A stretch of 64,000 bases of DNA from Haloferula helveola (GTDB taxonomy: Bacteria > Verrucomicrobiota > Verrucomicrobiia > Verrucomicrobiales > Akkermansiaceae): the NCBI RefSeq assembly GCF_037076345.1, contig NZ_AP024702.1, forward strand, positions 4,340,001 through 4,404,000, given 5' to 3'. The notes below the pieces were generated by a model. The model saw only the letters and a program-made list of their open reading frames with translations. It had not been told where the DNA came from and did no database searches. Within the stretch, counting starts at the first letter, position 1, and every line of letters starts with the position of its first letter. This document shows, piece after piece, positions 1 to 64,000 of this stretch. The position numbers were made by a program, and so were the translations under genes.

Positions 1-3000
1 GAGGGCAGATGAGAATACAGGCGGTTCGTTGACGCCGATCACCTCGATGTTGAGGACGGCCTCGTCCTGCGCGGCCGCGAGATCGGCGACACGCACGACG
101 AAGCTGTTGGCGCCGATGTCCGCTTCGACAGGCGTCCCCGAGAGTGCTCCATCAGGTCCGACGTTGAGCCATGCGGGTCCGGAGACTTTGAGGAAAGTCA
201 GTTCGTCTCCAGCGTCCGGGTCGGAAGCGAGTGCTGCCAGCGAACCGGAGTAAGGGCTGTCTTCCGTCGCGTCGGCCGCGTCGATCGGGTCGGCGGAAAA
301 CGCGGGTGGATCATTCACATTCTGGACGGTGATCTCCAGCGTCGCGGAGTCGCTCAGGCTGCCGCTGTCGGTGGCTTCGATGGTGAAGGAGTTCAGGCCC
401 ACGTCGCCCGGTCCGGGCGTTCCGTCGAGAGAGCCGTCCGGATTCACGACCAACCACGCGGGTCCGGATACCTTTGAGAACTCCAGCGTGTCCCCGGCGT
501 CCACATCGTCGACGGTGCCGTCGAGGTCGGCCGCATACGAGACGCCCTGCGTGGCCGTCGGGCCCGTCACCGGATCGACATTGAAGGAGGGCGGGTCGTT
601 GGTGTTGATCACCGAGATTTCCAGAGTTGCGGTGTCGCTGGCGCCCTGGCTGTCGGTGACCTCGATTTGGAACGAGCTCAGTCCGACATCTCCATTCGCC
701 GGGAGGCCGGAAACCTCGCCGTCAGGATCAACGGTCAGCCATGCTGGTCCGGAGAGCTTGGAGAAGAGCAAGGTGTCACCCGGGTCGAGATCGGACGCGG
801 TGCCGTCGAGGGTCTGGGAGTAGGGGCTGTCCTCGATTGCACCGGCAAGGATCACCGGATCGCTGTTGAAGCTGGGCGGATCGTTGAGGTTCGCCACCTC
901 GATGGTCAGCGCCGAGACGGCGGAAGCTCCTGCGGAATCGGTGACCTGAACGGTGAAGGCGTTGCTTCCGACATCCTCTGGCGTGGGTGTTCCCGAAAGT
1001 CCTCCAGCGGGATCAACCGTGAGCCAGTCGGGCCCGGCAACCTTGCTGAAGGAAAGGCTTTCGCCAGCGTCGGTATCGAACACCCATCCGGCAAGGGAAT
1101 CCGAATAGGCTGTGTTCTCGCTCGCCGCCGCGACGGGGATCGGGTCTGCCGTGAAGAAGGGCGCGCGGTTGATCACTTCGGCGATCTCGGCTTGGATCAA
1201 TTCCCTTTCGTAGATCCTGACATCATCGATGCCGCCCACGAAGTGCCGGACGTTGTCGCGGATGTCGCAGCCGATCCCGACATCGATAGAACCGCCGAGA
1301 TCGCGGACCGTGGTGCCGCTGACCGAGCCGTCAACCGCGCCATCGATGTAGATCGTCGCGTTTCCGGAAGTGTCGCGGCTGGCTGCGACATGGTGCCAGT
1401 TGCCGTCGTTGATGGCGGTCGAACCGTTGAAGTCGAACTGCGTCGATGAGTTCCCGTAAACGTAGAATCCGGCGGTGCCGTCGGCATTGACCCGGAGTTG
1501 GTATTGGCCGTTGAAGCCGTTCGCCGCCCGTTGTTGGACGATGATGCCGGTGCTGGAGTGAAGGTTTGGCACCTTGACCCATGCTGCCACGGTGAATGCC
1601 GTACTTCCGGAGAGGGATGCGAGATTTCCGCACTCCACTCGGTCGTTTCCGTCGAAGTCGAGCGCCCCGGCCCGCCGGCCGGTCGCCCATGCCGGAAGAT
1701 CGAGAGTGCCGTCCGCTCCGCTGGGGGATGAATCGGTTGCGGTCAGGCCGCTGCCATCGTCCATTTTCCACCAACCGCGGATGCCGTCGACGATGTCCGT
1801 GTCGGCGTAAAAGTACCAAACCGGTCCGGCGAAGGTGTTGGTGCCGTCGCCGGAGTCGACCCTCCAGAAGTAGAGCCCTTTCGATAGCAGGGGAGGAGTC
1901 CAGTTGTTCGTCGCCGTGTTTCCGAGGAATTCGGGGGACGCGGTCGTCGCGTCGCGGACGGCCGCGTAGTCGGTGCCGAGATAGACGTGATGGTCCGTGG
2001 TCGCCGGAGCAGGGGTCCATGTCAGGTCGGTGGTCGCCGGCAGGAGGAGCGCGCCCGCGATCTCCGGAGAGGGGTCCGAAGCCGTGCCGGCGCCATCGGA
2101 GAGCGAAGTGATTTCAGCCAGCGTGAGCGCCCTGCGGAACACGCGGAACTCGTCGAGTTCGCCATTGAAGGTCCGGCTGGCGCTGTTCGGATCGCGTCCG
2201 AGCAAGAAGTCGCCGCTGAATCCCTGGACGGCGAAGGTGCCGGAGTTGGTCGCGCTGGAAAGCGCGGAGCCGTCGGGCCGCATGTAGATCGTCGCCTGCG
2301 TCGGTTCGATCACCAGTGCGCAGAACGTCCACGTCCCGTCGGGGGGAACGAGGCCGGAGTTGAAATTATACGACGAGTGGCCTCCGCCTCCCCAATGGTA
2401 GCGCAGTTCATTGCCGGTTCCGAAGTTCAGGCCCGCAGTACCTCCGGTGCGGTTGAAGGCGATACCGGCCCAGTCGTTCTGGTCACCGGACCTTTTGATC
2501 CAGCCGCAGATTGTGACCGTGTTGCTTTCGAGCAGGAGCGGGGGAGCCGTCGCGGGATTGTCGGCTCCGTTGATCGACAGGCAGGCGCCTTCCTTTCCGG
2601 CGCTCACCCAACCGGGCGTGCCGGCGATGGTTGCGTGGAGCTGGTTGCAGCACGAGTCGTGGGCAACCGAGCCGCTGTCCTCGTTGAAATTCCAGTGCGC
2701 GGCGAGTTCGCCTTCGAACTGGGGTTCAAGCATCACATAGCCGACTCCTTCGCGGCCGCCGGGGTCACTGATGCGGTAGGTGAAGTAGTCGGTTCCGTCG
2801 AGCAGGCCGGCGGGCGGGCTGTAAACGAGTTCATCCCGGCCGCCGGGTCCGGTACCGGCGGAGAGGGACACCGTCGCGCCGCGCGCGCTGAGCGTGTCGA
2901 ATCCCGTGATCGAAATGGTGTCTCCGTTCGAATCGCTGTCGTTGTCGAGCACGTCGAGGGTCACTGAGGAATCGGAAGGTTCGAACTTGGCCCGGTCCGC

Positions 3001-4014
3001 CGATGCCCGTGGGGGAAGCGGGAAAGAGTAGGGCCCGAGGTTGTCGAGGATGCCGGTTTTCGAATTCCGGTGGTTGAGGATCTTCACCAACTCGGAGCTC
3101 GAGATCCGTCCGAGCGAGTTACCCGACATGATGGTCGGTCCCTCGGGCGTTCCGCCTTCGAAGTGCGACGATCCCCAGTTGTGTCCGACCTCGTGCCTCC
3201 AGACGACCGTGAAGTCACCGTTGGCGGAGGCACCGTTGGCGGAGTAGCGGTTGCCGGTGCCGACCGAGCCGACCCAGGCGAGTCCGCCTCCGGTATTCGG
3301 CCGGGCGACCAGCGCGACATCGTGCGTGCTGGCCGGCAGAACGTTGTTCCACTGGTCCTTGACGCCCGGAAGCAGTTGTCCGGTGTCGCCACCCATCGGT
3401 TCGTAGGGGTCTTGGGTGGCGTCCGTGCGCACCACGATCCGTCCGATCCGGTGGAGAATGGCGGCGTCACGGAGATAGAGAAGATTGGTGGCCATCACCG
3501 AGAACTCCGAGATCTCGACCACGTTATCGACGTTCGACCCTGCGGCGACGAACTGGTGGTGCGGCGCGTCGATTCCGACCTCGGCCGCGAAGACATCCGA
3601 CCCGGCTCCTCCGCTGCCGGGGATTGCGCCTGGCCAACGGGGAGTCCAGTTCGTGTTGCCCCGGATCGAGGCGTTGCCCCCGGTGCTGCTCCACTCCACG
3701 CCGTTCTCGAAAGTGATCCGCGTGATCAAGGTGTCGTCGGCCTTCAGAAGCCCGGCGGCCATCGCTCCGGGACGGCCTTGGACCGTGCCTAGATAGATGC
3801 GTGACTCCGCCGGGGTGTGAGGGTTCAGGGCACCTGTCGCGTCCTGGACGAGAACCTCGAAGTTCGGGCTTCGGACCGGATGAAGGACGTAGTCGACGGT
3901 GACGGTTTCAGAGCCGTCGGTGACGGTGCGGGTGAAGGATGCCGGTGGCGATTGGGCCGCCAGGGGCAGCGTGGCCAGCAGCAGGCATCCACGAACGAGG
4001 GCAGTCAATTTCAT
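1..4014 (-). CDS. giant secreted metzincin-type metalloprotease with Ig, LamG and cadherin-like repeats (C-terminus cut by window)
   Basis: An open frame runs from an ATG at 4014 to the window edge (1338 codons, no stop), so the gene is partial. The N-terminus is a signal peptide (MKLTALVRGCLLLATLPLAA). Residues 274-284 read HEVGHNWGSSH, matching the metzincin zinc site HExxHxxGxxH, and Met296 in TIMSGN fits the Met-turn. Then come, roughly, a cadherin/Ig-like domain (340-430), a LamG-like domain (440-640), an FN3-like stretch (655-730), a second LamG-like domain (740-940), and at least four cadherin/He_PIG-like repeats of about 95 residues, each with a SKxxGPxWLxVxPDG core. Zinc proteolysis is inferred from the motif; the repeats suggest adhesion or matrix binding at the cell surface. 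The substrate is unknown. Confidence 0.85.
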   Translation of the reverse strand, partial: MKLTALVRGCLLLATLPLAAQSPPASFTRTVTDGSETVTVDYVLHPVRSPNFEVLVQDATGALNPHTPAESRIYLGTVQGRPGAMAAGLLKADDTLITRITFENGVEWSSTGGNASIRGNTNWTPRWPGAIPGSGGAGSDVFAAEVGIDAPHHQFVAAGSNVDNVVEISEFSVMATNLLYLRDAAILHRIGRIVVRTDATQDPYEPMGGDTGQLLPGVKDQWNNVLPASTHDVALVARPNTGGGLAWVGSVGTGNRYSANGASANGDFTVVWRHEVGHNWGSSHFEGGTPEGPTIMSGNSLGRISSSELVKILNHRNSKTGILDNLGPYSFPLPPRASADRAKFEPSDSSVTLDVLDNDSDSNGDTISITGFDTLSARGATVSLSAGTGPGGRDELVYSPPAGLLDGTDYFTYRISDPGGREGVGYVMLEPQFEGELAAHWNFNEDSGSVAHDSCCNQLHATIAGTPGWVSAGKEGACLSINGADNPATAPPLLLESNTVTICGWIKRSGDQNDWAGIAFNRTGGTAGLNFGTGNELRYHWGGGGHSSYNFNSGLVPPDGTWTFCALVIEPTQATIYMRPDGSALSSATNSGTFAVQGFSGDFLLGRDPNSASRTFNGELDEFRVFRRALTLAEITSLSDGAGTASDPSPEIAGALLLPATTDLTWTPAPATTDHHVYLGTDYAAVRDATTASPEFLGNTATNNWTPPLLSKGLYFWRVDSGDGTNTFAGPVWYFYADTDIVDGIRGWWKMDDGSGLTATDSSPSGADGTLDLPAWATGRRAGALDFDGNDRVECGNLASLSGSTAFTVAAWVKVPNLHSSTGIIVQQRAANGFNGQYQLRVNADGTAGFYVYGNSSTQFDFNGSTAINDGNWHHVAASRDTSGNATIYIDGAVDGSVSGTTVRDLGGSIDVGIGCDIRDNVRHFVGGIDDVRIYERELIQAEIAEVINRAPFFTADPIPVAAASENTAYSDSLAGWVFDTDAGESLSFSKVAGPDWLTVDPAGGLSGTPTPEDVGSNAFTVQVTDSAGASAVSALTIEVANLNDPPSFNSDPVILAGAIEDSPYSQTLDGTASDLDPGDTLLFSKLSGPAWLTVDPDGEVSGLPANGDVGLSSFQIEVTDSQGASDTATLEISVINTNDPPSFNVDPVTGPTATQGVSYAADLDGTVDDVDAGDTLEFSKVSGPAWLVVNPDGSLDGTPGPGDVGLNSFTIEATDSGSLSDSATLEITVQNVNDPPAFSADPIDAADATEDSPYSGSLAALASDPDAGDELTFLKVSGPAWLNVGPDGALSGTPVEADIGANSFVVRVADLAAAQDEAVLNIEVIGVNEPPVFSSAL

Positions 4015-4059
4015 GGCGGGGTTTGGAAGGATAGGCGTGACGGGCAGATCACGCTCGCA

Positions 4060-4130
4060 CCAGAAATAACGTCAAAGCGCGAACTTTCGATGTAATTATT
4101 GTGATTTTATAGTCTCACGAGTGCGCTTTC
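4060..4130 (-). promoter_or_regulatory. AT-rich probable promoter region of the metzincin gene
   Basis: This is a markedly AT-rich stretch in an otherwise GC-rich sequence, upstream of the ATG at 4014. On the minus strand it contains TATAAAAT-like and TTGACG-like sequences. I cannot fix a single -35/-10 pair, so this marks a likely promoter zone rather than a mapped promoter. Confidence 0.3.
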
Positions 4131-4145
4131 ATGCCGAAAACGAAG

Positions 4146-4178
4146 AAGGCCTGCTCCCGTGTCTCGGGAGCAGGCCTT
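4146..4178 (-). terminator. strong hairpin terminator of the GH109-like gene
   Basis: A perfect 14-bp stem (4146-4159 with 4165-4178) encloses a 5-base loop and is followed on the minus strand by a short CGTTTTC tract. It lies 24 bases past the stop of the minus-strand gene ending at 4203, as expected for an intrinsic terminator. Confidence 0.75.
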
Positions 4179-4202
4179 GCAATCGGAAGAGTGGACTTAC
4201 GC

Positions 4203-5684
4203 TCAGGAAACCACGCCCAGCGGCTTGGTGGTCTTCCAGTTGCCGCGGGTGAAGTCCGGGAAATCCTGGGGCATGCCGTCTTCGGCCACCGACTTGCGGG
4301 ACAGCGGGGAGACCGCGGACCAGAAGGCGCCTTCGTAGACGTTCTGGTCGAGCGGTTGGCCGCTGCGCATGCACTCGATCGCACGGAAGTTCATGATCGC
4401 GTCCATGCCGCCGTGACCGCCGTGTTTCTTGGCGATGTCCTGCATGCGTTTGAAGAGGGGGTGGTCGAAGTACTCGTAGAAGGCATCGAAGCCGCCACCT
4501 TGCAGCCAGCCGTGGTAGTTCGAGTGCTTGTTCGGTTGGTTCTCCGGAAGGTCGAGCAGCTTGCGCAGCGCCGGAGTGGCGTTCTTCCACGTGTAGTCGA
4601 GCGCGATGCGGTTCGGGAAACCGGCTCCGGTTCCGCGTGTGCCCTGGATGAGGTTGTGGCGACTGTACGGGCGCGGGCTGCTTTCGTCCCACTGCACCAT
4701 CAGCGTCCGGCCGAGCACCGTCTTGATGATCGAGGTGCTCATGTCACCGCCCTTGGAGAAGTCGAGCTTGGCCGACTTCGAATCGGGGCCCAGCACTTCC
4801 TTGGCGTAGAGCTCATGGTTCCGGGGCGGGGACGAGAAGGAGACGATGCGGCGGAAGTTGTCGTCGCCACGTGCAAGGTTCATGTACTGCGCGACCGGGC
4901 CGAGGCCGTGGGTCGGGTACAGGTTGCCGTTCTCGTTGGCCCAGTGGAGCGTTCGCCATGAGCCGGTGCCGCGACCGCTTTCGTACTGATTCATCTGGCC
5001 ACGGAGTTCGTGGATGTAGGCGGCCTCGCCGTGGAGGATCTCGCCGAACACTTCCTGACGGCACATGTTGAGGAACATCAACTCCTCGCGACCGTAGTTG
5101 ACGTTCTCGAGCATCATGCAGTGACGGCCGGTCTTCTCCGACGTGTCGATGATCTGCCAAAGCTCCTCGATGCCGACACCGAGCGGCACTTCGACAAAGG
5201 CGTGGGCACCGGCGTTCATCGCGTCGATGGCCATCGGTGCGTGCCATTCCCAAGGCGTCGCGATCCAGACCGCGTCCGGCTTCGTCTCGGCGAGCATCTT
5301 CTTGTACGCATGCTTGTCGCCGTGGTAGGTCTTCACGTCCTTGTGACGCTCGGGGTCGGCTTGCAGCACCCGGTCCTTGGCCCGCTTCACGGCGTCCTCG
5401 TAGAGGTCGCAGATCCCGACAAACTTCGTTCCCTCGGCGGCCGCGGCGTGGGAGAGGTGCGTCGGCCCGCGAGCGCCGAATCCGATGATCGCCACCTTGA
5501 CCGTGTCGAGCTTGGGGGCGCCGTAGTCGCCCATGTATTTCGCGCCCGCAGGTCGCGACGGGGCTCCCTCCTGAGCGCGGGCGACCGCGCCGACAGCGGC
5601 GAATCCGGCTCCAAGGCCGCCCAATTGTTTCAGAAAGCGTCGACGTCCGTTGGCGGAAATGCTCATGTTTTGTTCGGAATTCAT
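4203..5684 (-). CDS. Gfo/Idh/MocA-family protein of the GH109 type (alpha-N-acetylgalactosaminidase-like), Tat-exported
   Basis: 493 residues. The N-terminus carries a twin-arginine signal (NGRRRFLKQLGG, then a hydrophobic stretch to AxA near 36), so export to the periplasm is likely. The Rossmann motif GFGARG is at 68-73 and an EVP replaces the usual EKP near 165. The segments MMLENVNYGREELMFLN (190-206) and NLYPTHGLGPV (254-264) resemble GH109 enzymes, which use bound NAD+ to hydrolyse alpha-GalNAc. That specificity is family inference; a general sugar oxidoreductase is the alternative. Translation could also begin at the second Met (MSISANG), leaving the Tat motif intact. It stands alone between an upstream palindrome pair and its own terminator. 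Confidence 0.85.
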   Translation of the reverse strand: MNSEQNMSISANGRRRFLKQLGGLGAGFAAVGAVARAQEGAPSRPAGAKYMGDYGAPKLDTVKVAIIGFGARGPTHLSHAAAAEGTKFVGICDLYEDAVKRAKDRVLQADPERHKDVKTYHGDKHAYKKMLAETKPDAVWIATPWEWHAPMAIDAMNAGAHAFVEVPLGVGIEELWQIIDTSEKTGRHCMMLENVNYGREELMFLNMCRQEVFGEILHGEAAYIHELRGQMNQYESGRGTGSWRTLHWANENGNLYPTHGLGPVAQYMNLARGDDNFRRIVSFSSPPRNHELYAKEVLGPDSKSAKLDFSKGGDMSTSIIKTVLGRTLMVQWDESSPRPYSRHNLIQGTRGTGAGFPNRIALDYTWKNATPALRKLLDLPENQPNKHSNYHGWLQGGGFDAFYEYFDHPLFKRMQDIAKKHGGHGGMDAIMNFRAIECMRSGQPLDQNVYEGAFWSAVSPLSRKSVAEDGMPQDFPDFTRGNWKTTKPLGVVS

Positions 5685-5795
5685 GGTCTAGGTGCTGTTT
5701 CGATACGCATGACTTAGGCAAGCGCCTTTCACTTAGCAACCCTGCCCGTGCGAAATCGAGCGGCGAAAATGCGCGCCGCGATCGCCGGGATCGAG

Positions 5796-5858
5796 CTTGG
5801 AGCGCGAGCTTCAGCTCGCTGCCGGAACGCAGGGGCGAGCTGAAGCTCGCGGTCCACT
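5796..5858. repeat. REPIN-like inverted pair, family A copy 1
   Basis: Two 16-base palindromes face each other: 5804-5819 (GCGAGCTTCAGCTCGC) and its exact reverse complement at 5835-5850, separated by 15 bases. Flanking similarity extends the inverted repeat by several bases with one mismatch. The same unit recurs at 63677-63741, so this is a dispersed intergenic element. Confidence 0.8.
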
Positions 5859-5867
5859 TGGGCCAGG

Positions 5868-8800
5868 TTAGCGGAGGGCGAGCCGGAACCTGTAGAAGTT
5901 CCGGGTGCCGATCGGCCGGGGAATGGTCAGCGAGTAAGTATCAAGTCCCTCGTCGGTGGCGGCGTCGGTGCCTTCAACAAACGGCACGGAGAGGGAATTG
6001 CCGGAGTCCTGGATCAGGAAGTGGATCTGGTCGCCATACTCGGATGGGAATTCGAGCGTGAACGTCAGGTTGACCCCGTCGGTCGTGATCCTGACCGGTG
6101 GGATGCTGTGGGGAAGCGGCGGGCCGCTTGGCGTGCTGGCGGGGTCGTCGGGGTGGGTGCCCTCGAGGGCTTCCTGAAGATTGATGTAGCCGTCGCCATC
6201 CTCGTCACCGAAAGGATCGACCCCGCCGCCGAAGAAGTAGTCCTCGTAGGCATCCTCGATCGCGTTCTGGTTGGTGTCGCCCGGAGAGCCCGAGGGGAAG
6301 CCGGTGATGGTCGCCGAGATGGTCTCGAGCGCGCTGCCGTCGCCGCTGGGAAGATCCGTGCGATCCGTGAAGGCGAGGATTTCGAGAGTCGTGCCGACGG
6401 GAAGGTCGAGCGACTGGGGGAAGACGTACGGGTTGCCATCGGCGTCGTAGAGACGCAGCCCGAGCATGGTGTCGTCGTCCTCAAGCACCGGCACGGGTCC
6501 GGCAAAGGTCGTGGCGGTGACGGTCGCCTCGTAGGTCATCGTCGGGCGGGGGCTGACCAAACCGAGCAGGTAGACGAGTGATGCGTCAGCGCGGTTGAGG
6601 TCGGCGCCTGTCAGCGTGTGGGCGGCCGCATAGCTGGTCACCGGAATCGCGTCGGTGCCCGGGAAGTCAATCTGGCCATCGATGCCGCCGGCGTCGGTGG
6701 GCAGTTCGCGGATGATCGTGCGGAGTGTCTCGAAGGGTGAGGGATAGAGCCCGGGATCGGTGTCGTTGAGGCCTGCGGAGATGCGATAGATCTCGTTGGC
6801 GAGCTTCTTGAGGCCGAGGGTGGGCGAGCCCGTCGGGGAGTCGATCTCCGACCGAAGGGTGGCTTCGATCGATTGGAGGAGGAAGCCGGTGTCCGCAGGG
6901 CCGACGTAAGACTGCAGTTCCAGTAGTTGGTCGATGGTCGCGGATTGCGACTGATCGGCCACCGTGTCGCGGAACGTCGCGAGCCCGAGCGGCAGCGGGT
7001 CGGTCAGGATGCCGCGATCCTCAAGTTTCAGACCGGTGATCCGCTCCCAAACGAGGTAGGCGAGGGTGTCGTAGAGATCGAGTTCTTCGGAGACCTCCTC
7101 ATGGGGAAGCGAGGCGTAGTGGGCCTGTGCGGCGGCGATCCAGTCGGCAGCGATGGAAGTCTCGCTACCGCTGAACGGCACCGGGCCGGCGTCGAGCGTG
7201 GGAATCGGAATCAGCCGGATCAGCTCGCGGCCCCAGCCGGGAAGGCTGGAGTCCTGGTCGCAGTCGAAGGCGGTGGGTGTGGAGACCATCACGAACAGGT
7301 CGCGGCCGGTCGCCGGCAGGGATGGGATGTGGGCGTAGGGGTTCGTCAGCGCCGCCGCCGTGTGGTCGTCGGTCGGAGCGGATCCGAGAAGGAAGGCTCC
7401 GAGGTCATGGACCCGGATGTCGGTTGGCGAGAAGGTCGGGTCGGTCGTGGGAAAGGACTCGCGGTCCGGTTGGTCGCCGGTCGTTCCCGAGTGGGACAGC
7501 GGGCGGACATTCAGGTCGAAGGTGTTCCGGTATTCGACCAGTGACGACGCGGCGGGGGTCGAGAGCGGATCGAACGGATCCGAGCCGGACGCCCACTCGT
7601 CGAAGTCGGAGAAGCCGTCGCCGTCCTCGTCGTTGGTGCGGGAGGGGGGCAGGTCGAGGGTGCCGCCGCCATAGGTTGCCGTCTCGCTGCCGTTCGCCGG
7701 ATCGGAGCCGAGAAGGATCTCCTCAAGGTCGGTCAGGCCGTCCTCGTCGCTGTCCGGTCCCGCGAGCGGGTCGAGACCTTTGCTGATTTCGACGAAGTCG
7801 GGCACGCCGTCGCCATCGGAATCCAACGATCCGGGATCGCCGGTGAAAGCGTAGTCGGCCTGGTGGATCGGTGACTTGCGACTGCCGTCTTCGGCGTAGT
7901 ACCAAACCGTGAACGGCGTCAGCGTGTCTCCCGGCGGGATGATCGGATTGCCGGTGCCGTAGGTGGTCCAGGGATCCGAAAGGTCTGTGCGATAGTAGGC
8001 GGTGATTCCCGTCGGGTCCGGCACCGACAGTCGGGGCGTGATGTAGCGCGAATAGGTTCCGGCCGGCGGATCGATCGTGATCTGGATCGGCACGGCGCCG
8101 AGCAACGACGAGGCGGTCGAAACGGAAACTTCGGGGAAATTCTGGTTCACCAGCGCGTCGTTGGCGGTCGAGAGCGGGCCGGGAATCGAAGAGGCGCCCG
8201 CTGGATCCAGCCCGGTCGCTTCGTCGGTGAAGGTCTCGACATTGATGTCCATGCTTCCCGGCGAGCCACCGGTGATGCTGAAGGTGCTGGTCCAGTCGGG
8301 GACGTGGATCGTTTCGACCAGTTTCGCGTCGGCGTTGACGATCGGTTCCTTGTCGTAAACGAAGACGTTTGCCCGGGTGGAGACACTGGTCAGCGAAGGC
8401 AGCGCGGTGGGGGTGCCGGGTACCCAATCGGAGCCATCGTGCTCGTAGGGAGTCGTGGTGGTGGATCCGCCACCCGGCGGACCGGAGAGCGCGGAGAAAT
8501 GTCCGGCCGAGGTTCCGAGGATTCCGGTGAGCTTCTCGCCGGCGGGCGGCGACAAGTTGCCCTCGAAGACCGGATTTCCCGAAGCGTCGAAGGTGAACAT
8601 CCGGGCGTAGTCGCCGTCGTTGTAGATCACCGCGATGCCGACGTCGGAGCCGTCGAAAGTGAGGTGGACTGACCGCACCGGATCGGGCCCGATGCTTTTG
8701 GCGGCCGGTGAGGTCAGGCTGGCTCCGTTCCACTCGGAGAACTGGATGCCCGCCGTGCCCGGGACAAAGAAAACGAACTGCGAGAGATTCGTTCCGAGGA

Positions 8801-9521
8801 AGGGCGAGTGAACGAAGTCGGTTCCCGGAGCGAGCCCCGTGAGCGAGTCGATGAGCGGAAGTGAAGCACCGGACGCATCGAGGATCCGGTAGCTGTCGGT
8901 TGCGCCACGGGTGAAAGTCGAGAACGTCTCTCCGCCCGAAGTGTCATCGAGAATGATCCGTGAGATGCGCTCGAGAGGGGTACTGCCTGTCGAAATGGTT
9001 CCGGCTTCGGTGATGCCGGAACTGAGCGACTGGAATACGTGACGCTGGTTCGGAGTTGGCGGCGAGTTCCAGTGAGTGGCAACGACGAGGTCCATCAACG
9101 TCGGATCATTGCCGACGAGATTCAGGTCGACGATCGCCACGGACGCCGGGCCGACACCCGATGGCGAGATCGTCAGCGGCCTCGTGTAGGATGCCGCGGG
9201 ATCGATGAGGAACACCTGGTTCGCCGACTTCCCGGTCACGATGAAGACGGGAACAGTCGAGGAAGTGACCGTGCCGACGGCAAGTGACTCAGCGCCCGGG
9301 CAGCCGGTCGGTTTCGGGCTGGACCACGTCAGCGAGCCGTCGGCGGCGCCATTGCCGATCCGGTAGAGTCCGGACGAACGCTCGACGACGATCGCATCGA
9401 GATGGCCGTCGTTGTTGAAGTCTCCGAAGCCCTGGAGTTCTTCGGGCGTCGTGTACGTATGACGACTGTTCAGGGCCCACGCCGGAAGCGCGCTCAGGAG
9501 GATGAAGGGAAGAAATCGCAT
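5868..9521 (-). CDS. giant secreted protein with FG-GAP-like start, chitobiase-C-like domain and thrombospondin type 3 calcium repeats
   Basis: 1217 residues from the ATG at 9521, which starts a clear signal peptide (MRFLPFILLSALPAWA). A GTG at 9545 overlapping the preceding stop (GTGA) would add eight residues and is possible. An FG-GAP-like motif (FGDFNNDGHLDAIVV) follows the signal. A region around 487-557 resembles a chitobiase/HEX C-terminal Ig-like domain. Aspartate-rich repeats DSDGDGVPDF, DSDEDGLTDLEE and DEDGDGFSDFDEW lie at about 563-653, with another (DEDGDGYINLQEA) near 1105; these are typical Ca2+-binding loops. No catalytic motif was recognised. It is the last gene of a three-gene run of giant exoproteins. 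Confidence 0.85.
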   Translation of the reverse strand: MRFLPFILLSALPAWALNSRHTYTTPEELQGFGDFNNDGHLDAIVVERSSGLYRIGNGAADGSLTWSSPKPTGCPGAESLAVGTVTSSTVPVFIVTGKSANQVFLIDPAASYTRPLTISPSGVGPASVAIVDLNLVGNDPTLMDLVVATHWNSPPTPNQRHVFQSLSSGITEAGTISTGSTPLERISRIILDDTSGGETFSTFTRGATDSYRILDASGASLPLIDSLTGLAPGTDFVHSPFLGTNLSQFVFFVPGTAGIQFSEWNGASLTSPAAKSIGPDPVRSVHLTFDGSDVGIAVIYNDGDYARMFTFDASGNPVFEGNLSPPAGEKLTGILGTSAGHFSALSGPPGGGSTTTTPYEHDGSDWVPGTPTALPSLTSVSTRANVFVYDKEPIVNADAKLVETIHVPDWTSTFSITGGSPGSMDINVETFTDEATGLDPAGASSIPGPLSTANDALVNQNFPEVSVSTASSLLGAVPIQITIDPPAGTYSRYITPRLSVPDPTGITAYYRTDLSDPWTTYGTGNPIIPPGDTLTPFTVWYYAEDGSRKSPIHQADYAFTGDPGSLDSDGDGVPDFVEISKGLDPLAGPDSDEDGLTDLEEILLGSDPANGSETATYGGGTLDLPPSRTNDEDGDGFSDFDEWASGSDPFDPLSTPAASSLVEYRNTFDLNVRPLSHSGTTGDQPDRESFPTTDPTFSPTDIRVHDLGAFLLGSAPTDDHTAAALTNPYAHIPSLPATGRDLFVMVSTPTAFDCDQDSSLPGWGRELIRLIPIPTLDAGPVPFSGSETSIAADWIAAAQAHYASLPHEEVSEELDLYDTLAYLVWERITGLKLEDRGILTDPLPLGLATFRDTVADQSQSATIDQLLELQSYVGPADTGFLLQSIEATLRSEIDSPTGSPTLGLKKLANEIYRISAGLNDTDPGLYPSPFETLRTIIRELPTDAGGIDGQIDFPGTDAIPVTSYAAAHTLTGADLNRADASLVYLLGLVSPRPTMTYEATVTATTFAGPVPVLEDDDTMLGLRLYDADGNPYVFPQSLDLPVGTTLEILAFTDRTDLPSGDGSALETISATITGFPSGSPGDTNQNAIEDAYEDYFFGGGVDPFGDEDGDGYINLQEALEGTHPDDPASTPSGPPLPHSIPPVRITTDGVNLTFTLEFPSEYGDQIHFLIQDSGNSLSVPFVEGTDAATDEGLDTYSLTIPRPIGTRNFYRFRLALR

Positions 9522-9541
9522 GATGGGAAGGGGTGAGGCGT

Positions 9542-12500
9542 TCACGGATCGACAAAGGGAATGAAGACTTCGTTGGTCGGGATCGCGCGGTCGATCTCGC
9601 CGTTGTCCTTGAAGCGGAGAAGCACGTAGACGTAGGTCGATCCGCGAATGGCGCCCTGGGTGTCTTTGACGTAGACGCCGTAGGAGTCGCTCTCGGATTC
9701 GAAGAGGAGGTCGATGAACGGATCGTGGATCTCGATCGGCGACGCGTCACCGGCGCCGGGCGCGGTGCGGATGCGGTCGATGAGCGGGGAGACCTGGACG
9801 ACATCGCCGGAGACATCGGGGAAATACTCGTTCGCCACCTGGTAACGGTAGAGGACGAAGGGCAGCGATTCCTCACCGCCGGAACTGGTGTAGAGTTTGA
9901 GTTCGGCGAAGTCGCTGAAGTAGCGGGCCGGAATCCGGAACGGTGATCCGCCTTCCGATCCGCTTTCGCTAGAGTTCGCGCCACCGCCGTTCTCGGCAAC
10001 GATCTCGCCGATCTTCACGACCGGGTAGAAGCGGTCTTCGGTGAGGTTCTCCTTGTACGCGGCCTCGATGCCGGTGATGAAGCCGGGGTCCTTGGGCGGG
10101 AGTGAACGCGCGGGCCAGGGAACGACCGGGCCGACGACCGGGTCGCTCGGGGTCCAGAGGAAGGGCGCGGTGTTCGATGGCAGGGAGCGGTCGCCGGCGG
10201 GTGAAACGCTCTCGATGTAGAATTGGTACTCGCGGCCGCTCGCGACGTTCAGCGTGATCTCGAACTCGTTCGGTGTCGCGGGGTTGCCGAAGTTTCCTCC
10301 GACCCGACCGGTCAGATACGGGGTGAATCCCTGGGCCTCGCCGCCGAAGGATCCGCTCAGGGGTTCGCCGAAACGCGGGTCACTAAAAGTCGGGGTTCCG
10401 CTTGGAACGGCAACGGTGCTCGTCAGCGTCGCAAGCGACAGTTCGTTCGAGTAGTTCACCGGTATTCTGGTGTCGCCGTCGTCGATGTAGATTCGGAAGC
10501 GTTGGACGCCTTCCGTCCCGCAGAACCAGCGCAGGATGACTTGAGGGGTGGCTTCGGTCCCGGTCTTCTCCGGTTGGGAAAGGATGGGCACCGGCATCTC
10601 GACCTTCGAGGTGGTTCGGACACAGCCGAGATCGACCAGCGGGCTCGGGTTGCCGTGCTCGTCGAAGTACTGGAGGAAATAGCAGACCTCCGAGGAGTTG
10701 GCGGGGAGGGCGTAGTCCTCGACGGTGATTTCTATTGCAGGATCGGTCACTTCGCCTTGGTCGACGAGGAGCAGCGGGGCGCCGTCGATGCGCTTGTAGA
10801 GCTTGTATTCCCTGGCGTCGTCGGAGGGATCGAAGGCTACGACCGTCGGGACGGTGTCTCCGGTTCCGGGGTCGACCGTGGTGTGGGTGCCAACACCTTC
10901 GACGCCACCTCCCGTCACGGACGATACAGTCTCGGCGATGTCGGCGAAGAACGGCACCTCGACGACCCGGTTGTTGTCCGGATTCGGAATATCGTCGGCG
11001 AGGAGTGCCTTGTAGGCGAAGTTGCCTTCGACATCGCGGGCGATGACCAGCAGGCCTTCGTCCTGTCGGGCGAAGTAGTCGGCCGGCACGGCCACCTTGA
11101 CCTCGAGTTCGTCGTCGCCCACGGAGAAGAGTTTCGATCCAAGCTTGTTGTAGGTGGGCGGATCGGTGCCGTTATCGAACCCGCGGTAGATGATGGCGCC
11201 GTCGATGCGGGGGTCGACGCGGGTCACGGTGATCCGCATGAAATGGTCGCCATTTCCCGTGTAGGTGCTCGCCTCGCCCGGAAGCGCGCTGCGGGTGGTC
11301 ATCGTGCCGAGCGTCACTTCCGGGCCGATCTCGGTGAATACGACCGACTTGGTTCCCGCCGCATCGGGCCCGAAGCGGTCGCGCAGGACTCCCCAGGCCG
11401 GGCTGGAGTTGGCGCTCGGGAGGTCGCCGCAGGCCGTGTTCTTTACCGCTCGGACGGAATACCAGTAGGTCTTCCCGTCGTCGCCGGTGGTCCGGTAGGA
11501 ACCGGGAACGATCGCGGGCGCGCCGACTCCGGTGTCGTCGACGCTGTAGCGCGTGGTCGCGGGATCGTGGGGAATGGGACCGGCGACCAGATTGGCAAGC
11601 GGGTCGAACGGGTAGGCGGCCTTGAGCATCGCCTCGGGATTCTCCCAACGGTAAACGTAGTAGGAATCCGGCGTGTCGCCGGTGGTCGGTGCCTGCCACG
11701 AGATCCGGAAGAAATCCTCGGGTGTGGAACCGTTCTCGTGAATGTGGTTGACGCGCACGCGGACCGGAGGGTTCGGGCGCTTGCGATCACAGATGCCGAT
11801 CAGGGTGCCGTCGGAAATCTGGCCGGGACGCCCGAGCAGGTCGCGGGCGGCGATGTAGTAGTAGAACTCGTCGCCATCATTGAGCGGGGTTCCGCCGTCG
11901 AGGATCACGCCGTTGTCGTCGGTGAAGAAGGCGGGGTCATCCGGTCCGAGCACCGCGGCCTCGGCCGGAGTCAGCACGGCGATCGGCATGATCGGAACCT
12001 GGTTGGCAAGCACCACGTCGTCCGGGTCGGTGGTGAGCAGGCCAGTCATCACCTCGGGATCGGGGGGCGTCGTGTGGAGGCCGCCGCTTTCGGCGAAAGC
12101 CCGGCTGATGCGGTAAACATTGAAGCCGTAAGTCAGTGCGGTGCGGCGGGCGAGGGCATCCGGGATACCCCAGCGGAGCTTCACGTTCAGGTGACCCGAG
12201 GCGGATTCGTCCGGAAGGTGGACCGGCGGTCCTGGCTTGGGGATGGGAGTCGGATTGGTGAGGTCGGTCGTCACGCGCCCTTCCACCGAAACCGCGTCGC
12301 CGTCGGCCGAGCGGACCTCGAAGGTCACGGCGTTGTTGTTGACCCGGTAGGATCCCGCGGTGCCCATCACGATACCGATGAACGGATGCGAGCGGGAGAA
12401 GAAGAGCAGCCGGCGGAAGACGTCGGGGTCGGACTGCGCGACCTGCATCACGCCGGAGATCTTCATCGGCAGCGTCAGACCGGCGGCGGGAAGGAGTGAA

Positions 12501-12835
12501 CCGAAGAGACCGTCGATCCGTTCTTCGAGGAGCGCGGCGTCGACGAGCACGTCGGGGGTGGTGTCGAGCAGCGCCGAGATGACCGCGGTGTTGGTCTGGA
12601 ACGACATCGTTCCGCGACGTGTGAAGGGTGCCGCCGATGTCGGCTGACCGGGCTTGGCGTAGACCTCGAAGTCGAGGTTCTTGAGGTTCTCCGGGTCTTC
12701 GGCCTGCCACATCAGGTAAGCGAAGTTGTTACCGGAATCGGGATCGTTGTAAGTGGTGGCCGATAGGAACCGGAGGTCGTCCTGGGCGTGCAGGCCGGTG
12801 ATCAGGACAAGGAAGCTGAGGAGGAAGCGTCGCAT
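9542..12835 (-). CDS. giant secreted protein with fibronectin type III-like domains
   Basis: 1097 residues from the ATG at 12835, chosen because it opens a signal peptide (MRRFLLSFLVLITGLHAQ); the frame is open further upstream but that part is low-complexity and overlaps the previous gene. Several segments look like fibronectin type III or related beta-sandwich domains (PGPPVHLP...LNVKLRWGIP, and RPNPPVRVRV...FRISWQAP). No enzyme motif was seen. It lies 37 bases after the 1799-residue gene and directly abuts the next one, so the three are probably co-transcribed. Function unknown; a structural or scaffold role outside the cell is a guess. Confidence 0.8.
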   Translation of the reverse strand: MRRFLLSFLVLITGLHAQDDLRFLSATTYNDPDSGNNFAYLMWQAEDPENLKNLDFEVYAKPGQPTSAAPFTRRGTMSFQTNTAVISALLDTTPDVLVDAALLEERIDGLFGSLLPAAGLTLPMKISGVMQVAQSDPDVFRRLLFFSRSHPFIGIVMGTAGSYRVNNNAVTFEVRSADGDAVSVEGRVTTDLTNPTPIPKPGPPVHLPDESASGHLNVKLRWGIPDALARRTALTYGFNVYRISRAFAESGGLHTTPPDPEVMTGLLTTDPDDVVLANQVPIMPIAVLTPAEAAVLGPDDPAFFTDDNGVILDGGTPLNDGDEFYYYIAARDLLGRPGQISDGTLIGICDRKRPNPPVRVRVNHIHENGSTPEDFFRISWQAPTTGDTPDSYYVYRWENPEAMLKAAYPFDPLANLVAGPIPHDPATTRYSVDDTGVGAPAIVPGSYRTTGDDGKTYWYSVRAVKNTACGDLPSANSSPAWGVLRDRFGPDAAGTKSVVFTEIGPEVTLGTMTTRSALPGEASTYTGNGDHFMRITVTRVDPRIDGAIIYRGFDNGTDPPTYNKLGSKLFSVGDDELEVKVAVPADYFARQDEGLLVIARDVEGNFAYKALLADDIPNPDNNRVVEVPFFADIAETVSSVTGGGVEGVGTHTTVDPGTGDTVPTVVAFDPSDDAREYKLYKRIDGAPLLLVDQGEVTDPAIEITVEDYALPANSSEVCYFLQYFDEHGNPSPLVDLGCVRTTSKVEMPVPILSQPEKTGTEATPQVILRWFCGTEGVQRFRIYIDDGDTRIPVNYSNELSLATLTSTVAVPSGTPTFSDPRFGEPLSGSFGGEAQGFTPYLTGRVGGNFGNPATPNEFEITLNVASGREYQFYIESVSPAGDRSLPSNTAPFLWTPSDPVVGPVVPWPARSLPPKDPGFITGIEAAYKENLTEDRFYPVVKIGEIVAENGGGANSSESGSEGGSPFRIPARYFSDFAELKLYTSSGGEESLPFVLYRYQVANEYFPDVSGDVVQVSPLIDRIRTAPGAGDASPIEIHDPFIDLLFESESDSYGVYVKDTQGAIRGSTYVYVLLRFKDNGEIDRAIPTNEVFIPFVDP

Positions 12836-12872
12836 CTTGTGAGGTGGTGAAAGGGCTTCGGGGAAAAGGGGA

Positions 12873-15800
12873 TCAGAAGTCGTAGCTCCACTTGTTGTTC
12901 TTGAAGGTGAGCTCGACCTGTTCGCTGAAGGAGGTGCAGATCGGGCACTTGCCGACCTCGCCCCATACTCGGCCGCGGCCGAAGAAGGAGTAGTTGTTGC
13001 CGCTCTTCGAGCCGACCAGCGTGAGATCGCCGCCGACTCCGACTGCACACAACGCGCGGCCGGTGGCGCCGACGGTCATCTTGCCGCCGTAGGTGTTTCC
13101 TTCCTCGAACCAGAACACGCCGGCGCCGGCGCTGGCCGAGAGGTTGAAGAAGCAGGAAGCGTTGACGATCGGGATCTGAGCCTCGCCGTAGGCATAGATG
13201 CCGGTAAAGGGGGGATCGCCGAGGACCTTGGTGACATCCGGATCGACCAGTTCGAGCGGCTCGACCGTGCAGGTGCGGCCGAAGAAGATCCCGCCCTCGA
13301 GTTCGTAGCTGTCGAACTGCAGACCGACCTGCGCGGCGAGGTAGTTCTCGTCCTTGCCGAACATCGCCGCGGCTCCGAGCGAGGTGACCGCCATGCTTTC
13401 GAAACCGATCTCGCCCTGGGTCATCTCGAACGAGCCGCCGAAACCGCGCAGCGCGAATCCGGAGGACGTGTCGAAGGTGAACTTTGTGCCGACATCGAAG
13501 CGCAAGCCCTCGCCGCCCCAGCCGACCGGGATGTCGGTGGCGCCCATCTTGACCTCGGCGGCGTATTCGCCCTCGCCACCCATGAAGGAACACGAGGCGT
13601 CGCCGTCGGAGTCGAGCTGGTTGATCTCGATGTAGCCCGCGAACTCGAAGTCGTCGGGCAGCTTGAGCTGGATGTCGGTGTCGAGGCGCAGGGTGCGCAA
13701 GGCGTCGCCATTGATGTGGGCGTAGCCGTCGATGTTGGCCGTCGCGGAAATGTCGGCGACGTCGTCGAGCATGCCGGCCAGCGCGCCGTCGGCCGGCAGG
13801 GCGTCGTCGAGCAGGCGGCCGATGATCTTGTTGACCTCGCCGAATGCCGAGGAAATCGCCTCGTTGATCGCGGCATCGATGTCGTAAATGTAGGCCTTGA
13901 GGGTCGCCTGGACCGAAGCGATCGCCGGCGAAGCGTTGAAGCGGTCACGGATCGCCAGCCGGATCACCTCCTTCACTTCCTCCTCGGTGTATTCACTCCA
14001 CAGGGTGGTATCGAGGAAGCTGGTGATGTCATCCTTCGCGCTCGTTACCGCGTTCTCGATGTCGGAGGTGGCGGCGAGGATTACGTCGGAAATCTCGGAG
14101 TAAAGCAGGCCGGCGTCGCGGACATCCTGGATGGTATTGTGAAGCTCGAGCAGCACTTGCTTGACCTGCTCGATGGTCGGCCCGGCGTCCTCGAACTGCG
14201 CGGTGAGTTCGTCCCCGAGTTTTGCGGCGAGGTCCCCAGCGATGTCGGTGAGGACCGCGGAAAGCGAGTCGGCGATGTCGGGTGCAAGCTCCTCGATCAG
14301 TGCGGCGGTGAGGAGTTCGGCGAGGTCGTAGCCGTCGCCGTCGGTGTCCGCGAAGATGCCTTCGGTGAGAATGCCGCCCGCGGTGATCACGGCTTCCTCG
14401 GGCACCGTGATCTCACCGGTGGAAATGATCACCTCTCCGCCGGAGACCTCGACGCGCCCGATTACGGTGCGGATCGCGATCTGCAGGCGGGCGAGGGCCT
14501 GGTCGACCTCGTCGATCACCGAGCCGGCGGTGCCGACCGCGCCATCGATGGCCAGCAGGGTGTCGACGACGGAATCGACGTTGTTGCAGAGGTAGTCCTC
14601 GACAAGCGTGATCCGGGCCGTGGTCGCTCCGAACCCGGTGACGGCGTCCATGTCGGTGTAGAGATCGTCGATGATCGGCTCGATGGCCTCGTCGAAGATC
14701 CGGTCGTAGAACTCGTCCATCCGGTCGTTGAGCAGCTCGGCGGACGAGTCGATGCCGCTGATCAGCGCGCCGGTGACGTTCTCCGAGATCGCCGTTTCGA
14801 TTGCCGACTGGACGCCGGTGTTCTCAACGAGATCGATCGCGATGTTCGACAGGTTGATCTCGGGGAACCCGAGGTCGAGGTTGGCTCCGAAGTCGATCTC
14901 GGCATTCTCGGCGGAGAGATAGGTCAGTTCGTGTTCGGTCGTGACGACCATCAAGTCGTTCTCGACCGGTTCGTAAGCGCTGAACGAGCGCGTGGTGGTA
15001 TCCCAGTCCAGCGAGTAGTCAAAGTCCACCACACCGATCCAAGTCTGGAGCGCATGGATCCGGTGGTCCGGGTCGGTGAGGTCGCGGTAGGCATCGAGCG
15101 TGGTGGTTGCCGGGTAGGATCGGTTGTCGGTATCGAAGTCGGCAGCGGTGATCACGCCATCGGTCGGCCAGCCGCCCATCATGTGAATGGTGTCGGTGGT
15201 GTTCGCCTCGGTGGTGCCGGTCTGGAAGTGGACCTCGAGATCCTCGAAGAACGGCACGTCAAGGAGGCCGGGGAAGGAAAGCTGGCCGACCACCGAAGAC
15301 GAGTGCTCGAAGTTCTCGTAGTAGGCGTCGTGGGTCGGGAAGAAGTTGTAGATCTCGCCGTCGGGTCCCGCCAACTCGATGGAGGAGGGCAGGCTGAGGC
15401 GGGAGTCGATGCCTTCCAGTCGTGCGTCCTGTTCGGTGATCAGGTTGCCGTCCGGGTGGAAGCCCAGCGAGCCGGCGAGGGCTGGAGCGATGTTGGACGC
15501 GTAGGTGCGGACCCCGACGACCAGATTGGCTTCGGACGGATCGCAATCGGCGCCGATGGCCGGTTGGAAGTGAGCCGAGATACCGGTGAAGTCGGCGTTC
15601 CAGAAGTCGAGATCCTCATCAAAGGAACCTCCTGGGATTTCCGCGGTGGTGAGGCCGCCGAGGCAGTTGAAGTAAAGCGGGTCGAAATCGAGCGTGAAGT
15701 TCGAGGGCGAAGGGATGTCGACGTTCCCTGCGGTGATCGAGTCATGCACCTCGCTGTCGAGGAACGAGAGGCCGAAGCTGGTGAACTCGAACTCGTAGCC

Positions 15801-18272
15801 GTAGATCATCACCGGCCCGGTGAACGGATTCGATGCCGGCTCGTGGATGCCCGACACGCCGCCGAGGCGGGTGTAGTATTTCGATCGTGAGCCAAGTGTG
15901 TACGTCGGGGTCGGCTCACCGCCGAGTACGGAGACCGCCGTAGGAGCGGCGGTCTCATCGGCGACTCGATAGTTGAAGCCCGGGTAATCGCCGAGGCCGT
16001 CGGCGTAGTCGGCATCGCCGGGGCGCTCCGGGTTGTTCAGGTCGGCGGTGTCGTAGCCGGTGTTGAGCAGCACGCCCGGGCCGTCGTCCTCGGTCTGGCT
16101 GAAGTCGGCAGCGTCGATGGCGTGACCGGCCATCAGGAAGCGGCCGTTGTCGAAGGTGGTGGTGTCGTGGGCGTAGATGTTCGAACTCGTCGAGAGCGCG
16201 TCGATGTAGCCCATGACAAGGTCGCGCCGCGAACTCAGGTTGATGTAGGGGCCGGCGACATCCAGTCCGCCGTCGCGGGTGAACTGGAAGGCGGCGGTGG
16301 CGACGGTCGGGTCGAGGACCGTGGTCGCGTTGGAGATGGTGCCGCATGTGTCGTCGCACTGGCGTTTCCAATCCATCGTCACCAGTCCGGCGTCGGGCAG
16401 CGAAGACGTCGCGGGCACCACCAGGTCGTCATCGATCTCGACCGAGCCCTGGGTCGTCCAGGAAAGCTCGGCGCCATAGGGGAAGTGGGTGAGGAAATCG
16501 CCGGGATCGATGGCGAAGGTGGTGTCGAGCTGGGCCACGCCGTTGCCGTCGGTGTTCCAAGTCGTGAGCGCCGCCGGTGTCGGGTTGAGGTGGTTGTAGT
16601 AGAGCTCGTTCGAGAACAGCTCCTTTTCGGCGGCGGGGATCGGTGCGGCAGCCAGGAAGTCCATTTCGAAGCGGCGGACGTAGCGCGCGCGATCGACGCC
16701 GCCGACGGGGGTTCCCGGAGCGAACTCGCCGGTGTTGACGTTCCACAGGATGTTGTTGGCGGTGATCTCGACCGGTTTCGTTTCCTCGCGGATGTGCCAG
16801 ACGTCACCCGGATCGGGCGGGTTGATGATGATCACCGTGGCCTCCGGCGTCAGGTCCTGGTCGAACACCCGGGCTCCGGTATCCAGTATCGACTGGAGCA
16901 CATGGTTCGACGGAGCGGTGGGATCTCCGGCATAGGCGCCCATGCCGGCCGGCAGGAAGACCTTCACGTTGCCGTGGAGGCCATCGTTGTCGAAATACAT
17001 GTCGTCCCGCTGAAAGCGGACGTTGGCGCTGGTGCCGATGTCGGGGTCGTCCGGCGCGATCACCGTCAGGTCGGTTGCGGAGGTGTAGCGCGCGGTGCCG
17101 TCGGGGTAGAGGAAGAGGAAATACTCCAGCGTGTCCCAATCGACCTCGAAGTCTTCGTTGCCTTCGATGTGCGAGTCGCCGACGGTGACGATGGTGATGA
17201 TGTAGCCGGGGGTCGGGGTGAACCCGCGGGTGTAGGGATCGTTGGTGAGCGAGGTGATGACGATCTCATCGGTCTCGTTGTCGGCAATGACGGTGCCGTT
17301 GTAGTGGAGCAGGGTGCTTGGCAGGGAGCCGTAGGTTCCGGTGTCGTCGATGTAGGGGTCGCCGGGCACCTCCTCGTGACTGAGGACGGCGCGGACGTAG
17401 TAGGTGGTGTTGACCGGGTCGAGTTGGACGTTCGGGTTGACGTTGAACTCCCTTACGACCGTTCTTTCGTAGGGGATCTCAACGCTGCCGGCGGTGTCGT
17501 GCTGATCGAGACTGTAGCCCGGTCCGGTGGTATTTCCGGCAATCGCGATCACGCTCTGGTCGCCTGCATCCACCAACTCGTAGGTGATCCGGTGGGGAAC
17601 GATGTCGGTGGACGGTGAGGCCGCCAGATAGGCGTCGTAGCGGAACAGCTTGAGGGTGGCGGTCGCGGTGAACTTGTCGTTCGAAGGATCGGTGTCGCAG
17701 GCGTAGCGCTTGGTCCACTCAAGCGAGTCGATGTAACCGCGGACATTGACCGCCGCATCGCCGGACGCCGTGTTCGTAAAGTGGATGAGTCGCTTCGAGG
17801 CCGTGTCTTCCTGGGTCTGAGTCTGGTAGATGATGAGGGGCGGATTCTGTTTCTTCAGTAGCATCCGGACGCGGTAGAGCTGGTAGGACTCCAGTTTTTC
17901 GGCGGGCTGGAATTCGTCATTCACCGACAGCCCGATCGAGCCGTTCACGGTGAAGGTGCTGCCTTGGTAGGTGGTGGTCGTGCCGCCCAAGCCGTTGTTG
18001 AGCAGGATCACATTGTCGTTGGCATCGAGGAGCTGGTAGTCGCAGCGGTAGTTCACCGACGTCGGGCCGCTGCCGGTGTAGGTGAACGACAGGTTGGCGG
18101 AGACCTTGATCAGGTCGCGTTCGTAGGAAACGCCTCCGCGGCTGGCATCCGAGTCGATCACGAAGTCGCCGGAGTCGATGGTGAAGTTGAGGATGCTCGG
18201 CGTGTAGTTGGCGAAGGCGGCGGCGGTGAGAGCGAGGCTGGCCAGGATGGCGCGGGCGAAGGGAGAAGTCAT
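12873..18272 (-). CDS. 1799-residue secreted protein with central helical region and C-terminal beta-rich, OMP-like end
   Basis: The ATG at 18272 opens a signal peptide (MTSPFARAILASLALTAAAFA). Residues about 22-1130 look beta-rich with no recognised family. About 1135-1505 is strongly helix-prone, with long runs rich in Ala, Ile, Asp and Glu (for example SAELLNDRMDEFYDRIFDEA). About 1505-1799 is again beta-rich with Gly and aromatic residues and ends in WSYDF. A terminal Phe with alternating aromatics is the usual outer-membrane beta-barrel signal, so surface anchoring is possible but inferred. A CPIC pair lies near the end. First gene of the giant exoprotein run; function unknown. Confidence 0.85.
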   Translation of the reverse strand: MTSPFARAILASLALTAAAFANYTPSILNFTIDSGDFVIDSDASRGGVSYERDLIKVSANLSFTYTGSGPTSVNYRCDYQLLDANDNVILLNNGLGGTTTTYQGSTFTVNGSIGLSVNDEFQPAEKLESYQLYRVRMLLKKQNPPLIIYQTQTQEDTASKRLIHFTNTASGDAAVNVRGYIDSLEWTKRYACDTDPSNDKFTATATLKLFRYDAYLAASPSTDIVPHRITYELVDAGDQSVIAIAGNTTGPGYSLDQHDTAGSVEIPYERTVVREFNVNPNVQLDPVNTTYYVRAVLSHEEVPGDPYIDDTGTYGSLPSTLLHYNGTVIADNETDEIVITSLTNDPYTRGFTPTPGYIITIVTVGDSHIEGNEDFEVDWDTLEYFLFLYPDGTARYTSATDLTVIAPDDPDIGTSANVRFQRDDMYFDNDGLHGNVKVFLPAGMGAYAGDPTAPSNHVLQSILDTGARVFDQDLTPEATVIIINPPDPGDVWHIREETKPVEITANNILWNVNTGEFAPGTPVGGVDRARYVRRFEMDFLAAAPIPAAEKELFSNELYYNHLNPTPAALTTWNTDGNGVAQLDTTFAIDPGDFLTHFPYGAELSWTTQGSVEIDDDLVVPATSSLPDAGLVTMDWKRQCDDTCGTISNATTVLDPTVATAAFQFTRDGGLDVAGPYINLSSRRDLVMGYIDALSTSSNIYAHDTTTFDNGRFLMAGHAIDAADFSQTEDDGPGVLLNTGYDTADLNNPERPGDADYADGLGDYPGFNYRVADETAAPTAVSVLGGEPTPTYTLGSRSKYYTRLGGVSGIHEPASNPFTGPVMIYGYEFEFTSFGLSFLDSEVHDSITAGNVDIPSPSNFTLDFDPLYFNCLGGLTTAEIPGGSFDEDLDFWNADFTGISAHFQPAIGADCDPSEANLVVGVRTYASNIAPALAGSLGFHPDGNLITEQDARLEGIDSRLSLPSSIELAGPDGEIYNFFPTHDAYYENFEHSSSVVGQLSFPGLLDVPFFEDLEVHFQTGTTEANTTDTIHMMGGWPTDGVITAADFDTDNRSYPATTTLDAYRDLTDPDHRIHALQTWIGVVDFDYSLDWDTTTRSFSAYEPVENDLMVVTTEHELTYLSAENAEIDFGANLDLGFPEINLSNIAIDLVENTGVQSAIETAISENVTGALISGIDSSAELLNDRMDEFYDRIFDEAIEPIIDDLYTDMDAVTGFGATTARITLVEDYLCNNVDSVVDTLLAIDGAVGTAGSVIDEVDQALARLQIAIRTVIGRVEVSGGEVIISTGEITVPEEAVITAGGILTEGIFADTDGDGYDLAELLTAALIEELAPDIADSLSAVLTDIAGDLAAKLGDELTAQFEDAGPTIEQVKQVLLELHNTIQDVRDAGLLYSEISDVILAATSDIENAVTSAKDDITSFLDTTLWSEYTEEEVKEVIRLAIRDRFNASPAIASVQATLKAYIYDIDAAINEAISSAFGEVNKIIGRLLDDALPADGALAGMLDDVADISATANIDGYAHINGDALRTLRLDTDIQLKLPDDFEFAGYIEINQLDSDGDASCSFMGGEGEYAAEVKMGATDIPVGWGGEGLRFDVGTKFTFDTSSGFALRGFGGSFEMTQGEIGFESMAVTSLGAAAMFGKDENYLAAQVGLQFDSYELEGGIFFGRTCTVEPLELVDPDVTKVLGDPPFTGIYAYGEAQIPIVNASCFFNLSASAGAGVFWFEEGNTYGGKMTVGATGRALCAVGVGGDLTLVGSKSGNNYSFFGRGRVWGEVGKCPICTSFSEQVELTFKNNKWSYDF

Positions 18273-18369
18273 GGCGGGAAAGGGGAAGGATCGAGGCTAT
18301 CGGGGAGCGGGGATCGGGAAAAGCATGAGAGTTGTCAGTCCTGACGGTCCGGACCGGCGCGATGCGGAA

Positions 18370-18398
18370 CCACGAATGGACGCGAATGGACACGAATT
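18370..18398. repeat. degenerate CACGAATGGA tandem repeat
   Basis: Three successive CACGAAT/GCGAAT-type units spaced about 9-10 bases apart (cacgaatgga, cgcgaatgga, cacgaattt). Short CACGAAT arrays are often seen between genes in verrucomicrobial and planctomycete genomes. It sits in the 225-base gap between the Spy-like gene and the 1799-residue gene, where nothing else was recognised. Confidence 0.5.
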
Positions 18399-18497
18399 TG
18401 GGACGCCCGGCCTGCGGAGGCAGACTGCAGGGCAGTGGTTGGGTGGGACTTCGAGCTCATTCGGGGGTGGTTGATTGCGGAATAGCGGCGTTGGCAA

Positions 18498-18923
18498 TTA
18501 GGGTCCGTAGGTCTTGTCGAAGAGCCGCTGCATCCGCCGGATCTCGTTGGTTTTGCGGCGCCGGATTTCGCGGAACATGGCTTCGAAATCGTCCTCCTGC
18601 TCGGGTTTGAGCACGGTGCGCATTTCCTGGAAGCAATCCATCAGCAGCCCCAACCGCGCTTCGTCGTCGTCGATTTCAAGTTTCCGCAGGTTTTTCTCCC
18701 ACTCGAGGAATGACGCCATAACGGCCTCCTTCTGGGAGTCATCGAGCCCGAGGCGCTCGTCCATGAATGCCAGCCGTTCCTCGTGGGTGCGGCGACCTGA
18801 GCTCTCGTCCGCTTCCTCGGCCTCGGGTGCGGACGTGCCGCCCCAGCGGCTGCCTGTCAGAAAGCCCGCGGCGAAGATCAGCGCGATCGCGGCGCCGGAG
18901 ATGAGACGCTGGGTCCAGGTCAT
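18498..18923 (-). CDS. Spy/CnrX-like periplasmic sensor protein
   Basis: 141 residues: an N-terminal membrane anchor or signal (about 8-25, ISGAAIALIFAAGFLTG), an acidic linker, then an all-helical domain with RLGLDDSQKEAVMASF followed by many charged residues and LKPEQEDDFEAMFREI. This pattern fits the LTxxQ/Spy-CpxP and CnrX-type periplasmic heavy-metal or stress sensors. It is the third gene of a sigma factor/small membrane protein/periplasmic protein set, six bases from its neighbour. Sensing of metal or envelope stress is inferred from that arrangement. No His/Met-rich metal site is obvious. Confidence 0.7.
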   Translation of the reverse strand: MTWTQRLISGAAIALIFAAGFLTGSRWGGTSAPEAEEADESSGRRTHEERLAFMDERLGLDDSQKEAVMASFLEWEKNLRKLEIDDDEARLGLLMDCFQEMRTVLKPEQEDDFEAMFREIRRRKTNEIRRMQRLFDKTYGP

Positions 18924-18928
18924 GGGGG

Positions 18929-19189
18929 TCAGAATGGGGAGGAGGACGAGGGACGGCCGAGGTCGAAGAGGTCATCGGGTACCGACGGCGGTGCTGTGGC
19001 GATGGCGACGGCGGCGACCGCGCAAGCGCATGCGGCACCGACCAGTGATGCCCGGAACACGAAGTGCGGTTCCGACTTGAGTGCACGGGCTCGGGCGAGG
19101 GCCGCGCGTGCGAGTCCGGGCGGGGCGGCGCCGGGTTCGGGTGTTCCGGCTTCGCGGGCTCGGGCGATGAGGGAATCGACGGGATTCAT
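18929..19189 (-). CDS. small membrane protein, probable anti-sigma factor
   Basis: 86 residues with one transmembrane segment at about 46-66 (ASLVGAACACAVAAVAIATA), a cytoplasmic-type N-terminal helix region and a short Ser-rich tail. Its ATG overlaps the stop of the sigma factor gene (ATGA at 19186-19189), indicating translational coupling. Size, topology and position match CnrY-type anti-sigma factors, but no sequence motif proves this. Confidence 0.6.
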   Translation of the reverse strand: MNPVDSLIARAREAGTPEPGAAPPGLARAALARARALKSEPHFVFRASLVGAACACAVAAVAIATAPPSVPDDLFDLGRPSSSSPF

Positions 19190-19872
19190 GGCAGGTAGAG
19201 GTCTTTGGGGAGTGAGGCTGCGATCTGGCGCAGGCGCTGGCGGGCGCGGAAGGCGCGGACCCGCACCAAGCCGGCGGGAGCGCCGGTGAGGTCGGACACC
19301 TCGGCGATGGGGCGTTCCTCGAGATCGAGCCAGACGACCAGCGCCCGCTCCGCCACCGGAAGCCGGGAGAGGAGGCGTTCCAGCAGCGAGCGGGCTTCAT
19401 CGGGGGAGAGCAGGACGGCCGACGCGTCGCTGGCGAAGCGGTCGTAGGCGAGCTGTTCGTCGGGCGAGAGCTCCGACCACAGCAGGTGCGGCCGGCGCGA
19501 GTGGTGCCGGAGGCGGTCGCGGCAGGTGCTGACGGCGATCCGGGCGACCCAGTGCTCCAGCGGGCTGGTTTCCTTGAACTGGGAGGCACGGGAGAAAACC
19601 TTGGCGAAGATTTCCTGCAGCAGGTCGTTCACCTGCTCGCGGCGGGGCAGGTGGGCATTGACAATTTTCGCCACCAGCGGGTGGAGCCGCTCGACCAGCT
19701 CCTCGGCGGCGGAATCATCGCCACCGAGCCAGCTCCGGAGCAATTCGCTCGTCGCGGGGGTCGGGTCTTCTGCCAAAACGGGGGAACTCGCACGATGCTG
19801 GGCAGGGCTCTCGCAACGCGTGAAGAACAAACGTGCGACATCCGCGACCGGAAATGTCAGAGCCTGGGCCAT
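19186..19872 (-). CDS. ECF-type RNA polymerase sigma factor
   Basis: 228 residues from the ATG at 19872. Sigma region 2 is at about 45-125 (ELLRSWLGGDDSAAEELVERL, then VNDLLQEIFAKVF and WVARIAVSTCRDRLR), and a region 4 helix-turn-helix is at about 160-218 (LPVAERALVVWLDLEERPIAEVSDLTG). The start is uncertain: a TTG at 19776 giving MAEDPTPATSELL would produce a more usual ECF length. The frame stays open far upstream, antisense to the helicase gene, but that part is not coding. It heads the operon with the small membrane protein and the Spy-like protein. Confidence 0.8.
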   Translation of the reverse strand: MAQALTFPVADVARLFFTRCESPAQHRASSPVLAEDPTPATSELLRSWLGGDDSAAEELVERLHPLVAKIVNAHLPRREQVNDLLQEIFAKVFSRASQFKETSPLEHWVARIAVSTCRDRLRHHSRRPHLLWSELSPDEQLAYDRFASDASAVLLSPDEARSLLERLLSRLPVAERALVVWLDLEERPIAEVSDLTGAPAGLVRVRAFRARQRLRQIAASLPKDLYLP

Positions 19873-19960
19873 CCAGAGTCGGTGACGACGGAGAGGGGCG
19901 GGTGTTACAGCGAAGTCGTCATTTTTTTCTGAAGTGGTCCTGCCCAGCTTGGCTTCACGC

Positions 19961-19991
19961 TTGAGACGCCCTCCCGACCGGCCTTTAGTCC
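19961..19991 (+). promoter_or_regulatory. candidate promoter of hrpA
   Basis: TTGAGA at 19961-19966 is followed after 17 bases by TTTAGT (19984-19989), about 15 bases before the ATG at 20005. It resembles the spacing seen before phoH, fabD and the YlbF gene. Weak match to sigma-70 consensus. Confidence 0.25.
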
Positions 19992-20004
19992 GCGCGCGGA
20001 GCGG

Positions 20005-23000
20005 ATGGATCGGAAACTGCCGACATTGAATTATCCCGAGGCGCTGCCGGTGGTCGAGCGTCGCGGGGAGATCGTGGACGCGATCCGGCGCTCGCAGGTG
20101 GTGGTGGTGGTGAGCGAGACGGGCTCCGGAAAAACCACGCAGCTCCCAAAGATGGTGGTGGAGGCGCTGCAAGCGGAGAGCGAAGAGCGTGGAGCGCAGG
20201 GTCAGACTCCCGGCTCGCCCCGTTTGGTCGGTTGCACGCAGCCGCGGCGGATCGCGGCGGCGAGTGTGGCGGAGCGGGTGGCGGAGGAACTCAAGGTGCC
20301 GCTGGGCGGGTTCGTCGGGTATCAGGTGCGCTTCGAGGATCGGACGTCGAAGGAGACCCGGATCAAATTCATGACCGACGGCATCCTGCTGGCTGAGACG
20401 CAGGGGGATCCGAATCTGAAACGCTACGACGCGCTGATCCTCGATGAGGCACACGAGCGCTCGCTGAACATCGACTTCCTGCTTGGATATCTGAAGCGGC
20501 TGCTCGAGCGGAGGAAGGACCTGAAGTTGGTGATCTCCTCGGCGACGCTCGATGCGGGGGCGTTCGCGGGGTTTTTCGGAGCGGGACGCTCCGATCACGG
20601 ACTGGAGCGGGACGCTCCAGCCACGGTGCCGGTCATCGAGGCCGAAGGGCGGACCTTTCCGGTGGATGAGGTGTTCCTGCCGGGTGACGAGGACGAGGAT
20701 CTCGCGAATGGCGTGGTGCGGGCGGTTGATTGGCTGACCGATACCGGCGAGTCGGGGGATGTGCTGGTATTCCTTCCCGGCGAGCGGGAAATTCGCGACT
20801 GCGCCGATGCACTGGAAGGGCGGCGGTATCGCAATACCGAGGTGCTGCCCTTGTTCGCGAGGCTCGGCCTGGGCGATCAGCAGCGGGTATTTCACCCGGG
20901 GCCGAAGCGGCGCTTGGTACTGGCGACGAATGTGGCCGAGACCTCGCTGACGATTCCACGGATCGTTTGCGTCGTGGATTCGGGGCTGGCGCGCGTGAGC
21001 CGGTGGAGTCCGGGGCGGGGGGTGCAGCGTCTGCAGATCGAGGAGGTCAGCCAGGCGAGCGCCCGGCAGCGGAAAGGGCGGTGCGGCCGGATCAGCGAGG
21101 GAATCTGCGTGCGGCTCTACGACGAGGAAAATCTCGATACGCGGCCGGAGTTCACCGATCCCGAGATCCGGCGGAGTTCGCTGGCGGGTGTGATCCTGAG
21201 GATGAAGTCGCTCGGGCTGCCGGAGATCGAGAGCTTTCCGTTTCTCGATCCGCCGGCACCGAAGGCGGTCTCCGAAGGGTATCGTACTTTGCGCGAGGTC
21301 GGAGCGCTGGACCGCGACAAGGAGCTGACCGAGTCGGGCCGGATGATGTCGCGGATGCCGGTCGATCCGCGTCTGGCGCGGATGCTGATGGAGGCCGAGC
21401 ACGAAGGAGTGCTGGCCGAAGTGCTGCCGGTGGTGGCGGGACTGGAGACGCAGGACCCGCGCGAGCGGCCGAAGGAAAAGCAGAAGGAGGCGGACAAGGC
21501 GCACGGCAAGTGGCGCCACGAGGAAAGCGACTTCCTTTCCATGCTGCGGCTGTGGAATGAGGTGCAGGCATTCCGCAAGGGGCGTGGCTGGCATGGCAAC
21601 CGGCTGCGGAAGTTCTGTCGCGAGAACTTCGTGAACTACCGTCGCGTGACGGAGTGGCGGAACGTGCATGACGAACTGGCGGAGCAGTTTGGTGGGGAGG
21701 TTGTCGGTCGGGGAAGGGGGAAAAGGCAAAGGGGAGCGGGACGCTCCTTGCACGGACTGGAGCGGGACGCTCCAGCTACGGTGGAGTTGCCGGACTATGC
21801 GGCGTTCCACCGGGCGTTGCTGGCCGGGGTGCCGCGGCAGTTCGGGTTGTGGGATCGCGAGGAAAAGGCGTATCGCTCGGCGAGCGGCGGGTTTTTCGCG
21901 GTGTTTCCCGGCTCGGGACTTTTCGGCGGCAAACGATGGGAGTGGTCGATGGCGATGGAGTTGGTCGAGACGACCCGGCTGTGGGCGCGACGCCTCGCGC
22001 GGATCGATCCCGCATGGGTCGAGCAAGTGGCGCCGCATCTCTGCCGCAGCCGCTACTCCGACGGCCACTGGGAGGAGGGCCAGGGAGCGGTGTACGCCAA
22101 GGAAACGGTCATCTGCGGCGGTCTGCCGATCGTGAGCGGTCGCCGGGTGCACTTCGGGCGGATCGACCCGTCGGCGGCGCGGAAGATCTTCATCCGCGAG
22201 GGGCTGATGCAGGGCGGTGTGAAGGGAAAGTCGCGGATCGTCGACAGGCTGCGGGAACTGCGTGAGGAGATCGAGGGGATCGAGCACAAGCTGCGCCGTC
22301 GCAACGGGCTCTGGAGCGAGGAGGCGGTGCTGGATTTCTACGAAAGCCGCCTGCCGCAGGGGATGAGCACCGCGAAGGCCTTCCATCGCTGGCGCAAGGA
22401 TCACGAGGAGACCAACCTGCCCGGTCGCGAGGATGTGGTGCTGGAGGATCTGGACGGACTGGATCTCACGGGCTTTCCCGACTGGGTCGGGCACGATGGG
22501 CAGGAATACGCGGTTTACTACCAATGCGACCCCGGGGCCCGCGACGACGGCGTGACGCTTGGCGTGCACATTGACCAACTGCCGCATGTGCCGGACTGGC
22601 TGCCGGGGTGGGGGGTTCCGGGAGAGCTTGAGCGTCGTGCCGAGTGGATGATCCGCTCGTTGCCGAAGGACCTGCGCCGTTCGTGCCAGCCGGTGGCGGA
22701 GAATGCGGCGCGCTTCTCCGACGAGTGGCGGGATCGGGAGAAGGATGCCCCGTGTGAACTACGGCTCGCGCAGTATTTGAGTCGCGTGACCGGGTTCGAG
22801 ATCGAAGCGGGCGACTTCGATGTGTCACGCTTGCCCGACGAATTGGTGACCAAGGTCTGGATCTGCGACGACGATGGCAAGGAACTGGGTTTCAGTTCGG
22901 ATCTTCCGGGGTTGAAGCGGACACTCGGTCGACTGGTGACCGAACGGTTCGAGGAGTCGGCGAACGAGGAGTGGGAAAGCAGCGGGCTGAAGACGTGGCC

Positions 23001-23793
23001 TGAGTTCGAGATTCCATCGGAGGTGGAACTTGGCTCGGGGACGGCCTATCCCGCGTTGGTCGACGAGGGGGATTGCGTCGGGACGCGGGCTTTTTCGAAG
23101 CCGGCCGAAGCGGCGGAGTCGCATCGGGCGGGTGTCGCGCGGCTGCTGATGCTCCGCCAACCGGAGCAGGTCGCCTACGTGCGCAAGAAGATGCCGCTGG
23201 GCCTGATGGCGAAGGTCGAGTTGCCGCGCATGAACTGCGACCCGTCGGATCTGATCGCCCTAGCGGCGGAAGGTGCGCTCGGGACGGGACGCATCGCGAC
23301 CGCGGAGGAATTCGAGCGCCGGGCCGAGATCGCGCGCGGTGAGTGGTGGGGCGCGGCGTTGAAGATCGGGCAGGCGATGGATGCGACGGTCGAGGCCCTG
23401 CAGCCGGTGCGCGAGAAGCTCCACGGCATGCGCGAGGACCGTCACCTCGGAGAGATCGCCGACGACCTCGATGAGGAACTGGCGTGGCTTTTCCGCAGCC
23501 GTTTCGCGTGGCACGCGGGATTCGCCCGTCTGACCGACTACGCCCGCTTCCCGAAGGCGATACTGTCGCGGATCGGAAGACTCAAGAGCCTGCCGATCGC
23601 CAAGGATCTCGAGAAGATGGACCGCGTGCGCGACTACTGGCAGCCGTGGTTCGTCGCGTGGACCGCCAAGCCGGATGATCCGGCATTGTGGGCCTACGGC
23701 TGGTTGCTCGAGGAGTTCCGGATTTCGCTGTTCGCCCCGGATGTGCCGGTGGCGATGAAGGTCAGCGAGAAGGCCCTGAAGAAAGGCTGGTGA
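20005..23793 (+). CDS. hrpA: HrpA-type DEAH-box ATP-dependent RNA helicase with two in-frame repeat insertions
   Basis: 1262 residues, the usual HrpA length. Motif I ETGSGKTTQ is at 38-46, motif II DEAH at 147-150, and SAT at 179-181. Helicase core, winged-helix/HA2 and the long C-terminal DUF3418-type region follow in the expected order. HrpA proteins unwind RNA and resolve stalled ribosomes. Two near-identical stretches (AGRSDHGLERDAPAT from residue 194, and AGRSLHGLERDAPAT about 385 residues later) are encoded by palindromic DNA repeats at 20578-20628 and 21733-21783 and interrupt otherwise family-like sequence. Both are 51 bases, so the frame is kept. The gene is monocistronic and convergent with the Dabb gene. 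Confidence 0.95.
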   Translation: MDRKLPTLNYPEALPVVERRGEIVDAIRRSQVVVVVSETGSGKTTQLPKMVVEALQAESEERGAQGQTPGSPRLVGCTQPRRIAAASVAERVAEELKVPLGGFVGYQVRFEDRTSKETRIKFMTDGILLAETQGDPNLKRYDALILDEAHERSLNIDFLLGYLKRLLERRKDLKLVISSATLDAGAFAGFFGAGRSDHGLERDAPATVPVIEAEGRTFPVDEVFLPGDEDEDLANGVVRAVDWLTDTGESGDVLVFLPGEREIRDCADALEGRRYRNTEVLPLFARLGLGDQQRVFHPGPKRRLVLATNVAETSLTIPRIVCVVDSGLARVSRWSPGRGVQRLQIEEVSQASARQRKGRCGRISEGICVRLYDEENLDTRPEFTDPEIRRSSLAGVILRMKSLGLPEIESFPFLDPPAPKAVSEGYRTLREVGALDRDKELTESGRMMSRMPVDPRLARMLMEAEHEGVLAEVLPVVAGLETQDPRERPKEKQKEADKAHGKWRHEESDFLSMLRLWNEVQAFRKGRGWHGNRLRKFCRENFVNYRRVTEWRNVHDELAEQFGGEVVGRGRGKRQRGAGRSLHGLERDAPATVELPDYAAFHRALLAGVPRQFGLWDREEKAYRSASGGFFAVFPGSGLFGGKRWEWSMAMELVETTRLWARRLARIDPAWVEQVAPHLCRSRYSDGHWEEGQGAVYAKETVICGGLPIVSGRRVHFGRIDPSAARKIFIREGLMQGGVKGKSRIVDRLRELREEIEGIEHKLRRRNGLWSEEAVLDFYESRLPQGMSTAKAFHRWRKDHEETNLPGREDVVLEDLDGLDLTGFPDWVGHDGQEYAVYYQCDPGARDDGVTLGVHIDQLPHVPDWLPGWGVPGELERRAEWMIRSLPKDLRRSCQPVAENAARFSDEWRDREKDAPCELRLAQYLSRVTGFEIEAGDFDVSRLPDELVTKVWICDDDGKELGFSSDLPGLKRTLGRLVTERFEESANEEWESSGLKTWPEFEIPSEVELGSGTAYPALVDEGDCVGTRAFSKPAEAAESHRAGVARLLMLRQPEQVAYVRKKMPLGLMAKVELPRMNCDPSDLIALAAEGALGTGRIATAEEFERRAEIARGEWWGAALKIGQAMDATVEALQPVREKLHGMREDRHLGEIADDLDEELAWLFRSRFAWHAGFARLTDYARFPKAILSRIGRLKSLPIAKDLEKMDRVRDYWQPWFVAWTAKPDDPALWAYGWLLEEFRISLFAPDVPVAMKVSEKALKKGW
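20578..20628 (+). repeat. in-gene palindromic repeat, family C copy 1
   Basis: Two hairpin units GGAGCGGGACGCTCC (6-bp stem, 3-base loop) at 20578-20592 and 20604-20618, separated by an 11-base spacer, lie inside the hrpA reading frame. Total 51 bases, a multiple of three. It encodes most of the AGRSDHGLERDAPAT insert between FFG and PVIEAEGRTFPV, two segments that are normally close together in HrpA proteins. Confidence 0.85.
21733..21783 (+). repeat. in-gene palindromic repeat, family C copy 2
   Basis: The same 51-base unit as at 20578-20628, with four differences by eye: three in the spacer and one near the 3' end. Hairpins lie at 21733-21747 and 21759-21773. It is read in the same frame and orientation as copy 1, giving AGRSLHGLERDAPAT just before ELPDYAAFHRALLAG. 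Confidence 0.85.
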
Positions 23794-23797
23794 GCCT

Positions 23798-24106
23798 TCA
23801 GCGGCCGGGCAGCAGGTCGCGCACCTGCACGCGCTCCCACCAAGTCGAGAACTTGTCGATGAACACCTGGTGGTCCGGGTGGCTTTGATAGGCGTCCTGA
23901 TCGTCGACGTTGGCGAAGCTTACCGAGGTCGCGTAGTCCCACGACTGGTCGACCACCGGCCGCTCCATCACAGGCGCCGGAGTGGCCCAGATGCCGCCGG
24001 TCATGAGCGGGATCTTGAGGAGTTCGTCGAGCCCCGCCTCGAAGGCGGCGAGGTCGGCCTCGTTCTTGTGCTCCTCCTTCAGCCAGAAATAGACGTGGTG
24101 TTCCAT
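23798..24106 (-). CDS. Dabb family (stress-responsive A/B barrel) protein
   Basis: 102 residues, a typical single-domain Dabb length. The N-terminus MEHHVYFWLKEE, the central SWDYATSVSFANVDDQDAY and the DHQVFIDKF segment match the ferredoxin-like alpha/beta barrel family, whose members dimerise and include stress proteins and small-molecule enzymes. The role here is unknown. It is cytoplasmic, with no signal peptide. It ends four bases from the end of hrpA on the opposite strand, so the two genes converge. Confidence 0.8.
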   Translation of the reverse strand: MEHHVYFWLKEEHKNEADLAAFEAGLDELLKIPLMTGGIWATPAPVMERPVVDQSWDYATSVSFANVDDQDAYQSHPDHQVFIDKFSTWWERVQVRDLLPGR

Positions 24107-24187
24107 GCCCCGGGGGCATAGCGGGCGGAGCCGGAGCGCGCAAGAGCTGGGCTCGACGCTCCCGAGCCGTTGCGGCGCCGCAGTCTT

Positions 24188-27076
24188 TTACGGCAGAAGC
24201 TCGATCTCGAAGAAGTAGTTGTCGGGCGAGCCGGGAATCGTGATTTCACGAATTGTCTCGGTCCCCGCATCGGCGGATACGATTCCTCCGAAAGGCAGCC
24301 ATTCCGTCAGGCCGGAGCTGCCGTGGATCTGAAAGCTCGTGCCTGGCGCGGATGGCCATGACAACCGGAAATCGCCCGCCTGCAGCGGTGTGATCGTTGC
24401 GCGGAAGGCCTCCGTCGGATCCAGGGGATCGAGCCCGAGCCGGACCTCCGCGCCATCGCCGGTGGAATCGCCGTCGGTGTCGGACTTGTCTGCCGAGGTT
24501 TCGCCGTTGTCGACCAGGCCGTTGTCGTTGATGTCCTCGTCGTTGTCGGGGATGCCGTCCATATCCACATCCACCGTCGGGAGTTGAGGAGTGTGGAAGG
24601 GGTCGTCGGAGTAGGGCCGGGACGACTCGTTGAAGGTCGGCCAGAGAGTTCCCAATGGACCCCAGCCACCGTCGAAGCTGCGCGCCATCCCGCGGGCCAT
24701 GGTCATGACCCGCTCGGGATTCGTGCCGGAGACATCAACCGACTCGGTCGGGTCGGCGTCGAGGTCGTAGAGTTCGAAGGAATCAGGGGCGAAGCGATAG
24801 ATCAGCTTCCAGTTCTCCTCGCGGTAGATCGCGAAGTAGTCCTCGTTATGATCATTCGGCCAATACATCAACATTTCCTGCGGACGGTGGGTGCCGGGCG
24901 TGCCTTGCAAGTAGGGCGAGAGATCATGTCCATCGAGGGCGTGCGGCGGAGTCACACCGGTCACTCCGAGGACCGTCGGGAAGATGTCCCATACCGTCAC
25001 GATGTCGTCCTGTCGGCTCCCGGCAGCGATGGGAAGAGCCGTTTGAAAGGCATTTCCGGGGTCCGGCTTGGCCCACGAGACAAGCATCGGCACGCGAATG
25101 CCGCCTTCCCATTCGGTGGCCTTTTTGCCCCGCAGCGGAAAATCGCTGAAGGAACCGGATGCGAAGCCATCGGGGGTCGCCGCAGGTGAATCGCTACCAT
25201 TGTCGCCGAGGAAGATCACGAGCGTGTTCTCCGCCACGCCCAGTTGGTCGAGCTTGGTGAGAATGCCGCCGAGCGACTGGTCCATACCCTCGATCATGGT
25301 GGCGAAGGCCCGGTGGTTGCTGTTCACCCCGGTCGAGTAATCCCCAGTGGCATTCGGATCGGTGGTGAATGGCGAGTGGACCGCGTAGTGCGACATGTAG
25401 CCGAAGAACGGGACGCCATCATTCACCGCGTCTTCGATGGCGCTATTGATGGCCTGAGTGAGGGCATCGGTCAGGAAGGTCCCGGTGTTCTCCCACGGGT
25501 CCATGTTCGGTAGGTCTCCCCCGTAGTTTCCGGTGTAGGACGGGGGCTGCCCTCGGTAGCTGCCGCCGAGGTTGACGTCGAATCCGACCGCAAGGGGATC
25601 CGAGGCATAGCTCCCGTTCGAGCCGAAGTGGCCCTTGCCGCAGTGGATGGACCGATAGCCGGCATCACTGAGTACCTTGGGCATGGAGGTGGAGGCGTCG
25701 GCGGCCGCCATTCCGGTGCTCCTCCAGTTGTTGGGAGTGCTATGGGTGGTGGTGAACGGTGCCACCGCGTTGGGGGCGATGACGCCTGCCGGATTGACCT
25801 GCATGCACACTCCGTGGCGGAGCGTGTTGAATCCGGTCATCAGGCTGACACGCGTGGAGCTGCAAGCGGGAGTGGCGTAGGCCTGGGTGAACGTCATCCC
25901 CGTTGAAGCCAGGGCTTCCATGTTCGGAGTGACGTAGAAGTTGTTGAAGTTGTAGGACACGGGATTCCCGGAGCCGTCATGGATGAAGGGAACGGAAGTG
26001 TCGGTGATCCCCATGTCATCGACGAGGAAAACCAGGACGTTGGGACGGTCTGCCACCACCTGAAGATTCACCGTGACCTGGGACTGCACGCTTTCGGTGC
26101 CCAGCGTGGCGGTAAGGGTGTAGGTGGTGGCTTCGTTAACCGTGACGACGGTCGAACCGCCTCCTTCCGTGGTGAGAGCCGCCGCATCGATGCCTCCGGG
26201 GTCGAGAGTGAGGGTGTCGAAGTTGGATGCCTCCCAGGAGAGTTCGACCGTTCCTCCCGCCTCAACTGACGAGGAATCGGCGGTGAAGGAACTGATGACG
26301 GGCACGTCCGGAGCGGTTGCCGAGGTGAGCGTGATGCGGTCGATGTCGAACGAAGAGCCGGTCGTGCCGGTGTCCTGGACATAGGCCGCAACGTGCATGC
26401 TGCCATCCGTGCCGAGAACGGCAGCGAAGTCAGTGCCCAGATCCGCCCATGTGCCCGAGATGTTCACCTGATTGGGGGCACCAAGTCCGCTGGTCGTGAA
26501 GGTGAAGCCCGTAGAATCCAACGTCATCGTGGCCGTGAATCCATCGGCATCACCCGAGAAATCACCGCCAAGACCGAAGAGCGGGGCATCAGAATTGGCG
26601 TTGATGCCCGACGAGCGGTCTTGATACCGGAACAGGGCATTGTCGCTCTGCGCATCGACCGTCACCAGTAGCCTGCTTTCCTCGGCATCTCCCGCGAAGA
26701 GCCAGCTGTCGTTGGTCTGCAAGCTGAAGAATACCCGCTCAATGCCACCGGCCGAACCAAAGTCCAGGCCGTCCACCTCCCACGTGGTGGTGTAGGTCAG
26801 ACTCGAATTCGAAATGTCGAACGCGTTGGCGCTGCGAATGCCCGTCGTATTGCTGCCATTGCCGTCGATGATTTGGGCCGACGACCCGCTCTCGCTGACC
26901 GAGCCAATGGTGTTTACCCCATTATCCTGAATGACAAAGCCGCCGCCCGTATCATCATTGGTGGCGAGGTTGCCATTGTTGAAGTCGTCGTCGAGCAGTG
27001 TGCCGGTCGCTGCGGATGCGGATCCGGCAATCAGCATCAAGGCAAGTCCAAGGGCAAGTTTCTCCGGATGGGTCAT
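24188..27076 (-). CDS. secreted multidomain sulfatase with N-terminal paralogous module and calcium-binding tail
   Basis: 962 residues with a signal peptide (LALGLALMLIAGSASAA). Residues 25-252 are a beta-rich, lectin-like module also found in the next two genes. An Ig/PKD-like domain follows (257-340), then the sulfatase domain from RPNVLVFLVDDMG (metal Asp353/354). The active-site segment is CSSTRVSLMTG with Cys405; the usual CxPxR has Ser in place of Pro. HCGKGHFG and GDNG motifs follow. Aspartate-rich repeats at about 790-860 (DVDMDGIPDND, DTDGDSTGDG) look Ca2+-binding. It probably desulfates an external sulfated glycan after formylglycine formation; the substrate is unknown. Confidence 0.9.
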   Translation of the reverse strand: MTHPEKLALGLALMLIAGSASAATGTLLDDDFNNGNLATNDDTGGGFVIQDNGVNTIGSVSESGSSAQIIDGNGSNTTGIRSANAFDISNSSLTYTTTWEVDGLDFGSAGGIERVFFSLQTNDSWLFAGDAEESRLLVTVDAQSDNALFRYQDRSSGINANSDAPLFGLGGDFSGDADGFTATMTLDSTGFTFTTSGLGAPNQVNISGTWADLGTDFAAVLGTDGSMHVAAYVQDTGTTGSSFDIDRITLTSATAPDVPVISSFTADSSSVEAGGTVELSWEASNFDTLTLDPGGIDAAALTTEGGGSTVVTVNEATTYTLTATLGTESVQSQVTVNLQVVADRPNVLVFLVDDMGITDTSVPFIHDGSGNPVSYNFNNFYVTPNMEALASTGMTFTQAYATPACSSTRVSLMTGFNTLRHGVCMQVNPAGVIAPNAVAPFTTTHSTPNNWRSTGMAAADASTSMPKVLSDAGYRSIHCGKGHFGSNGSYASDPLAVGFDVNLGGSYRGQPPSYTGNYGGDLPNMDPWENTGTFLTDALTQAINSAIEDAVNDGVPFFGYMSHYAVHSPFTTDPNATGDYSTGVNSNHRAFATMIEGMDQSLGGILTKLDQLGVAENTLVIFLGDNGSDSPAATPDGFASGSFSDFPLRGKKATEWEGGIRVPMLVSWAKPDPGNAFQTALPIAAGSRQDDIVTVWDIFPTVLGVTGVTPPHALDGHDLSPYLQGTPGTHRPQEMLMYWPNDHNEDYFAIYREENWKLIYRFAPDSFELYDLDADPTESVDVSGTNPERVMTMARGMARSFDGGWGPLGTLWPTFNESSRPYSDDPFHTPQLPTVDVDMDGIPDNDEDINDNGLVDNGETSADKSDTDGDSTGDGAEVRLGLDPLDPTEAFRATITPLQAGDFRLSWPSAPGTSFQIHGSSGLTEWLPFGGIVSADAGTETIREITIPGSPDNYFFEIELLP

Positions 27077-27123
27077 GCTTGAGGGTCAAAGGAGTTCGGA
27101 GGTGCACCTTGTGCCGCGGCCGG

Positions 27124-27137
27124 TCGGAACGTTCCGA
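27124..27137. repeat. 14-base perfect palindrome between sulfatase and paralog gene
   Basis: TCGGAACGTTCCGA is a perfect palindrome in the 108-base gap upstream of the sulfatase gene (start 27076) and downstream of the gene ending at 27185. It could be an operator for the sulfatase or part of a weak terminator. No T-tract follows on either strand. Confidence 0.35.
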
Positions 27138-27184
27138 TCTTCGAGGCTCCTATTGGGGCGGTTCGGGAGCACGGTGTTTCGGGC

Positions 27185-28225
27185 TTAATCCTCGATCACC
27201 GCGAAGAAGCGTCTTGTGCCGATGGGGATGACATTCATGAGCGTGTTGGTGCCCGTCCCCGAGGGAGCAATGCTGTCGTAGGTGGTGACACCGTCGTTGT
27301 ACGTCGCCCAGGTGCTGATCGCGGCCGCGAGGTCGGTGGAACTCACCAGGCGGTAGACCTTCCCTTCCTGGCTATTCCACTCGAAGTCATAGTTTGCGCC
27401 GTTCGGGGAGATCTTCAGCACGATGGGGAGAGACGATGTGATCGAATCCGCCATGCTGATGCGGTCGATGTCGAGCACCTGACCGGTGGTTCGGATATTC
27501 TGGTTGTAAATGGCAACATGCATCGGGCCATCGGTCCCAAGAACGGTGGCGAAATCGGCAGAAGTTCCGGGGTCATCATCATCCAGCAGATTCGCCCAAG
27601 TGTCGGAGATGTTGACCTGGGTGGTGGCATCGAGTCCGGTTGTGGTGAAGCTGAATCCACTTGAGTCGAGGGTCATCGTCGCCGTGAAGCCATCGGTGTC
27701 AGTCGCGAATGCCCCGACGCTGAAGTCAGCCGTGGTGAAGTTGTTGTTGGTTCCCCCGGACCGGTTCTGGTAGCGGAGATAGGCTCGATCGGCCTCCGCG
27801 TCCAGATCGACGATGATCCTGCTTTCCTCATTATCTCCCGCAAAGGGAAAGCTGTCGTTGGTTTGCAATGCGAACAGCAGCCTCCTCACAGTGCCGGTGG
27901 TGTCTTCCAAGTCCCAGCCCGACACCTCCCATGTGACGGTGTAAGTCAGCCCGGAGTCGGATAGATCGAAGGTATTGATGCTTCGAATGCCCGTGGTATT
28001 GGAGCCGTTACCCTCTGTGATTCGGGCGATCGTGCCGGTTTCAGCAACCGAGCCATCTGTGTTGACCCCGTTGGTTTGCATGACGAAGCCGCCGCCGATG
28101 CCGGAATTGGTGGCGAGGTCATTGTTATCGAAGTCGTCATCCAGAAGCGTGTTTGCGGATGCGAGGTAGCTGCTGAAGAGGATCGTGCCCGCCGTTAGCA
28201 AGGCAGCGTGCGTGGAGCTTGTCAT
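27185..28225 (-). CDS. secreted paralog of the sulfatase N-terminal module
   Basis: 346 residues with a signal peptide (about 1-24). Residues 25-255 closely follow the sulfatase N-terminal module: LLDDDFDNNDLATNSGIGGG, GNGSNTTGIRSINTFDLS, DTDGFTATMTLDSSGF and DGPMHVAIYNQN all have counterparts there. The C-terminal 90 residues (KISPNGANYDFEWNSQEGKVY onwards) are a short beta domain like the C-terminal segments often found on verrucomicrobial exoproteins. No catalytic residues were recognised. A lectin-like or structural role is inferred from the fold pattern only. It lies 46 bases downstream of the PEP-CTERM paralog. Confidence 0.75.
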   Translation of the reverse strand: MTSSTHAALLTAGTILFSSYLASANTLLDDDFDNNDLATNSGIGGGFVMQTNGVNTDGSVAETGTIARITEGNGSNTTGIRSINTFDLSDSGLTYTVTWEVSGWDLEDTTGTVRRLLFALQTNDSFPFAGDNEESRIIVDLDAEADRAYLRYQNRSGGTNNNFTTADFSVGAFATDTDGFTATMTLDSSGFSFTTTGLDATTQVNISDTWANLLDDDDPGTSADFATVLGTDGPMHVAIYNQNIRTTGQVLDIDRISMADSITSSLPIVLKISPNGANYDFEWNSQEGKVYRLVSSTDLAAAISTWATYNDGVTTYDSIAPSGTGTNTLMNVIPIGTRRFFAVIED

Positions 28226-28271
28226 GGGTCTTTGTTTTGCTGGGAAGTGTGTATCCCGTAGTCTCAGATCT

Positions 28272-29105
28272 TCAGTCAGACCGCCGGCGGCGCAGTAGCA
28301 TCAGGGCGCCGATTGCACCAAGGAGAGCGGCGTTTGGCTCGGGAACCGAAGTCAGCGTGATGCGGTCGATGCCGAGGGTGCTGCCGGTGGTGCCCGTGTC
28401 CTGGACATAAGTCGCGACGTGCATGTCGCCATCGGTGCCGAGAACTGTGGAGAAATCAGTGCCGATATTCGCCCATGTGTCGAAGATGCTCACCTGGTTG
28501 GCGGCATCGAGCCCGATCGTCGTGAATGTGAAGCCGGTGGCATCCAAGGTCATGGTGGCCGTGAATCCGTCGGCATCGCCCGTGAAGTCGCTGCCGAGAC
28601 TGAATGTTGCCGCATCGAAATTGGCATTCGCGCCCGATGAGCGGTTCTGATACCGGAGAAGGGCATTGTCATTCTGCGCGTCGAGAACGAGCAAGAGCCT
28701 GCTTTCCTCGGCGCCTCCGGCAAAAAGGAAGTCGTTGTTGGTCTGCAAGGTGAAGAACATCCTCTCAATGCTGCCGGCTGTTCCAAAGTTCACGCTGTCG
28801 ATCTCCCACGTGGTCGTGTAGGTCAGACTTGGATTGGAAAGGTCGAAGGTGTTGCTGCTGATCATGCCGAACGTGTTGCTGCCATCACCCTCGGTAATCT
28901 GGGCCAGAGAACCGCTTTCGGTGACCGAGCCCGGATTGGCGATCCCGTTTCCCAGCGCAGCAAAGCCGCCGCCCGTATCGGGGTTGGTGGCGAGGTTGCC
29001 ATTGCCGAATGTATCATCGAGCAGGGTCGTGACGGCGGAAGCGGGATGGACGGCCGCGAGGACGAGTCCAGCGGTGATGAGTGCGGGAGAGAGAGCGGTT
29101 TTCAT
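28272..29105 (-). CDS. PEP-CTERM protein, third paralog of the extracellular module
   Basis: 277 residues from the ATG at 29105 (signal MKTALSPALITAGLVLAAVHPASA); an upstream Met at 29192 would add 29 non-signal residues. The body matches the module of the two neighbouring genes, closest to the sulfatase one (for example GDADGFTATMTLDATGFTFTT). The C-terminus is a PEP-CTERM sorting signal: VPEPNAALLG, a hydrophobic stretch, then RRRR. Such proteins are handled by an exosortase and delivered to the outer surface or exopolysaccharide; no exosortase gene is in this window. Divergently transcribed from the sigma/FecR pair. Confidence 0.85.
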   Translation of the reverse strand: MKTALSPALITAGLVLAAVHPASAVTTLLDDTFGNGNLATNPDTGGGFAALGNGIANPGSVTESGSLAQITEGDGSNTFGMISSNTFDLSNPSLTYTTTWEIDSVNFGTAGSIERMFFTLQTNNDFLFAGGAEESRLLLVLDAQNDNALLRYQNRSSGANANFDAATFSLGSDFTGDADGFTATMTLDATGFTFTTIGLDAANQVSIFDTWANIGTDFSTVLGTDGDMHVATYVQDTGTTGSTLGIDRITLTSVPEPNAALLGAIGALMLLRRRRSD

Positions 29106-29159
29106 GGATGGGTCGATCGGATACCAGTCTTTACCTAGGGATGCTCGCGATCGCGGGGC

Positions 29160-29217
29160 GTTAACGAGATTTCTCGGATTACCCGGAAGCACCTCGCCAG
29201 GATTGGTCTGTTAACGA
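29160..29217. promoter_or_regulatory. pair of GTTAACGA direct repeats in a divergent intergenic region
   Basis: GTTAACGA occurs at 29160-29167 and again at 29210-29217, exactly 50 bases apart, in the 139-base gap between the divergent PEP-CTERM gene (29105, minus) and the ECF sigma gene (29245, plus). The GTTAAC core is palindromic. They could be operator or sigma-recognition sites for one or both genes; only the repeat itself is seen. Confidence 0.35.
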
Positions 29218-29244
29218 TCCCGTTGGCCGGGTCATCCTCAGCAG

Positions 29245-29790
29245 ATGGGACGCAGGTCCGCCACCGCTCTCGAATTCAACAGCCTGTTGATCAATCATCA
29301 GGAGGTGATCCGCGCGTACATCATCACCCAGATTCCGGGCAGCCCCGATGTGCGCGACATCCTCCAGGAGGTGAACATCGTGCTGTGGGAAAAGCAGAAG
29401 GCTTTCCGGCGAGGGTCCAATTTCGGGGCATGGGCCTGCACGGTGGCACGTTACAAGGTGCTTGAGCATCTACGGAAGGAGTCGAGGCTCCGGGGTCTGC
29501 TGGTTTTCAATGACGAGCTCTCCGAGGATCTGGCAACCGAGATGGCCGATCGAATGCCCTCGGATATTGAGGAGAAACGGCAGGCTCTGGACTACTGTCT
29601 GAGCTCGCTCTCCGCCCCGCATCGACGGCTGCTGGAGGCCCGGTACCATCGCAACGGAAACCAGATGGGAGAGATCGCGGAAGAGACCGGGCGAACCCGG
29701 GAGTCCCTCCGCGTCACCCTCAGCCGCATTCGGGGTGTTCTCCGGGAATGCGTCCGGGGGCGGCTGGGCCATGAAGGAGGTGCCGGATGA
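29245..29790 (+). CDS. ECF-type sigma factor of the verrucomicrobial/planctomycete kind
   Basis: 181 residues. Region 2 at about 10-80 (EVIRAYIITQIPGSPDVRDILQEVNIVLWEK, then NFGAWACTVARYKVLEHLRK) and region 4 at about 118-170 (ALDYCLSSLSAPHRRLLEARY, GEIAEETGRTRESLRVTLSRIR). The short spacing and the ILQEVNIVLW motif fit the sigma-70 subgroup common in planctomycetes and Verrucomicrobia. The stop overlaps the start of the FecR-LamG gene (ATGA at 29787), so the two are translationally coupled, and the FecR protein is probably its regulator. Targets are unknown; the neighbouring exoprotein genes are candidates. Confidence 0.9.
   Translation: MGRRSATALEFNSLLINHQEVIRAYIITQIPGSPDVRDILQEVNIVLWEKQKAFRRGSNFGAWACTVARYKVLEHLRKESRLRGLLVFNDELSEDLATEMADRMPSDIEEKRQALDYCLSSLSAPHRRLLEARYHRNGNQMGEIAEETGRTRESLRVTLSRIRGVLRECVRGRLGHEGGAG
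29774..29781 (+). promoter_or_regulatory. Shine-Dalgarno site of the FecR-LamG gene
   Basis: AAGGAGGT ends five bases before the ATG at 29787. It is notable because it is the only strong Shine-Dalgarno sequence I found among the gene starts in this window. It lies within the last codons of the sigma factor gene. Confidence 0.8.
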
Positions 29791-31325
29791 ACGGAGACCA
29801 GTTTCAAGACTATCTCTGGCGGTTGCTCGATGGCGAACTCTCTCTCGAAGAGTTTGTTGATTTGGAGAATTACCTCAGCTCGAACGCGGATGCTCGGGCG
29901 GTATTGATCGAGCACATCGAGCTTCACAATATTCTCGATCTGCGCCTGTCCGCGCCGCCCCTCACGGCAGGTTCGTGGGAGGGGGTGATCGCGGTGGATA
30001 AGGTTCTCGCCCGCCAGCGGAGTCGGGCGATGAAGTATTCGGCCATAGGGGCAGCGGCCGTCCTCGCGTTGATGGGGGTCATCCTCGCTCTGTTTCTGGC
30101 GCCCGCCCGGCAGCCCACCGTGACCTTTCGCGCCAGCGAAGGATCCATTTGGAGCGTCGCCCACCGCGATGGGGAGGAGCCGAAGGCTGCCTCGGTGCTG
30201 GCCGTGGGATCGCGGCTCGAGCTCCGGCAGGGTTCCGTGGAGTTCACGATGCCGAGTGGGGTGACGGCACGCGCCAAGGCACCGGCCGACCTCACCGTGC
30301 TGGCGGACAACAAGATCCTTCAGAACCTCGGAGTCATCCACTACCGGGTTCCAAAGGAGGCCATCGGATTTCAGGTCGAATCCCCCCAGCTCCGGATCAA
30401 GGACCTGGGTACCGAATTCGGCGTGATTTCCCGAGCCGGCAAGTCAGACGAAGTGCATCTTCTCAAGGGTTCGATTGAGGTCCGTTCGAAAGTGGGCAAG
30501 CGGGAAGAATCCGTCATTGCGAAACCCCAGGCCTTCGTCGCCGGTCCCACAGGCACCCTCGAGAAGACGGCCCTTCGACCCGACGAGTTCATGAGTGAAT
30601 TGGCGGAGAGCATCCCGTACATCCATTTTCCGTTCGACTCAATCGACGGCACGGAAGTACCGGTGACCGGGAATTTCGAGGATCTTGCGGATGTTTCAGC
30701 CCGTCTGGTGCATTTCTTGCCCAACGGCGGAGAAAGCGGGCTGACGGATGGCAGGTTTGGTCGGGCTCTCCAGCTTTCCGGGAACGGCGAATTCGTGCAG
30801 ACGAATTGGCCGGGAATCGGCGGGCGGAGCCCGCGAACCGTCGCCTTCTGGCTCCGTTTGCCGACGGATGCGAAGGCCAATCAGTTCCAAGGTATCGTGC
30901 TCTGGGGCGACACGCACGACTCGGGTGGGAAGTTCGTGGTGAACTGGAACTTCTTTCCCCAGTCCGGCAATCTGGGTGCCCTTCGCTTCAACTCTGCCGG
31001 CGGCAACGTGGTGGGTGAGACGGATCTACGGGACGGCGAGTGGCATCATGTGGCAGTGGTTCTCGGGGGCTCCACCGATCCGGACAACGGCATGGGAGTC
31101 ACCCTTTATGTGGACGGCGTTGTGGAAACCGCGAGCGGTACTCGAGCTGGCGATCCCGATACGGTTCTCGGTACGGACGAGGACTCGTGGCTCAGCATCG
31201 GTCGCTTCTTCGATGTGGATGACCCCCACCGTGGGACACTCAGAGGGGACATCGATGAACTCTACATCTTTTCGGCCGCTCTTGCCCCAGAAGGGATTCG
31301 TGAGGTGATGAGAAGTGGGTGGTGA
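29787..31325 (+). CDS. FecR-domain membrane protein with C-terminal LamG domain
   Basis: 512 residues. The cytoplasmic N-terminus (1-80) has the DYLWRLLDGELSLEEFVDLENYL pattern of anti-sigma-like regions in this family. One transmembrane helix is at about 82-105. A FecR-type domain covers about 112-255 (TFRASEGSIWSV to the LGTEFGVISR segment), and a LamG/concanavalin-like domain about 280-505 (RSPRTVAFWLRLP, GEWHHVAVVLGG, DIDELYIFSAAL). The layout suggests an outer domain that binds a glycan or surface ligand and signals to the coupled sigma factor. This is inferred from FecR systems; no TonB receptor is nearby. Confidence 0.88.
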   Translation: MNGDQFQDYLWRLLDGELSLEEFVDLENYLSSNADARAVLIEHIELHNILDLRLSAPPLTAGSWEGVIAVDKVLARQRSRAMKYSAIGAAAVLALMGVILALFLAPARQPTVTFRASEGSIWSVAHRDGEEPKAASVLAVGSRLELRQGSVEFTMPSGVTARAKAPADLTVLADNKILQNLGVIHYRVPKEAIGFQVESPQLRIKDLGTEFGVISRAGKSDEVHLLKGSIEVRSKVGKREESVIAKPQAFVAGPTGTLEKTALRPDEFMSELAESIPYIHFPFDSIDGTEVPVTGNFEDLADVSARLVHFLPNGGESGLTDGRFGRALQLSGNGEFVQTNWPGIGGRSPRTVAFWLRLPTDAKANQFQGIVLWGDTHDSGGKFVVNWNFFPQSGNLGALRFNSAGGNVVGETDLRDGEWHHVAVVLGGSTDPDNGMGVTLYVDGVVETASGTRAGDPDTVLGTDEDSWLSIGRFFDVDDPHRGTLRGDIDELYIFSAALAPEGIREVMRSGW

Positions 31326-31404
31326 GCCCGTCCCGCACTCATTCGAACGCATCTCTTTGATTTCGATCATGTCGGTTGACGCAGCCCCTGAACCAGGGAT
31401 TGTC

Positions 31405-31435
31405 TTGTAAAACCGACCGGCTCCGGGCGTATCTA
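31405..31435 (+). promoter_or_regulatory. candidate promoter of the sulfatase-SGNH gene
   Basis: TTGTAA at 31405-31410 and TATCTA at 31430-31435 are separated by 19 bases and end nine bases before the ATG at 31444. The spacing is slightly long for sigma-70, so this is a tentative call. Confidence 0.25.
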
Positions 31436-31443
31436 GCCGCATC

Positions 31444-33618
31444 ATGCGAAAAACCCTGCTCCTGAGCCTGTTCGTGCCGGCCGTTTTCGCCGCCGAGCGA
31501 CCGAACATCGTCTTTATTTTCTCCGACGACCACGCGCAGAATGCGATCTCGGCCTACGGCGGACCCCTGAAAGAGGCGGCGCCGACCCCGAATCTGGACC
31601 GGATCGCCGACGAGGGCGCGATCTTCACCCGGTCGTTCTGCTGCAACTCGATCTGCGGGCCGTCGCGCGCCGCCATCCTCACCGGCAAGCACAGCCACAT
31701 CAACGGCTACCTCGACAACAACAACTCGAAGTTCGACGGCAACCAGACGACCTTCCCGAAGCTCTTGCAGAAGGTCGGCTACCAGACGGCGATGGTCGGC
31801 AAGTGGCACCTCGTTTCGGATCCGCAAGGCTTCGACTACTGGGAGATCCTCCCGGGGCAGGGGAGCTACTACAATCCGGACTTCTACACGGCCGCAGGCA
31901 AGACGAAGTACTCCGGCTACTGCACCGACATCATCACCGACCGTGCGATCAAGTGGCTCGATGAGGATCGCGCGAAGGACAAGCCGTTCGTCCTGATGTG
32001 CCAGCACAAGGCCCCACACCGCAACTGGGCCCCGGCGCCCCGGCACCTGACGCTGTTTGACGACATGGAAATGCCGGAGCCGGACACGCTCTTCGACGAC
32101 TACGCCAACCGCGACGAGTCGCTCAAGAAGCAGGCGATGAGCATCGAGAAGGATTTCTCGTGGGGGCACGACATGAAGCTGAAAGGCGAGAACCAGTTTC
32201 CCGATCACTTCACCAGCCAGATGAAGAACGGCGAGTATTTCCGGATGAACGACGAGCAGAAGGCGAAGTGGGACGCCGCCTACGAGCCGAAGAACCAGCA
32301 AATGCTCGCCGACCTGAAGTCGGGCAAGCTCAAGGGCAAGGACATCACCCGCTGGAAGTATCAGCGCTACATCAAGGACTACCTGCGCTGCATCCGTGCG
32401 GTGGACGAGAATGTCGGGCGCCTGCTCGACCACCTCGACAAGACCGGCCTGTCGAAGAATACGATCGTGATCTATTCGTCGGACCAGGGATTCTACCTCG
32501 GCGAGCACGGCTGGTACGACAAGCGCTGGATGTTCGAGGAAAGTCTCGAGATGCCCTTCCTCATCCGCTGGCCGGGCGTCATCAAGCCGGGCTCGAAGAG
32601 CGACGCGCTGATCCAGAACATCGACTACGCGCCGACCTTCCTCGAGATCGGTGGCGCGGAGATCCCCGAAACGGTTCAGGGCAGGAGCATGCTTCCGATC
32701 CTGAAGGCTTCGGGCGAGACGCCTGAAGATTGGCGCGAGGGGATCTACTACTTTTACAGCGGCGAGCGCACCCATGCGGTTGCGGCGCACGACGGTGTGC
32801 GGAACGGTCGCTACAAGCTGATGCATTTCCCGGCCACGGATTCGTGGAACCTCTTCGATCTCGAGAAGGATCCGAAGGAGATGAAGTCGTTCCACGACGA
32901 CCCGGAATACGCGGCCGTGCTTTCCGAGATGAAGCTGCTCTACGACAAGCTTCGTGATCAGTATCAGGCGAGCGACGCGACCCTTCCGGGCAACCGGTTT
33001 GGCGAGAAGTGGTGGAAGGATCGCCATCAGGCGAAGATGAAGGAGTCTCGCAAAGGCGACTACGACCTCGTCTTCGTCGGTGACTCGATCACGCAAGGCT
33101 GGGAAGGTGCCGGCAAGGAGGTCTGGGAGGAATTTTATGGCGACCGGAAGGCGCTCAACCTCGGCTTCTCCGGCGACCGCACCGAACACGTGATGTGGCG
33201 TCTGCTGGCGGGTGAGATCGACAAGGTCGACCCGAAGGTCTACGTGCTGATGATCGGCACCAACAACACCGGTCACCGCCAGGACGACCCGGACAAGACC
33301 GCGGCTGGTGTCGAACTGATCGTCGAGATGCTGCGCGACCGGGATCCCGACGCGAAGGTCCTGTTGCTGGCGGTTTTCCCCCGCGACGAGAAGCCGGATG
33401 GGAAGCTGCGGAAGATCAACGACGGCGTGAACTCGCGGATCAAGGAGCTGGCGGACGGCAAGCAGGTCCACTGGCTCGACATTTCCGACAAGTTCCTGAC
33501 CGAAGAGGGCGTCCTGACGAAGGAGGTCATGCCCGACTTCCTCCATCCGAAGGGACCGGGCTACCGCATCTGGGCCGAGGCGATGGAGCCGAAGCTGAAG
33601 GAGCTGCTCGGAGAGTAA
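31444..33618 (+). CDS. secreted sulfatase fused to an SGNH/GDSL esterase
   Basis: 724 residues with a signal peptide (MRKTLLLSLFVPAVFAA). The sulfatase domain (19 to about 510) has IVFIFSDDH metal ligands and the canonical CGPSRAAILTG active site (Cys71). The C-terminal domain (about 535-722) is an SGNH hydrolase: GDSIT with Ser548, GTNN (605-608) and DFLH with Asp698 and His701 complete the catalytic set. It resembles PAF-acetylhydrolase-like carbohydrate esterases. One polypeptide could therefore remove sulfate and acyl groups from the same external glycan; this pairing is inference. Monocistronic by spacing. Confidence 0.93.
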   Translation: MRKTLLLSLFVPAVFAAERPNIVFIFSDDHAQNAISAYGGPLKEAAPTPNLDRIADEGAIFTRSFCCNSICGPSRAAILTGKHSHINGYLDNNNSKFDGNQTTFPKLLQKVGYQTAMVGKWHLVSDPQGFDYWEILPGQGSYYNPDFYTAAGKTKYSGYCTDIITDRAIKWLDEDRAKDKPFVLMCQHKAPHRNWAPAPRHLTLFDDMEMPEPDTLFDDYANRDESLKKQAMSIEKDFSWGHDMKLKGENQFPDHFTSQMKNGEYFRMNDEQKAKWDAAYEPKNQQMLADLKSGKLKGKDITRWKYQRYIKDYLRCIRAVDENVGRLLDHLDKTGLSKNTIVIYSSDQGFYLGEHGWYDKRWMFEESLEMPFLIRWPGVIKPGSKSDALIQNIDYAPTFLEIGGAEIPETVQGRSMLPILKASGETPEDWREGIYYFYSGERTHAVAAHDGVRNGRYKLMHFPATDSWNLFDLEKDPKEMKSFHDDPEYAAVLSEMKLLYDKLRDQYQASDATLPGNRFGEKWWKDRHQAKMKESRKGDYDLVFVGDSITQGWEGAGKEVWEEFYGDRKALNLGFSGDRTEHVMWRLLAGEIDKVDPKVYVLMIGTNNTGHRQDDPDKTAAGVELIVEMLRDRDPDAKVLLLAVFPRDEKPDGKLRKINDGVNSRIKELADGKQVHWLDISDKFLTEEGVLTKEVMPDFLHPKGPGYRIWAEAMEPKLKELLGE

Positions 33619-33657
33619 GTTTCGGAAGGCTGTCTGACGTTTGGTGACCGCCTCATC

Positions 33658-33675
33658 GGTGCCCCGAAGGGCACC
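33658..33675 (+). terminator. hairpin after the sulfatase-SGNH gene
   Basis: GGTGCCC (33658-33664) pairs with GGGCACC (33669-33675) around a CGAA tetraloop, 40 bases after the stop at 33618. No U-tract follows, so it is either a weak terminator or another small palindromic element. Confidence 0.35.
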
Positions 33676-33730
33676 GGGGCGTCACACTTTGGATTTGGCA
33701 TCGCGGGCGGCGCGTCGCAGCCTCGCGGCG

Positions 33731-34477
33731 ATGCAGAGTTTCGAAGGCAAGGTAGCGGTCGTGACCGGTGGCGGTCGCGGAATCGGCGGCGCGATCGCCA
33801 AGGCATTCGCGGAGCGTGGCGCCAAGGTGGCTGTTGTGAGCCGCAGCGAGTCGAGCTGCGGCAAGACCGCGGAGGAGATCAACGAGCAGTTCCCGGAAGC
33901 GGCAAAGGCCTACGCGGTGGACGTGGCCGACCACGAGGCGGTGCAGGAGCTGGGTAAGCGGATCGTCGAGGACTTCGGCGGCGTGAACATCCTGGTCAAC
34001 AATGCCGGCGTGACCCGCGACGGACTTCTCATGCGGATGAAGGAAGAGGATTGGATGGCGGTCCTTGATACCAACCTGAAGGGTGCCTTCAACACCGTGA
34101 AGGCCTTCATGCGCCCGATGATGAAGGCCGAGGACCCGCGGATCGTGAACATCGCATCGGTGATCGGACTCATCGGAAATGCCGGCCAGGCGAACTATGC
34201 CGCGAGCAAGGCCGGCCTGATCGGCTTCACCAAGTCGGTGGCCCGTGAGCTTGCCGGCAAGAAGGTCACCTGCAACGCGGTGGCTCCGGGTTTCATCACC
34301 ACCGACATGACCGACGTGTTGCCCGAGAAGGTGCGCGAGGACGTGCTGGGCAAGATTCCGCTGGGTGAGTTCGGGACGGTGGACGACATCGCAGCCGTGA
34401 CGCTTTTCCTCGCCGGTCCGTCGGGTCGCTACATCACCGGGCAGGTGGTCGCGGTCGATGGCGGCATGACGATGTGA
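33731..34477 (+). CDS. fabG: 3-oxoacyl-[ACP] reductase
   Basis: 248 residues from the ATG at 33731; the frame is open 30 codons further upstream, but the family starts at MQSFEGKVAVVTGGGRGIGG. The NADP-binding glycine motif is at 13-20, NNAG at 90-93, and the catalytic set Asn116, Ser143, Tyr156 and Lys160 is complete. It ends with the family tail QVVAVDGGMTM. It reduces 3-oxoacyl-ACP in fatty acid elongation in the cytoplasm. Four bases separate it from sixA, so the two are likely co-transcribed. fabD lies 11 kb away and plsX 24 kb away, so the fatty-acid genes are not clustered. Confidence 0.95.
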   Translation: MQSFEGKVAVVTGGGRGIGGAIAKAFAERGAKVAVVSRSESSCGKTAEEINEQFPEAAKAYAVDVADHEAVQELGKRIVEDFGGVNILVNNAGVTRDGLLMRMKEEDWMAVLDTNLKGAFNTVKAFMRPMMKAEDPRIVNIASVIGLIGNAGQANYAASKAGLIGFTKSVARELAGKKVTCNAVAPGFITTDMTDVLPEKVREDVLGKIPLGEFGTVDDIAAVTLFLAGPSGRYITGQVVAVDGGMTM

Positions 34478-34481
34478 CGCG

Positions 34482-34952
34482 ATGGAGCTGATCCTTCTCC
34501 GCCACGGCAAGGCCGAGGATTTCCATCCCGGCGGCGATGGTGATCGCGCGCTTGTGGAGAAGGGAATCAAACAGTCCCGTCAGGCGGGCGCGCTGCTGTT
34601 GAAGCTCGACCGTCGGCCGGATGTGGTCCTGACCAGCCCGAGGCTTCGGGCGAAGCAGACGGCGGAGCACTTTTGTGAAGCGGCCGAGATGCCGGGTCCG
34701 GTGATTCAGCCATGGATCGATTGTGGGATGGACCCGGAGACAGCGATCAAGGAGCTGGCGGCGTTCATCGACTTCGAGCGGGTGATGCTGGTCGGTCACG
34801 AACCGGACTTTTCCAGCTGTGTCGAGTGGTTGCTCGGAGTTTCGGGAAGCGGCGTCGAGGTGAAGAAGGGGGCGCTGGTGGCAATGGAAGTTCATCCTCC
34901 GGCTTGGCATGCGCGACTGCTCTTCCTTGTGCCGCCGAAGCTGATGCGGTGA
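34482..34952 (+). CDS. sixA: SixA-type phosphohistidine phosphatase
   Basis: 156 residues with the histidine phosphatase signature LRHGKAE at 6-12 (His8 as phosphate acceptor), the arginine segment SPRLRAKQTAE and the second histidine in VGHEPDFS. The length fits SixA, the minimal branch of the phosphoglycerate mutase-like superfamily that dephosphorylates phosphohistidine on signalling or PTS proteins. The substrate here is unknown. It follows fabG by four bases. Confidence 0.88.
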   Translation: MELILLRHGKAEDFHPGGDGDRALVEKGIKQSRQAGALLLKLDRRPDVVLTSPRLRAKQTAEHFCEAAEMPGPVIQPWIDCGMDPETAIKELAAFIDFERVMLVGHEPDFSSCVEWLLGVSGSGVEVKKGALVAMEVHPPAWHARLLFLVPPKLMR

Positions 34953-34984
34953 CCGGATCACCGGTGAGCCCGAATCAGGGGTTC

Positions 34985-35147
34985 GTAGTTCCGCCTTCAG
35001 GCGGCTTCCGGACCGGTGGGACCCCGTAAACGGGGAACTACAAACCCCAGTGGCGGGCTGTGGGGGTTTGATCTTCGGGCTCTGCATCCGACCGGTTCGA
35101 CCCCGTAAACGGGGAACTACAAACCCCGATGGCGAGCTGTGAGGGTC
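34985..35147. repeat. compound palindromic repeat region, family D (two units)
   Basis: A 29-base core at 35020-35048 is repeated exactly at 35099-35127, each containing the hairpin CCCCGTAAACGGGG. Around the first unit, GTAGTTC (34985-34991) pairs with GAACTAC (35035-35041), and a CCGCC-TTCA-GGCGG hairpin lies at 34991-35004. CAAACCCC and GGGGGTTTG (35041-35070) also pair. The array fills nearly all of the gap between sixA and the halogenase-like gene. Confidence 0.8.
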
Positions 35148-36696
35148 AGGCGGCGGGTTGCTCCTTGGGCATCGGAGCGGGCATCTTCTCCTTGCGCGGC
35201 AGGGCGTCGACCGGGCGGGTGAAGGCCGTCTGGATCTCCAGCTTGAGCCATGCGCGAATGCCGCGCATCACGTGGCCGAGGGCCTTCGGGCTGCCTTCGA
35301 ACGGGATCTTCACGTAGCGGCGTTTCTTCAGGTTGTTCTTGCCGTAGGTGCCGTTCTGGAGGCGCTTGCGGGCGATCCTTTCGAGCCGGCGGTTGTAGAA
35401 GGCCATGAAGCGGCCGAAATTGGCGCCTACCGGCCCATTGTAGGGCATCTTGGAGAACTCCTTGTCCGTCCAGTTGTAGACGAGCTGGACGGGGCCGACG
35501 AAGTAGGTCGCGATATCGAGGAGGAAGGCGGCATACATCAGGTCGATGTCGCCGAGATACTGGTACTTGTTCAGATAGAGCGCCTTGAACCAGCGGTGGT
35601 AGGAGTCGCCGAACTCGACGTTGTGATGGGCAAGATGCTCCTTCACGCACTCGCCTTCCAAGCTCTCAAGGATGATCTTGTGCGACGTGTAAGTACTGTG
35701 GGCGCAGTAATCCAGGCCTTGGGAATACAGCGGGTCCATGAATCCGGCGGCGTCGCCCATCGCGATCCAGCCGTCGCCGCACACTTCCGATGAGAAGTAG
35801 GGAAGGTGCTTGTAAATGCGGGCATCGTTCTCGACCGGTTCTGCGTTTTCGAACATCAGCTTGCCGATCGGGTGGCTCTTCAGGTGTTCGAGAACCCGCT
35901 GTCCGACCGGGCCGTCGGAAGGGGGGGTGAAAAGCCGTTCGTCCCACGTGACGCCGGCGGAGAAGTCGCCGTTCGAGAGCGGGATGATCCATGACCACCA
36001 GCCGTGGCCCATGAGGTGGTTGGTGGCGCTGGCGCGGGCGACCCACGGGCCTTCCTTGAGAGCCGGGGCAAGCATGCGGGCTTCGTGGGAGTCGAGGCAG
36101 CGGACGTTGCGGAAGCGCACCCACATCGAGTGGACAGGGTGCTCGTCGAGGGTCTCGAGCGTGCCGCGGTGGCGGGCGACCAGCGCGGCCTTGCCGGAGC
36201 AGTCGGCGACCCATCCGGCGCGGACGGTGCGGGTTTCGCCATCGGCCTTGTAGGTAACGGTGCTTTTGCCGGCTCCTTCGAGGCTCATGTCCTTGACGCT
36301 CGCGGGCCGGACGACGTCGCAGCCTTCCTTTGCGGCGAGATCGAGCAGGTGCTGGTCGAGCTTTTCCCGGTCGAGCTGGTAGGTTGGGAAGCGGGCTTGG
36401 GAAAACGGGCCGATCTCCGAGCAGCAGTTCGGACAGTCATTGTCCGGCGTGCTGAACCACATCCGCAGGCCGTGTTTCTGGAAATGCTCGCGGGCGAGGT
36501 AGTTCGACAGGCCGAGCACGCGGGTCAGGAAGCAGCCGGCGACCTCGGAGGTCGACTCGCCGACCTTGCGGTCGAACTTGGTCGACTTCTCGATGATGAG
36601 GATGCGGGTTTCGGGGCGGGCCCGTTTGAGGAGGAGCCCGAGCGAGCTGCCGGAGAACGCGCCGCCGAGGATCACGACGTCGTAGGACTCCGACAT
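35146..36696 (-). CDS. flavin-dependent halogenase-like monooxygenase
   Basis: 516 residues from the ATG at 36696 (MSESYDVVILGG); ATGs at 36723 and 36735 would add 9 or 13 residues. The FAD-binding GGAFSGSS is at 11-18 and KVGEST at 44-49. GWWSWIIP (232-239) contains the WxWxI motif typical of flavin-dependent halogenases, and Lys74 in QKHGLRMWF lies where those enzymes keep their catalytic lysine (aligned by eye). GDAAGFMDPLYSQGLD matches the second FAD motif. Halogenation is therefore plausible, but some relatives are plain monooxygenases or reductases. No biosynthetic cluster surrounds it. Confidence 0.82.
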   Translation of the reverse strand: MSESYDVVILGGAFSGSSLGLLLKRARPETRILIIEKSTKFDRKVGESTSEVAGCFLTRVLGLSNYLAREHFQKHGLRMWFSTPDNDCPNCCSEIGPFSQARFPTYQLDREKLDQHLLDLAAKEGCDVVRPASVKDMSLEGAGKSTVTYKADGETRTVRAGWVADCSGKAALVARHRGTLETLDEHPVHSMWVRFRNVRCLDSHEARMLAPALKEGPWVARASATNHLMGHGWWSWIIPLSNGDFSAGVTWDERLFTPPSDGPVGQRVLEHLKSHPIGKLMFENAEPVENDARIYKHLPYFSSEVCGDGWIAMGDAAGFMDPLYSQGLDYCAHSTYTSHKIILESLEGECVKEHLAHHNVEFGDSYHRWFKALYLNKYQYLGDIDLMYAAFLLDIATYFVGPVQLVYNWTDKEFSKMPYNGPVGANFGRFMAFYNRRLERIARKRLQNGTYGKNNLKKRRYVKIPFEGSPKALGHVMRGIRAWLKLEIQTAFTRPVDALPRKEKMPAPMPKEQPAA

Positions 36697-36813
36697 GGGG
36701 GTAGGTTCTGCCTGCGAAACCATTGCTGCCCGCATTCTAGTGGGCTTCCCGGAAGGCGCAAGGGGTGATGGTCAGGGTATCCCGAAACCCAAGGTGCGCG
36801 GTCGGAGCCGCGC

Positions 36814-36910
36814 GGTCCGCCTGCGGCCCAGAGAAACGGCCCGCAGATCTGAAGATTCTCGCCGGTCAGTCGAGGCCAGGGTCCGCCTGCGGCCCAAAGA
36901 AAAGGCCCGC
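36814..36910. repeat. direct repeat of a 31-base unit in the terminator region
   Basis: The segment starting GGTCCGCCTGCGGCCCA at 36814-36844 recurs at 36880-36910 with a few differences in the middle. The second copy forms the left part of the terminator hairpin that follows. It looks like a local duplication, the first copy being a decayed terminator. Confidence 0.6.
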
Positions 36911-36927
36911 CGATGCGGCGGGCCTTT
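36899..36927 (-). terminator. intrinsic terminator of the ABC/DUF4340 operon
   Basis: AAAGGCCCGCC (36901-36911) pairs perfectly with GGCGGGCCTTT (36917-36927), and the minus strand continues into a T-rich tract (CTTTTCTTT). It begins five bases after the stop of the DUF4340 gene at 36932. Confidence 0.8.
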
Positions 36928-36931
36928 GGAA

Positions 36932-38341
36932 TCATTCGCCTTCGGGCGCTTCCGGAGTGTCGGACGTTTCCGGAGGAGCAGGCTGCTCCGGAGCTTCCGG
37001 CTTGTCGGGTTCCTCCTCGGTCGGGCGGGGAGGAATGGCGATCGGCGGGGTGACCGCCCGCGCCGGACGCCGCGGCGGTGTGGCGGTTCCGGGGCCGGGA
37101 GCTCCCGGGGCGATCGGGCCGAGTCCCATCGGAGGAGTGGTTGCTCCGGGTGCGCCGGTGGTTGCGGGGGGTGCGGACTTGATCAGTCCGACCCGGTCCT
37201 TGGCGAGCGCGTCCACGGTGAACTTGGTCACGCGATAGGTGCGGCCTTCGAGCTGCTTGGCGGTTTCGAGTTTCTCTTCGAGAGTCTTCTTCCGCGTGTC
37301 GAACGCCTCCTTCTTCTTCTTGGCGTCCTCCTCGGACTCGCCTTCCTCGGCCTTCCGTTGCTCCGGAATCTTGGCCGTTACGGTGACTCGCATCAGGTAG
37401 GACGTCTGGGGCTGCGCGTCCTCACCTTCGGTGGTCTCGCTCTTCTCGGGTCCGAAGGTGACGTTGTAGGTGAATCCTTCGAAGGTCTCGATCACCGCCT
37501 GACGGCGCTGTTCCTTGTCCCATGCCGCTTCAACCTCGGCGGCGGGAACGACGTCCTCGAAGCGGGCATAGGAGAAGAGGTTCTTGAGCGGATTGAGCGC
37601 GGTGGTGTCGAGCTGCTCGTTGTCCTTCTTGCCCTCGAGCAAGAAGTCGCCTTCCTCGTCGTCGCGGGTGATCTTCCATGCGACTTCGTCGACCTTGCCC
37701 GGCTGGCTGACTGCGATCGTCTGGATCTTCTCGACCTTGAGGAAATCCTCATCGAGCCACGCCGAAGGATCCGCGCTGAGGTTCGGGAAGAGCTCGCTGG
37801 TGACATAGATGCCCGACGGGTCGGAGTGGTTGCGGACGAAGCGGCCGGTCGATCCGCCGCCGCCGAACGGGCTCATCGGATCGGACGCGCTCTCGAGGTT
37901 CTTGCCGAAGGTCAACTGGGCGAGCTCGGTGCCGGCGTCGTTGCCCATCACGAGGTCGACGCCCTTCTCGGCATCGTCCTCGGCGCTCGGGTCCATGCCG
38001 AAGCGCGGGGCGAACTCGGGATCGGCCTCGATGCCCTGCGTCACTTCGACTTCGTCGATGGTGCGGAGCAGTTCGTTGATCGAGCTGGCGTTCGCGGGGT
38101 AGTTGTCACGCTCGGCGACCGTCCACTGACCGTCTTTCTTGGACAGGCTCACGGTTTCGTCTCCCTGCTTGATCACGATCGACGCGACTTCCGAGGGTTC
38201 GAAGTCGGCGAGCAGCGTTTCACCGCGGCTGCGTTCGGTGGCGCTCTGGTAGCCGTCGCTCTTGGTCGAGTTCACGGCGACCAGCGAGCCGACGAGCACG
38301 AGGGCGATGATCCAAAGGACAATGACTTGACGTTGGTTCAT
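36932..38341 (-). CDS. DUF4340-domain protein of the Gld-type ABC cluster
   Basis: 469 residues. One N-terminal transmembrane helix (VIVLWIIALVLVGSLVAV) anchors a periplasmic beta-rich region made of DUF4340-like repeats (VASIVIKQGDETVSLSKKDGQWTVAE, then further similar stretches). The C-terminal 90 residues are low-complexity Pro/Ala/Glu. DUF4340 proteins commonly sit next to GldG-family genes, as here: the GldG-like gene ends 24 bases upstream. It is probably an accessory part of the ABC complex; its molecular role is not known. Confidence 0.85.
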   Translation of the reverse strand: MNQRQVIVLWIIALVLVGSLVAVNSTKSDGYQSATERSRGETLLADFEPSEVASIVIKQGDETVSLSKKDGQWTVAERDNYPANASSINELLRTIDEVEVTQGIEADPEFAPRFGMDPSAEDDAEKGVDLVMGNDAGTELAQLTFGKNLESASDPMSPFGGGGSTGRFVRNHSDPSGIYVTSELFPNLSADPSAWLDEDFLKVEKIQTIAVSQPGKVDEVAWKITRDDEEGDFLLEGKKDNEQLDTTALNPLKNLFSYARFEDVVPAAEVEAAWDKEQRRQAVIETFEGFTYNVTFGPEKSETTEGEDAQPQTSYLMRVTVTAKIPEQRKAEEGESEEDAKKKKEAFDTRKKTLEEKLETAKQLEGRTYRVTKFTVDALAKDRVGLIKSAPPATTGAPGATTPPMGLGPIAPGAPGPGTATPPRRPARAVTPPIAIPPRPTEEEPDKPEAPEQPAPPETSDTPEAPEGE

Positions 38342-38365
38342 GGTCTTGAAGGTGGGATCTTGGTT

Positions 38366-40384
38366 TTAGCGGGCGCGGGTGCGGGCACGGCGGGTGGCGA
38401 AGAGCCCGAGGCCGACGAGGATGATGACCAGCGGGACGCCGGCGATGTTGTAGGTGATGATCCGGGCGGCAATGGCGTCCTTTTCGCGACGGAGGCCCTT
38501 TTCGAGCTCCCGGATCTGTTTGCGGGCATCGACCTCCTGCGACCGCAGCTTCTTGATCTCCTGCTCCTGTTCCGGAGTCAGGTAGAGCTCGGTGCCGCGG
38601 GTCTTCTGGGACTGCAGTTCGTTGAGGCGTTGCTGGGCCTCGTTCGCCTCGTCCTGGAATTCCTGGATCTTGGCTCCGACCTTCTGGTTGGCGTCGGCTT
38701 CCATTTCCCGGAACACGGTGAACGGCCGGCTGGTGGCCGCGCGGCTGCGCGATCCGATGAGGTGGGTCGACGAGGCGGCCTGGTCGATCACGTTGAAGAG
38801 CAGCGACGAGTTGCCGTTGATCGGCTGGGCAAGCTGGATGTTGCCGAGCCGCTGCACCTGGTAGGCGAAGTTGTCGTAGAAGGCGTCGACGTCCGAAATG
38901 AGGAAGACGTTGCCATTCTTCTCGGCCTTGGTCAGTGAGGTTGCCTTCGGCTCCTCGGGAGCGGCCTCCTCTTCGTTCGCATCCCCGTCGGTTGCTTCCG
39001 TAGCCGGGGTGGTGTCGGCGGCTTCAGCCGGGGCGGCATCGCCGTCCTGCTCTTCTTCGGCCTCACCGGCGGCTTCTTCCGTCTTCGCGGCGGGATCACC
39101 ATCCGGGAATGCGGTCTTGAACGAACCGTGGAGGTGAAGGACGAGGTCGTAGGTCTTGCCGTCCGGCCGGAAGGTGGTGACCAGCGACGGGTCGAGTCGC
39201 GAAGCCGGCATGTTGTCCACGAGTCCGGCTTCCGGCGATGCCTTGACCAAGGTGTCGATCGAAATGCCCGCGCCGCCGGTCTTGGTCATGCCTCCGGGAA
39301 GGAAGAGCGTCACGCTGGTGAGATCCTTGGTGATGATGCTGTCCTCTTGAGGCATTCCTTCCTGCGGGACGGTCAGCACGGCGAGTCCCGGGCGGTTGCC
39401 GTTCATCACCGTCTGGTAGCGGCCGTCGCCGACGACCTGGTTGGTCGCCATCTCGACGCCCCACGCCTTCATCAGGGTGGGGAGGCTCGAGGACGTCGGC
39501 GCTCCGGGCATGCCCATCATCGGGTTGCCGCCGCCGGTCATCTGCGCGGCGACGGAGAACGGATCGACGCAGGCGACCACCGTGCCGCCCTTGAGCAGAT
39601 ACTGGTCGATCGCGAATTCGGCCTCCGGGGTGATCTCGGCCGGGTGGATGAGGAGGACGAGCTTGTACTTGTCCGGATCGATCTCGCCCGGAGTCATGGT
39701 CAGGTCATCGACCTCGTAGGCTTGCTGGAGCTGGTTGTAGATGACCCATGGCTGGGGCGGGCGCTGGCCCGGCATGCCGGCAGGGCCGCCGGCCAGATCA
39801 AGGGCCGACATTAGGCCGATGACCGGCTTGCGGGTGGCGCTGACCTCCGCGATGGCGCGGGAGATCTCGTACTCGAGCATGGTCTCGTCCATCGCCAGGC
39901 GGCCGGTCTGGGGGCTGAGAAGCGGGATGGTCACGATGCGGTCGAGGCACGACACCGCCAGCCCGAAATAGAGGTTCTCGCCGTCGAAGGACGCGCCGGT
40001 TAGCCCGTCGAGGTTCGCCGAGTCCTCGGCGTCGGTGTCGGGTTCGGGGTTGAGGTCCTCGATCCGGAGCTTGTCGCCGGAGAGGTTCTCGTATTCCGCC
40101 AGCAGGTCGTCGAGACGCTGCATCTGGAGCTTGACCTCCTCCGACATGTAGCGCGAGCCACGGGATGCGTAGTAGCGGATCTCGACCGGTGCCGCGAGCT
40201 CCTCGAGGATGTTCTTGGTGCCGTCGGACAGCGTGTGGATCCGGTCCTCGGTGAGGTCGAGTGTCTTGTGGCCGATGCCGAGCGACGCGACGAGCATGTT
40301 GCCCGAGATGACGATGACGACCAGGGCGATGATCGCGAGGATCGCGCGGCCGGCCGGGTGGAGTTTGCTTCCTTCCTTGCTCAT
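38366..40384 (-). CDS. GldG-family ABC transporter auxiliary protein
   Basis: 672 residues. Transmembrane segments near 15-35 and near the C-terminus (NIAGVPLVIILVGLGLFA) flank a large periplasmic region with the GldG/ABC-auxiliary fold (TKNILEELAAPVEIRYYASRG, later KLVLLIHPAEITPEAEFAIDQYLLKGG). An acidic Ala-rich linker is at about 440-490 and a coiled coil at about 575-645 (EFQDEANEAQQRLNELQSQK). It is co-transcribed with the ATPase and permease genes. In Bacteroidetes GldAFG supports gliding and secretion; here the transported substrate is unknown. Confidence 0.88.
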   Translation of the reverse strand: MSKEGSKLHPAGRAILAIIALVVIVISGNMLVASLGIGHKTLDLTEDRIHTLSDGTKNILEELAAPVEIRYYASRGSRYMSEEVKLQMQRLDDLLAEYENLSGDKLRIEDLNPEPDTDAEDSANLDGLTGASFDGENLYFGLAVSCLDRIVTIPLLSPQTGRLAMDETMLEYEISRAIAEVSATRKPVIGLMSALDLAGGPAGMPGQRPPQPWVIYNQLQQAYEVDDLTMTPGEIDPDKYKLVLLIHPAEITPEAEFAIDQYLLKGGTVVACVDPFSVAAQMTGGGNPMMGMPGAPTSSSLPTLMKAWGVEMATNQVVGDGRYQTVMNGNRPGLAVLTVPQEGMPQEDSIITKDLTSVTLFLPGGMTKTGGAGISIDTLVKASPEAGLVDNMPASRLDPSLVTTFRPDGKTYDLVLHLHGSFKTAFPDGDPAAKTEEAAGEAEEEQDGDAAPAEAADTTPATEATDGDANEEEAAPEEPKATSLTKAEKNGNVFLISDVDAFYDNFAYQVQRLGNIQLAQPINGNSSLLFNVIDQAASSTHLIGSRSRAATSRPFTVFREMEADANQKVGAKIQEFQDEANEAQQRLNELQSQKTRGTELYLTPEQEQEIKKLRSQEVDARKQIRELEKGLRREKDAIAARIITYNIAGVPLVIILVGLGLFATRRARTRAR

Positions 40385-40417
40385 GAGATCAGGGTTGGGA
40401 ATGGGTGTTGAAAAGGG

Positions 40418-41152
40418 TTAGGAGCGCTTGGCGGAGAGGATGGCGCTGGTGCCGAGAAGCGACGCCACGATGATCGAGAAGAACCAGATGAAGTCCTGCA
40501 GGCGGAACGCGCCGCGGGCCAGCGAGAGGAAGTGCTCCCACACGCCGAGGGCGGTGATCGCGTCTTTCACCTCAGCGGGGAAGGTCTTCGAATACTGGCG
40601 GACGAAGGGGTCGAAGGTGGCGAACACCAGCCCGATGCAGATTGCCGACGAGACGATCAGGCAGACGACCTGGTCGCGGGTGAAGGCCGAGACCAGCAGG
40701 GTGATCGCGAGGAAGGTGCAGGCCAGCAGGAAGGCGCCGATGTAGCCCGAGAAGATCGCGAGGTTGTCGGGGCTTCCAAGCCAGTTGACGGTCAGCCAGA
40801 TCGGGAAGGTCAGTGCGATGGCCAGCAGCCAGACGGTTGCGGCCGCCTTGAACTTGCCGAGAATCACGGCCCACATCGAGATCGGGTAGGTGCCGAGAAG
40901 CTCGACCGTGCCGCTGCGGAGTTCCTCCGACCACAACCGCATGCCGACCGCGGGCACCAGCACCATCAGGACGAAGGGCAGGTAAAGGAAGAAGGAGTAG
41001 GTGAGGGACGCGTCGCCCGCTTCGATGAAGTTCCCGAGGGTGAAGGTGAACACCATCGAGAGCAGCAGGAAGATGACGATGATGGCGTAGGCGATCGGCT
41101 GCCCGAAGTAGCTCGAGAGCTCGCGTTTGTAGATGGTCCAGACGTCTTTCAT
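40418..41152 (-). CDS. ABC transporter permease, GldF-like
   Basis: 244 residues with about six membrane spans, starting MKDVWTIYKRELSSYFGQPIAY, the classic start of ABC-2 type permeases of this group. The segment MRLWSEELRSGTVELLGTYPI is a conserved cytoplasmic coupling helix. It lies 40 bases after the ATPase gene and 33 before the GldG-like gene. Together they form an inner-membrane ABC complex. Confidence 0.9.
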   Translation of the reverse strand: MKDVWTIYKRELSSYFGQPIAYAIIVIFLLLSMVFTFTLGNFIEAGDASLTYSFFLYLPFVLMVLVPAVGMRLWSEELRSGTVELLGTYPISMWAVILGKFKAAATVWLLAIALTFPIWLTVNWLGSPDNLAIFSGYIGAFLLACTFLAITLLVSAFTRDQVVCLIVSSAICIGLVFATFDPFVRQYSKTFPAEVKDAITALGVWEHFLSLARGAFRLQDFIWFFSIIVASLLGTSAILSAKRS

Positions 41153-41192
41153 GGGTGTCGGAAAATCGTGGATGGGAGATCGGGGGTGGCCG

Positions 41193-41942
41193 TCAGGCGG
41201 CTTCCTCTTCCTCGGGTGCCGGTTCGGTGTCGCGGGTGGTAACCTCGCGGAACAGGTCGGTCAGCGAGCCCGTGCCGGATTTCTCGATCAGTTCCTGCGG
41301 CGTGCCATCGACGACGATCTTGCCGCGGTCGACGATCACCGCGCGGGTGCAGGCGGCCTCGACCTCCTCAAGGATGTGAGTCGAAAAGAGGATCGCCTTG
41401 TTCTCGCCTAGCCGACGGATGAGCTGCCGGACCTCGTGCTTTTGGTTCGGGTCGAGGCCGTCGGTCGGCTCGTCGAGGATCAGCACCTCGGGATCGTGGA
41501 GCAGCGACTGGGCGAGGCAGGTGCGGTGGCGGTAGCCCTTCGACAGGGTATCGATCGACTGGCGGGCGACGCCCTGGAGGAAGCAGGTTTCGATGGCCTT
41601 CTCGACGGCCTCGCGTTTGGCGGCGCCGGAAAGGCCGCGGATTTCGGCACCGAAATTGAGGAATCCGGTGACGGTCATGTCGTTGTAGAGCGGTGCGGAC
41701 TCCGGGAGATAGCCGATGCGCTTCTTGGCCTCCGTGGGTTTCTGGATCACGGAAATGCCGCAGATCTTGATGCTGCCGCTGGTCGGCGGGAGGAACCCGG
41801 TGACCATGCGCATGGTGGTGGACTTGCCGGCTCCGTTCGGTCCGAGGAACCCGAGGACTTCGCCCTTCTTCACGGAGAAGCTGAGGTGGTCGACGGCGGT
41901 CTTGGATCCGAAGCGTTTGGTGAGGTTCTCGACTTCGATCAT
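41193..41942 (-). CDS. ABC transporter ATP-binding protein, GldA-like
   Basis: 249 residues from the ATG at 41942 (MIEVENLTKRFGSK); an ATG at 41978 would add 12 residues. It has Walker A GPNGAGKST, signature LSKGYRHR (the variant used by this ABC-2 subgroup), Walker B EVLILDEPTDGLD and the switch His in FSTHILEEVEAAC. First gene of the four-gene minus-strand cluster ATPase-permease-GldG-DUF4340. The acidic tail EPAPEEEEAA is unusual but harmless-looking. Confidence 0.93.
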   Translation of the reverse strand: MIEVENLTKRFGSKTAVDHLSFSVKKGEVLGFLGPNGAGKSTTMRMVTGFLPPTSGSIKICGISVIQKPTEAKKRIGYLPESAPLYNDMTVTGFLNFGAEIRGLSGAAKREAVEKAIETCFLQGVARQSIDTLSKGYRHRTCLAQSLLHDPEVLILDEPTDGLDPNQKHEVRQLIRRLGENKAILFSTHILEEVEAACTRAVIVDRGKIVVDGTPQELIEKSGTGSLTDLFREVTTRDTEPAPEEEEAA

Positions 41943-42109
41943 GGTGAAACTGGGTATGGACGGTGTCTTGACCGACATCGGCCAAGCGACGCGGCCTAAC
42001 GGCGCTGTTTGAAAAAAGCTGGAGGGTGATTTTTCAAGCGAAAATCGACGGGTGGAGCGGCATCAAGGCGGGTTTGGAGGGGCAGGGCAAGCATCAGGGC
42101 GCTTTGCGG

Positions 42110-42138
42110 TTGAGGCGGTGGCCCGGCTTGGCTAGGCA
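42110..42138 (+). promoter_or_regulatory. candidate promoter of phoH, implying a near-leaderless mRNA
   Basis: TTGAGG (42110-42115) and TAGGCA (42133-42138) are 17 bases apart. The -10-like box ends only seven bases before the ATG at 42146, so transcription would start at or next to the start codon. Similar boxes precede fabD and the YlbF-family gene. Confidence 0.35.
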
Positions 42139-42145
42139 TCCGCCG

Positions 42146-43111
42146 ATGATAGCGGACGAGATCGAGGTGAAACTGGAGTTCGAGACAGCTCCGTTTCTGC
42201 ATTCCCTTTTCGCCAACGACCCCCGCGAGCTGAAGCTGCTAGAGGAGCGCCTGCAGGTGCGGAGCGTGACTCGTGATGGCTGGATCCTGCTGGTAGGTCC
42301 GAAGGACGGGGTCGAGTCGGCGCAGAGGGTCTTCATGGATCTGGAGCAGGCGAAGCGCGGTGGAGCCGAGATCACGCCGCGCGATTTCCGGATGGCGGTC
42401 GAGGTCGCGGCGAGTGGCGGCGATACCGGCGTGAGCGAGCTCACCGAGGTCCGGTTGCTCGGGCGTCGCGGTCGCAAGCCTGTGGTGCCCAAGACGCCAC
42501 GCCAGCTGGAGTATCTTCGGGCGATTGAGGCCAACGATGTCTGCTTCGGTCTCGGACCGGCGGGCACCGGCAAGACCTACCTCGCGATGGCAATGGCGCT
42601 GGCGATGCTCAAGGAGAAGCGAATCCAACGAGTGGTGCTGACCCGCCCGGCGGTGGAAGCCGGCGAGGCGCTGGGTTTCCTGCCCGGTGACCTGCGGGAG
42701 AAGGTAGCGCCTTACCTGCGCCCGCTCTACGACGCGATCCACGACATGATCGGCACGGAAGAGGGGGAGCGGTATCTGGAGGACGGGACGATCGAGATCG
42801 CGCCGCTCGCTTTCATGCGGGGACGGACTTTGGCTCGGTCGTTCGTGATCCTCGACGAGGCCCAGAACACGACCAAGGAGCAGATGTTCATGGCGCTGAC
42901 CCGGCTCGGAGAGGAGTCGCGGATGGTGGTCACCGGAGATTCTTCGCAGGTGGACCTCAAGCCGAACATTCCGTCCGGACTCGCCGAGGCCGAGCGGGCG
43001 CTCGAAGACGTTGAGGGAATCGGCTTCGTGCGCTTTTCCGGCGAGGATGTCGTCCGTCATGCGGTGGTCGGCCGGATCATCGCCGCCTACCGGCGCTGGA
43101 GGGATTCCTGA
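42146..43111 (+). CDS. phoH: PhoH family ATPase
   Basis: 321 residues from the ATG at 42146 (MIADEIEVKLEFE); the frame is open 40 codons upstream but without family resemblance. Walker A GPAGTGKT is at 137-144, Walker B FVILDEAQN near 235, and the conserved MVVTGDSSQVDL follows. An N-terminal KH-like region precedes the ATPase domain. PhoH proteins are often next to the 7TM-HD phosphohydrolase and ybeY, exactly as here, and are tied to RNA metabolism. Normal family length. Confidence 0.95.
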   Translation: MIADEIEVKLEFETAPFLHSLFANDPRELKLLEERLQVRSVTRDGWILLVGPKDGVESAQRVFMDLEQAKRGGAEITPRDFRMAVEVAASGGDTGVSELTEVRLLGRRGRKPVVPKTPRQLEYLRAIEANDVCFGLGPAGTGKTYLAMAMALAMLKEKRIQRVVLTRPAVEAGEALGFLPGDLREKVAPYLRPLYDAIHDMIGTEEGERYLEDGTIEIAPLAFMRGRTLARSFVILDEAQNTTKEQMFMALTRLGEESRMVVTGDSSQVDLKPNIPSGLAEAERALEDVEGIGFVRFSGEDVVRHAVVGRIIAAYRRWRDS

Positions 43112-43140
43112 CCGGGTGCGTCAAAGTGACGCGCCTGCTG

Positions 43141-43159
43141 GTTTTGCCGATTGCAAAAC
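43141..43159 (+). terminator. hairpin downstream of phoH
   Basis: GTTTTGC (43141-43147) pairs with GCAAAAC (43153-43159) around a 5-base loop, 30 bases past the phoH stop. No clear T-tract follows, so read-through into the HD gene may be partial. Confidence 0.35.
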
Positions 43160-43189
43160 GGGGTCGGCTGCGGTAGCTACTCCCGCGTC

Positions 43190-43214
43190 GAGGGGCGTGT
43201 CACACACGCCCCTC
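43190..43214. repeat. intergenic hairpin repeat, family F
   Basis: GAGGGGCGTGT pairs perfectly with ACACGCCCCTC around a CAC loop (11-bp stem), in the 165-base gap before the HD phosphohydrolase gene. Same style as the other small palindromes in the window, but no second copy was found here. Confidence 0.55.
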
Positions 43215-43276
43215 CAGCGTATCAAGCACGTCCGCGCCGGCTGGCGCCTCTACCAGACAATCTCAGCCATTCGCCT

Positions 43277-45007
43277 GTGGGATTCATCGATGCATTCAAA
43301 CGCTGGCGCCTCGCCCGGAAGGGCATGTCTTCGGGCAAGAAGCGCCGCGTTCAAAACGACTCGTCCGTCTCCGTCTCGCTGGACCGCTCGCCTTGGGTCC
43401 GCTTCACGCTCTACCTGCTGTTCTGTGTCGCTGCGGCCGTATTGGTCCTGCGAACACTGGCTGCGGGTGACGAAGGATCGGGACCGCTGACCGGAGCGCT
43501 CTACGCGTTCTTCCTCGCGTTGAGCGCGGTGACGGTGGTCGAGCTCAACCACCCGACTGTGATCGAGCGCAACAGCCGGGTCATCCTGCTGTTGTTCGGG
43601 ATCTTGGGTCAGCTCGCACTGATCCGGGCCGTCGCGATCGTGGCGGGCCTCAATTCCTATGCTCCGGTTCTCGGACTGCTACTGACACCTTTCATCGTGG
43701 CTCCGATGATCCATGCGGTGCTGCTCGGCGGACGCGGGGGTGTCTTCTCGGCGGTCTATGTGTCACTGCTGGGGACGCTTCTGGTGCCCGACGCGGACAA
43801 GGCCCTGTTTCTCACGGTCAGCCTGCTCTGCGGTCTCGTAGCCGCCCTGACGCTGCGCAAGACCCGGCGTCGGGTGCAGTTGCTGCGTGCCGGTGTCTAT
43901 GCCGGCATCATGGCCTTGTTGCTCTCCATGATCTTCGGCCAGATCGAGTTCGGGAAGCTGGTGAACGGCGGCCGTCCGGAAGATTGGAAGCTGCTGGGTC
44001 AGGCGGTGGCCGCAGCGCTCGGCGTCAGCGTCGGAACCTCGCTTCTGGTGAGCGGATTCCTTCCGGTCCTCGAGGGGATGTTCAAGCTCACGACCGACAT
44101 CAGCTGGTTGGAACTGGGCGACCTGAACCACAAGTTGCTGCGGCGCATGCAGCTTGAGGCACCCGGGACCTTCCACCACAGCCTGGTGGTCGCGTCGCTG
44201 GCCGAGTCGGCCGCCGAGGCGGTGGGTGCGAATGCCGCGATGTGCCGCGTCTGCGCCTACTTCCACGACGTCGGCAAACTCAACAAGCCGGAGTATTTCA
44301 TCGAGAACCAGCACGAGGGCGGCGAGAACCCGCATGACTCGCTGACGCCGACGATGAGCGCGCTGATCATCATCGCCCACGTGAAGGACGGTGTGGACCT
44401 AGCGATCAAGCACCACCTCAACCCGCGGGTCATCGACGTGATCCGTGAGCACCACGGCGATTCCTTGGTGAGTTACTTCTACCGTCGCGCGCAGGAGCAG
44501 AAGCGGGCCGAGATCGACAAGGTCGAGAAGAAGCTCGAGAACCCGGAAGACCTGCCAAAGATCGATCAGAAGAATTTCCGCTACCCGGGGCCGACACCGC
44601 GGACGCGTGAAAGCGGGATCATCAGCTTGGCCGACGCCGTCGAGAGCGCGTCGCGCAGTCTGAAGAAGCCGACCCCGGCGAAGATCCGCGCGTTGGTTGA
44701 GGACATCGTTGAGACCCGGATCTGCGACGGCCAGCTCGACAACTGCGACCTGACCATCCGCGATCTCGCGGTCGTGAAGGACATGTTCTGCAAAACGTTG
44801 CGGAGCATGCTGCACAGCCGCATCGACTATCCGAAGGACGAGGAGAAGGGCCGCAAGTCCGACCTCGAACAACGGACGATGGGTGGCAAGAAGGCGGCGG
44901 AGGAGAAATCCGCCAAAGCCGAGGGCGCCAAGCCGCCGGCTCCGAAGCCGAAGGCGACCGCGACTCAGCCGGTCACTGGAGAGGCTGCCGAGTCCGCCCG
45001 GTCATGA
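43277..45007 (+). CDS. 7TM-HD phosphohydrolase (YqfF/PgpH-like)
   Basis: 576 residues from a GTG at 43277 (MGFIDAFKRWRLARKG); an ATG at 43325 is the alternative. It has a run of about seven membrane spans (residues 45-260) and then an HD domain: HHSLV (His300, 301), YFHDVGK (His330, Asp331) and a later REHHGD. In Firmicutes PgpH with this layout degrades cyclic di-AMP; that activity here is inferred. The C-terminus is Lys/Ala/Pro-rich. It sits between phoH and ybeY and overlaps ybeY by ATGA, the common phoH-yqfF-ybeY order. Confidence 0.9.
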   Translation: MGFIDAFKRWRLARKGMSSGKKRRVQNDSSVSVSLDRSPWVRFTLYLLFCVAAAVLVLRTLAAGDEGSGPLTGALYAFFLALSAVTVVELNHPTVIERNSRVILLLFGILGQLALIRAVAIVAGLNSYAPVLGLLLTPFIVAPMIHAVLLGGRGGVFSAVYVSLLGTLLVPDADKALFLTVSLLCGLVAALTLRKTRRRVQLLRAGVYAGIMALLLSMIFGQIEFGKLVNGGRPEDWKLLGQAVAAALGVSVGTSLLVSGFLPVLEGMFKLTTDISWLELGDLNHKLLRRMQLEAPGTFHHSLVVASLAESAAEAVGANAAMCRVCAYFHDVGKLNKPEYFIENQHEGGENPHDSLTPTMSALIIIAHVKDGVDLAIKHHLNPRVIDVIREHHGDSLVSYFYRRAQEQKRAEIDKVEKKLENPEDLPKIDQKNFRYPGPTPRTRESGIISLADAVESASRSLKKPTPAKIRALVEDIVETRICDGQLDNCDLTIRDLAVVKDMFCKTLRSMLHSRIDYPKDEEKGRKSDLEQRTMGGKKAAEEKSAKAEGAKPPAPKPKATATQPVTGEAAESARS

Positions 45008-45465
45008 AGCGTGAGGTGCTCGTCTGCGACCATCAGAGCCGGGTGGCGGTGCCGCCGGCCTGGCTGGTCGGAATGGAGCAGGCCGGTGTCGCTGCGGCCG
45101 ACCAGATCGTGAATCGCTTTCTCATCGATCCGCAGGCACCGCTGGCGGAGCTGGAGTGCGTCGAGGTCGCGCTGGTCGATGATTCCGAAAGCGACCGCGT
45201 GCATCGCGAGTTCATGGGGATCGAGGGCGCGACCGATGTAATCACCTTCGAGCACGGAGAGATCGTGATCGGTGTCGAGGTGGCGAAGCGCCAGGCGGGA
45301 GAGTATGACGAGCCGGAACTGCGTGAGCTGTTGCGGTATCTCGTGCACGGCCTGCTCCATCTCGCCGGTCACGAGGATGAAGCCGAGGCGGACCGGGCCG
45401 TGATGGAGGCGGCGCAGGAAGCGCTGGTCGCGGAGTTGTGGCCCCGGCTGAGCGATCCATCCTGA
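45004..45465 (+). CDS. ybeY: endoribonuclease YbeY (rRNA maturation)
   Basis: 153 residues, the usual YbeY size. The zinc-site segment reads HGLLHLAGHEDE, giving His, His and then Asp where many YbeY proteins have a third His; this Asp variant occurs in other phyla and probably still binds metal. The conserved GATDVITFEHGEIVIGVEVA strand region precedes it. YbeY processes 16S rRNA ends and supports ribosome quality control. The start overlaps the preceding stop (ATGA), so it is co-translated with the HD gene. Confidence 0.92.
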   Translation: MKREVLVCDHQSRVAVPPAWLVGMEQAGVAAADQIVNRFLIDPQAPLAELECVEVALVDDSESDRVHREFMGIEGATDVITFEHGEIVIGVEVAKRQAGEYDEPELRELLRYLVHGLLHLAGHEDEAEADRAVMEAAQEALVAELWPRLSDPS

Positions 45466-45506
45466 AGGAAACGCATCGGGCAAGGCTCTGACGACAGTTC
45501 CGGGGC

Positions 45507-45536
45507 TTGATCATCGCGCCGGGGCGTGGGTAGGAC
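45507..45536 (+). promoter_or_regulatory. candidate promoter of fabD
   Basis: TTGATC (45507-45512) and TAGGAC (45531-45536) are 18 bases apart, with the ATG at 45547, ten bases after the -10-like box. The layout matches the boxes before phoH and the YlbF-family gene. Confidence 0.35.
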
Positions 45537-45546
45537 GGGGCCGAGC

Positions 45547-46473
45547 ATGAGCGACGTCGTACTACTTTTTTCCGGTCAGGGCGCCCAGAAGGTGGGCATG
45601 GGCAAGGATTTCCACGAGGCATCCGAATCGGCCCGGAAGCTCTTCGAGGAGGCGAACCAGAGCCTCGGGATGAATCTGAGCGGCGTGATGTTCGACGGGC
45701 CGGATGAGGAACTGACCCGCACTTCGCGCTGCCAGCCGGCGCTCTACCTGCACGGTTTGGTCGCGATGACGCTGCTCAAGGAGCGGGTGCCTTCGCTGAA
45801 TCCGGTGGCGGCCGCCGGTCTCTCGCTCGGTGAATTCACCGCCCACGCGTCAGCCGGGACCTTCTCGATGGCGGACGGCCTTCGTTTGGTCGCCAAGCGC
45901 GGCGGCTTCATGGAAGAGGCGTGTGAGGCGACCACTGGCGCGATGGCCGCGATGATCGGCGGCGACGAGTCGGCCGTGGTCGAGCTCGCCGACGAGTGCG
46001 GCGTGGACGTCGCGAACTTCAACGCCCCCGGGCAGATCGTCATTTCCGGAAGCGTCGAGGGAATCGATGCCGCGGTGGAGAAGGCGAAAGACAAGGGTAT
46101 CCGCCGGGCGATCAAGCTGAACGTTGCGGGTGCTTACCACAGCCGGCTGATGCAGTCGGCGCAGGACAAGCTGGCGGTCGAACTCGGCTCCGTCGAGATG
46201 ACTGCCCCTTCGATCCCGGTTGTCTGCAACTACGGGGCGACCGAAGTCAGCGACCCGGCGGCGGTCCGTTCGATGCTGGAGAAGCAGGTGACCGGATCGG
46301 TGCGCTGGACGGATTCGATCCAGTTGCTGGTCGGGAAGGGTCACACGACCTTCATCGAGCTCGGACCCGGCAAGGTGCTCGCGGGCTTGGTGAGCAAGAT
46401 CGCCAAGGATGTGACGGTGCACTCGGTTGAGGATCTGCCGTCACTCGAAGCTTGCGTCGAGGCGCTAGGCTAG
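45547..46473 (+). CDS. fabD: malonyl-CoA:ACP transacylase
   Basis: 308 residues from the ATG at 45547 (MSDVVLLFSGQGAQKVGMG). The nucleophile elbow GLSLGE places Ser93, and His198 in NVAGAYHSRL is the catalytic partner. Family length is normal. It loads malonyl groups onto ACP for fatty acid synthesis. It is 81 bases after ybeY with its own promoter-like boxes, and converges with the tricorn-type protease gene ten bases downstream. Confidence 0.95.
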   Translation: MSDVVLLFSGQGAQKVGMGKDFHEASESARKLFEEANQSLGMNLSGVMFDGPDEELTRTSRCQPALYLHGLVAMTLLKERVPSLNPVAAAGLSLGEFTAHASAGTFSMADGLRLVAKRGGFMEEACEATTGAMAAMIGGDESAVVELADECGVDVANFNAPGQIVISGSVEGIDAAVEKAKDKGIRRAIKLNVAGAYHSRLMQSAQDKLAVELGSVEMTAPSIPVVCNYGATEVSDPAAVRSMLEKQVTGSVRWTDSIQLLVGKGHTTFIELGPGKVLAGLVSKIAKDVTVHSVEDLPSLEACVEALG

Positions 46474-46483
46474 GAAAAGAGCC

Positions 46484-49400
46484 CTACTTGTCGCGATTGC
46501 GGTAGACCGGCTTGAACGGTTTCTCAACCGCTTGCGCGACCTCCTTGAGCAGCGTGCTGACCGCGGTATTAAGCTGCGGGTCACGGTCGGCGACCATGTC
46601 GCCCGGCGTCGGCCAGATGACCACGTCCGGCTTGGCGCCATTCATCTCCATGTCCTCGCCGGTGTCCGGAAGGAACCAGCCGCGGAAGGGAACACGGAGC
46701 GTGCCCGCATCGAGAATCCGGTCCTTGCCGGCGGAGATCACACCGCCGGCGGTTTGCACGCCGACCAGCTTGCCGCGGTCGAGGGTCTTGATCGCGTGGG
46801 CGAAAATCTCGGCGTTCGAGTACGAGTTCTGGTTGCAGACGACGACCAGCGGTTTGTGCCAGGAGGCATAGACCTTGCGGTCCTGCGGGTAGCCCGGTCC
46901 GCCGTCGCGGGGGATGGTCACGGCGTGGCGCGGCTGGCAGAGGACCGTGAGGAGGTGGTCCGTGATGAAGCCGCCGCCGTTGTCGCGGATGTCGATGATC
47001 AGGCCCTGCTTGCCATGGCCCGCGGCGTAGATCTGGCGCTCGAACTTTTCGAACTCGTCCCAGAACATGCGGGCGATGTGGACGTAGCCGAGCTTGCCGC
47101 CTGACATTTCCTCGACCTTCTTCCGGTTCTCGACGATGACCTGGGCCTCGGCGAGAAGGGTCGCCTTGTTGTAGCTGATCGCTTCGAGTTCGTGGGTGTG
47201 CTCCACGCCGTCGGCGTCACGCACCGTGATCTCGATCTGCCGGTCCATGCGGCCGTTCATGAAACGGTGGACCGGTGTGGAGCCATCGACACGGCGGCCG
47301 TTGACCCGGACGATCGTGTCGCCTTCGCGAACCGGCGGATTGCAGGTGGCGGCGGGACTGTCGGCGATGACTTTCGCGGCAAACAGCGGGTCGCCGGCAC
47401 CCTTGCGGCCGAAGACGATCCCGACGTGACGGGTCGTCTGGAACTCGGCTCCTTCGTTTTCCCAAGCCTTCGGCCACTCCTCGGACTCGAAAGAGAGGTG
47501 GGAGGCGTTCAGTTCGCCGAGCAACATGCTGACCACCCGGTCGAAGGTTCGTGAGTCGGGTGCCTTGGCGGCGGTCTCTTCATACTTCGAACGGGTCTTG
47601 TCCCAATCGAGGCCGTTCATCGTCGGGTCGTAGAACCGGTCGCGCAAGGTGCGCCAGATGAGGCGGAACGACAGCCGCTGGTGGGCGACGCGGTCGCGAA
47701 CCATGCGAGCCGAGATCTTGTAGCTGGAGAGCTTGCCCTTCTTGAGGACGGCCGGTGAGCGGTCGACGATCCAGTAGAAGCTGCCGTCCTCGTCGGTGCG
47801 GATCGGCAATCCACGATGGTCATCGTAGTCCTCCATCTTGGCGTTCGGGCGGGCATCGATGCGGTAAAGCGTGTCGTTGGTGCTGTTCTTCGACTGGAAC
47901 AGGATCGCCTCGGAATCGTGTGACCAGATCACGCGCTCGGGTTCGATGCCGCGCGTGTTCAGGCGGACGATTCGCTCGCTCAGTCCGTGGAAGTCGATTG
48001 GCAGGCGCTTGCGCGACTTTGCCTCCAGCTTCTTGGGTTTCGGCGGGGCGGAGTCGTCCCGGACGTCGGCGACGTCGGTATCGTCATCCGACGGTGTCGG
48101 TTCCTCATCGGCTTCGGTCGCGTCCTCCTGCTGGTAAGACGGGTCGTCGCGCATCATCGCCTCGGCTTCGAGTTCGCGGAGATTCCGCGAGCTTCGGACG
48201 GCCTCTTCAAGCCGCAGGTCGACGTAGAACAGTCCCATCTCGTTGTTCAGCCGTCGCCCGGTGAAGGCGATCTTGCGACCGTCGGGCGACCAACGGGGGG
48301 AGCCTTCGAAGTCCGGGTGGCGGGACACGTTGAAGGGCTCGAGCGATCCGTCGGTCGGGACGATGTAGATGTCGCGGTTGAAGTTCTGGTCCTGGGCGGC
48401 GAATGCGATCCACTCGCCGTCGGGAGACCAGTCGTAGGTCGGCGGATCCCAGCAGGAGAAGATCACCTTGGGATCCGATCCGTCGTAGTTGGCGACGGTC
48501 AGGTCGCCGCTGCCCGAGACGTAAGCGATGAAGCGGCCGTTCGGGCTGATGGAGAACCGGCGCTTCGGTTCAGGGCCGAAAGTGACTTGCTCGGTGGCGA
48601 AGGATTCGGCGCGCCACCAGAAGTCTTCCGGGTCGAGGCGCGAGATCCGCCAGACGTTCGATTCGATGCCGTCATCGAACTCGTAGTAGATGTATTTCCC
48701 GTCGGGCGAGAAAACCGGGTCGTCCTCGATGCCGTCGGTGCGGGTGATCCGGTTCGGTTCGCGCAGCAGCGTGTCCATTGCCCAGAGCTCGCCCTCGGCT
48801 TTGAATACGATCTCGAGGCCGCTCTTGGAGAAGTCGGCGTCGACCGTGCCGGTGATCTTGCGCACCTCGCTGGTCGTGTCGGGAAGGTCCTCGGCCTGCC
48901 AGATGTCGAGCTTCTTCGGCTCGCCCTTGGCGGGGTCGAACGACCACAGGTCGAAGCCGCGACGGAAGACGATCACCGAGCCGTTGCGGGCGAGCGACGG
49001 GAGCATGACGCCATCATCCTCGAAGCGGGTAAGTTGCTTGTCCGAGCCATCCTCGAGCGTGCGCAGCCACAGGTTGAAGGCACCGTTACGGTCGGTGACG
49101 TAGTAGAAGCCCTTGCCGTCGGGTGTGGGCATCGGCCAGCGGGCTTCCTGCCCCTCCTTGACGTGGGAGGTGAAGGTCTGGGTCGCGGGTTCGTACGACC
49201 AGATCGATGCGGCCTGTGGGCCACGATATCCTTTGCGGTAGAGTTGTTGGCCGTCGCGGCAGAAGAAGATCCGCGATCCGTCGGGCGACCAGTTCGACGA
49301 GTCGCCGCGTTCGTCGAAGACGTAGGTCTCGGGCGATTCGCGGCGGAGATCGATCTCGATCAACCGGAACGGGCGGAAGCCCGGAGCGTCGCGGAGTCCG

Positions 49401-49801
49401 CGGATGATCGCGGTTTCGCCGTCCGGCGCGATGCATTCGAGGATGCCACCCTCGGAATGGAAGCTGTGCTGGGTGGCCGGGCCGCCGTCGACCGGCATCG
49501 AGAAAAGCTGCAGGGCGCCGGAGCGGGTCGAGCAGAAGTAGAGCGTCTTGCCGTCGGGCGAGAAGCGCGGATAGCTGTCGCGTGCCGGGTGGGCGGTAAG
49601 GCGAGTGGCGCGTCCGCCATCGGTCGCCACCGACCACAGGTCGTCACGCCACTCGAAAACGAGGGTGTCGCCCTCCGGTGAGACCGTGGGCCACGACGCC
49701 ATCTGGACCTTGCCGGCGCCCTCGGGAATGGGGTCGGCCGCACCCCGGGTGAAACCGGTGCAGATCAGGGTGGTAAGAGTAAGGGCGGTGCCGAATCGCA
49801 T
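46484..49801 (-). CDS. secreted tricorn-type S41 protease with beta-propeller
   Basis: 1105 residues with a signal peptide (MRFGTALTLTTLICTGFTRGAA). Many TolB/WD40-like PD40 repeats fill about 30-560 (FSPDGKTLYFCS, WSPDGEWIAF, FSPDGKYIYYEF), then an acidic linker (about 575-610). A PDZ-like domain (about 800-890) and an S41 peptidase domain follow. The nucleophile is likely Ser995 in NSYSNAEIF, preceded by LIIDIRDNGGG. Tricorn proteases degrade peptides delivered through the propeller; here the signal peptide implies a periplasmic housekeeping or scavenging role. Monocistronic, with an AT-rich region upstream at 49830-49870. Confidence 0.93.
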   Translation of the reverse strand: MRFGTALTLTTLICTGFTRGAADPIPEGAGKVQMASWPTVSPEGDTLVFEWRDDLWSVATDGGRATRLTAHPARDSYPRFSPDGKTLYFCSTRSGALQLFSMPVDGGPATQHSFHSEGGILECIAPDGETAIIRGLRDAPGFRPFRLIEIDLRRESPETYVFDERGDSSNWSPDGSRIFFCRDGQQLYRKGYRGPQAASIWSYEPATQTFTSHVKEGQEARWPMPTPDGKGFYYVTDRNGAFNLWLRTLEDGSDKQLTRFEDDGVMLPSLARNGSVIVFRRGFDLWSFDPAKGEPKKLDIWQAEDLPDTTSEVRKITGTVDADFSKSGLEIVFKAEGELWAMDTLLREPNRITRTDGIEDDPVFSPDGKYIYYEFDDGIESNVWRISRLDPEDFWWRAESFATEQVTFGPEPKRRFSISPNGRFIAYVSGSGDLTVANYDGSDPKVIFSCWDPPTYDWSPDGEWIAFAAQDQNFNRDIYIVPTDGSLEPFNVSRHPDFEGSPRWSPDGRKIAFTGRRLNNEMGLFYVDLRLEEAVRSSRNLRELEAEAMMRDDPSYQQEDATEADEEPTPSDDDTDVADVRDDSAPPKPKKLEAKSRKRLPIDFHGLSERIVRLNTRGIEPERVIWSHDSEAILFQSKNSTNDTLYRIDARPNAKMEDYDDHRGLPIRTDEDGSFYWIVDRSPAVLKKGKLSSYKISARMVRDRVAHQRLSFRLIWRTLRDRFYDPTMNGLDWDKTRSKYEETAAKAPDSRTFDRVVSMLLGELNASHLSFESEEWPKAWENEGAEFQTTRHVGIVFGRKGAGDPLFAAKVIADSPAATCNPPVREGDTIVRVNGRRVDGSTPVHRFMNGRMDRQIEITVRDADGVEHTHELEAISYNKATLLAEAQVIVENRKKVEEMSGGKLGYVHIARMFWDEFEKFERQIYAAGHGKQGLIIDIRDNGGGFITDHLLTVLCQPRHAVTIPRDGGPGYPQDRKVYASWHKPLVVVCNQNSYSNAEIFAHAIKTLDRGKLVGVQTAGGVISAGKDRILDAGTLRVPFRGWFLPDTGEDMEMNGAKPDVVIWPTPGDMVADRDPQLNTAVSTLLKEVAQAVEKPFKPVYRNRDK

Positions 49802-49926
49802 ACGGAGGCGGCGGGACTACGGGACAGCAGTTGCGGATTTATCGCAGGTAATTAAGGAAACTAAAGCAAATTTGGTGCTGAAGTTGCCTCGTCGGAAACG
49901 GATAGCACGCGTCGAGCCAAGCGGTC

Positions 49927-50391
49927 TCAGCGGGTGACGGCGCGCTCCCTTGCCTCGGTTTCGAGCGGGGCGCAAGCGTAGCCGTAGCGGAGACATTCGT
50001 AGATGTACTGACGCATGAAGCGAAAGTGACCGCCGAGGCGGGCATATTGGCGGACGTGAACCAGTTCGTGCCGCAGGAGTTGCGGGTCGGTATGGATCGC
50101 GCTGATCCCGTTTCCGAGTGCCATTCCCGCAGGCCGGAACAGAGGGATGCCGATCCTTTGCAGAAAGCCCACCACGCCGCCGGGCAGCGGTAGGGGGATG
50201 TCGGACCGAACTTCAATCCGCACCCGGCCGGGATCCGGAATTCCGAGTCTGGCAGCGAAATCCAGCAGGGAGTCTTCGAGCGGAATCCCTCTCGTCAGAA
50301 TCTCGCGCTCGCGCCTTTCTGACCATCTCGCCATAGCCGGTGCCAAGGCATCGGCGAGCGTCAGGGCGAGACCGTGGGGCAGGGTGATCAA
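49927..50391 (-). CDS. small HExxH metallopeptidase-like protein starting at TTG
   Basis: 154 residues from a TTG at 50391 that overlaps the stop of the upstream gene (TTGA); the next in-frame Met would start at residue 20. The motif RHELVHVRQYARLGG (107-121) has the HExxH zinc site (His108, Glu109, His112) followed by a helix and a late Glu cluster (LETEARERA) that could give a third ligand. This resembles DUF4157-like putative metallopeptidases. No signal peptide is clear. It is coupled to the von Willebrand-like gene, so they probably act together. Confidence 0.75.
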   Translation of the reverse strand: MITLPHGLALTLADALAPAMARWSERREREILTRGIPLEDSLLDFAARLGIPDPGRVRIEVRSDIPLPLPGGVVGFLQRIGIPLFRPAGMALGNGISAIHTDPQLLRHELVHVRQYARLGGHFRFMRQYIYECLRYGYACAPLETEARERAVTR

Positions 50392-51347
50392 ATCCGCTTG
50401 CGGATGACTTCGCCACCGGAGCGTTTCGCGAGCTCGTTGATGAGCTCCGGAGGACGCCGGGAAAGCGTGTGGACGTAGACGGTCACCTTCTTCGCCAGCA
50501 TGGTCCGTCCGAGTGTGCGAAGCAGGTCGTCGTCGGTGGAGTCTTCGAAGTCGCAGAACCAGTAGAGCGCGTCGCAGTGCATCTTCTCGACGCTGCTCAT
50601 CAGCGCGGAGACCGCGTCGCGGGTCCAGCGGATGTAGGTGGAGTGGGGAGTTTCGCCGAGCTGGGGAACACGCGGGATGTGCCGGTCGGCGGTGAAGGGA
50701 TTGATGCCCGAAACCGGCTTGGTAAAGAACCACTGGTTGTCGCTGAGGTGGGTGAGGCGACAGCCGTCGACCTCGACGAAGTGGGCGTCGGTGAACTCGC
50801 GGCCGATCTCTTCGCGCAGCTTCGGCAGGTAGGGAGTCATGCTCGGGCTGTTGTCGAGGATGACTCCAAGCCGTGCGGCCGAGACACGTTGGTCGTAGAT
50901 CTTGCCGTCCTTGACGACCAGGTTGGCGTCGTCCGATTTCCAAGTCTTCGCCAGCTTCTCCTCTTCGGCCGCGATGAGCTTCCGGACGGCCTCGAATTCT
51001 TTGAGGGTCTCCCCGATGTGTTCTTCGGCGGCTCGGCTTGAGAGGCTGCCTTCCTTGAATTTCTCAAGCATCCGCAGCTTCTTCCGGTCGTCGGTCGGAG
51101 CGAGATACTTGTAGGGCAGGTCGAATGGAGCACCGCGCTCGTCGCCGATCCTCTTGGCGCGCTCCTCGAAGTTCTTCGTCAGCCAGTCGAACAGCCGCTG
51201 CGAATACTCCGCGATCGACTCGTCGTCCCATCTGCCCGTGCCCTCGCGGGCGAGCGCGGAAGACGCGGACAATGCCGCAACGGACCCGAGCGAGAGCTGG
51301 ATCCAGGACCGGCGACTGATGGAGCAGCTGCTTTCCGAGGATGGCAT
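50388..51347 (-). CDS. exported von Willebrand A-like protein
   Basis: 319 residues. The N-terminus has a twin-arginine-like signal (SISRRSWIQLSLGSVAALSASSALA). A helical region with charged coiled-coil character follows (50-140). From about 158 the sequence reads GVILDNSPSM, with Asp165, Ser167 and Ser169 matching the DxSxS metal-ion site of vWA domains; later strands (KVTVYVHTLSR) fit the fold. It probably binds a protein partner through a metal. It is translationally coupled to the HExxH gene just downstream. Confidence 0.75.
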   Translation of the reverse strand: MPSSESSCSISRRSWIQLSLGSVAALSASSALAREGTGRWDDESIAEYSQRLFDWLTKNFEERAKRIGDERGAPFDLPYKYLAPTDDRKKLRMLEKFKEGSLSSRAAEEHIGETLKEFEAVRKLIAAEEEKLAKTWKSDDANLVVKDGKIYDQRVSAARLGVILDNSPSMTPYLPKLREEIGREFTDAHFVEVDGCRLTHLSDNQWFFTKPVSGINPFTADRHIPRVPQLGETPHSTYIRWTRDAVSALMSSVEKMHCDALYWFCDFEDSTDDDLLRTLGRTMLAKKVTVYVHTLSRRPPELINELAKRSGGEVIRKRI

Positions 51348-51379
51348 GATTCATCCTCTGCCGGGTTCGAAGGCCTGGG

Positions 51380-51448
51380 TCAAGCAGGCACGAACTGTTC
51401 CTTGAGCACCGCCTTCATCGCCTTGCCGGAGCCCGGTCGGCTGATCAT
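51380..51448 (-). pseudogene. remnant matching the 3' end of an sdhB gene
   Basis: A 22-codon frame ends in [14 protein letters not shown]-stop, nearly the same as the end of the intact sdhB at 54989 ([12 protein letters not shown]). The last 36 bases agree at 32 positions by eye, and the differences over the LKEQFVPA codons (GAA/GAG, CCT/CCG, GCT/GCC) are synonymous, so the fragment probably derives from a once-functional coding sequence. No further SdhB similarity lies upstream. It sits between the divergent vWA-like and DUF3142 genes. Confidence 0.65.
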
Positions 51449-51454
51449 GATCGC

Positions 51455-52714
51455 ATGAATCGATTTCAGAGCATGCTTGGGAAGAATATCAACCCGGCGG
51501 TGCCCGCCCTTCTGGCGGTGCTCATGTGCCTGCTTGCCGCCTCATGCAAACGCGAGGTGACCACCGTTCCGGCGAATCCGCTGACGACCGAAGCTTATGT
51601 GTGGCAGGCCCCCGGTCGGCCGGAAGTTCAGGAAGCTGTCGGGCGTGCCGAGGGAGCCATCGGCCGCCTGCAGTTCCGCGCGGCCGAGTTGCGCTGGCGG
51701 GAGAATCGATTCGAAGTCGAAGAGGTCATCCGGCAGCGGTTGCCGGTTCCGGGTTGCGGTCTCGTTGTCAGGGTGGGCCAGTCGGCGGCGGCGCTCGATT
51801 GGAGCGCTGCCCAGTGCGAAGACCTCGAAGAGGTGGTCGCTTCGCTCGCGGCACTCGGGCCGTCGGAGATCCAACTCGACTACGACTGCCCGCAGCGGCG
51901 GTTGGGTGTCTACCGCAGGCTTCTCGCGCGCGTGCGGAAGGCGGCGGAGGGTGTGCCGGTGGTTCCGACCGCGCTGCCGAGCTGGCTGGCGGAGAAGGAA
52001 TTCGCCGAGCTGGCGCGGGAGTCACCGGGCTACGTGGTTCAGGTTCATTCGCTCACGCTGCCCCGGACGCCCGACGATCCGGTGGTCCTTCTTGATCCCG
52101 ATCTGGCGCGAGGCGCGGTGGCGAAGGCCGCGGCGATCGGGGTGCCGTTCCGCGTGGCGATGCCGACATACGGGTGTGAGGTCTGGTTCGATCGGAACGG
52201 AAAAGTCATTGATGTGATCTCTGAAGACCTGCCGCCCGAAGGTGTGACTCCCGCGAAGCGATCGTACGCCTACGTCGATCCGGCGATCGGTGCCAAGCTG
52301 GTTGCGGAATGGATGCAATCACCCCCGGTGAACCTGACCGGCATCATCTGGTACCGGCTGCCCATCTCCACCGACCGTCGCAATTGGCCGTGGCAGACGC
52401 TTGAGAAAGTCTCGCGGGGCGAGGTGCCGACGGCTGATGTGCGGGTCGAACGAAAGGTGAACGGCCGGGCGGGCGACGTGACGATCCTCAACCAGGGCAG
52501 CGCTCCGGTCCGCTTGCCGGAGCGGGTCATCGCCCGCGGTGCCATCGTGGCCGCGGACGCGGTTGGCGGATATCGGTTGGAGAAGGGAGGAAGGGAAACG
52601 GTTTTCCGCTTCGGTGGCGCTGAATGGTCATGGATCGAACCGGGTGAGCGCGTTATCGTCGGTTGGATCACGAGTCGGGATAAGGACGCTTCCATCACGT
52701 TGGAAATCGAATGA
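51455..52714 (+). CDS. DUF3142-domain lipoprotein
   Basis: 419 residues with a lipoprotein signal: hydrophobic stretch then LAASC, Cys31 being the lipidation site. The body resembles DUF3142 (starting TTEAYVWQAPGRPEVQEAV), with a TIM-barrel-like run of strands and segments such as QLDYDCPQRRLGVYRRLL and ALPSWLAEKEFAELA. The function of the family is unknown; glycoside-hydrolase-like barrels are a guess. Its stop overlaps the start of the 755-residue gene (ATGA at 52711), so they are co-translated. An ATG at 51473 is a possible alternative start but would shorten the signal. Confidence 0.85.
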   Translation: MNRFQSMLGKNINPAVPALLAVLMCLLAASCKREVTTVPANPLTTEAYVWQAPGRPEVQEAVGRAEGAIGRLQFRAAELRWRENRFEVEEVIRQRLPVPGCGLVVRVGQSAAALDWSAAQCEDLEEVVASLAALGPSEIQLDYDCPQRRLGVYRRLLARVRKAAEGVPVVPTALPSWLAEKEFAELARESPGYVVQVHSLTLPRTPDDPVVLLDPDLARGAVAKAAAIGVPFRVAMPTYGCEVWFDRNGKVIDVISEDLPPEGVTPAKRSYAYVDPAIGAKLVAEWMQSPPVNLTGIIWYRLPISTDRRNWPWQTLEKVSRGEVPTADVRVERKVNGRAGDVTILNQGSAPVRLPERVIARGAIVAADAVGGYRLEKGGRETVFRFGGAEWSWIEPGERVIVGWITSRDKDASITLEIE

Positions 52715-54978
52715 AACGGATCAGCTTGCTGGCGGGTGCGGTATTGCTTGGCGAAGGCCCGAGCCGGGCTTGCGGACCATTCTTCGCGGATACCGTGCTC
52801 GATGTTCCGTATGCGGCTCTCGACGTGCCGCCGGTGTCCTATCTTCACGAGCTGGCCCAACTGATGGGGACGGATGCGTTGCTTGAAATGCCGGGTTCGG
52901 TCGACAGGTTGGCGCAAATTCCCCTGGAAGTCGCGGAGTTGGAAGAGTTGTGGCGGGCCGAGGGAGTCGACGCAAAGGAGATCGGGCTCCGTTCGGCGCT
53001 CTATGAGAAGCAAAGGAAAGCCATCCTGCTTTGCTTTTATCCCGACGGCTGGGCCACCCAGGCGGACAAGCCGGAGGTGGTGCCGCCCGCGCAGCTGATG
53101 CTGGACGACCGCTTTCCGAAGGATGTCGTCGACTACCTTGAGGGGGCGCGTCGCCTGGCCAGCGGCGACAAGAAGGGCGCGCACAAGGTCTGGGAGGAAC
53201 TGTGCGCGCGTCCGGCCAACGAGCGAAAGCTGCGCGGGGTTTGGGCGGCATGGATGTTGGCTTCGACCGCGACCGATCGCGCCGAGGCGGTGAGGTGGCA
53301 TCGCGAGGTGATCGCGATGCGCGATGCCGGTGCGGAGGATGTGCTCGGGCTCGTTGGCGGCTCGTACGGATGGCTCTCGACGCTTGATGAAGAGATCGAT
53401 CCCGTCGAAAGAATCCGGCTGACTTATGCTGCGGTGAAGGCCGGAAACACGCGGTGTCTCACCGACCTCCGTCGACGCTCCGCGGGCCTTGCCGAGAGTC
53501 AGGACGACGCGGTTCTGGCGGCCGCCGCGAGGGATCCCGAAGTGCGGAGGCTGGTGAATATCGAGATCTACGCCCGCTTTGACGGCCCGCGCTATGCCGC
53601 GGTCAAGGAGGCGGAGAACCATCCGTTTTCCCGCTGGATCGAGGCATTGGGCGCGAACGCGGCCGGGGCGGACCCCGATGCCTCGCGGATCGCGTGGGCG
53701 CTTTACTCCCGAGGTCGCTTCGAGGAAGCGGGCGAGTGGCTGGAGCGTGCGGTGGAAGGCGATGCCCGGGCTGCGTGGTTGCGTGGCAAGCTCGCGCTGA
53801 GGGAAGGGCGGTTCGAGGATGCGGAGAAGGAGTTCGCGGTCTCGGTCGACGGCTCACGCATGGAGAAGGATGCTTGGCACCCCGACAATCCGTCGAACGT
53901 GAACCTGCTCTGGTACGATTCCGGCGACGAGCTCCGGTCCCTGTCGCAGGGCCGCCTGCTTGCCGACCTTGGTAGCGTGGCGCTATCGAGGGGTGAATAC
54001 ACGAGGGCGCTGGACTCGCTGCTGGAGGGTGGTTTTTGGGAAGATGCGGCCTATGTCGCGGAGTGGGTGCTTTCCTCCGATGAACTGCGGGAGCATTTGG
54101 AAGAGATCGCCCCGGAGTGGTCGCCGCAGATGACGAACTACTGGGCGGGCAAACCTGTGGACGTCGGATGGGGCACCTATCGTTACGATGGCCCGATCGA
54201 TCCGGCCCGCTACAACGAGTCGCTCCGGAGGTGGGATGACGGACCGTACACGCCCCTCGACTCTTTGCGCTACCTGCTGGGACGCCGGCTGGCCCGTGAA
54301 TGGCGCTTCGACGATGCCCGCGAATGGATGCCGGCTTCGCAACTGCCGCTGTTTGATCACTACGTCGCGCTGCACCGCGCGCGGCTATCGGGGCGTTACC
54401 GTGGCGAAACCCGGGCCGTCATCGGCTGGCGTCAGGCCTGCATCCATCGGGATCGTGGAATGGCGCTGTTCGGCACCGAGTCGGCGCCGGACGGCGGAGT
54501 CCATGGAGGATCGTTCGAAGCGGAGGACTTCGCTGCCACCAGGTTGTCTTGGGCCGGAGATGCGGGCGTGGCGCCCGGTGAATTGTTTGCCGAGGAGGAG
54601 GCTCCGGTGCTTCCGGTGAGTGTCGAGGAGATACGTCGCGTCCGCTCGCACCAGCTGCCGGTGGGACGCCGCCACCGCTTCCATTACCGGTTCACCGCCG
54701 CCGAGATCGCAGCGAAGGCCGCTGCGGAACTTCCACGCAATCATCCGCAGCTCGCCGCGATCTACAACTCGGCGGGGCTTTGGATTTCGAATCTCGATGC
54801 AAAAACGGCCGATCCCTACTATCAGCTGCTGGTTCGGCGTTGTGCCGGAACCGAGGAAGGCCGGCGGGCCGACGAGCGCCGATGGTTTCTGCCCGATCTC
54901 GATCGGCCGGCCGAATGGCGACCGCTGCCGGAGGCGCTGCGACCGAAGCCGCTCGAGCAGCTGCGGAAGGCGGAGTGA
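52711..54978 (+). CDS. 755-residue secreted protein paired with DUF3142
   Basis: The N-terminus has a short signal-like stretch (ISLLAGAVLLGEGPSRACGPFF). The body is mostly alpha-helical with alternating Ala, Arg, Glu and Trp and TPR-like repeats (for example RFEEAGEWLERAVEGDARAAWLRGKLALREGRFEDAEKEF split over two helix pairs near 345-385). No catalytic motif was recognised. The ATGA overlap with the DUF3142 lipoprotein gene implies a joint function, perhaps as a scaffold at the cell envelope. Confidence 0.8.
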   Translation: MKRISLLAGAVLLGEGPSRACGPFFADTVLDVPYAALDVPPVSYLHELAQLMGTDALLEMPGSVDRLAQIPLEVAELEELWRAEGVDAKEIGLRSALYEKQRKAILLCFYPDGWATQADKPEVVPPAQLMLDDRFPKDVVDYLEGARRLASGDKKGAHKVWEELCARPANERKLRGVWAAWMLASTATDRAEAVRWHREVIAMRDAGAEDVLGLVGGSYGWLSTLDEEIDPVERIRLTYAAVKAGNTRCLTDLRRRSAGLAESQDDAVLAAAARDPEVRRLVNIEIYARFDGPRYAAVKEAENHPFSRWIEALGANAAGADPDASRIAWALYSRGRFEEAGEWLERAVEGDARAAWLRGKLALREGRFEDAEKEFAVSVDGSRMEKDAWHPDNPSNVNLLWYDSGDELRSLSQGRLLADLGSVALSRGEYTRALDSLLEGGFWEDAAYVAEWVLSSDELREHLEEIAPEWSPQMTNYWAGKPVDVGWGTYRYDGPIDPARYNESLRRWDDGPYTPLDSLRYLLGRRLAREWRFDDAREWMPASQLPLFDHYVALHRARLSGRYRGETRAVIGWRQACIHRDRGMALFGTESAPDGGVHGGSFEAEDFAATRLSWAGDAGVAPGELFAEEEAPVLPVSVEEIRRVRSHQLPVGRRHRFHYRFTAAEIAAKAAAELPRNHPQLAAIYNSAGLWISNLDAKTADPYYQLLVRRCAGTEEGRRADERRWFLPDLDRPAEWRPLPEALRPKPLEQLRKAE

Positions 54979-54988
54979 CGGATTTGGT

Positions 54989-55756
54989 TCAGGCCGGCAC
55001 GAACTGCTCCTTGAGCATCGCCTTGCCGTAGTCGCGGTTGAGGCGCGCGATGTGATCGACGCTGATCTCCTTCGGGCAGGCAGCCTCGCACTCGTACTGG
55101 TTGGTGCAGCCACCGAAGCCTTCCTCGTCCATCTGGCGGACCATCGCAAGGGCGCGGCGGTCGCGTTCCGGCTGGCCTTGCGGCAGGTGGCTGAGGTGCG
55201 ACGCCTTGGCGGCGACGAAGAGCATGGCGGAGGCGTTTTTGCAGGCGGCAACGCAGGCACCGCAGCCGATGCACGCGGCAGCGGCGAAGGCCGAGTCGGC
55301 GGCATCTTTCGGAATCGGTGCGGCGTGGGCATCGGGGGCCGACCCGGTGCGAACGCTGATGAAGCCGCCGGCCTGTTGAACGCGGTCGAACGAACTGCGG
55401 TCGGTGACGAGGTCCTTGACCACCGGGAACGCGCGGGAACGGAAGGGCTCGATCCAGATCGTGTCGCCGCTGCGGAATTTCCGCATGTGGACTTGGCAGG
55501 TGGTGATGCCACGCTCCTTGCCGTGCGGGACGCCGTTGATGGTCAGCGAGCACATGCCGCAGATGCCCTCGCGGCAGTCGTGATCGAAGTGGATCGGCTC
55601 GGTGCCATCGTTGATCAGGCGCTCGTTGACGATGTCGAGCATCTCGAGAAACGAGGCTTCTTCGGGAATGTCCTTGGCATCGTAGGTCTCGATGCGGCCC
55701 GTGTCGTTCGGGGCGGACTGGCGCCAGACTTTGAGGGTGAGATTGAGCTTGGCCAT
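54989..55756 (-). CDS. sdhB: succinate dehydrogenase/fumarate reductase iron-sulfur subunit
   Basis: 255 residues from the ATG at 55756 ([13 protein letters not shown]); an upstream ATG at 55873 adds 39 residues unlike the family. The [2Fe-2S] ligands are Cys61, Cys66, Cys69 and Cys87. The two C-terminal clusters use [11 protein letters not shown] (162-172) and Cys217, Cys223 and Cys227 in [11 protein letters not shown]. The protein transfers electrons from SdhA to quinone at the inner membrane. Unusually, sdhA and sdhC are not beside it: the upstream neighbour is an alpha/beta hydrolase. A remnant of the same 3' end lies at 51380. Confidence 0.95.
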
Positions 55757-55839
55757 GAGTCGATCGGTCTCTGGGGCCAATCTAGGGGCCGAGCCGGGGT
55801 CCGCTAGTAAAAACCTCTGGGAAGCTGGGCGTTCCTTGC

Positions 55840-56853
55840 TCAACGGAAACGCTTCGCGTCGATTTCCGCGCAAGCGGCGAGCATGAAACGGCAGCAGTCG
55901 GCGTAGGTATTCGCGGCGTCGGCGGACAGCACCCTCCCGTGTCCCGCGCCCTCGATGATCCGCAGGCGTTTGTCAGGTGACGGAATGGCATCGAAGATCC
56001 GCTGTGCCCGGTCGGGCGACACGAACCGGTCCGCGCCTCCGTGAAAGACGAGCGCGGGCAGCGTGAGCTTCCGGGCGGCATCGACCGGCCGGATCTGATC
56101 CGGGAAGAAGCCGGCCCTCGCCCGGGTCGTCCATGAAACGGCGGTCAGGGCCACGGGGCCGAGGGGTTGGAGTTTCGGGTCTGCCTGGCTGAGAGCCGAA
56201 CGCATCGGCTCATCAAGCGAGGCGAACGCCGCGACGCTGATCACGCCTGCCCAGTGGGCCGGGTTCTTGGCCGCGACCTGCAGCGCGATGGCTCCTCCTT
56301 GGGAAACGCCGAAGAGGAATGCCGGTGAACCGACGAAGCCGAACTCCGCAGCGCAGGCATCGGTCAGCGAGCCGATCAGATCCGCCTCTTTCCAACCGAA
56401 CCTCGCCAACTGGGCGGGATTGTCGCCGTGCCCCGGCAGATCGACGAGGATGCAGCGGAATCCGGCGGCGCAGAAGCGTTCGCAGATCGGCAGGTGATCC
56501 TCCTTTCGGCCGCAGTGTCCGTGCAGCAGGACGACCGTGCCCCGGATGTCACCCCACGCCGGGACCTCGTCGACCATCGACCGCAGTTGTTGGCCTTTCG
56601 GGGTCACCGCGGGAATCTGAGAAGGAGTCACGATCAGGCAGGGGGTGGCTTGCGGTCCGGTCCACGGTTCGACGGACAGTCCGCGGCGCTCCGGGTCGGC
56701 GAGGATTTCCAGATGGTAATCCTGCAGGACGCGTCGCGGCGGCGTGATCATGTGGGACGAGCCGATCCATCCGACGGCGACCGTTGCCGCCATGGCGAGC
56801 ACGAGGACCAGGATCAGCAGGACCCGAATCAGGGTGCGCAGGCGTTTCATCAT
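55840..56853 (-). CDS. membrane-anchored alpha/beta hydrolase
   Basis: 337 residues with an N-terminal membrane helix ([21 protein letters not shown]). The fold is clear: oxyanion segment [13 protein letters not shown], nucleophile elbow GVSQGG with its Ser, an acid in FHGGADRFV and the late His in EGAGHGRVL. This is the common serine-hydrolase layout; the substrate could be an ester or a peptide and cannot be read from sequence. It starts 98 bases before the divergent YlbF-family gene. Confidence 0.88.
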
Positions 56854-56917
56854 CGCCGAGGCAGGATCCGGGAGGTCCGTGAAACGCTGATGAAGCGGAG
56901 ATGAAAGCGAAAGGCGT

Positions 56918-56946
56918 TTGCATTACCGGGGGCAGGGGGGTAGGGG
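56918..56946 (+). promoter_or_regulatory. candidate promoter of the YlbF-family gene
   Basis: TTGCAT (56918-56923) and TAGGGG (56941-56946) are 17 bases apart. The -10-like box ends five bases before the ATG at 56952, implying a leaderless transcript if used. Confidence 0.35.
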
Positions 56947-56951
56947 ACGTC

Positions 56952-57380
56952 ATGTCGATGCTAGCCGATGATTCGCCCGTGATGGTCAAGGCCCGTGAGC
57001 TGTGTGCCGCGATCACCGAAGACTCCCGCTATCTGGAATTGCAGCAGCAGGTGGAGAAGTTCCTCGATGATGACTCGGCCAAGCTGATGTATCAGAGCGT
57101 CCACGAGCGGGGCAGCGAGCTTCAGCAGAAGCAGCGCGCCGGTGTGGAACTCGGAGCGGCGGAAATCTCGGAGTTCGAGAGCGCCCGCGAGGAACTGCTC
57201 AACAACCCGGTCGCCCGCGATTTCCTCGATGCCCAAGGCGAGCTGGAGACCGTCCAGCGTGCCATCGGCAAGTATGTCGGTATGACCCTCGAACTCGGTC
57301 GCGTGCCGACCGCGGATGACTTCGCCGAAGCCGACAGCGGCTGCTGCGGGGGCGGAGGTGGTGGTGGCTGCGGCTGCTGA
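56952..57380 (+). CDS. YlbF-family protein with Cys/Gly-rich tail
   Basis: 142 residues from the ATG at 56952 (MSMLADDSPVMVKARELCAA); an ATG at 56901 exists but lies upstream of the promoter-like boxes. The long helices (LELQQQVEKFLDDDSAKLMYQ, then RAIGKYVGMTLELGR) match the YlbF/YmcA helical family, whose Bacillus members act in RNA processing complexes. The last 15 residues are DSGCCGGGGGGGCGC, a flexible tail with four Cys that could bind metal or an Fe-S cluster; this is inference. Divergent from the alpha/beta hydrolase. Confidence 0.82.
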   Translation: MSMLADDSPVMVKARELCAAITEDSRYLELQQQVEKFLDDDSAKLMYQSVHERGSELQQKQRAGVELGAAEISEFESAREELLNNPVARDFLDAQGELETVQRAIGKYVGMTLELGRVPTADDFAEADSGCCGGGGGGGCGC

Positions 57381-57385
57381 CCCCT

Positions 57386-57871
57386 TCAGACTTCGAGTGG
57401 CGAAGGATGCGCGACGAGTCCGTCGCGGCCATGCTCGAGCACGTACGTTTCGCGGACGAGTTTGCCGTCGACCGGTCCGTGCTCGATGAGCGCGCGGATT
57501 AGGCCGTTGCGGTTTTCGAGCTTCAGCAAACGGAATAACGGTTCGCGTCGCATCCGGAAAAAACAGTGCAGCGGCACGTCCGGGTGGAGGGCGTTCCACA
57601 GGTAGCGCGACGGCTCGAAGTCCGGCAGCCGGGAGAGCGCGGCGAGGACGTGGCGGATGCGCCATGTTCCATGTCGGCTGGTGATCCGTGCCGCGGCGCG
57701 TTTTGCGAGCATCGCTTCCCACCAGTTGGTGACCGGGTCTTCGTGGGCCTCGACGATTTCCTCGACGAGTCCCTCGGCATGCCATGACAGCCCGGCGTGG
57801 AGTTGTTCGCGGGTGATCCGCCCGGCGTCGAACTCGTCAAACAGTTGGGGCGGTGTCGGTCGGAAGGACAT
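57386..57871 (-). CDS. conserved-looking hypothetical protein, 161 residues
   Basis: Not recognised. It is cytoplasmic and helix-rich, with many Trp, Arg and His residues (FDAGRITREQLHAGLSWHAEG, RHGTWRIRHVLAALSRLPDF). No signal peptide or membrane segment. An orderly start (MSFRPTPPQLFDEF) and codon use like its neighbours support a real gene. It converges with the YlbF-family gene, five bases apart. Confidence 0.65.
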   Translation of the reverse strand: MSFRPTPPQLFDEFDAGRITREQLHAGLSWHAEGLVEEIVEAHEDPVTNWWEAMLAKRAAARITSRHGTWRIRHVLAALSRLPDFEPSRYLWNALHPDVPLHCFFRMRREPLFRLLKLENRNGLIRALIEHGPVDGKLVRETYVLEHGRDGLVAHPSPLEV

Positions 57872-57963
57872 GGCCGACCCAAGACAAGCGCGGCCCGTGG
57901 CGAATGCACGGGAAAAGTTGGCGATGTGATGGGGCGTGGGGTTCAGCCGTGCTTTGAAACAGC

Positions 57964-57985
57964 GGTCGACCGGGGGCGGTCGACC
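57964..57985. repeat. GGTCGACC palindrome pair, family E
   Basis: GGTCGACC occurs at 57964-57971 and 57978-57985 with a 6-base spacer (GGGGGC); each is itself a perfect palindrome and together they form a hairpin. It lies in the 144-base gap between the hypothetical gene and plsX, in which nothing else was recognised. Confidence 0.55.
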
Positions 57986-58015
57986 CTACCTGCTGGAGCC
58001 ACGCGGTCCGTTTCC

Positions 58016-59059
58016 TCAGCTCTCGCCGCCTTCCATCTTCGAGATGCCTTCGAGCGCCTCGATGATGTGGTCGTTGACCTTGTGGTTAACGCTCTCGACT
58101 GCCGCGCGGATCGCGTTGCGCATCGCGGTGGCGGTGGATCCGCCGTGGGCGATGATCACGACGCCGTTCACACCGAGCAGCGGGCTGCCACCGTAGGCTT
58201 CGGCATTCGCGCGCTCCTTCAGGTTGACGAACGCGCCCTTGGCAATCATCGCGCCGAGCTTGCGGACGGGTGAAGCGAGCAGTTCCTGCTTCAGCCACTT
58301 GGACATCGCCTTGGCGGTGGCTTCGCAGCTCTTGAGGACGACATTTCCGGTGAATCCGTCGCAGAGGCAAACGTCGAGCTGCCTTTCGAAAAGGTCATGG
58401 CCCTCGACGTTGCCAACAAACTCGAAAGGAGCCCGGCCGGTGGCGACGAACTCCTTGATCAGGGCGAAAGTTTGTTTGGTGAAGGCGGTGCCTTTTTCGT
58501 CCTCCTCGCCATTCGACATGATGCCGACTTTCGGCAATGCAACTCCATAGACGCCCTTGGCGAAGGCGCTGCCCATGATGGCGTATCCGAGCAAGTGGGT
58601 GGGCTTGGCTTCCGGGTTGGCACCGGCGTCGAGCAGGTGACAGGGGCCGAATTCGTTCGGCAGGCCGGAGGCGATGCCGGCGCGCTCGATCCCCGGAATC
58701 AGTCTCAGCTTGAGCTGGGCGGCGGCGACGCAGGCGCCGGTGTTGCCGGCGGACACGAAGGCGTCGGCTTCGCCGGCCTTGACGAGGTCCATCGCGACCG
58801 AGATCGACGACTGCTTCTTGCGTCGTACCGTCTTTGCTCCGGGTTCGGACATGCCGATGACTTCCGGGGCGTGAACCAGCTTCACGCGCGGATCGGCGAG
58901 GTCGAGACCGTGCTTCGGTGCCTCCTCACGCAGGATCTCCTCGTCACCGACCACCAAAAGTGTGGTCAGCGACGGGTAGCGGCGGAGCGCATCGGCTCCA
59001 CCTTCCAGATTGACCGCCGGTGCGCGGTCGCCACCCATGGCGTCGAGGGCAACTCTCAT
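58016..59059 (-). CDS. plsX: phosphate acyltransferase PlsX
   Basis: 347 residues, normal for PlsX. The N-terminus MRVALDAMGGDRAP and the segments FVSAGNTGACVAAAQLKL and LDAGANPEAKP are family landmarks, and VVIIAHGGSTATAMRNAI closes the protein. It makes acyl-phosphate from acyl-ACP for phospholipid synthesis. It is the last gene of the classic DUF177-rpmF-plsX run; fabH, which often follows, is not here. Confidence 0.96.
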   Translation of the reverse strand: MRVALDAMGGDRAPAVNLEGGADALRRYPSLTTLLVVGDEEILREEAPKHGLDLADPRVKLVHAPEVIGMSEPGAKTVRRKKQSSISVAMDLVKAGEADAFVSAGNTGACVAAAQLKLRLIPGIERAGIASGLPNEFGPCHLLDAGANPEAKPTHLLGYAIMGSAFAKGVYGVALPKVGIMSNGEEDEKGTAFTKQTFALIKEFVATGRAPFEFVGNVEGHDLFERQLDVCLCDGFTGNVVLKSCEATAKAMSKWLKQELLASPVRKLGAMIAKGAFVNLKERANAEAYGGSPLLGVNGVVIIAHGGSTATAMRNAIRAAVESVNHKVNDHIIEALEGISKMEGGES

Positions 59060-59142
59060 GCGTTCAGTGCGAGGGCTGGATACAAGAAATCACCGCGCCG
59101 GGAAATCCCGGGGCGGCGATTGGAAAAGGTCCGGGAGCTGCC

Positions 59143-59325
59143 TCAGAAGGCATCCACTTCGAGCACCTTGCGGCCGCGGTAGTAACCGCAGGACGGGCAC
59201 GCGATGTGGGAAGGAACGCGGGAATCGCACTCCGGGCAGGTCTTGAAGATCGGTGCGCGCCAGCGGTTGGCGCCACGACGCATCTTCTGACGGCTCTTGG
59301 ATTGACGGCGCTTCGGTACGGCCAT
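59143..59325 (-). CDS. rpmF: 50S ribosomal protein L32
   Basis: 60 residues: MAVPKRRQSKSRQKMRRG is the standard L32 start, followed by a zinc ribbon with CPEC and CPSC pairs. Zinc-type (C+) L32. It lies between the DUF177 gene and plsX, the usual location, and is probably co-transcribed with both. Confidence 0.97.
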   Translation of the reverse strand: MAVPKRRQSKSRQKMRRGANRWRAPIFKTCPECDSRVPSHIACPSCGYYRGRKVLEVDAF

Positions 59326-59337
59326 GACTGGAAAGGG

Positions 59338-59838
59338 TTAGCGTTCGGAATCGGTGTTCTTGAGAGCGTCCAGGGCGGCCCAGCGGTCGTCCCCTTCGGC
59401 GCGGGGCGGCGTCTCTACCGCATCGTCCCCGGGTTTGTCCACTGCCAAATACCGCGGATCGATCTCGCACTGCTGCGGTTCGTCGGCGTCGTCGCAGCGG
59501 GGATCCGACGGAAAATGGATGAGAACCTCCTCCCGCAGGGCCTCGGTGGCGTCGATTTGGCTGGAATCCTCGATTTCAATGGCGATCGCGGCGTTTTCGA
59601 CCCGGATCGTCTGGACGAACGGATGCAGCGTGCGGACGCAGGTAAATTGAAATGGGGTCGAAAGCGTGCCGGTGAGGAGCAATTCGGAGCCGAAGCGCTG
59701 GGCGTAGAGGTCGTAAAAGAGCGGGCCGGTCGGCTGGGCGTCGTCCTTCGGCAGGTCGAAAATGTCCGGCGGTAGCTCTCCGGAGAACTGCTTGCCTTCC
59801 TCCGGCAGGGTGGGGAGATCGATGAGAAAGCGTTTCAT
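59338..59838 (-). CDS. DUF177 (YceD) family protein
   Basis: 166 residues from the ATG at 59838 (MKRFLIDLPTLPEEG); an ATG at 59856 is an alternative. The central region TGTLSTPFQFTCVRTLHPFVQTIRV contains the YceD-type core, in which one Cys of the common CxRCL motif is retained. An acidic C-terminus follows. DUF177 proteins are linked to 23S rRNA accumulation and are encoded just before rpmF, as here (12-base gap). Confidence 0.9.
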   Translation of the reverse strand: MKRFLIDLPTLPEEGKQFSGELPPDIFDLPKDDAQPTGPLFYDLYAQRFGSELLLTGTLSTPFQFTCVRTLHPFVQTIRVENAAIAIEIEDSSQIDATEALREEVLIHFPSDPRCDDADEPQQCEIDPRYLAVDKPGDDAVETPPRAEGDDRWAALDALKNTDSER

Positions 59839-59895
59839 GGAGGAATCATCCGGCATCGGTCGCGGATTGTCCAATGCGCAGGGTGGGGGAAACCA

Positions 59896-59984
59896 AGGTA
59901 GGGACGAGCGCCCCGCTCGTCCGCGGTGGGAAGCTCGGGTCACCTACCGGCCGACGGACGAGCGGGGCGCTCGTCCCTACCTTT
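59896..59984. repeat. REPIN-like element, family B: perfect 29-bp inverted repeat
   Basis: 59896-59924 is the exact reverse complement of 59956-59984, with a 31-base spacer. Each arm also holds its own hairpin (GACGAGCG-CCC-CGCTCGTC). Two REP-like palindromes facing each other are the definition of a REPIN. It lies between the DUF177 gene start and the 3' end of gluQ, overlapping the last few bases of the gluQ frame. Confidence 0.85.
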
Positions 59985-60825
59985 GAGAAGGATACGGCGG
60001 AAGCAGGGCCAACACCTCGGCGGGCGAAAGCCCTGACTCCCGGTAATGCCGGATCGAGCGCGCGTCGTCGCGTTTGGCGAGGCGGCGGCCGGACTCATCG
60101 GTCACCAGAATGTGATGCAGGTATTCGGGCTGCGGCAGGTCGAGCAGGGCTTGCAGCACACGGTGAACGTGAGTCGAGGGCAGGAGATCTTCACCGCGGG
60201 TGACGAGCGTGATGGCGTCGTCGGCATCATCGATGACCACCGCGACATGATATGAGGTCCCGATGTCCTTGCGGCCGAGCACGACGTCGCCAAGCAGCTG
60301 CGGGTCCACCTGGATCTTCCCATGGACCCGGTCACTGAAATCGAGGGGTCCAACTCGTGCCGCTGCCGCTACCGCATCGAGGCGCCAAGCGGGCTGGGCC
60401 TCAGCTTCGAGGCGCTCGTTTCGCTCGGCCTCACTCAAGCGTCGGCAGGTGCCGGGGTAGAGCGGGCCTTCGGGGCCTTGGGGTGCGGCCGCCATGCCGG
60501 CCAACTCGGCTTCGACCTCACGGCGGGTGCAGAAGCAGGGGTAGATGACGCCGAGTTCGCGCAATGCATCGAGCGCTTCGGCGTGACGTGCGGAGCGATC
60601 GAGTTGCCGCGGGGTCTCGCGGTCGCAGCCAAGTCCGAGCCATTCGAGGTCCTGACGGCCGGATTCGTAGTAGTCGTCGCGGACACGGGTGTGATCGATA
60701 TCCTCGAACCGCAGGAGGAATTCACCGCTCTCGCGACGCGCGCAGTGCTTGGCGACTCCCGCGGCGTAAGCGTGACCGAGATGCAGCAGGCCGGTCGGGC
60801 TGGGGGCGAAACGGGTGACGGTCAC
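59977..60825 (-). CDS. gluQ: glutamyl-Q tRNA(Asp) synthetase
   Basis: 282 residues from a GTG at 60825 (MTVTRFAPSPTGLLHLGHAYA); longer frames upstream lack family similarity and run into crtI. HLGH is the HIGH motif (15-18), the zinc site is Cys97, Cys99 and Cys127, with Tyr123 nearby, and RLAKRDDARSIR replaces KMSKS. It lacks the anticodon-binding domain, as expected for GluQ, which adds glutamate to queuosine in tRNA-Asp. The last codons (PPYPSQR) run into the arm of the adjacent REPIN, which may have replaced the native C-terminus. Confidence 0.93.
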   Translation of the reverse strand: MTVTRFAPSPTGLLHLGHAYAAGVAKHCARRESGEFLLRFEDIDHTRVRDDYYESGRQDLEWLGLGCDRETPRQLDRSARHAEALDALRELGVIYPCFCTRREVEAELAGMAAAPQGPEGPLYPGTCRRLSEAERNERLEAEAQPAWRLDAVAAAARVGPLDFSDRVHGKIQVDPQLLGDVVLGRKDIGTSYHVAVVIDDADDAITLVTRGEDLLPSTHVHRVLQALLDLPQPEYLHHILVTDESGRRLAKRDDARSIRHYRESGLSPAEVLALLPPYPSQR

Positions 60826-60901
60826 GGGAGATTGCAGGATGCAAAATTTCGTTCGCGCGACAAGGGGCTTGAGCCTAAGGGTGGTGCGCCAAGACTTGGG
60901 A

Positions 60902-62416
60902 ATGAAAGACAAGCGAGTGATCATCGTGGGCGCGGGCCCTGGCGGGCTGACGGCGGGCATGATCCTGGCGCGTCGGGGCTTCGACGTGACCATCGTCGAG
61001 AAGCGCGACCGCGTCGGCGGCCGCAATGCCGAGCTCAAGGTCGGTGATTTCTCATTCGATACCGGACCGACTTTCCTCCACCAGAAGTTCACTCTCGACG
61101 AGGTTTTCCGCGAAGCCGGGCGCAATGCGGAGGATTACATGGATCTCGTCCTCCTCGATCCGATGACCCGGCTGACGTGGGGCGACCTCTCGATGGAGAC
61201 GACCTCGGATGAGGAACGCATGGCGGCGAATGTCGAACGCGCCTTTCCCGGTCACGAGGAGGGGTTCCGCCGCTTCATGGATGATCACGCGGTCAAGCTG
61301 CGGGCGATCTATCCATGTCTTCAGCGACCCTACCACAAGCTCGGCTCCTACATGAGTTCGTCGCTGGTGAAGGCGGTCCCGTACGTCGCCACGGGAAAGT
61401 CGGTGGTCGATGTTCTGGAGCGCTACTTCAAAGACGACCGCCTGAAGCTCGCCTTCACGTTCCAAGCGAAGTACCTCGGGATGTCGCCGTGGAAGTGTCC
61501 GGCTCTCTTCAGCATCCTCTCCTACACCGAATACAAGTATGGCATCTACCACGTGCAGGGCGGGCTCTGCCGGATCTCCGACGCGATGGCCGAGGTCTTC
61601 ACCGAGCATGGCGGCAAACTTCGCCTTGGCGCATCGGTGAAGGAACTGCGCTTCAGCGGCGGTCGCGTGACCGGGGTGGAGTTGGCCGACGGCGAGTTGC
61701 TCGAGTGCGACGATGCGATCGTCAATGCCGACTACGCGCACGCCATGTCGACCCTGATGAATGGCCACTCGGTGCCGGCGGAACGGCTCGAGCGGAAGAA
61801 GTTCTCGTGCTCGACCTTCATGCTCTATCTCGGGCTCGACAAGGTCTACGCGGACGAGCCGCACCATCACATTCTCTTCGCCGACGACTACCGCCGGAAC
61901 GTCGAGGAGATCCAGAGCGAGCGGGACATCTCCGACGACATGTCGATCTACGTCCGCAATTCCTGCGTGACCGATCCCTTGGTCGCGCCTGAAGGAAAGT
62001 CCGGGCTGTATGTGCTGGTTCCGACGATCAACACGCGCAACGGGCTCGATTGGTCGAAGTTCCGCGACGTGTACCGGGACAAGGTGCTGGCGAGGATCGA
62101 GCAGCGGACCGGCATGAAGGATCTCAGGGATCACATTGTTGAGGAACGCATCATCGATCCCGACGACTGGCGCAATGGGATGGATGTCTTCATGGGGGCG
62201 ACATTCAATCTCGCCCACACGCTCGACCAGATGCTCTACCTCCGCCCGCACAACCGGATGCAGGGGTATGAGAATCTCTATCTGGTTGGTGGCGGCACCC
62301 ATCCGGGCAGCGGTCTCCCGACGATCTACGAGAGTGGTCGTATTTCCTCCAATCTGCTGTGCGACAGCCACGGCGTCGGTTACGAGCGCGTTGATCTGGC
62401 GCCCTCGTTCCTGTGA
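60902..62416 (+). CDS. CrtI-type phytoene/diapophytoene desaturase family protein
   Basis: 504 residues from the ATG at 60902 (MKDKRVIIVGAGPGGLTAGM). The FAD motif GAGPGG is at 10-15 and RVGGRNAELKVGDFSFDTGPT at 37-57 matches carotenoid desaturases. The C-terminal FAD segment LYLVGGGTHPGSGLPTIYESGR is complete. It likely desaturates a carotenoid precursor; some Verrucomicrobia make C30 carotenoids, so a C30 substrate is possible but unproven. No phytoene synthase is in the window. The AarF-like gene follows after 47 bases and is probably co-transcribed. Confidence 0.9.
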   Translation: MKDKRVIIVGAGPGGLTAGMILARRGFDVTIVEKRDRVGGRNAELKVGDFSFDTGPTFLHQKFTLDEVFREAGRNAEDYMDLVLLDPMTRLTWGDLSMETTSDEERMAANVERAFPGHEEGFRRFMDDHAVKLRAIYPCLQRPYHKLGSYMSSSLVKAVPYVATGKSVVDVLERYFKDDRLKLAFTFQAKYLGMSPWKCPALFSILSYTEYKYGIYHVQGGLCRISDAMAEVFTEHGGKLRLGASVKELRFSGGRVTGVELADGELLECDDAIVNADYAHAMSTLMNGHSVPAERLERKKFSCSTFMLYLGLDKVYADEPHHHILFADDYRRNVEEIQSERDISDDMSIYVRNSCVTDPLVAPEGKSGLYVLVPTINTRNGLDWSKFRDVYRDKVLARIEQRTGMKDLRDHIVEERIIDPDDWRNGMDVFMGATFNLAHTLDQMLYLRPHNRMQGYENLYLVGGGTHPGSGLPTIYESGRISSNLLCDSHGVGYERVDLAPSFL

Positions 62417-62463
62417 CCCCGGCTTTCCGTTTGCGGAAGGGGAAACCGGCGGGATGATTCTCC

Positions 62464-63660
62464 GTGCGCGTCTGGCGATTCATCAGGCTATTCCGAATGA
62501 TCTTCGGTCCGGCGGACCGGCTGGACACCGCCGAGATCGAGCGGATGGGGTTGCTGGCGGTAAAGATCGCGCAGATGTATGCGATCCGCGGCGACCTGCT
62601 CGGCCCGGAGAAGGTCGAGAAGCTCGGCAAGCTTTTCGAGGAGGCCAGCCCGATGCCGGAGGGGCGCTTCCTAGAGGTGTTTGATGCCGAGGCTCCCGAT
62701 GCACTGAAACGCGATCTCGAACATCTGGACGACGAGCCGTTGGCGGTCGCGTCACTCGGTCAGGTGCACCGCGGGCGGTTGAGCGACGGCACCGAGGTGG
62801 TGGTGAAGGTCCTGCGGGCCGATCATGCCGCCGAGTTCCGTCGCGATGCCGCAGCGGTCCGCCTGATGGCGAAGACCTCGGTGTTCTTCTACCGCCCGCT
62901 CGAGCGATTGGCCGATCCGGTCGGGACGCTCGACAACATCGTGTCGATGACCGAGACGGAAATGGATCTCACTGCCGAGATCCGTGGCACGGAGCGGCTG
63001 CGTGAATTGCGCGACCAGGGAGTCGCTCGGCTTCCCCATCTGTCGGATCTCCATTTTCCGAAGGTCTTCGAGGAATACACCACACCGGGGATCATGGTGT
63101 CGGAGTATCTCGAAGCACCGAGCGTCCGCCGATTGCTCGATGAGCGAGGGTTCTCCTACGAGGCATTGCTGAAGTTGTTCCGGATCCACGGATACTACCT
63201 GTTTCACCTTGGCGAGTTCCACGGCGACTTTCATCCGGGAAACATCCATTTCGCCGGCGGGAGTTTCTGGTTCATCGACAATGCCAACGTCGAGAAGGTG
63301 GACCGCGCCTTCTCGGGCGGCCTGCTGGCATTCATGGAAGATCTGGGGAAAGGCGACTACCGGAAGGCGGCCGAATCGATCGCGGCGCTGGCAATCGAGC
63401 CGCTGGAGGACCCGGCGGAGTTCGAGCGGAAGTTCGCGGAGCTCTATCGCGACTTCGGAGGTCGGCCGATCGGCGAGCAGAGCCTGACGCTCCAGATGAT
63501 GCGGACGATCCGGATGGCGGTCGAGTGCGGCATGGAGTTTCCGAAAGGCGCGTTTCCGGTGATCAAGAGCCTGATGTATCTCGACGGTATGGCACTGGCC
63601 TGTGCGCCCGAAAAGCAGCTGCTCGACGATGTGGCCAAGTTTGCCGGGGATTTCCGGTAG
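62464..63660 (+). CDS. AarF/UbiB-like atypical kinase
   Basis: 398 residues from a GTG at 62464. The N-terminal KxGQ-type motif reads KIAQ (34-37), the Ala-rich loop AVASLGQVH (94-102), the probable ATP Lys is Lys115 and the catalytic HGDFHPGN is at 253-260. The DFG-equivalent reads IDNANV (Asp272), lacking Phe and Gly. UbiB-family proteins handle quinone or isoprenoid lipids; pairing with a CrtI-like gene suggests a role with carotenoid or isoprenoid lipids (inference). It has no C-terminal membrane anchor. Confidence 0.85.
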   Translation: MRVWRFIRLFRMIFGPADRLDTAEIERMGLLAVKIAQMYAIRGDLLGPEKVEKLGKLFEEASPMPEGRFLEVFDAEAPDALKRDLEHLDDEPLAVASLGQVHRGRLSDGTEVVVKVLRADHAAEFRRDAAAVRLMAKTSVFFYRPLERLADPVGTLDNIVSMTETEMDLTAEIRGTERLRELRDQGVARLPHLSDLHFPKVFEEYTTPGIMVSEYLEAPSVRRLLDERGFSYEALLKLFRIHGYYLFHLGEFHGDFHPGNIHFAGGSFWFIDNANVEKVDRAFSGGLLAFMEDLGKGDYRKAAESIAALAIEPLEDPAEFERKFAELYRDFGGRPIGEQSLTLQMMRTIRMAVECGMEFPKGAFPVIKSLMYLDGMALACAPEKQLLDDVAKFAGDFR

Positions 63661-63676
63661 CGGTGGACAGGAGGAT

Positions 63677-63741
63677 GGACCGCAAGCTTCAGCTCGCTGC
63701 GGGGAATCTTTGGCTCCGGGGCGAGCTGAAGCTCGCGGTCC
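63677..63741. repeat. REPIN-like inverted pair, family A copy 2
   Basis: 63677-63697 and 63721-63741 are inverted repeats of 21 bases with one mismatch and a 23-base spacer. The core (GCGAGCTGAAGCTCGC) is the same as at 5796-5858, 58 kb away, and the outer GGACC/GGTCC bases also match. It lies in the gap before the DHH gene. Confidence 0.8.
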
Positions 63742-63826
63742 GTTGCGGGGCGGTCCCGGGCGTTTGTCCTTGCCCCGGAGGGCTTCATCGGGAGAATCCG
63801 CCGCCCCGCAGCCCGGGACCCCTACC

Positions 63827-64000
63827 ATGAGCGAACACTCCACCTTCGAAGAGATCGGCCAGTGGCTGGAGGAAGCCGAGTCCTTCGCATTGCTCAGCCA
63901 CGTGCGGCCAGACGGCGACGCGATCGGTTCCCAGATCGCGCTCGGGTTCGCGCTTGAGGCGATGGGGAAGAAAGTTCGCCTGATCAATGAGGACGGATTG
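63827..64000 (+). CDS. DHH-family phosphoesterase, NrnA-like (C-terminus cut by window)
   Basis: Only the first 58 codons are present. The segment LLSHVRPDGDAIGSQIALG contains the DHH-family motif I (Asp29 and Asp31), and NEDGL begins motif II. These enzymes degrade short RNA oligonucleotides or pAp. The ATG at 63827 (MSEHSTFEEIGQWL) is the only good start; nothing upstream in the frame resembles the family. Gene truncated by the window end. Confidence 0.85.
   Translation, partial: MSEHSTFEEIGQWLEEAESFALLSHVRPDGDAIGSQIALGFALEAMGKKVRLINEDGL

Follow-up and report, generated by a model that had tools for sequence, protein, structure and literature searches.

Two in-frame palindromic repeats in hrpA

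The hrpA gene of Haloferula helveola carries the same palindromic sequence at two places and in one reading frame, which raises the question of what kind of element this is and what could have moved it there. We analyzed a window of 64,000 nucleotides around this locus (NZ_AP024702.1, positions 4,340,001 to 4,404,000; coordinates refer to the window unless stated otherwise), together with the whole genome and the genomes of relatives. The hrpA open reading frame (ORF) and its repeats comprise the following features:

20005..23793, plus strand: hrpA ORF, 1262 aa, DEAH-box RNA helicase (Pfam and PDB HrpA matches)
20578..20626, plus strand: copy 1 of the REP unit, 49 bases, two hairpins, read as GAGRSDHGLERDAPAT
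20578..20592, plus strand: first hairpin of copy 1, 6-bp stem, 3-nt loop
20604..20618, plus strand: second hairpin of copy 1
20621..20624, minus strand: GTGG tail of copy 1 (minus-strand reading)
21733..21781, plus strand: copy 2 of the REP unit, read as GAGRSLHGLERDAPAT
21733..21747, plus strand: first hairpin of copy 2
21759..21773, plus strand: second hairpin of copy 2
21776..21779, minus strand: GTAG tail of copy 2 (minus-strand reading)

The ORF product matches the Pfam domains DEAD, Helicase_C, HA2, OB_NTP_bind and DUF3418. All four hairpins are exact matches to the 15-mer GGAGCGGGACGCTCC on one strand and in one frame (20578-20592, 20604-20618, 21733-21747 and 21759-21773). A sequence-only reading of the window had described a 51-base double hairpin occurring twice in hrpA in the same orientation and frame; orientation and frame were confirmed, while the conserved length proved to be 49 bases. 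Folded as single-stranded DNA, both copies outperformed shuffled sequences (z-scores of -4.3 to -5.0). Copy 1 lies between the DEAD and Helicase_C matches and copy 2 between the HA2 and OB-fold matches; judged by these Pfam coordinates, both insertion sites are domain boundaries.

An antisense open frame of 1133 aa also runs across hrpA in GC-rich sequence (19186-22587, minus strand). Its far end resembles, by eye, an ECF-type sigma factor, and its long antisense part is therefore probably spurious.

Comparison with HrpA of relatives

HrpA was present in all 24 genomes searched, and the alignment comprised 22 other rows from 21 genomes, with the weaker matches L094, L095 and L097 left out. Nothing resembling either peptide was found in 20 of the 22 rows (three of these 20, L077, L079 and L085, carry a few additional residues at site 1, which are unrelated), and the solved HrpA (PDB 9ggr) shows gaps at both peptides. 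The homolog alignment thus bears out that both peptides are insertions, and with it the earlier view that a mobile-like palindromic repeat entered hrpA at two places while preserving the frame.

The remaining two rows (L073 and L074) belong to the same-genus genomes G085 and G114, whose HrpA proteins are 79% and 74% identical to that of H. helveola; both hrpA places are occupied there by REP-like inserts that have different stems. Because these inserts share their places and differ in their stems, the sites are either old or reused. A recent jump was not seen at the hrpA sites, which counts against the mobiliser explanation proposed below.

At hrpA site 2 of G085 (L182), the REP includes an additional in-frame segment with the reading PSFAKATAGR; one element may thus lie inside another.

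The repeat is a dispersed GTAG-type REP

A search of the 5.68-Mb genome with GGAGCGGGACGCTCC yielded 12 exact matches and three with one mismatch, two of which stand alone and do not represent the unit, compared with none in the reversed control. Alignment of eight copies resolved the 49-base unit into two tandem hairpins with a 26-base period, and a covariance model, built from the same eight copies that it finds, gave eight strong genome copies (E ≤ 1.4e-12; next match E 0.39). Five of them lie in frame inside ORFs, namely two in hrpA, two in ispG and one in a 292-aa ORF that is alpha/beta-hydrolase-like by eye, and the four sense-oriented intragenic copies use one common frame, GAGRSxHGLERDAPAT. 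The other three are apparently intergenic, the nearest stop codon being 8, 7 and 5 bases away from the unit; these calls rest on mechanical ORFs, and longer, probably spurious frames also cross those places. The unit is thus present elsewhere in the genome and, as had been suggested, compatible with protein-coding sequence. Eight copies are few for a REP family, a further point against the mobiliser explanation.

Across the family, the unit was detected in 32 of 145 genomes, with up to 41 copies in one genome (at a scoring limit of 41). A stricter pattern gave four named contigs, from Haloferula rosea, one Akkermansiaceae MAG (two contigs) and another Verrucomicrobia MAG. That the similarity reflects chance, a gene-internal duplication or an assembly error has in its favor that 15-mers with three mismatches are not rare within the window; set against the 12 exact matches over an empty reversed control, model E-values near 1e-13 and the related copies in other genomes, its probability is practically negligible. 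A protein repeat or chance as the origin of the hrpA repeats was ruled out by the genome census.

We then considered a family set of 94 copies from eight genomes, consisting of the own copies and 60 stretches chosen from the matches of seven relatives. Stem pairing reached 98.7% of cells (slid controls, 40-53%) and 140 cells had changed on both sides of a stem (36.9 in shuffles), figures that are favored by the fitting of this alignment to the model's structure. Read on the minus strand, the unit starts with GTGG in 46 and with GTAG in 42 of the copies (88 of 94). A rough codon score, trained on genes of known strand, assigned 67 copies no coding flank, 19 one coding flank, six an in-frame position and two another arrangement; it missed the in-frame own copies L145:2690 and L180, both in open ORFs, so that intragenic copies are undercounted. 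Copies in relatives are mostly extragenic; in the H. helveola genome, an unusual share lies inside genes.

GTAG-type REPs are short palindromes with stems of 5-13 bp and a small loop, with GTAG or GTGG next to the hairpin and an associated RAYT gene, and the unit displays all of these features. Such REPs also come in numerous copies per genome that lie mostly outside genes; for this unit, the own genome has eight copies with five intragenic, and one relative has up to 41. Based on its GTGG/GTAG tail, its paired and covarying stems and the RAYT located between two inverted copies (see below), the hrpA repeat is a GTAG-type REP with an associated RAYT transposase.

The sequence-only reading had instead likened the repeat to the Rickettsia palindromic elements, which would make it a transposase-independent repeat specialized for protein genes. 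Palindromes in frame in protein genes are indeed common to both, and two in-frame insertions in one protein as well as the stop-free frames fit this view. Yet the Rickettsia elements are CGTC-tagged, and CGTC repeats are not associated with transposase genes, according to the available portion of PMC3733652. The unit shows neither property: it has a GTRG tail, it frames a RAYT and its copies in relatives are mostly extragenic, which renders such an origin highly improbable.

In-frame palindromes, of which the sequence-only reading knew no description in Verrucomicrobiota, have in fact been reported in this phylum. The same portion of PMC3733652 described intragenic GTAG repeats in Opitutus terrae in 2013, including RNA helicases among the hosts and double REP insertions in both uvrA genes, and it links GTAG repeats to RAYTs in most species having them. 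The O. terrae GTAG REPs (GTAG-20 and others) share with the present unit the short GTGG/GTAG hairpins in ORFs, among them RNA helicases, sometimes twice per gene; the unit differs in its own stems and in forming a REP-RAYT-REP arrangement inside an essential gene, which that portion of the O. terrae account does not report (PMC3733652). The hrpA part of our results is a further case of known intragenic GTAG REPs.

We also weighed whether the hrpA inserts are adaptive and alter the helicase. The presence of two inserts in one protein and of REPs in O. terrae RNA helicases is compatible with this, and REPs in repair genes have been speculated to contribute to mutators (PMC3733652, in part). However, the unit also occurs in unrelated genes and between genes, and both hrpA sites are at Pfam domain boundaries, as for tolerated insertions, which leaves an adaptive role very unlikely.

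The window contains a second REP family, an inverted pair of GTAGGGACGAGCGCCCCGCTCGTCC with outward GTAG tails (59898-59922, plus strand; 59956-59980, minus strand). It has 18 genome matches at up to three mismatches and none in the reversed control.

A RAYT framed by the unit lies inside ispG

The genome contains 12 Y1_Tnp matches, one of which is located between two inverted copies of the unit (genome coordinates):

2447471-2447519, minus strand: inverted unit copy flanking the ispG RAYT
2448189-2448237, plus strand: inverted unit copy flanking the ispG RAYT

The frame of a 900-aa ORF, which is IspG at both ends and lies about 1.9 Mb from hrpA, outside the window, runs through this whole REP-RAYT-REP block without a stop. 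The RAYT lacks a stop codon of its own and reads through into IspG, and no other IspG was found in the genome (at E 1e-20). The RAYT part of the ORF is diverged (21.7 bits against a Pfam cut-off of 23; E 7e-4), and the Pfam scan of the fusion did not list it, another point against the mobiliser explanation. With the Pfam score below the cut-off, the RAYT was identified by aligning it with the remaining members of alignment A2, to which it is 36-50% identical.

The IspG-RAYT fusion occurred in two of the 24 genomes searched (the own genome, G000, and G085). In 20 of the 22 others both IspG halves adjoin on one contig; the arrangement in G125 and G133 could not be read. Junctions are shown for eight genomes. 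A third case was found at the same IspG site in G026 (L159). The cysteine motifs of IspG are intact in all four IspG cases. Between G000 and G085, 83% of the IspG host residues are common, compared with 50% of the RAYT residues.

Taken with the census, we consider it likely that the hrpA inserts are non-autonomous REPs and that their likeliest mobiliser is the RAYT in ispG, framed by two inverted unit copies.

Another RAYT of the own genome (L026, near 2877716-2878210, minus strand) lies about 1.4 kb from the unit copy at 2879586, for which reason the cognate RAYT was assigned by its directly flanking repeats only; this, too, counts against the mobiliser explanation. This RAYT has a different repeat near both ends, read as GHRHSCRWIGPGMNHRQECRCP, and adjoins a trmD-like ORF (by eye); the two are perhaps the repeat and the RAYT of a third REP family.

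RAYTs are fused in frame to host genes across the phylum

In relatives, RAYT matches were found in long open frames that extend far beyond transposase length. Within the order, 42 RAYT ORFs are fused in frame to host sequence, 34 of them clearly inside a host gene; the eight less certain ones (the NUDIX cases L136, L148, L162 and L164, as well as L147, L149, L172 and L176) have host homology on one side only or reach a contig end. In a wider phylum sample, 17 of 20 stretches chosen for long frames are fused, 14 of them clearly (less certain by the same definition: L295, L305 and L310). L304, which lacks a Pfam host, was left out of the count, and the phylum fetch left out G230 (685 aa), G297:C18 (730), G339:C206 (462) and G284:C53:15415 (431).

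Among the 150 matches listed, 39 were fused and 31 clearly nested, proportions that give no frequency estimate as the RAYT profile (A2, built from 11 nested and three free RAYTs) favors nested copies. Of the matches listed in a Pfam-based survey of 24 relatives, at least nine are nested RAYTs that were verified separately, with G151:C11 (679 aa) and G048:C28 (1171 aa) left out. A nested RAYT was rejected for L133, L175, L178, L308 and L313, where a stop follows just after the RAYT.

The hosts include LeuRS (10 cases), Eco57I methylase (5), MetH, CarB, IspG, NUDIX and PriA (4 each), DUF5107-TPR, GT4 and HsdR (3 each) and adenosine deaminase (2), and further ClpB, ValRS, AlaRS, XseA, HypF, mevalonate diphosphate decarboxylase and others. 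The Pfam scan covered 29 of the 42 order ORFs and all 17 phylum ORFs; six of the remaining 13 order ORFs were aligned to LeuRS and seven were assigned by flanking sequence.

The fused copies retain the hallmarks of RAYT/TnpA_REP enzymes, a Y1_Tnp domain with HUH motif and tyrosine and flanking inverted REPs. The HUH histidines are kept in all 59 fused RAYTs, and what we take to be the catalytic tyrosine is kept in 57 (absent at the alignment column in L303, a gap in L311). Flanking inverted repeats above the 95% level of the control were found for 35 of the 41 nested RAYTs and for 24 of the 33 free ones; several of the scores that pass are lower than the maximum (20) among 300 random flank pairings. 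The other six nested RAYTs gave no flanking inverted repeat above this level. Many of the repeats around nested RAYTs have GTGG or GTAG next to a hairpin.

The LeuRS inserts share a single site. The insert is present in at least four of 70 genomes with a LeuRS match (G166, G171, G178 and G192), and a fifth case is probable in G160, whose contig begins inside the RAYT. When the ten LeuRS cases are aligned to the uninterrupted LeuRS of H. helveola, the match breaks off at residue 403-417 and picks up again at 391-418, which corresponds to one loop. G166 and G171 gave no second LeuRS match, and the additional matches that the LeuRS search gave in G178 and G192 come from RAYTs or from fragments of the one ORF. 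A HIGH-like motif was identified in nine of the ten cases and was not found in L152.

Most of these genomes are draft assemblies, while the window's own genome is one contig. Misassembly is possible in single cases and unlikely as an account of the nested-RAYT pattern.

Two nested copies are themselves divided. In L311, the RAYT in an Eco57I-type methylase is interrupted in frame by a REP-like peptide between its HUH and tyrosine parts, and in L312 the AlaRS-nested RAYT matches the model in two pieces.

Selection on nested RAYTs and their movement

The dN/dS of the RAYT part was 0.07-0.19 in seven of nine pairs, two of these seven being near saturation (dS about 3) and the other two pairs saturated; L172/L176 was left out for the host half because of its poor alignment (38%). 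This purifying selection implies that more than an open frame is kept, since dN/dS would otherwise approach 1.

In a RAYT tree of 75 rows, whose 33 free RAYTs were partly hand-chosen, nested copies from the same host gene tend to group together (17 label changes versus 40.6 when shuffled). A group of 14 rows contains nested copies only, with MetH, LeuRS, IspG and DUF5107 as hosts (SH-aLRT 92). A single origin of the LeuRS-nested RAYTs was rejected (p-AU 0.024) in a test that is lenient, as the group was named after a tree had been seen. In the pair L162/L164, the RAYTs are 0.69-0.73 identical, compared with 0.88-0.99 over about 900 bases on each side, so that the transposase was either exchanged or is evolving far faster.

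These data bear on whether the nested RAYTs have become fully domesticated, immobile accessory domains that serve the host, with the genic REPs as old debris. Low dN/dS and the clustering by host gene, including the three DUF5107 cases that form one clade, point in that direction. The patchy presence in LeuRS and IspG, the rejection of a single LeuRS clade by the lenient test and the divergence of the L162/L164 RAYTs between similar flanks argue against it, and we regard full domestication as unlikely. We instead lean towards a guild of RAYTs in Verrucomicrobiota that would live as stop-free translated domains in essential enzymes (LeuRS, ValRS, AlaRS, PriA, MetH, CarB, IspG and ClpB), pass in frame between hosts, re-enter the same loops and be kept because frame loss would kill the host gene. 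By analogy, they might be viewed as non-splicing inteins, and the hrpA REPs would be their non-autonomous offspring.

Proposed mechanism and relation to known systems

In the mechanism that we propose for hrpA, a REP of two tandem hairpins and one GTRG tail would have been placed in frame at two HrpA domain boundaries and be translated as harmless additions of about 16 residues. The RAYT, an HUH Y1 transposase, would recognize and nick the GTRG hairpin on single-stranded DNA and could move REPs in trans, or the whole REP-RAYT-REP unit, as thought for other TnpA_REP enzymes. Stop-free frames would let insertions survive in genes, and those that break the frame or are misplaced would be purged. 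A RAYT inside an essential gene would be protected, since a nonsense or frameshift mutation in it would in most cases inactivate the host enzyme as well. The hrpA repeats would then be passive products of the ispG RAYT.

The nested RAYTs share with described RAYT/TnpA_REP genes and REPtrons the Y1_Tnp family, the PNHxH motif with a later tyrosine and the inverted GTRG hairpins, as far as set out in the available portions of PMC6006769 and PMC8266576, the latter of which covers RAYT-REP recognition. In-frame REPs inside tnpAREP genes have been noted for subclass 2.4, and a few unexpectedly long proteins were discarded as gene fusions or annotation errors (PMC6006769, in part). The present cases differ from known RAYTs in that no stop codon ends the transposase gene, whose frame continues into the host protein.

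Inteins with homing endonucleases likewise place a mobile enzyme gene in frame in conserved essential genes, are patchily distributed and reuse their sites. The nested RAYTs share these traits and differ in that the insert would stay in the protein and that the enzyme is an HUH transposase instead of an endonuclease; the Pfam scans, which covered 47 RAYT-host ORFs (29 of the order and 18 of the phylum sample), listed no self-splicing (Hint) domain.

In the literature searched, which left most subscription journals, bioRxiv preprints and supplements outside its scope, we found no description of RAYTs inside housekeeping genes. The new part of this work is therefore the in-frame nesting of RAYTs in essential genes, which lies outside the window and has this phylum as its scope. 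For annotation pipelines, it means that a Y1_Tnp protein of great length is not necessarily an error.

In summary, the hrpA repeats are explained by a known mobile system, and the search for their mobiliser points to a transposase way of life in which the element persists within essential genes as an insert whose frame stays open throughout. If the nested RAYTs are translated and active, the long retention of a mobile gene without host benefit would become testable, as would the persistence of low-copy RAYTs and the tolerance of housekeeping enzymes for foreign sequence.
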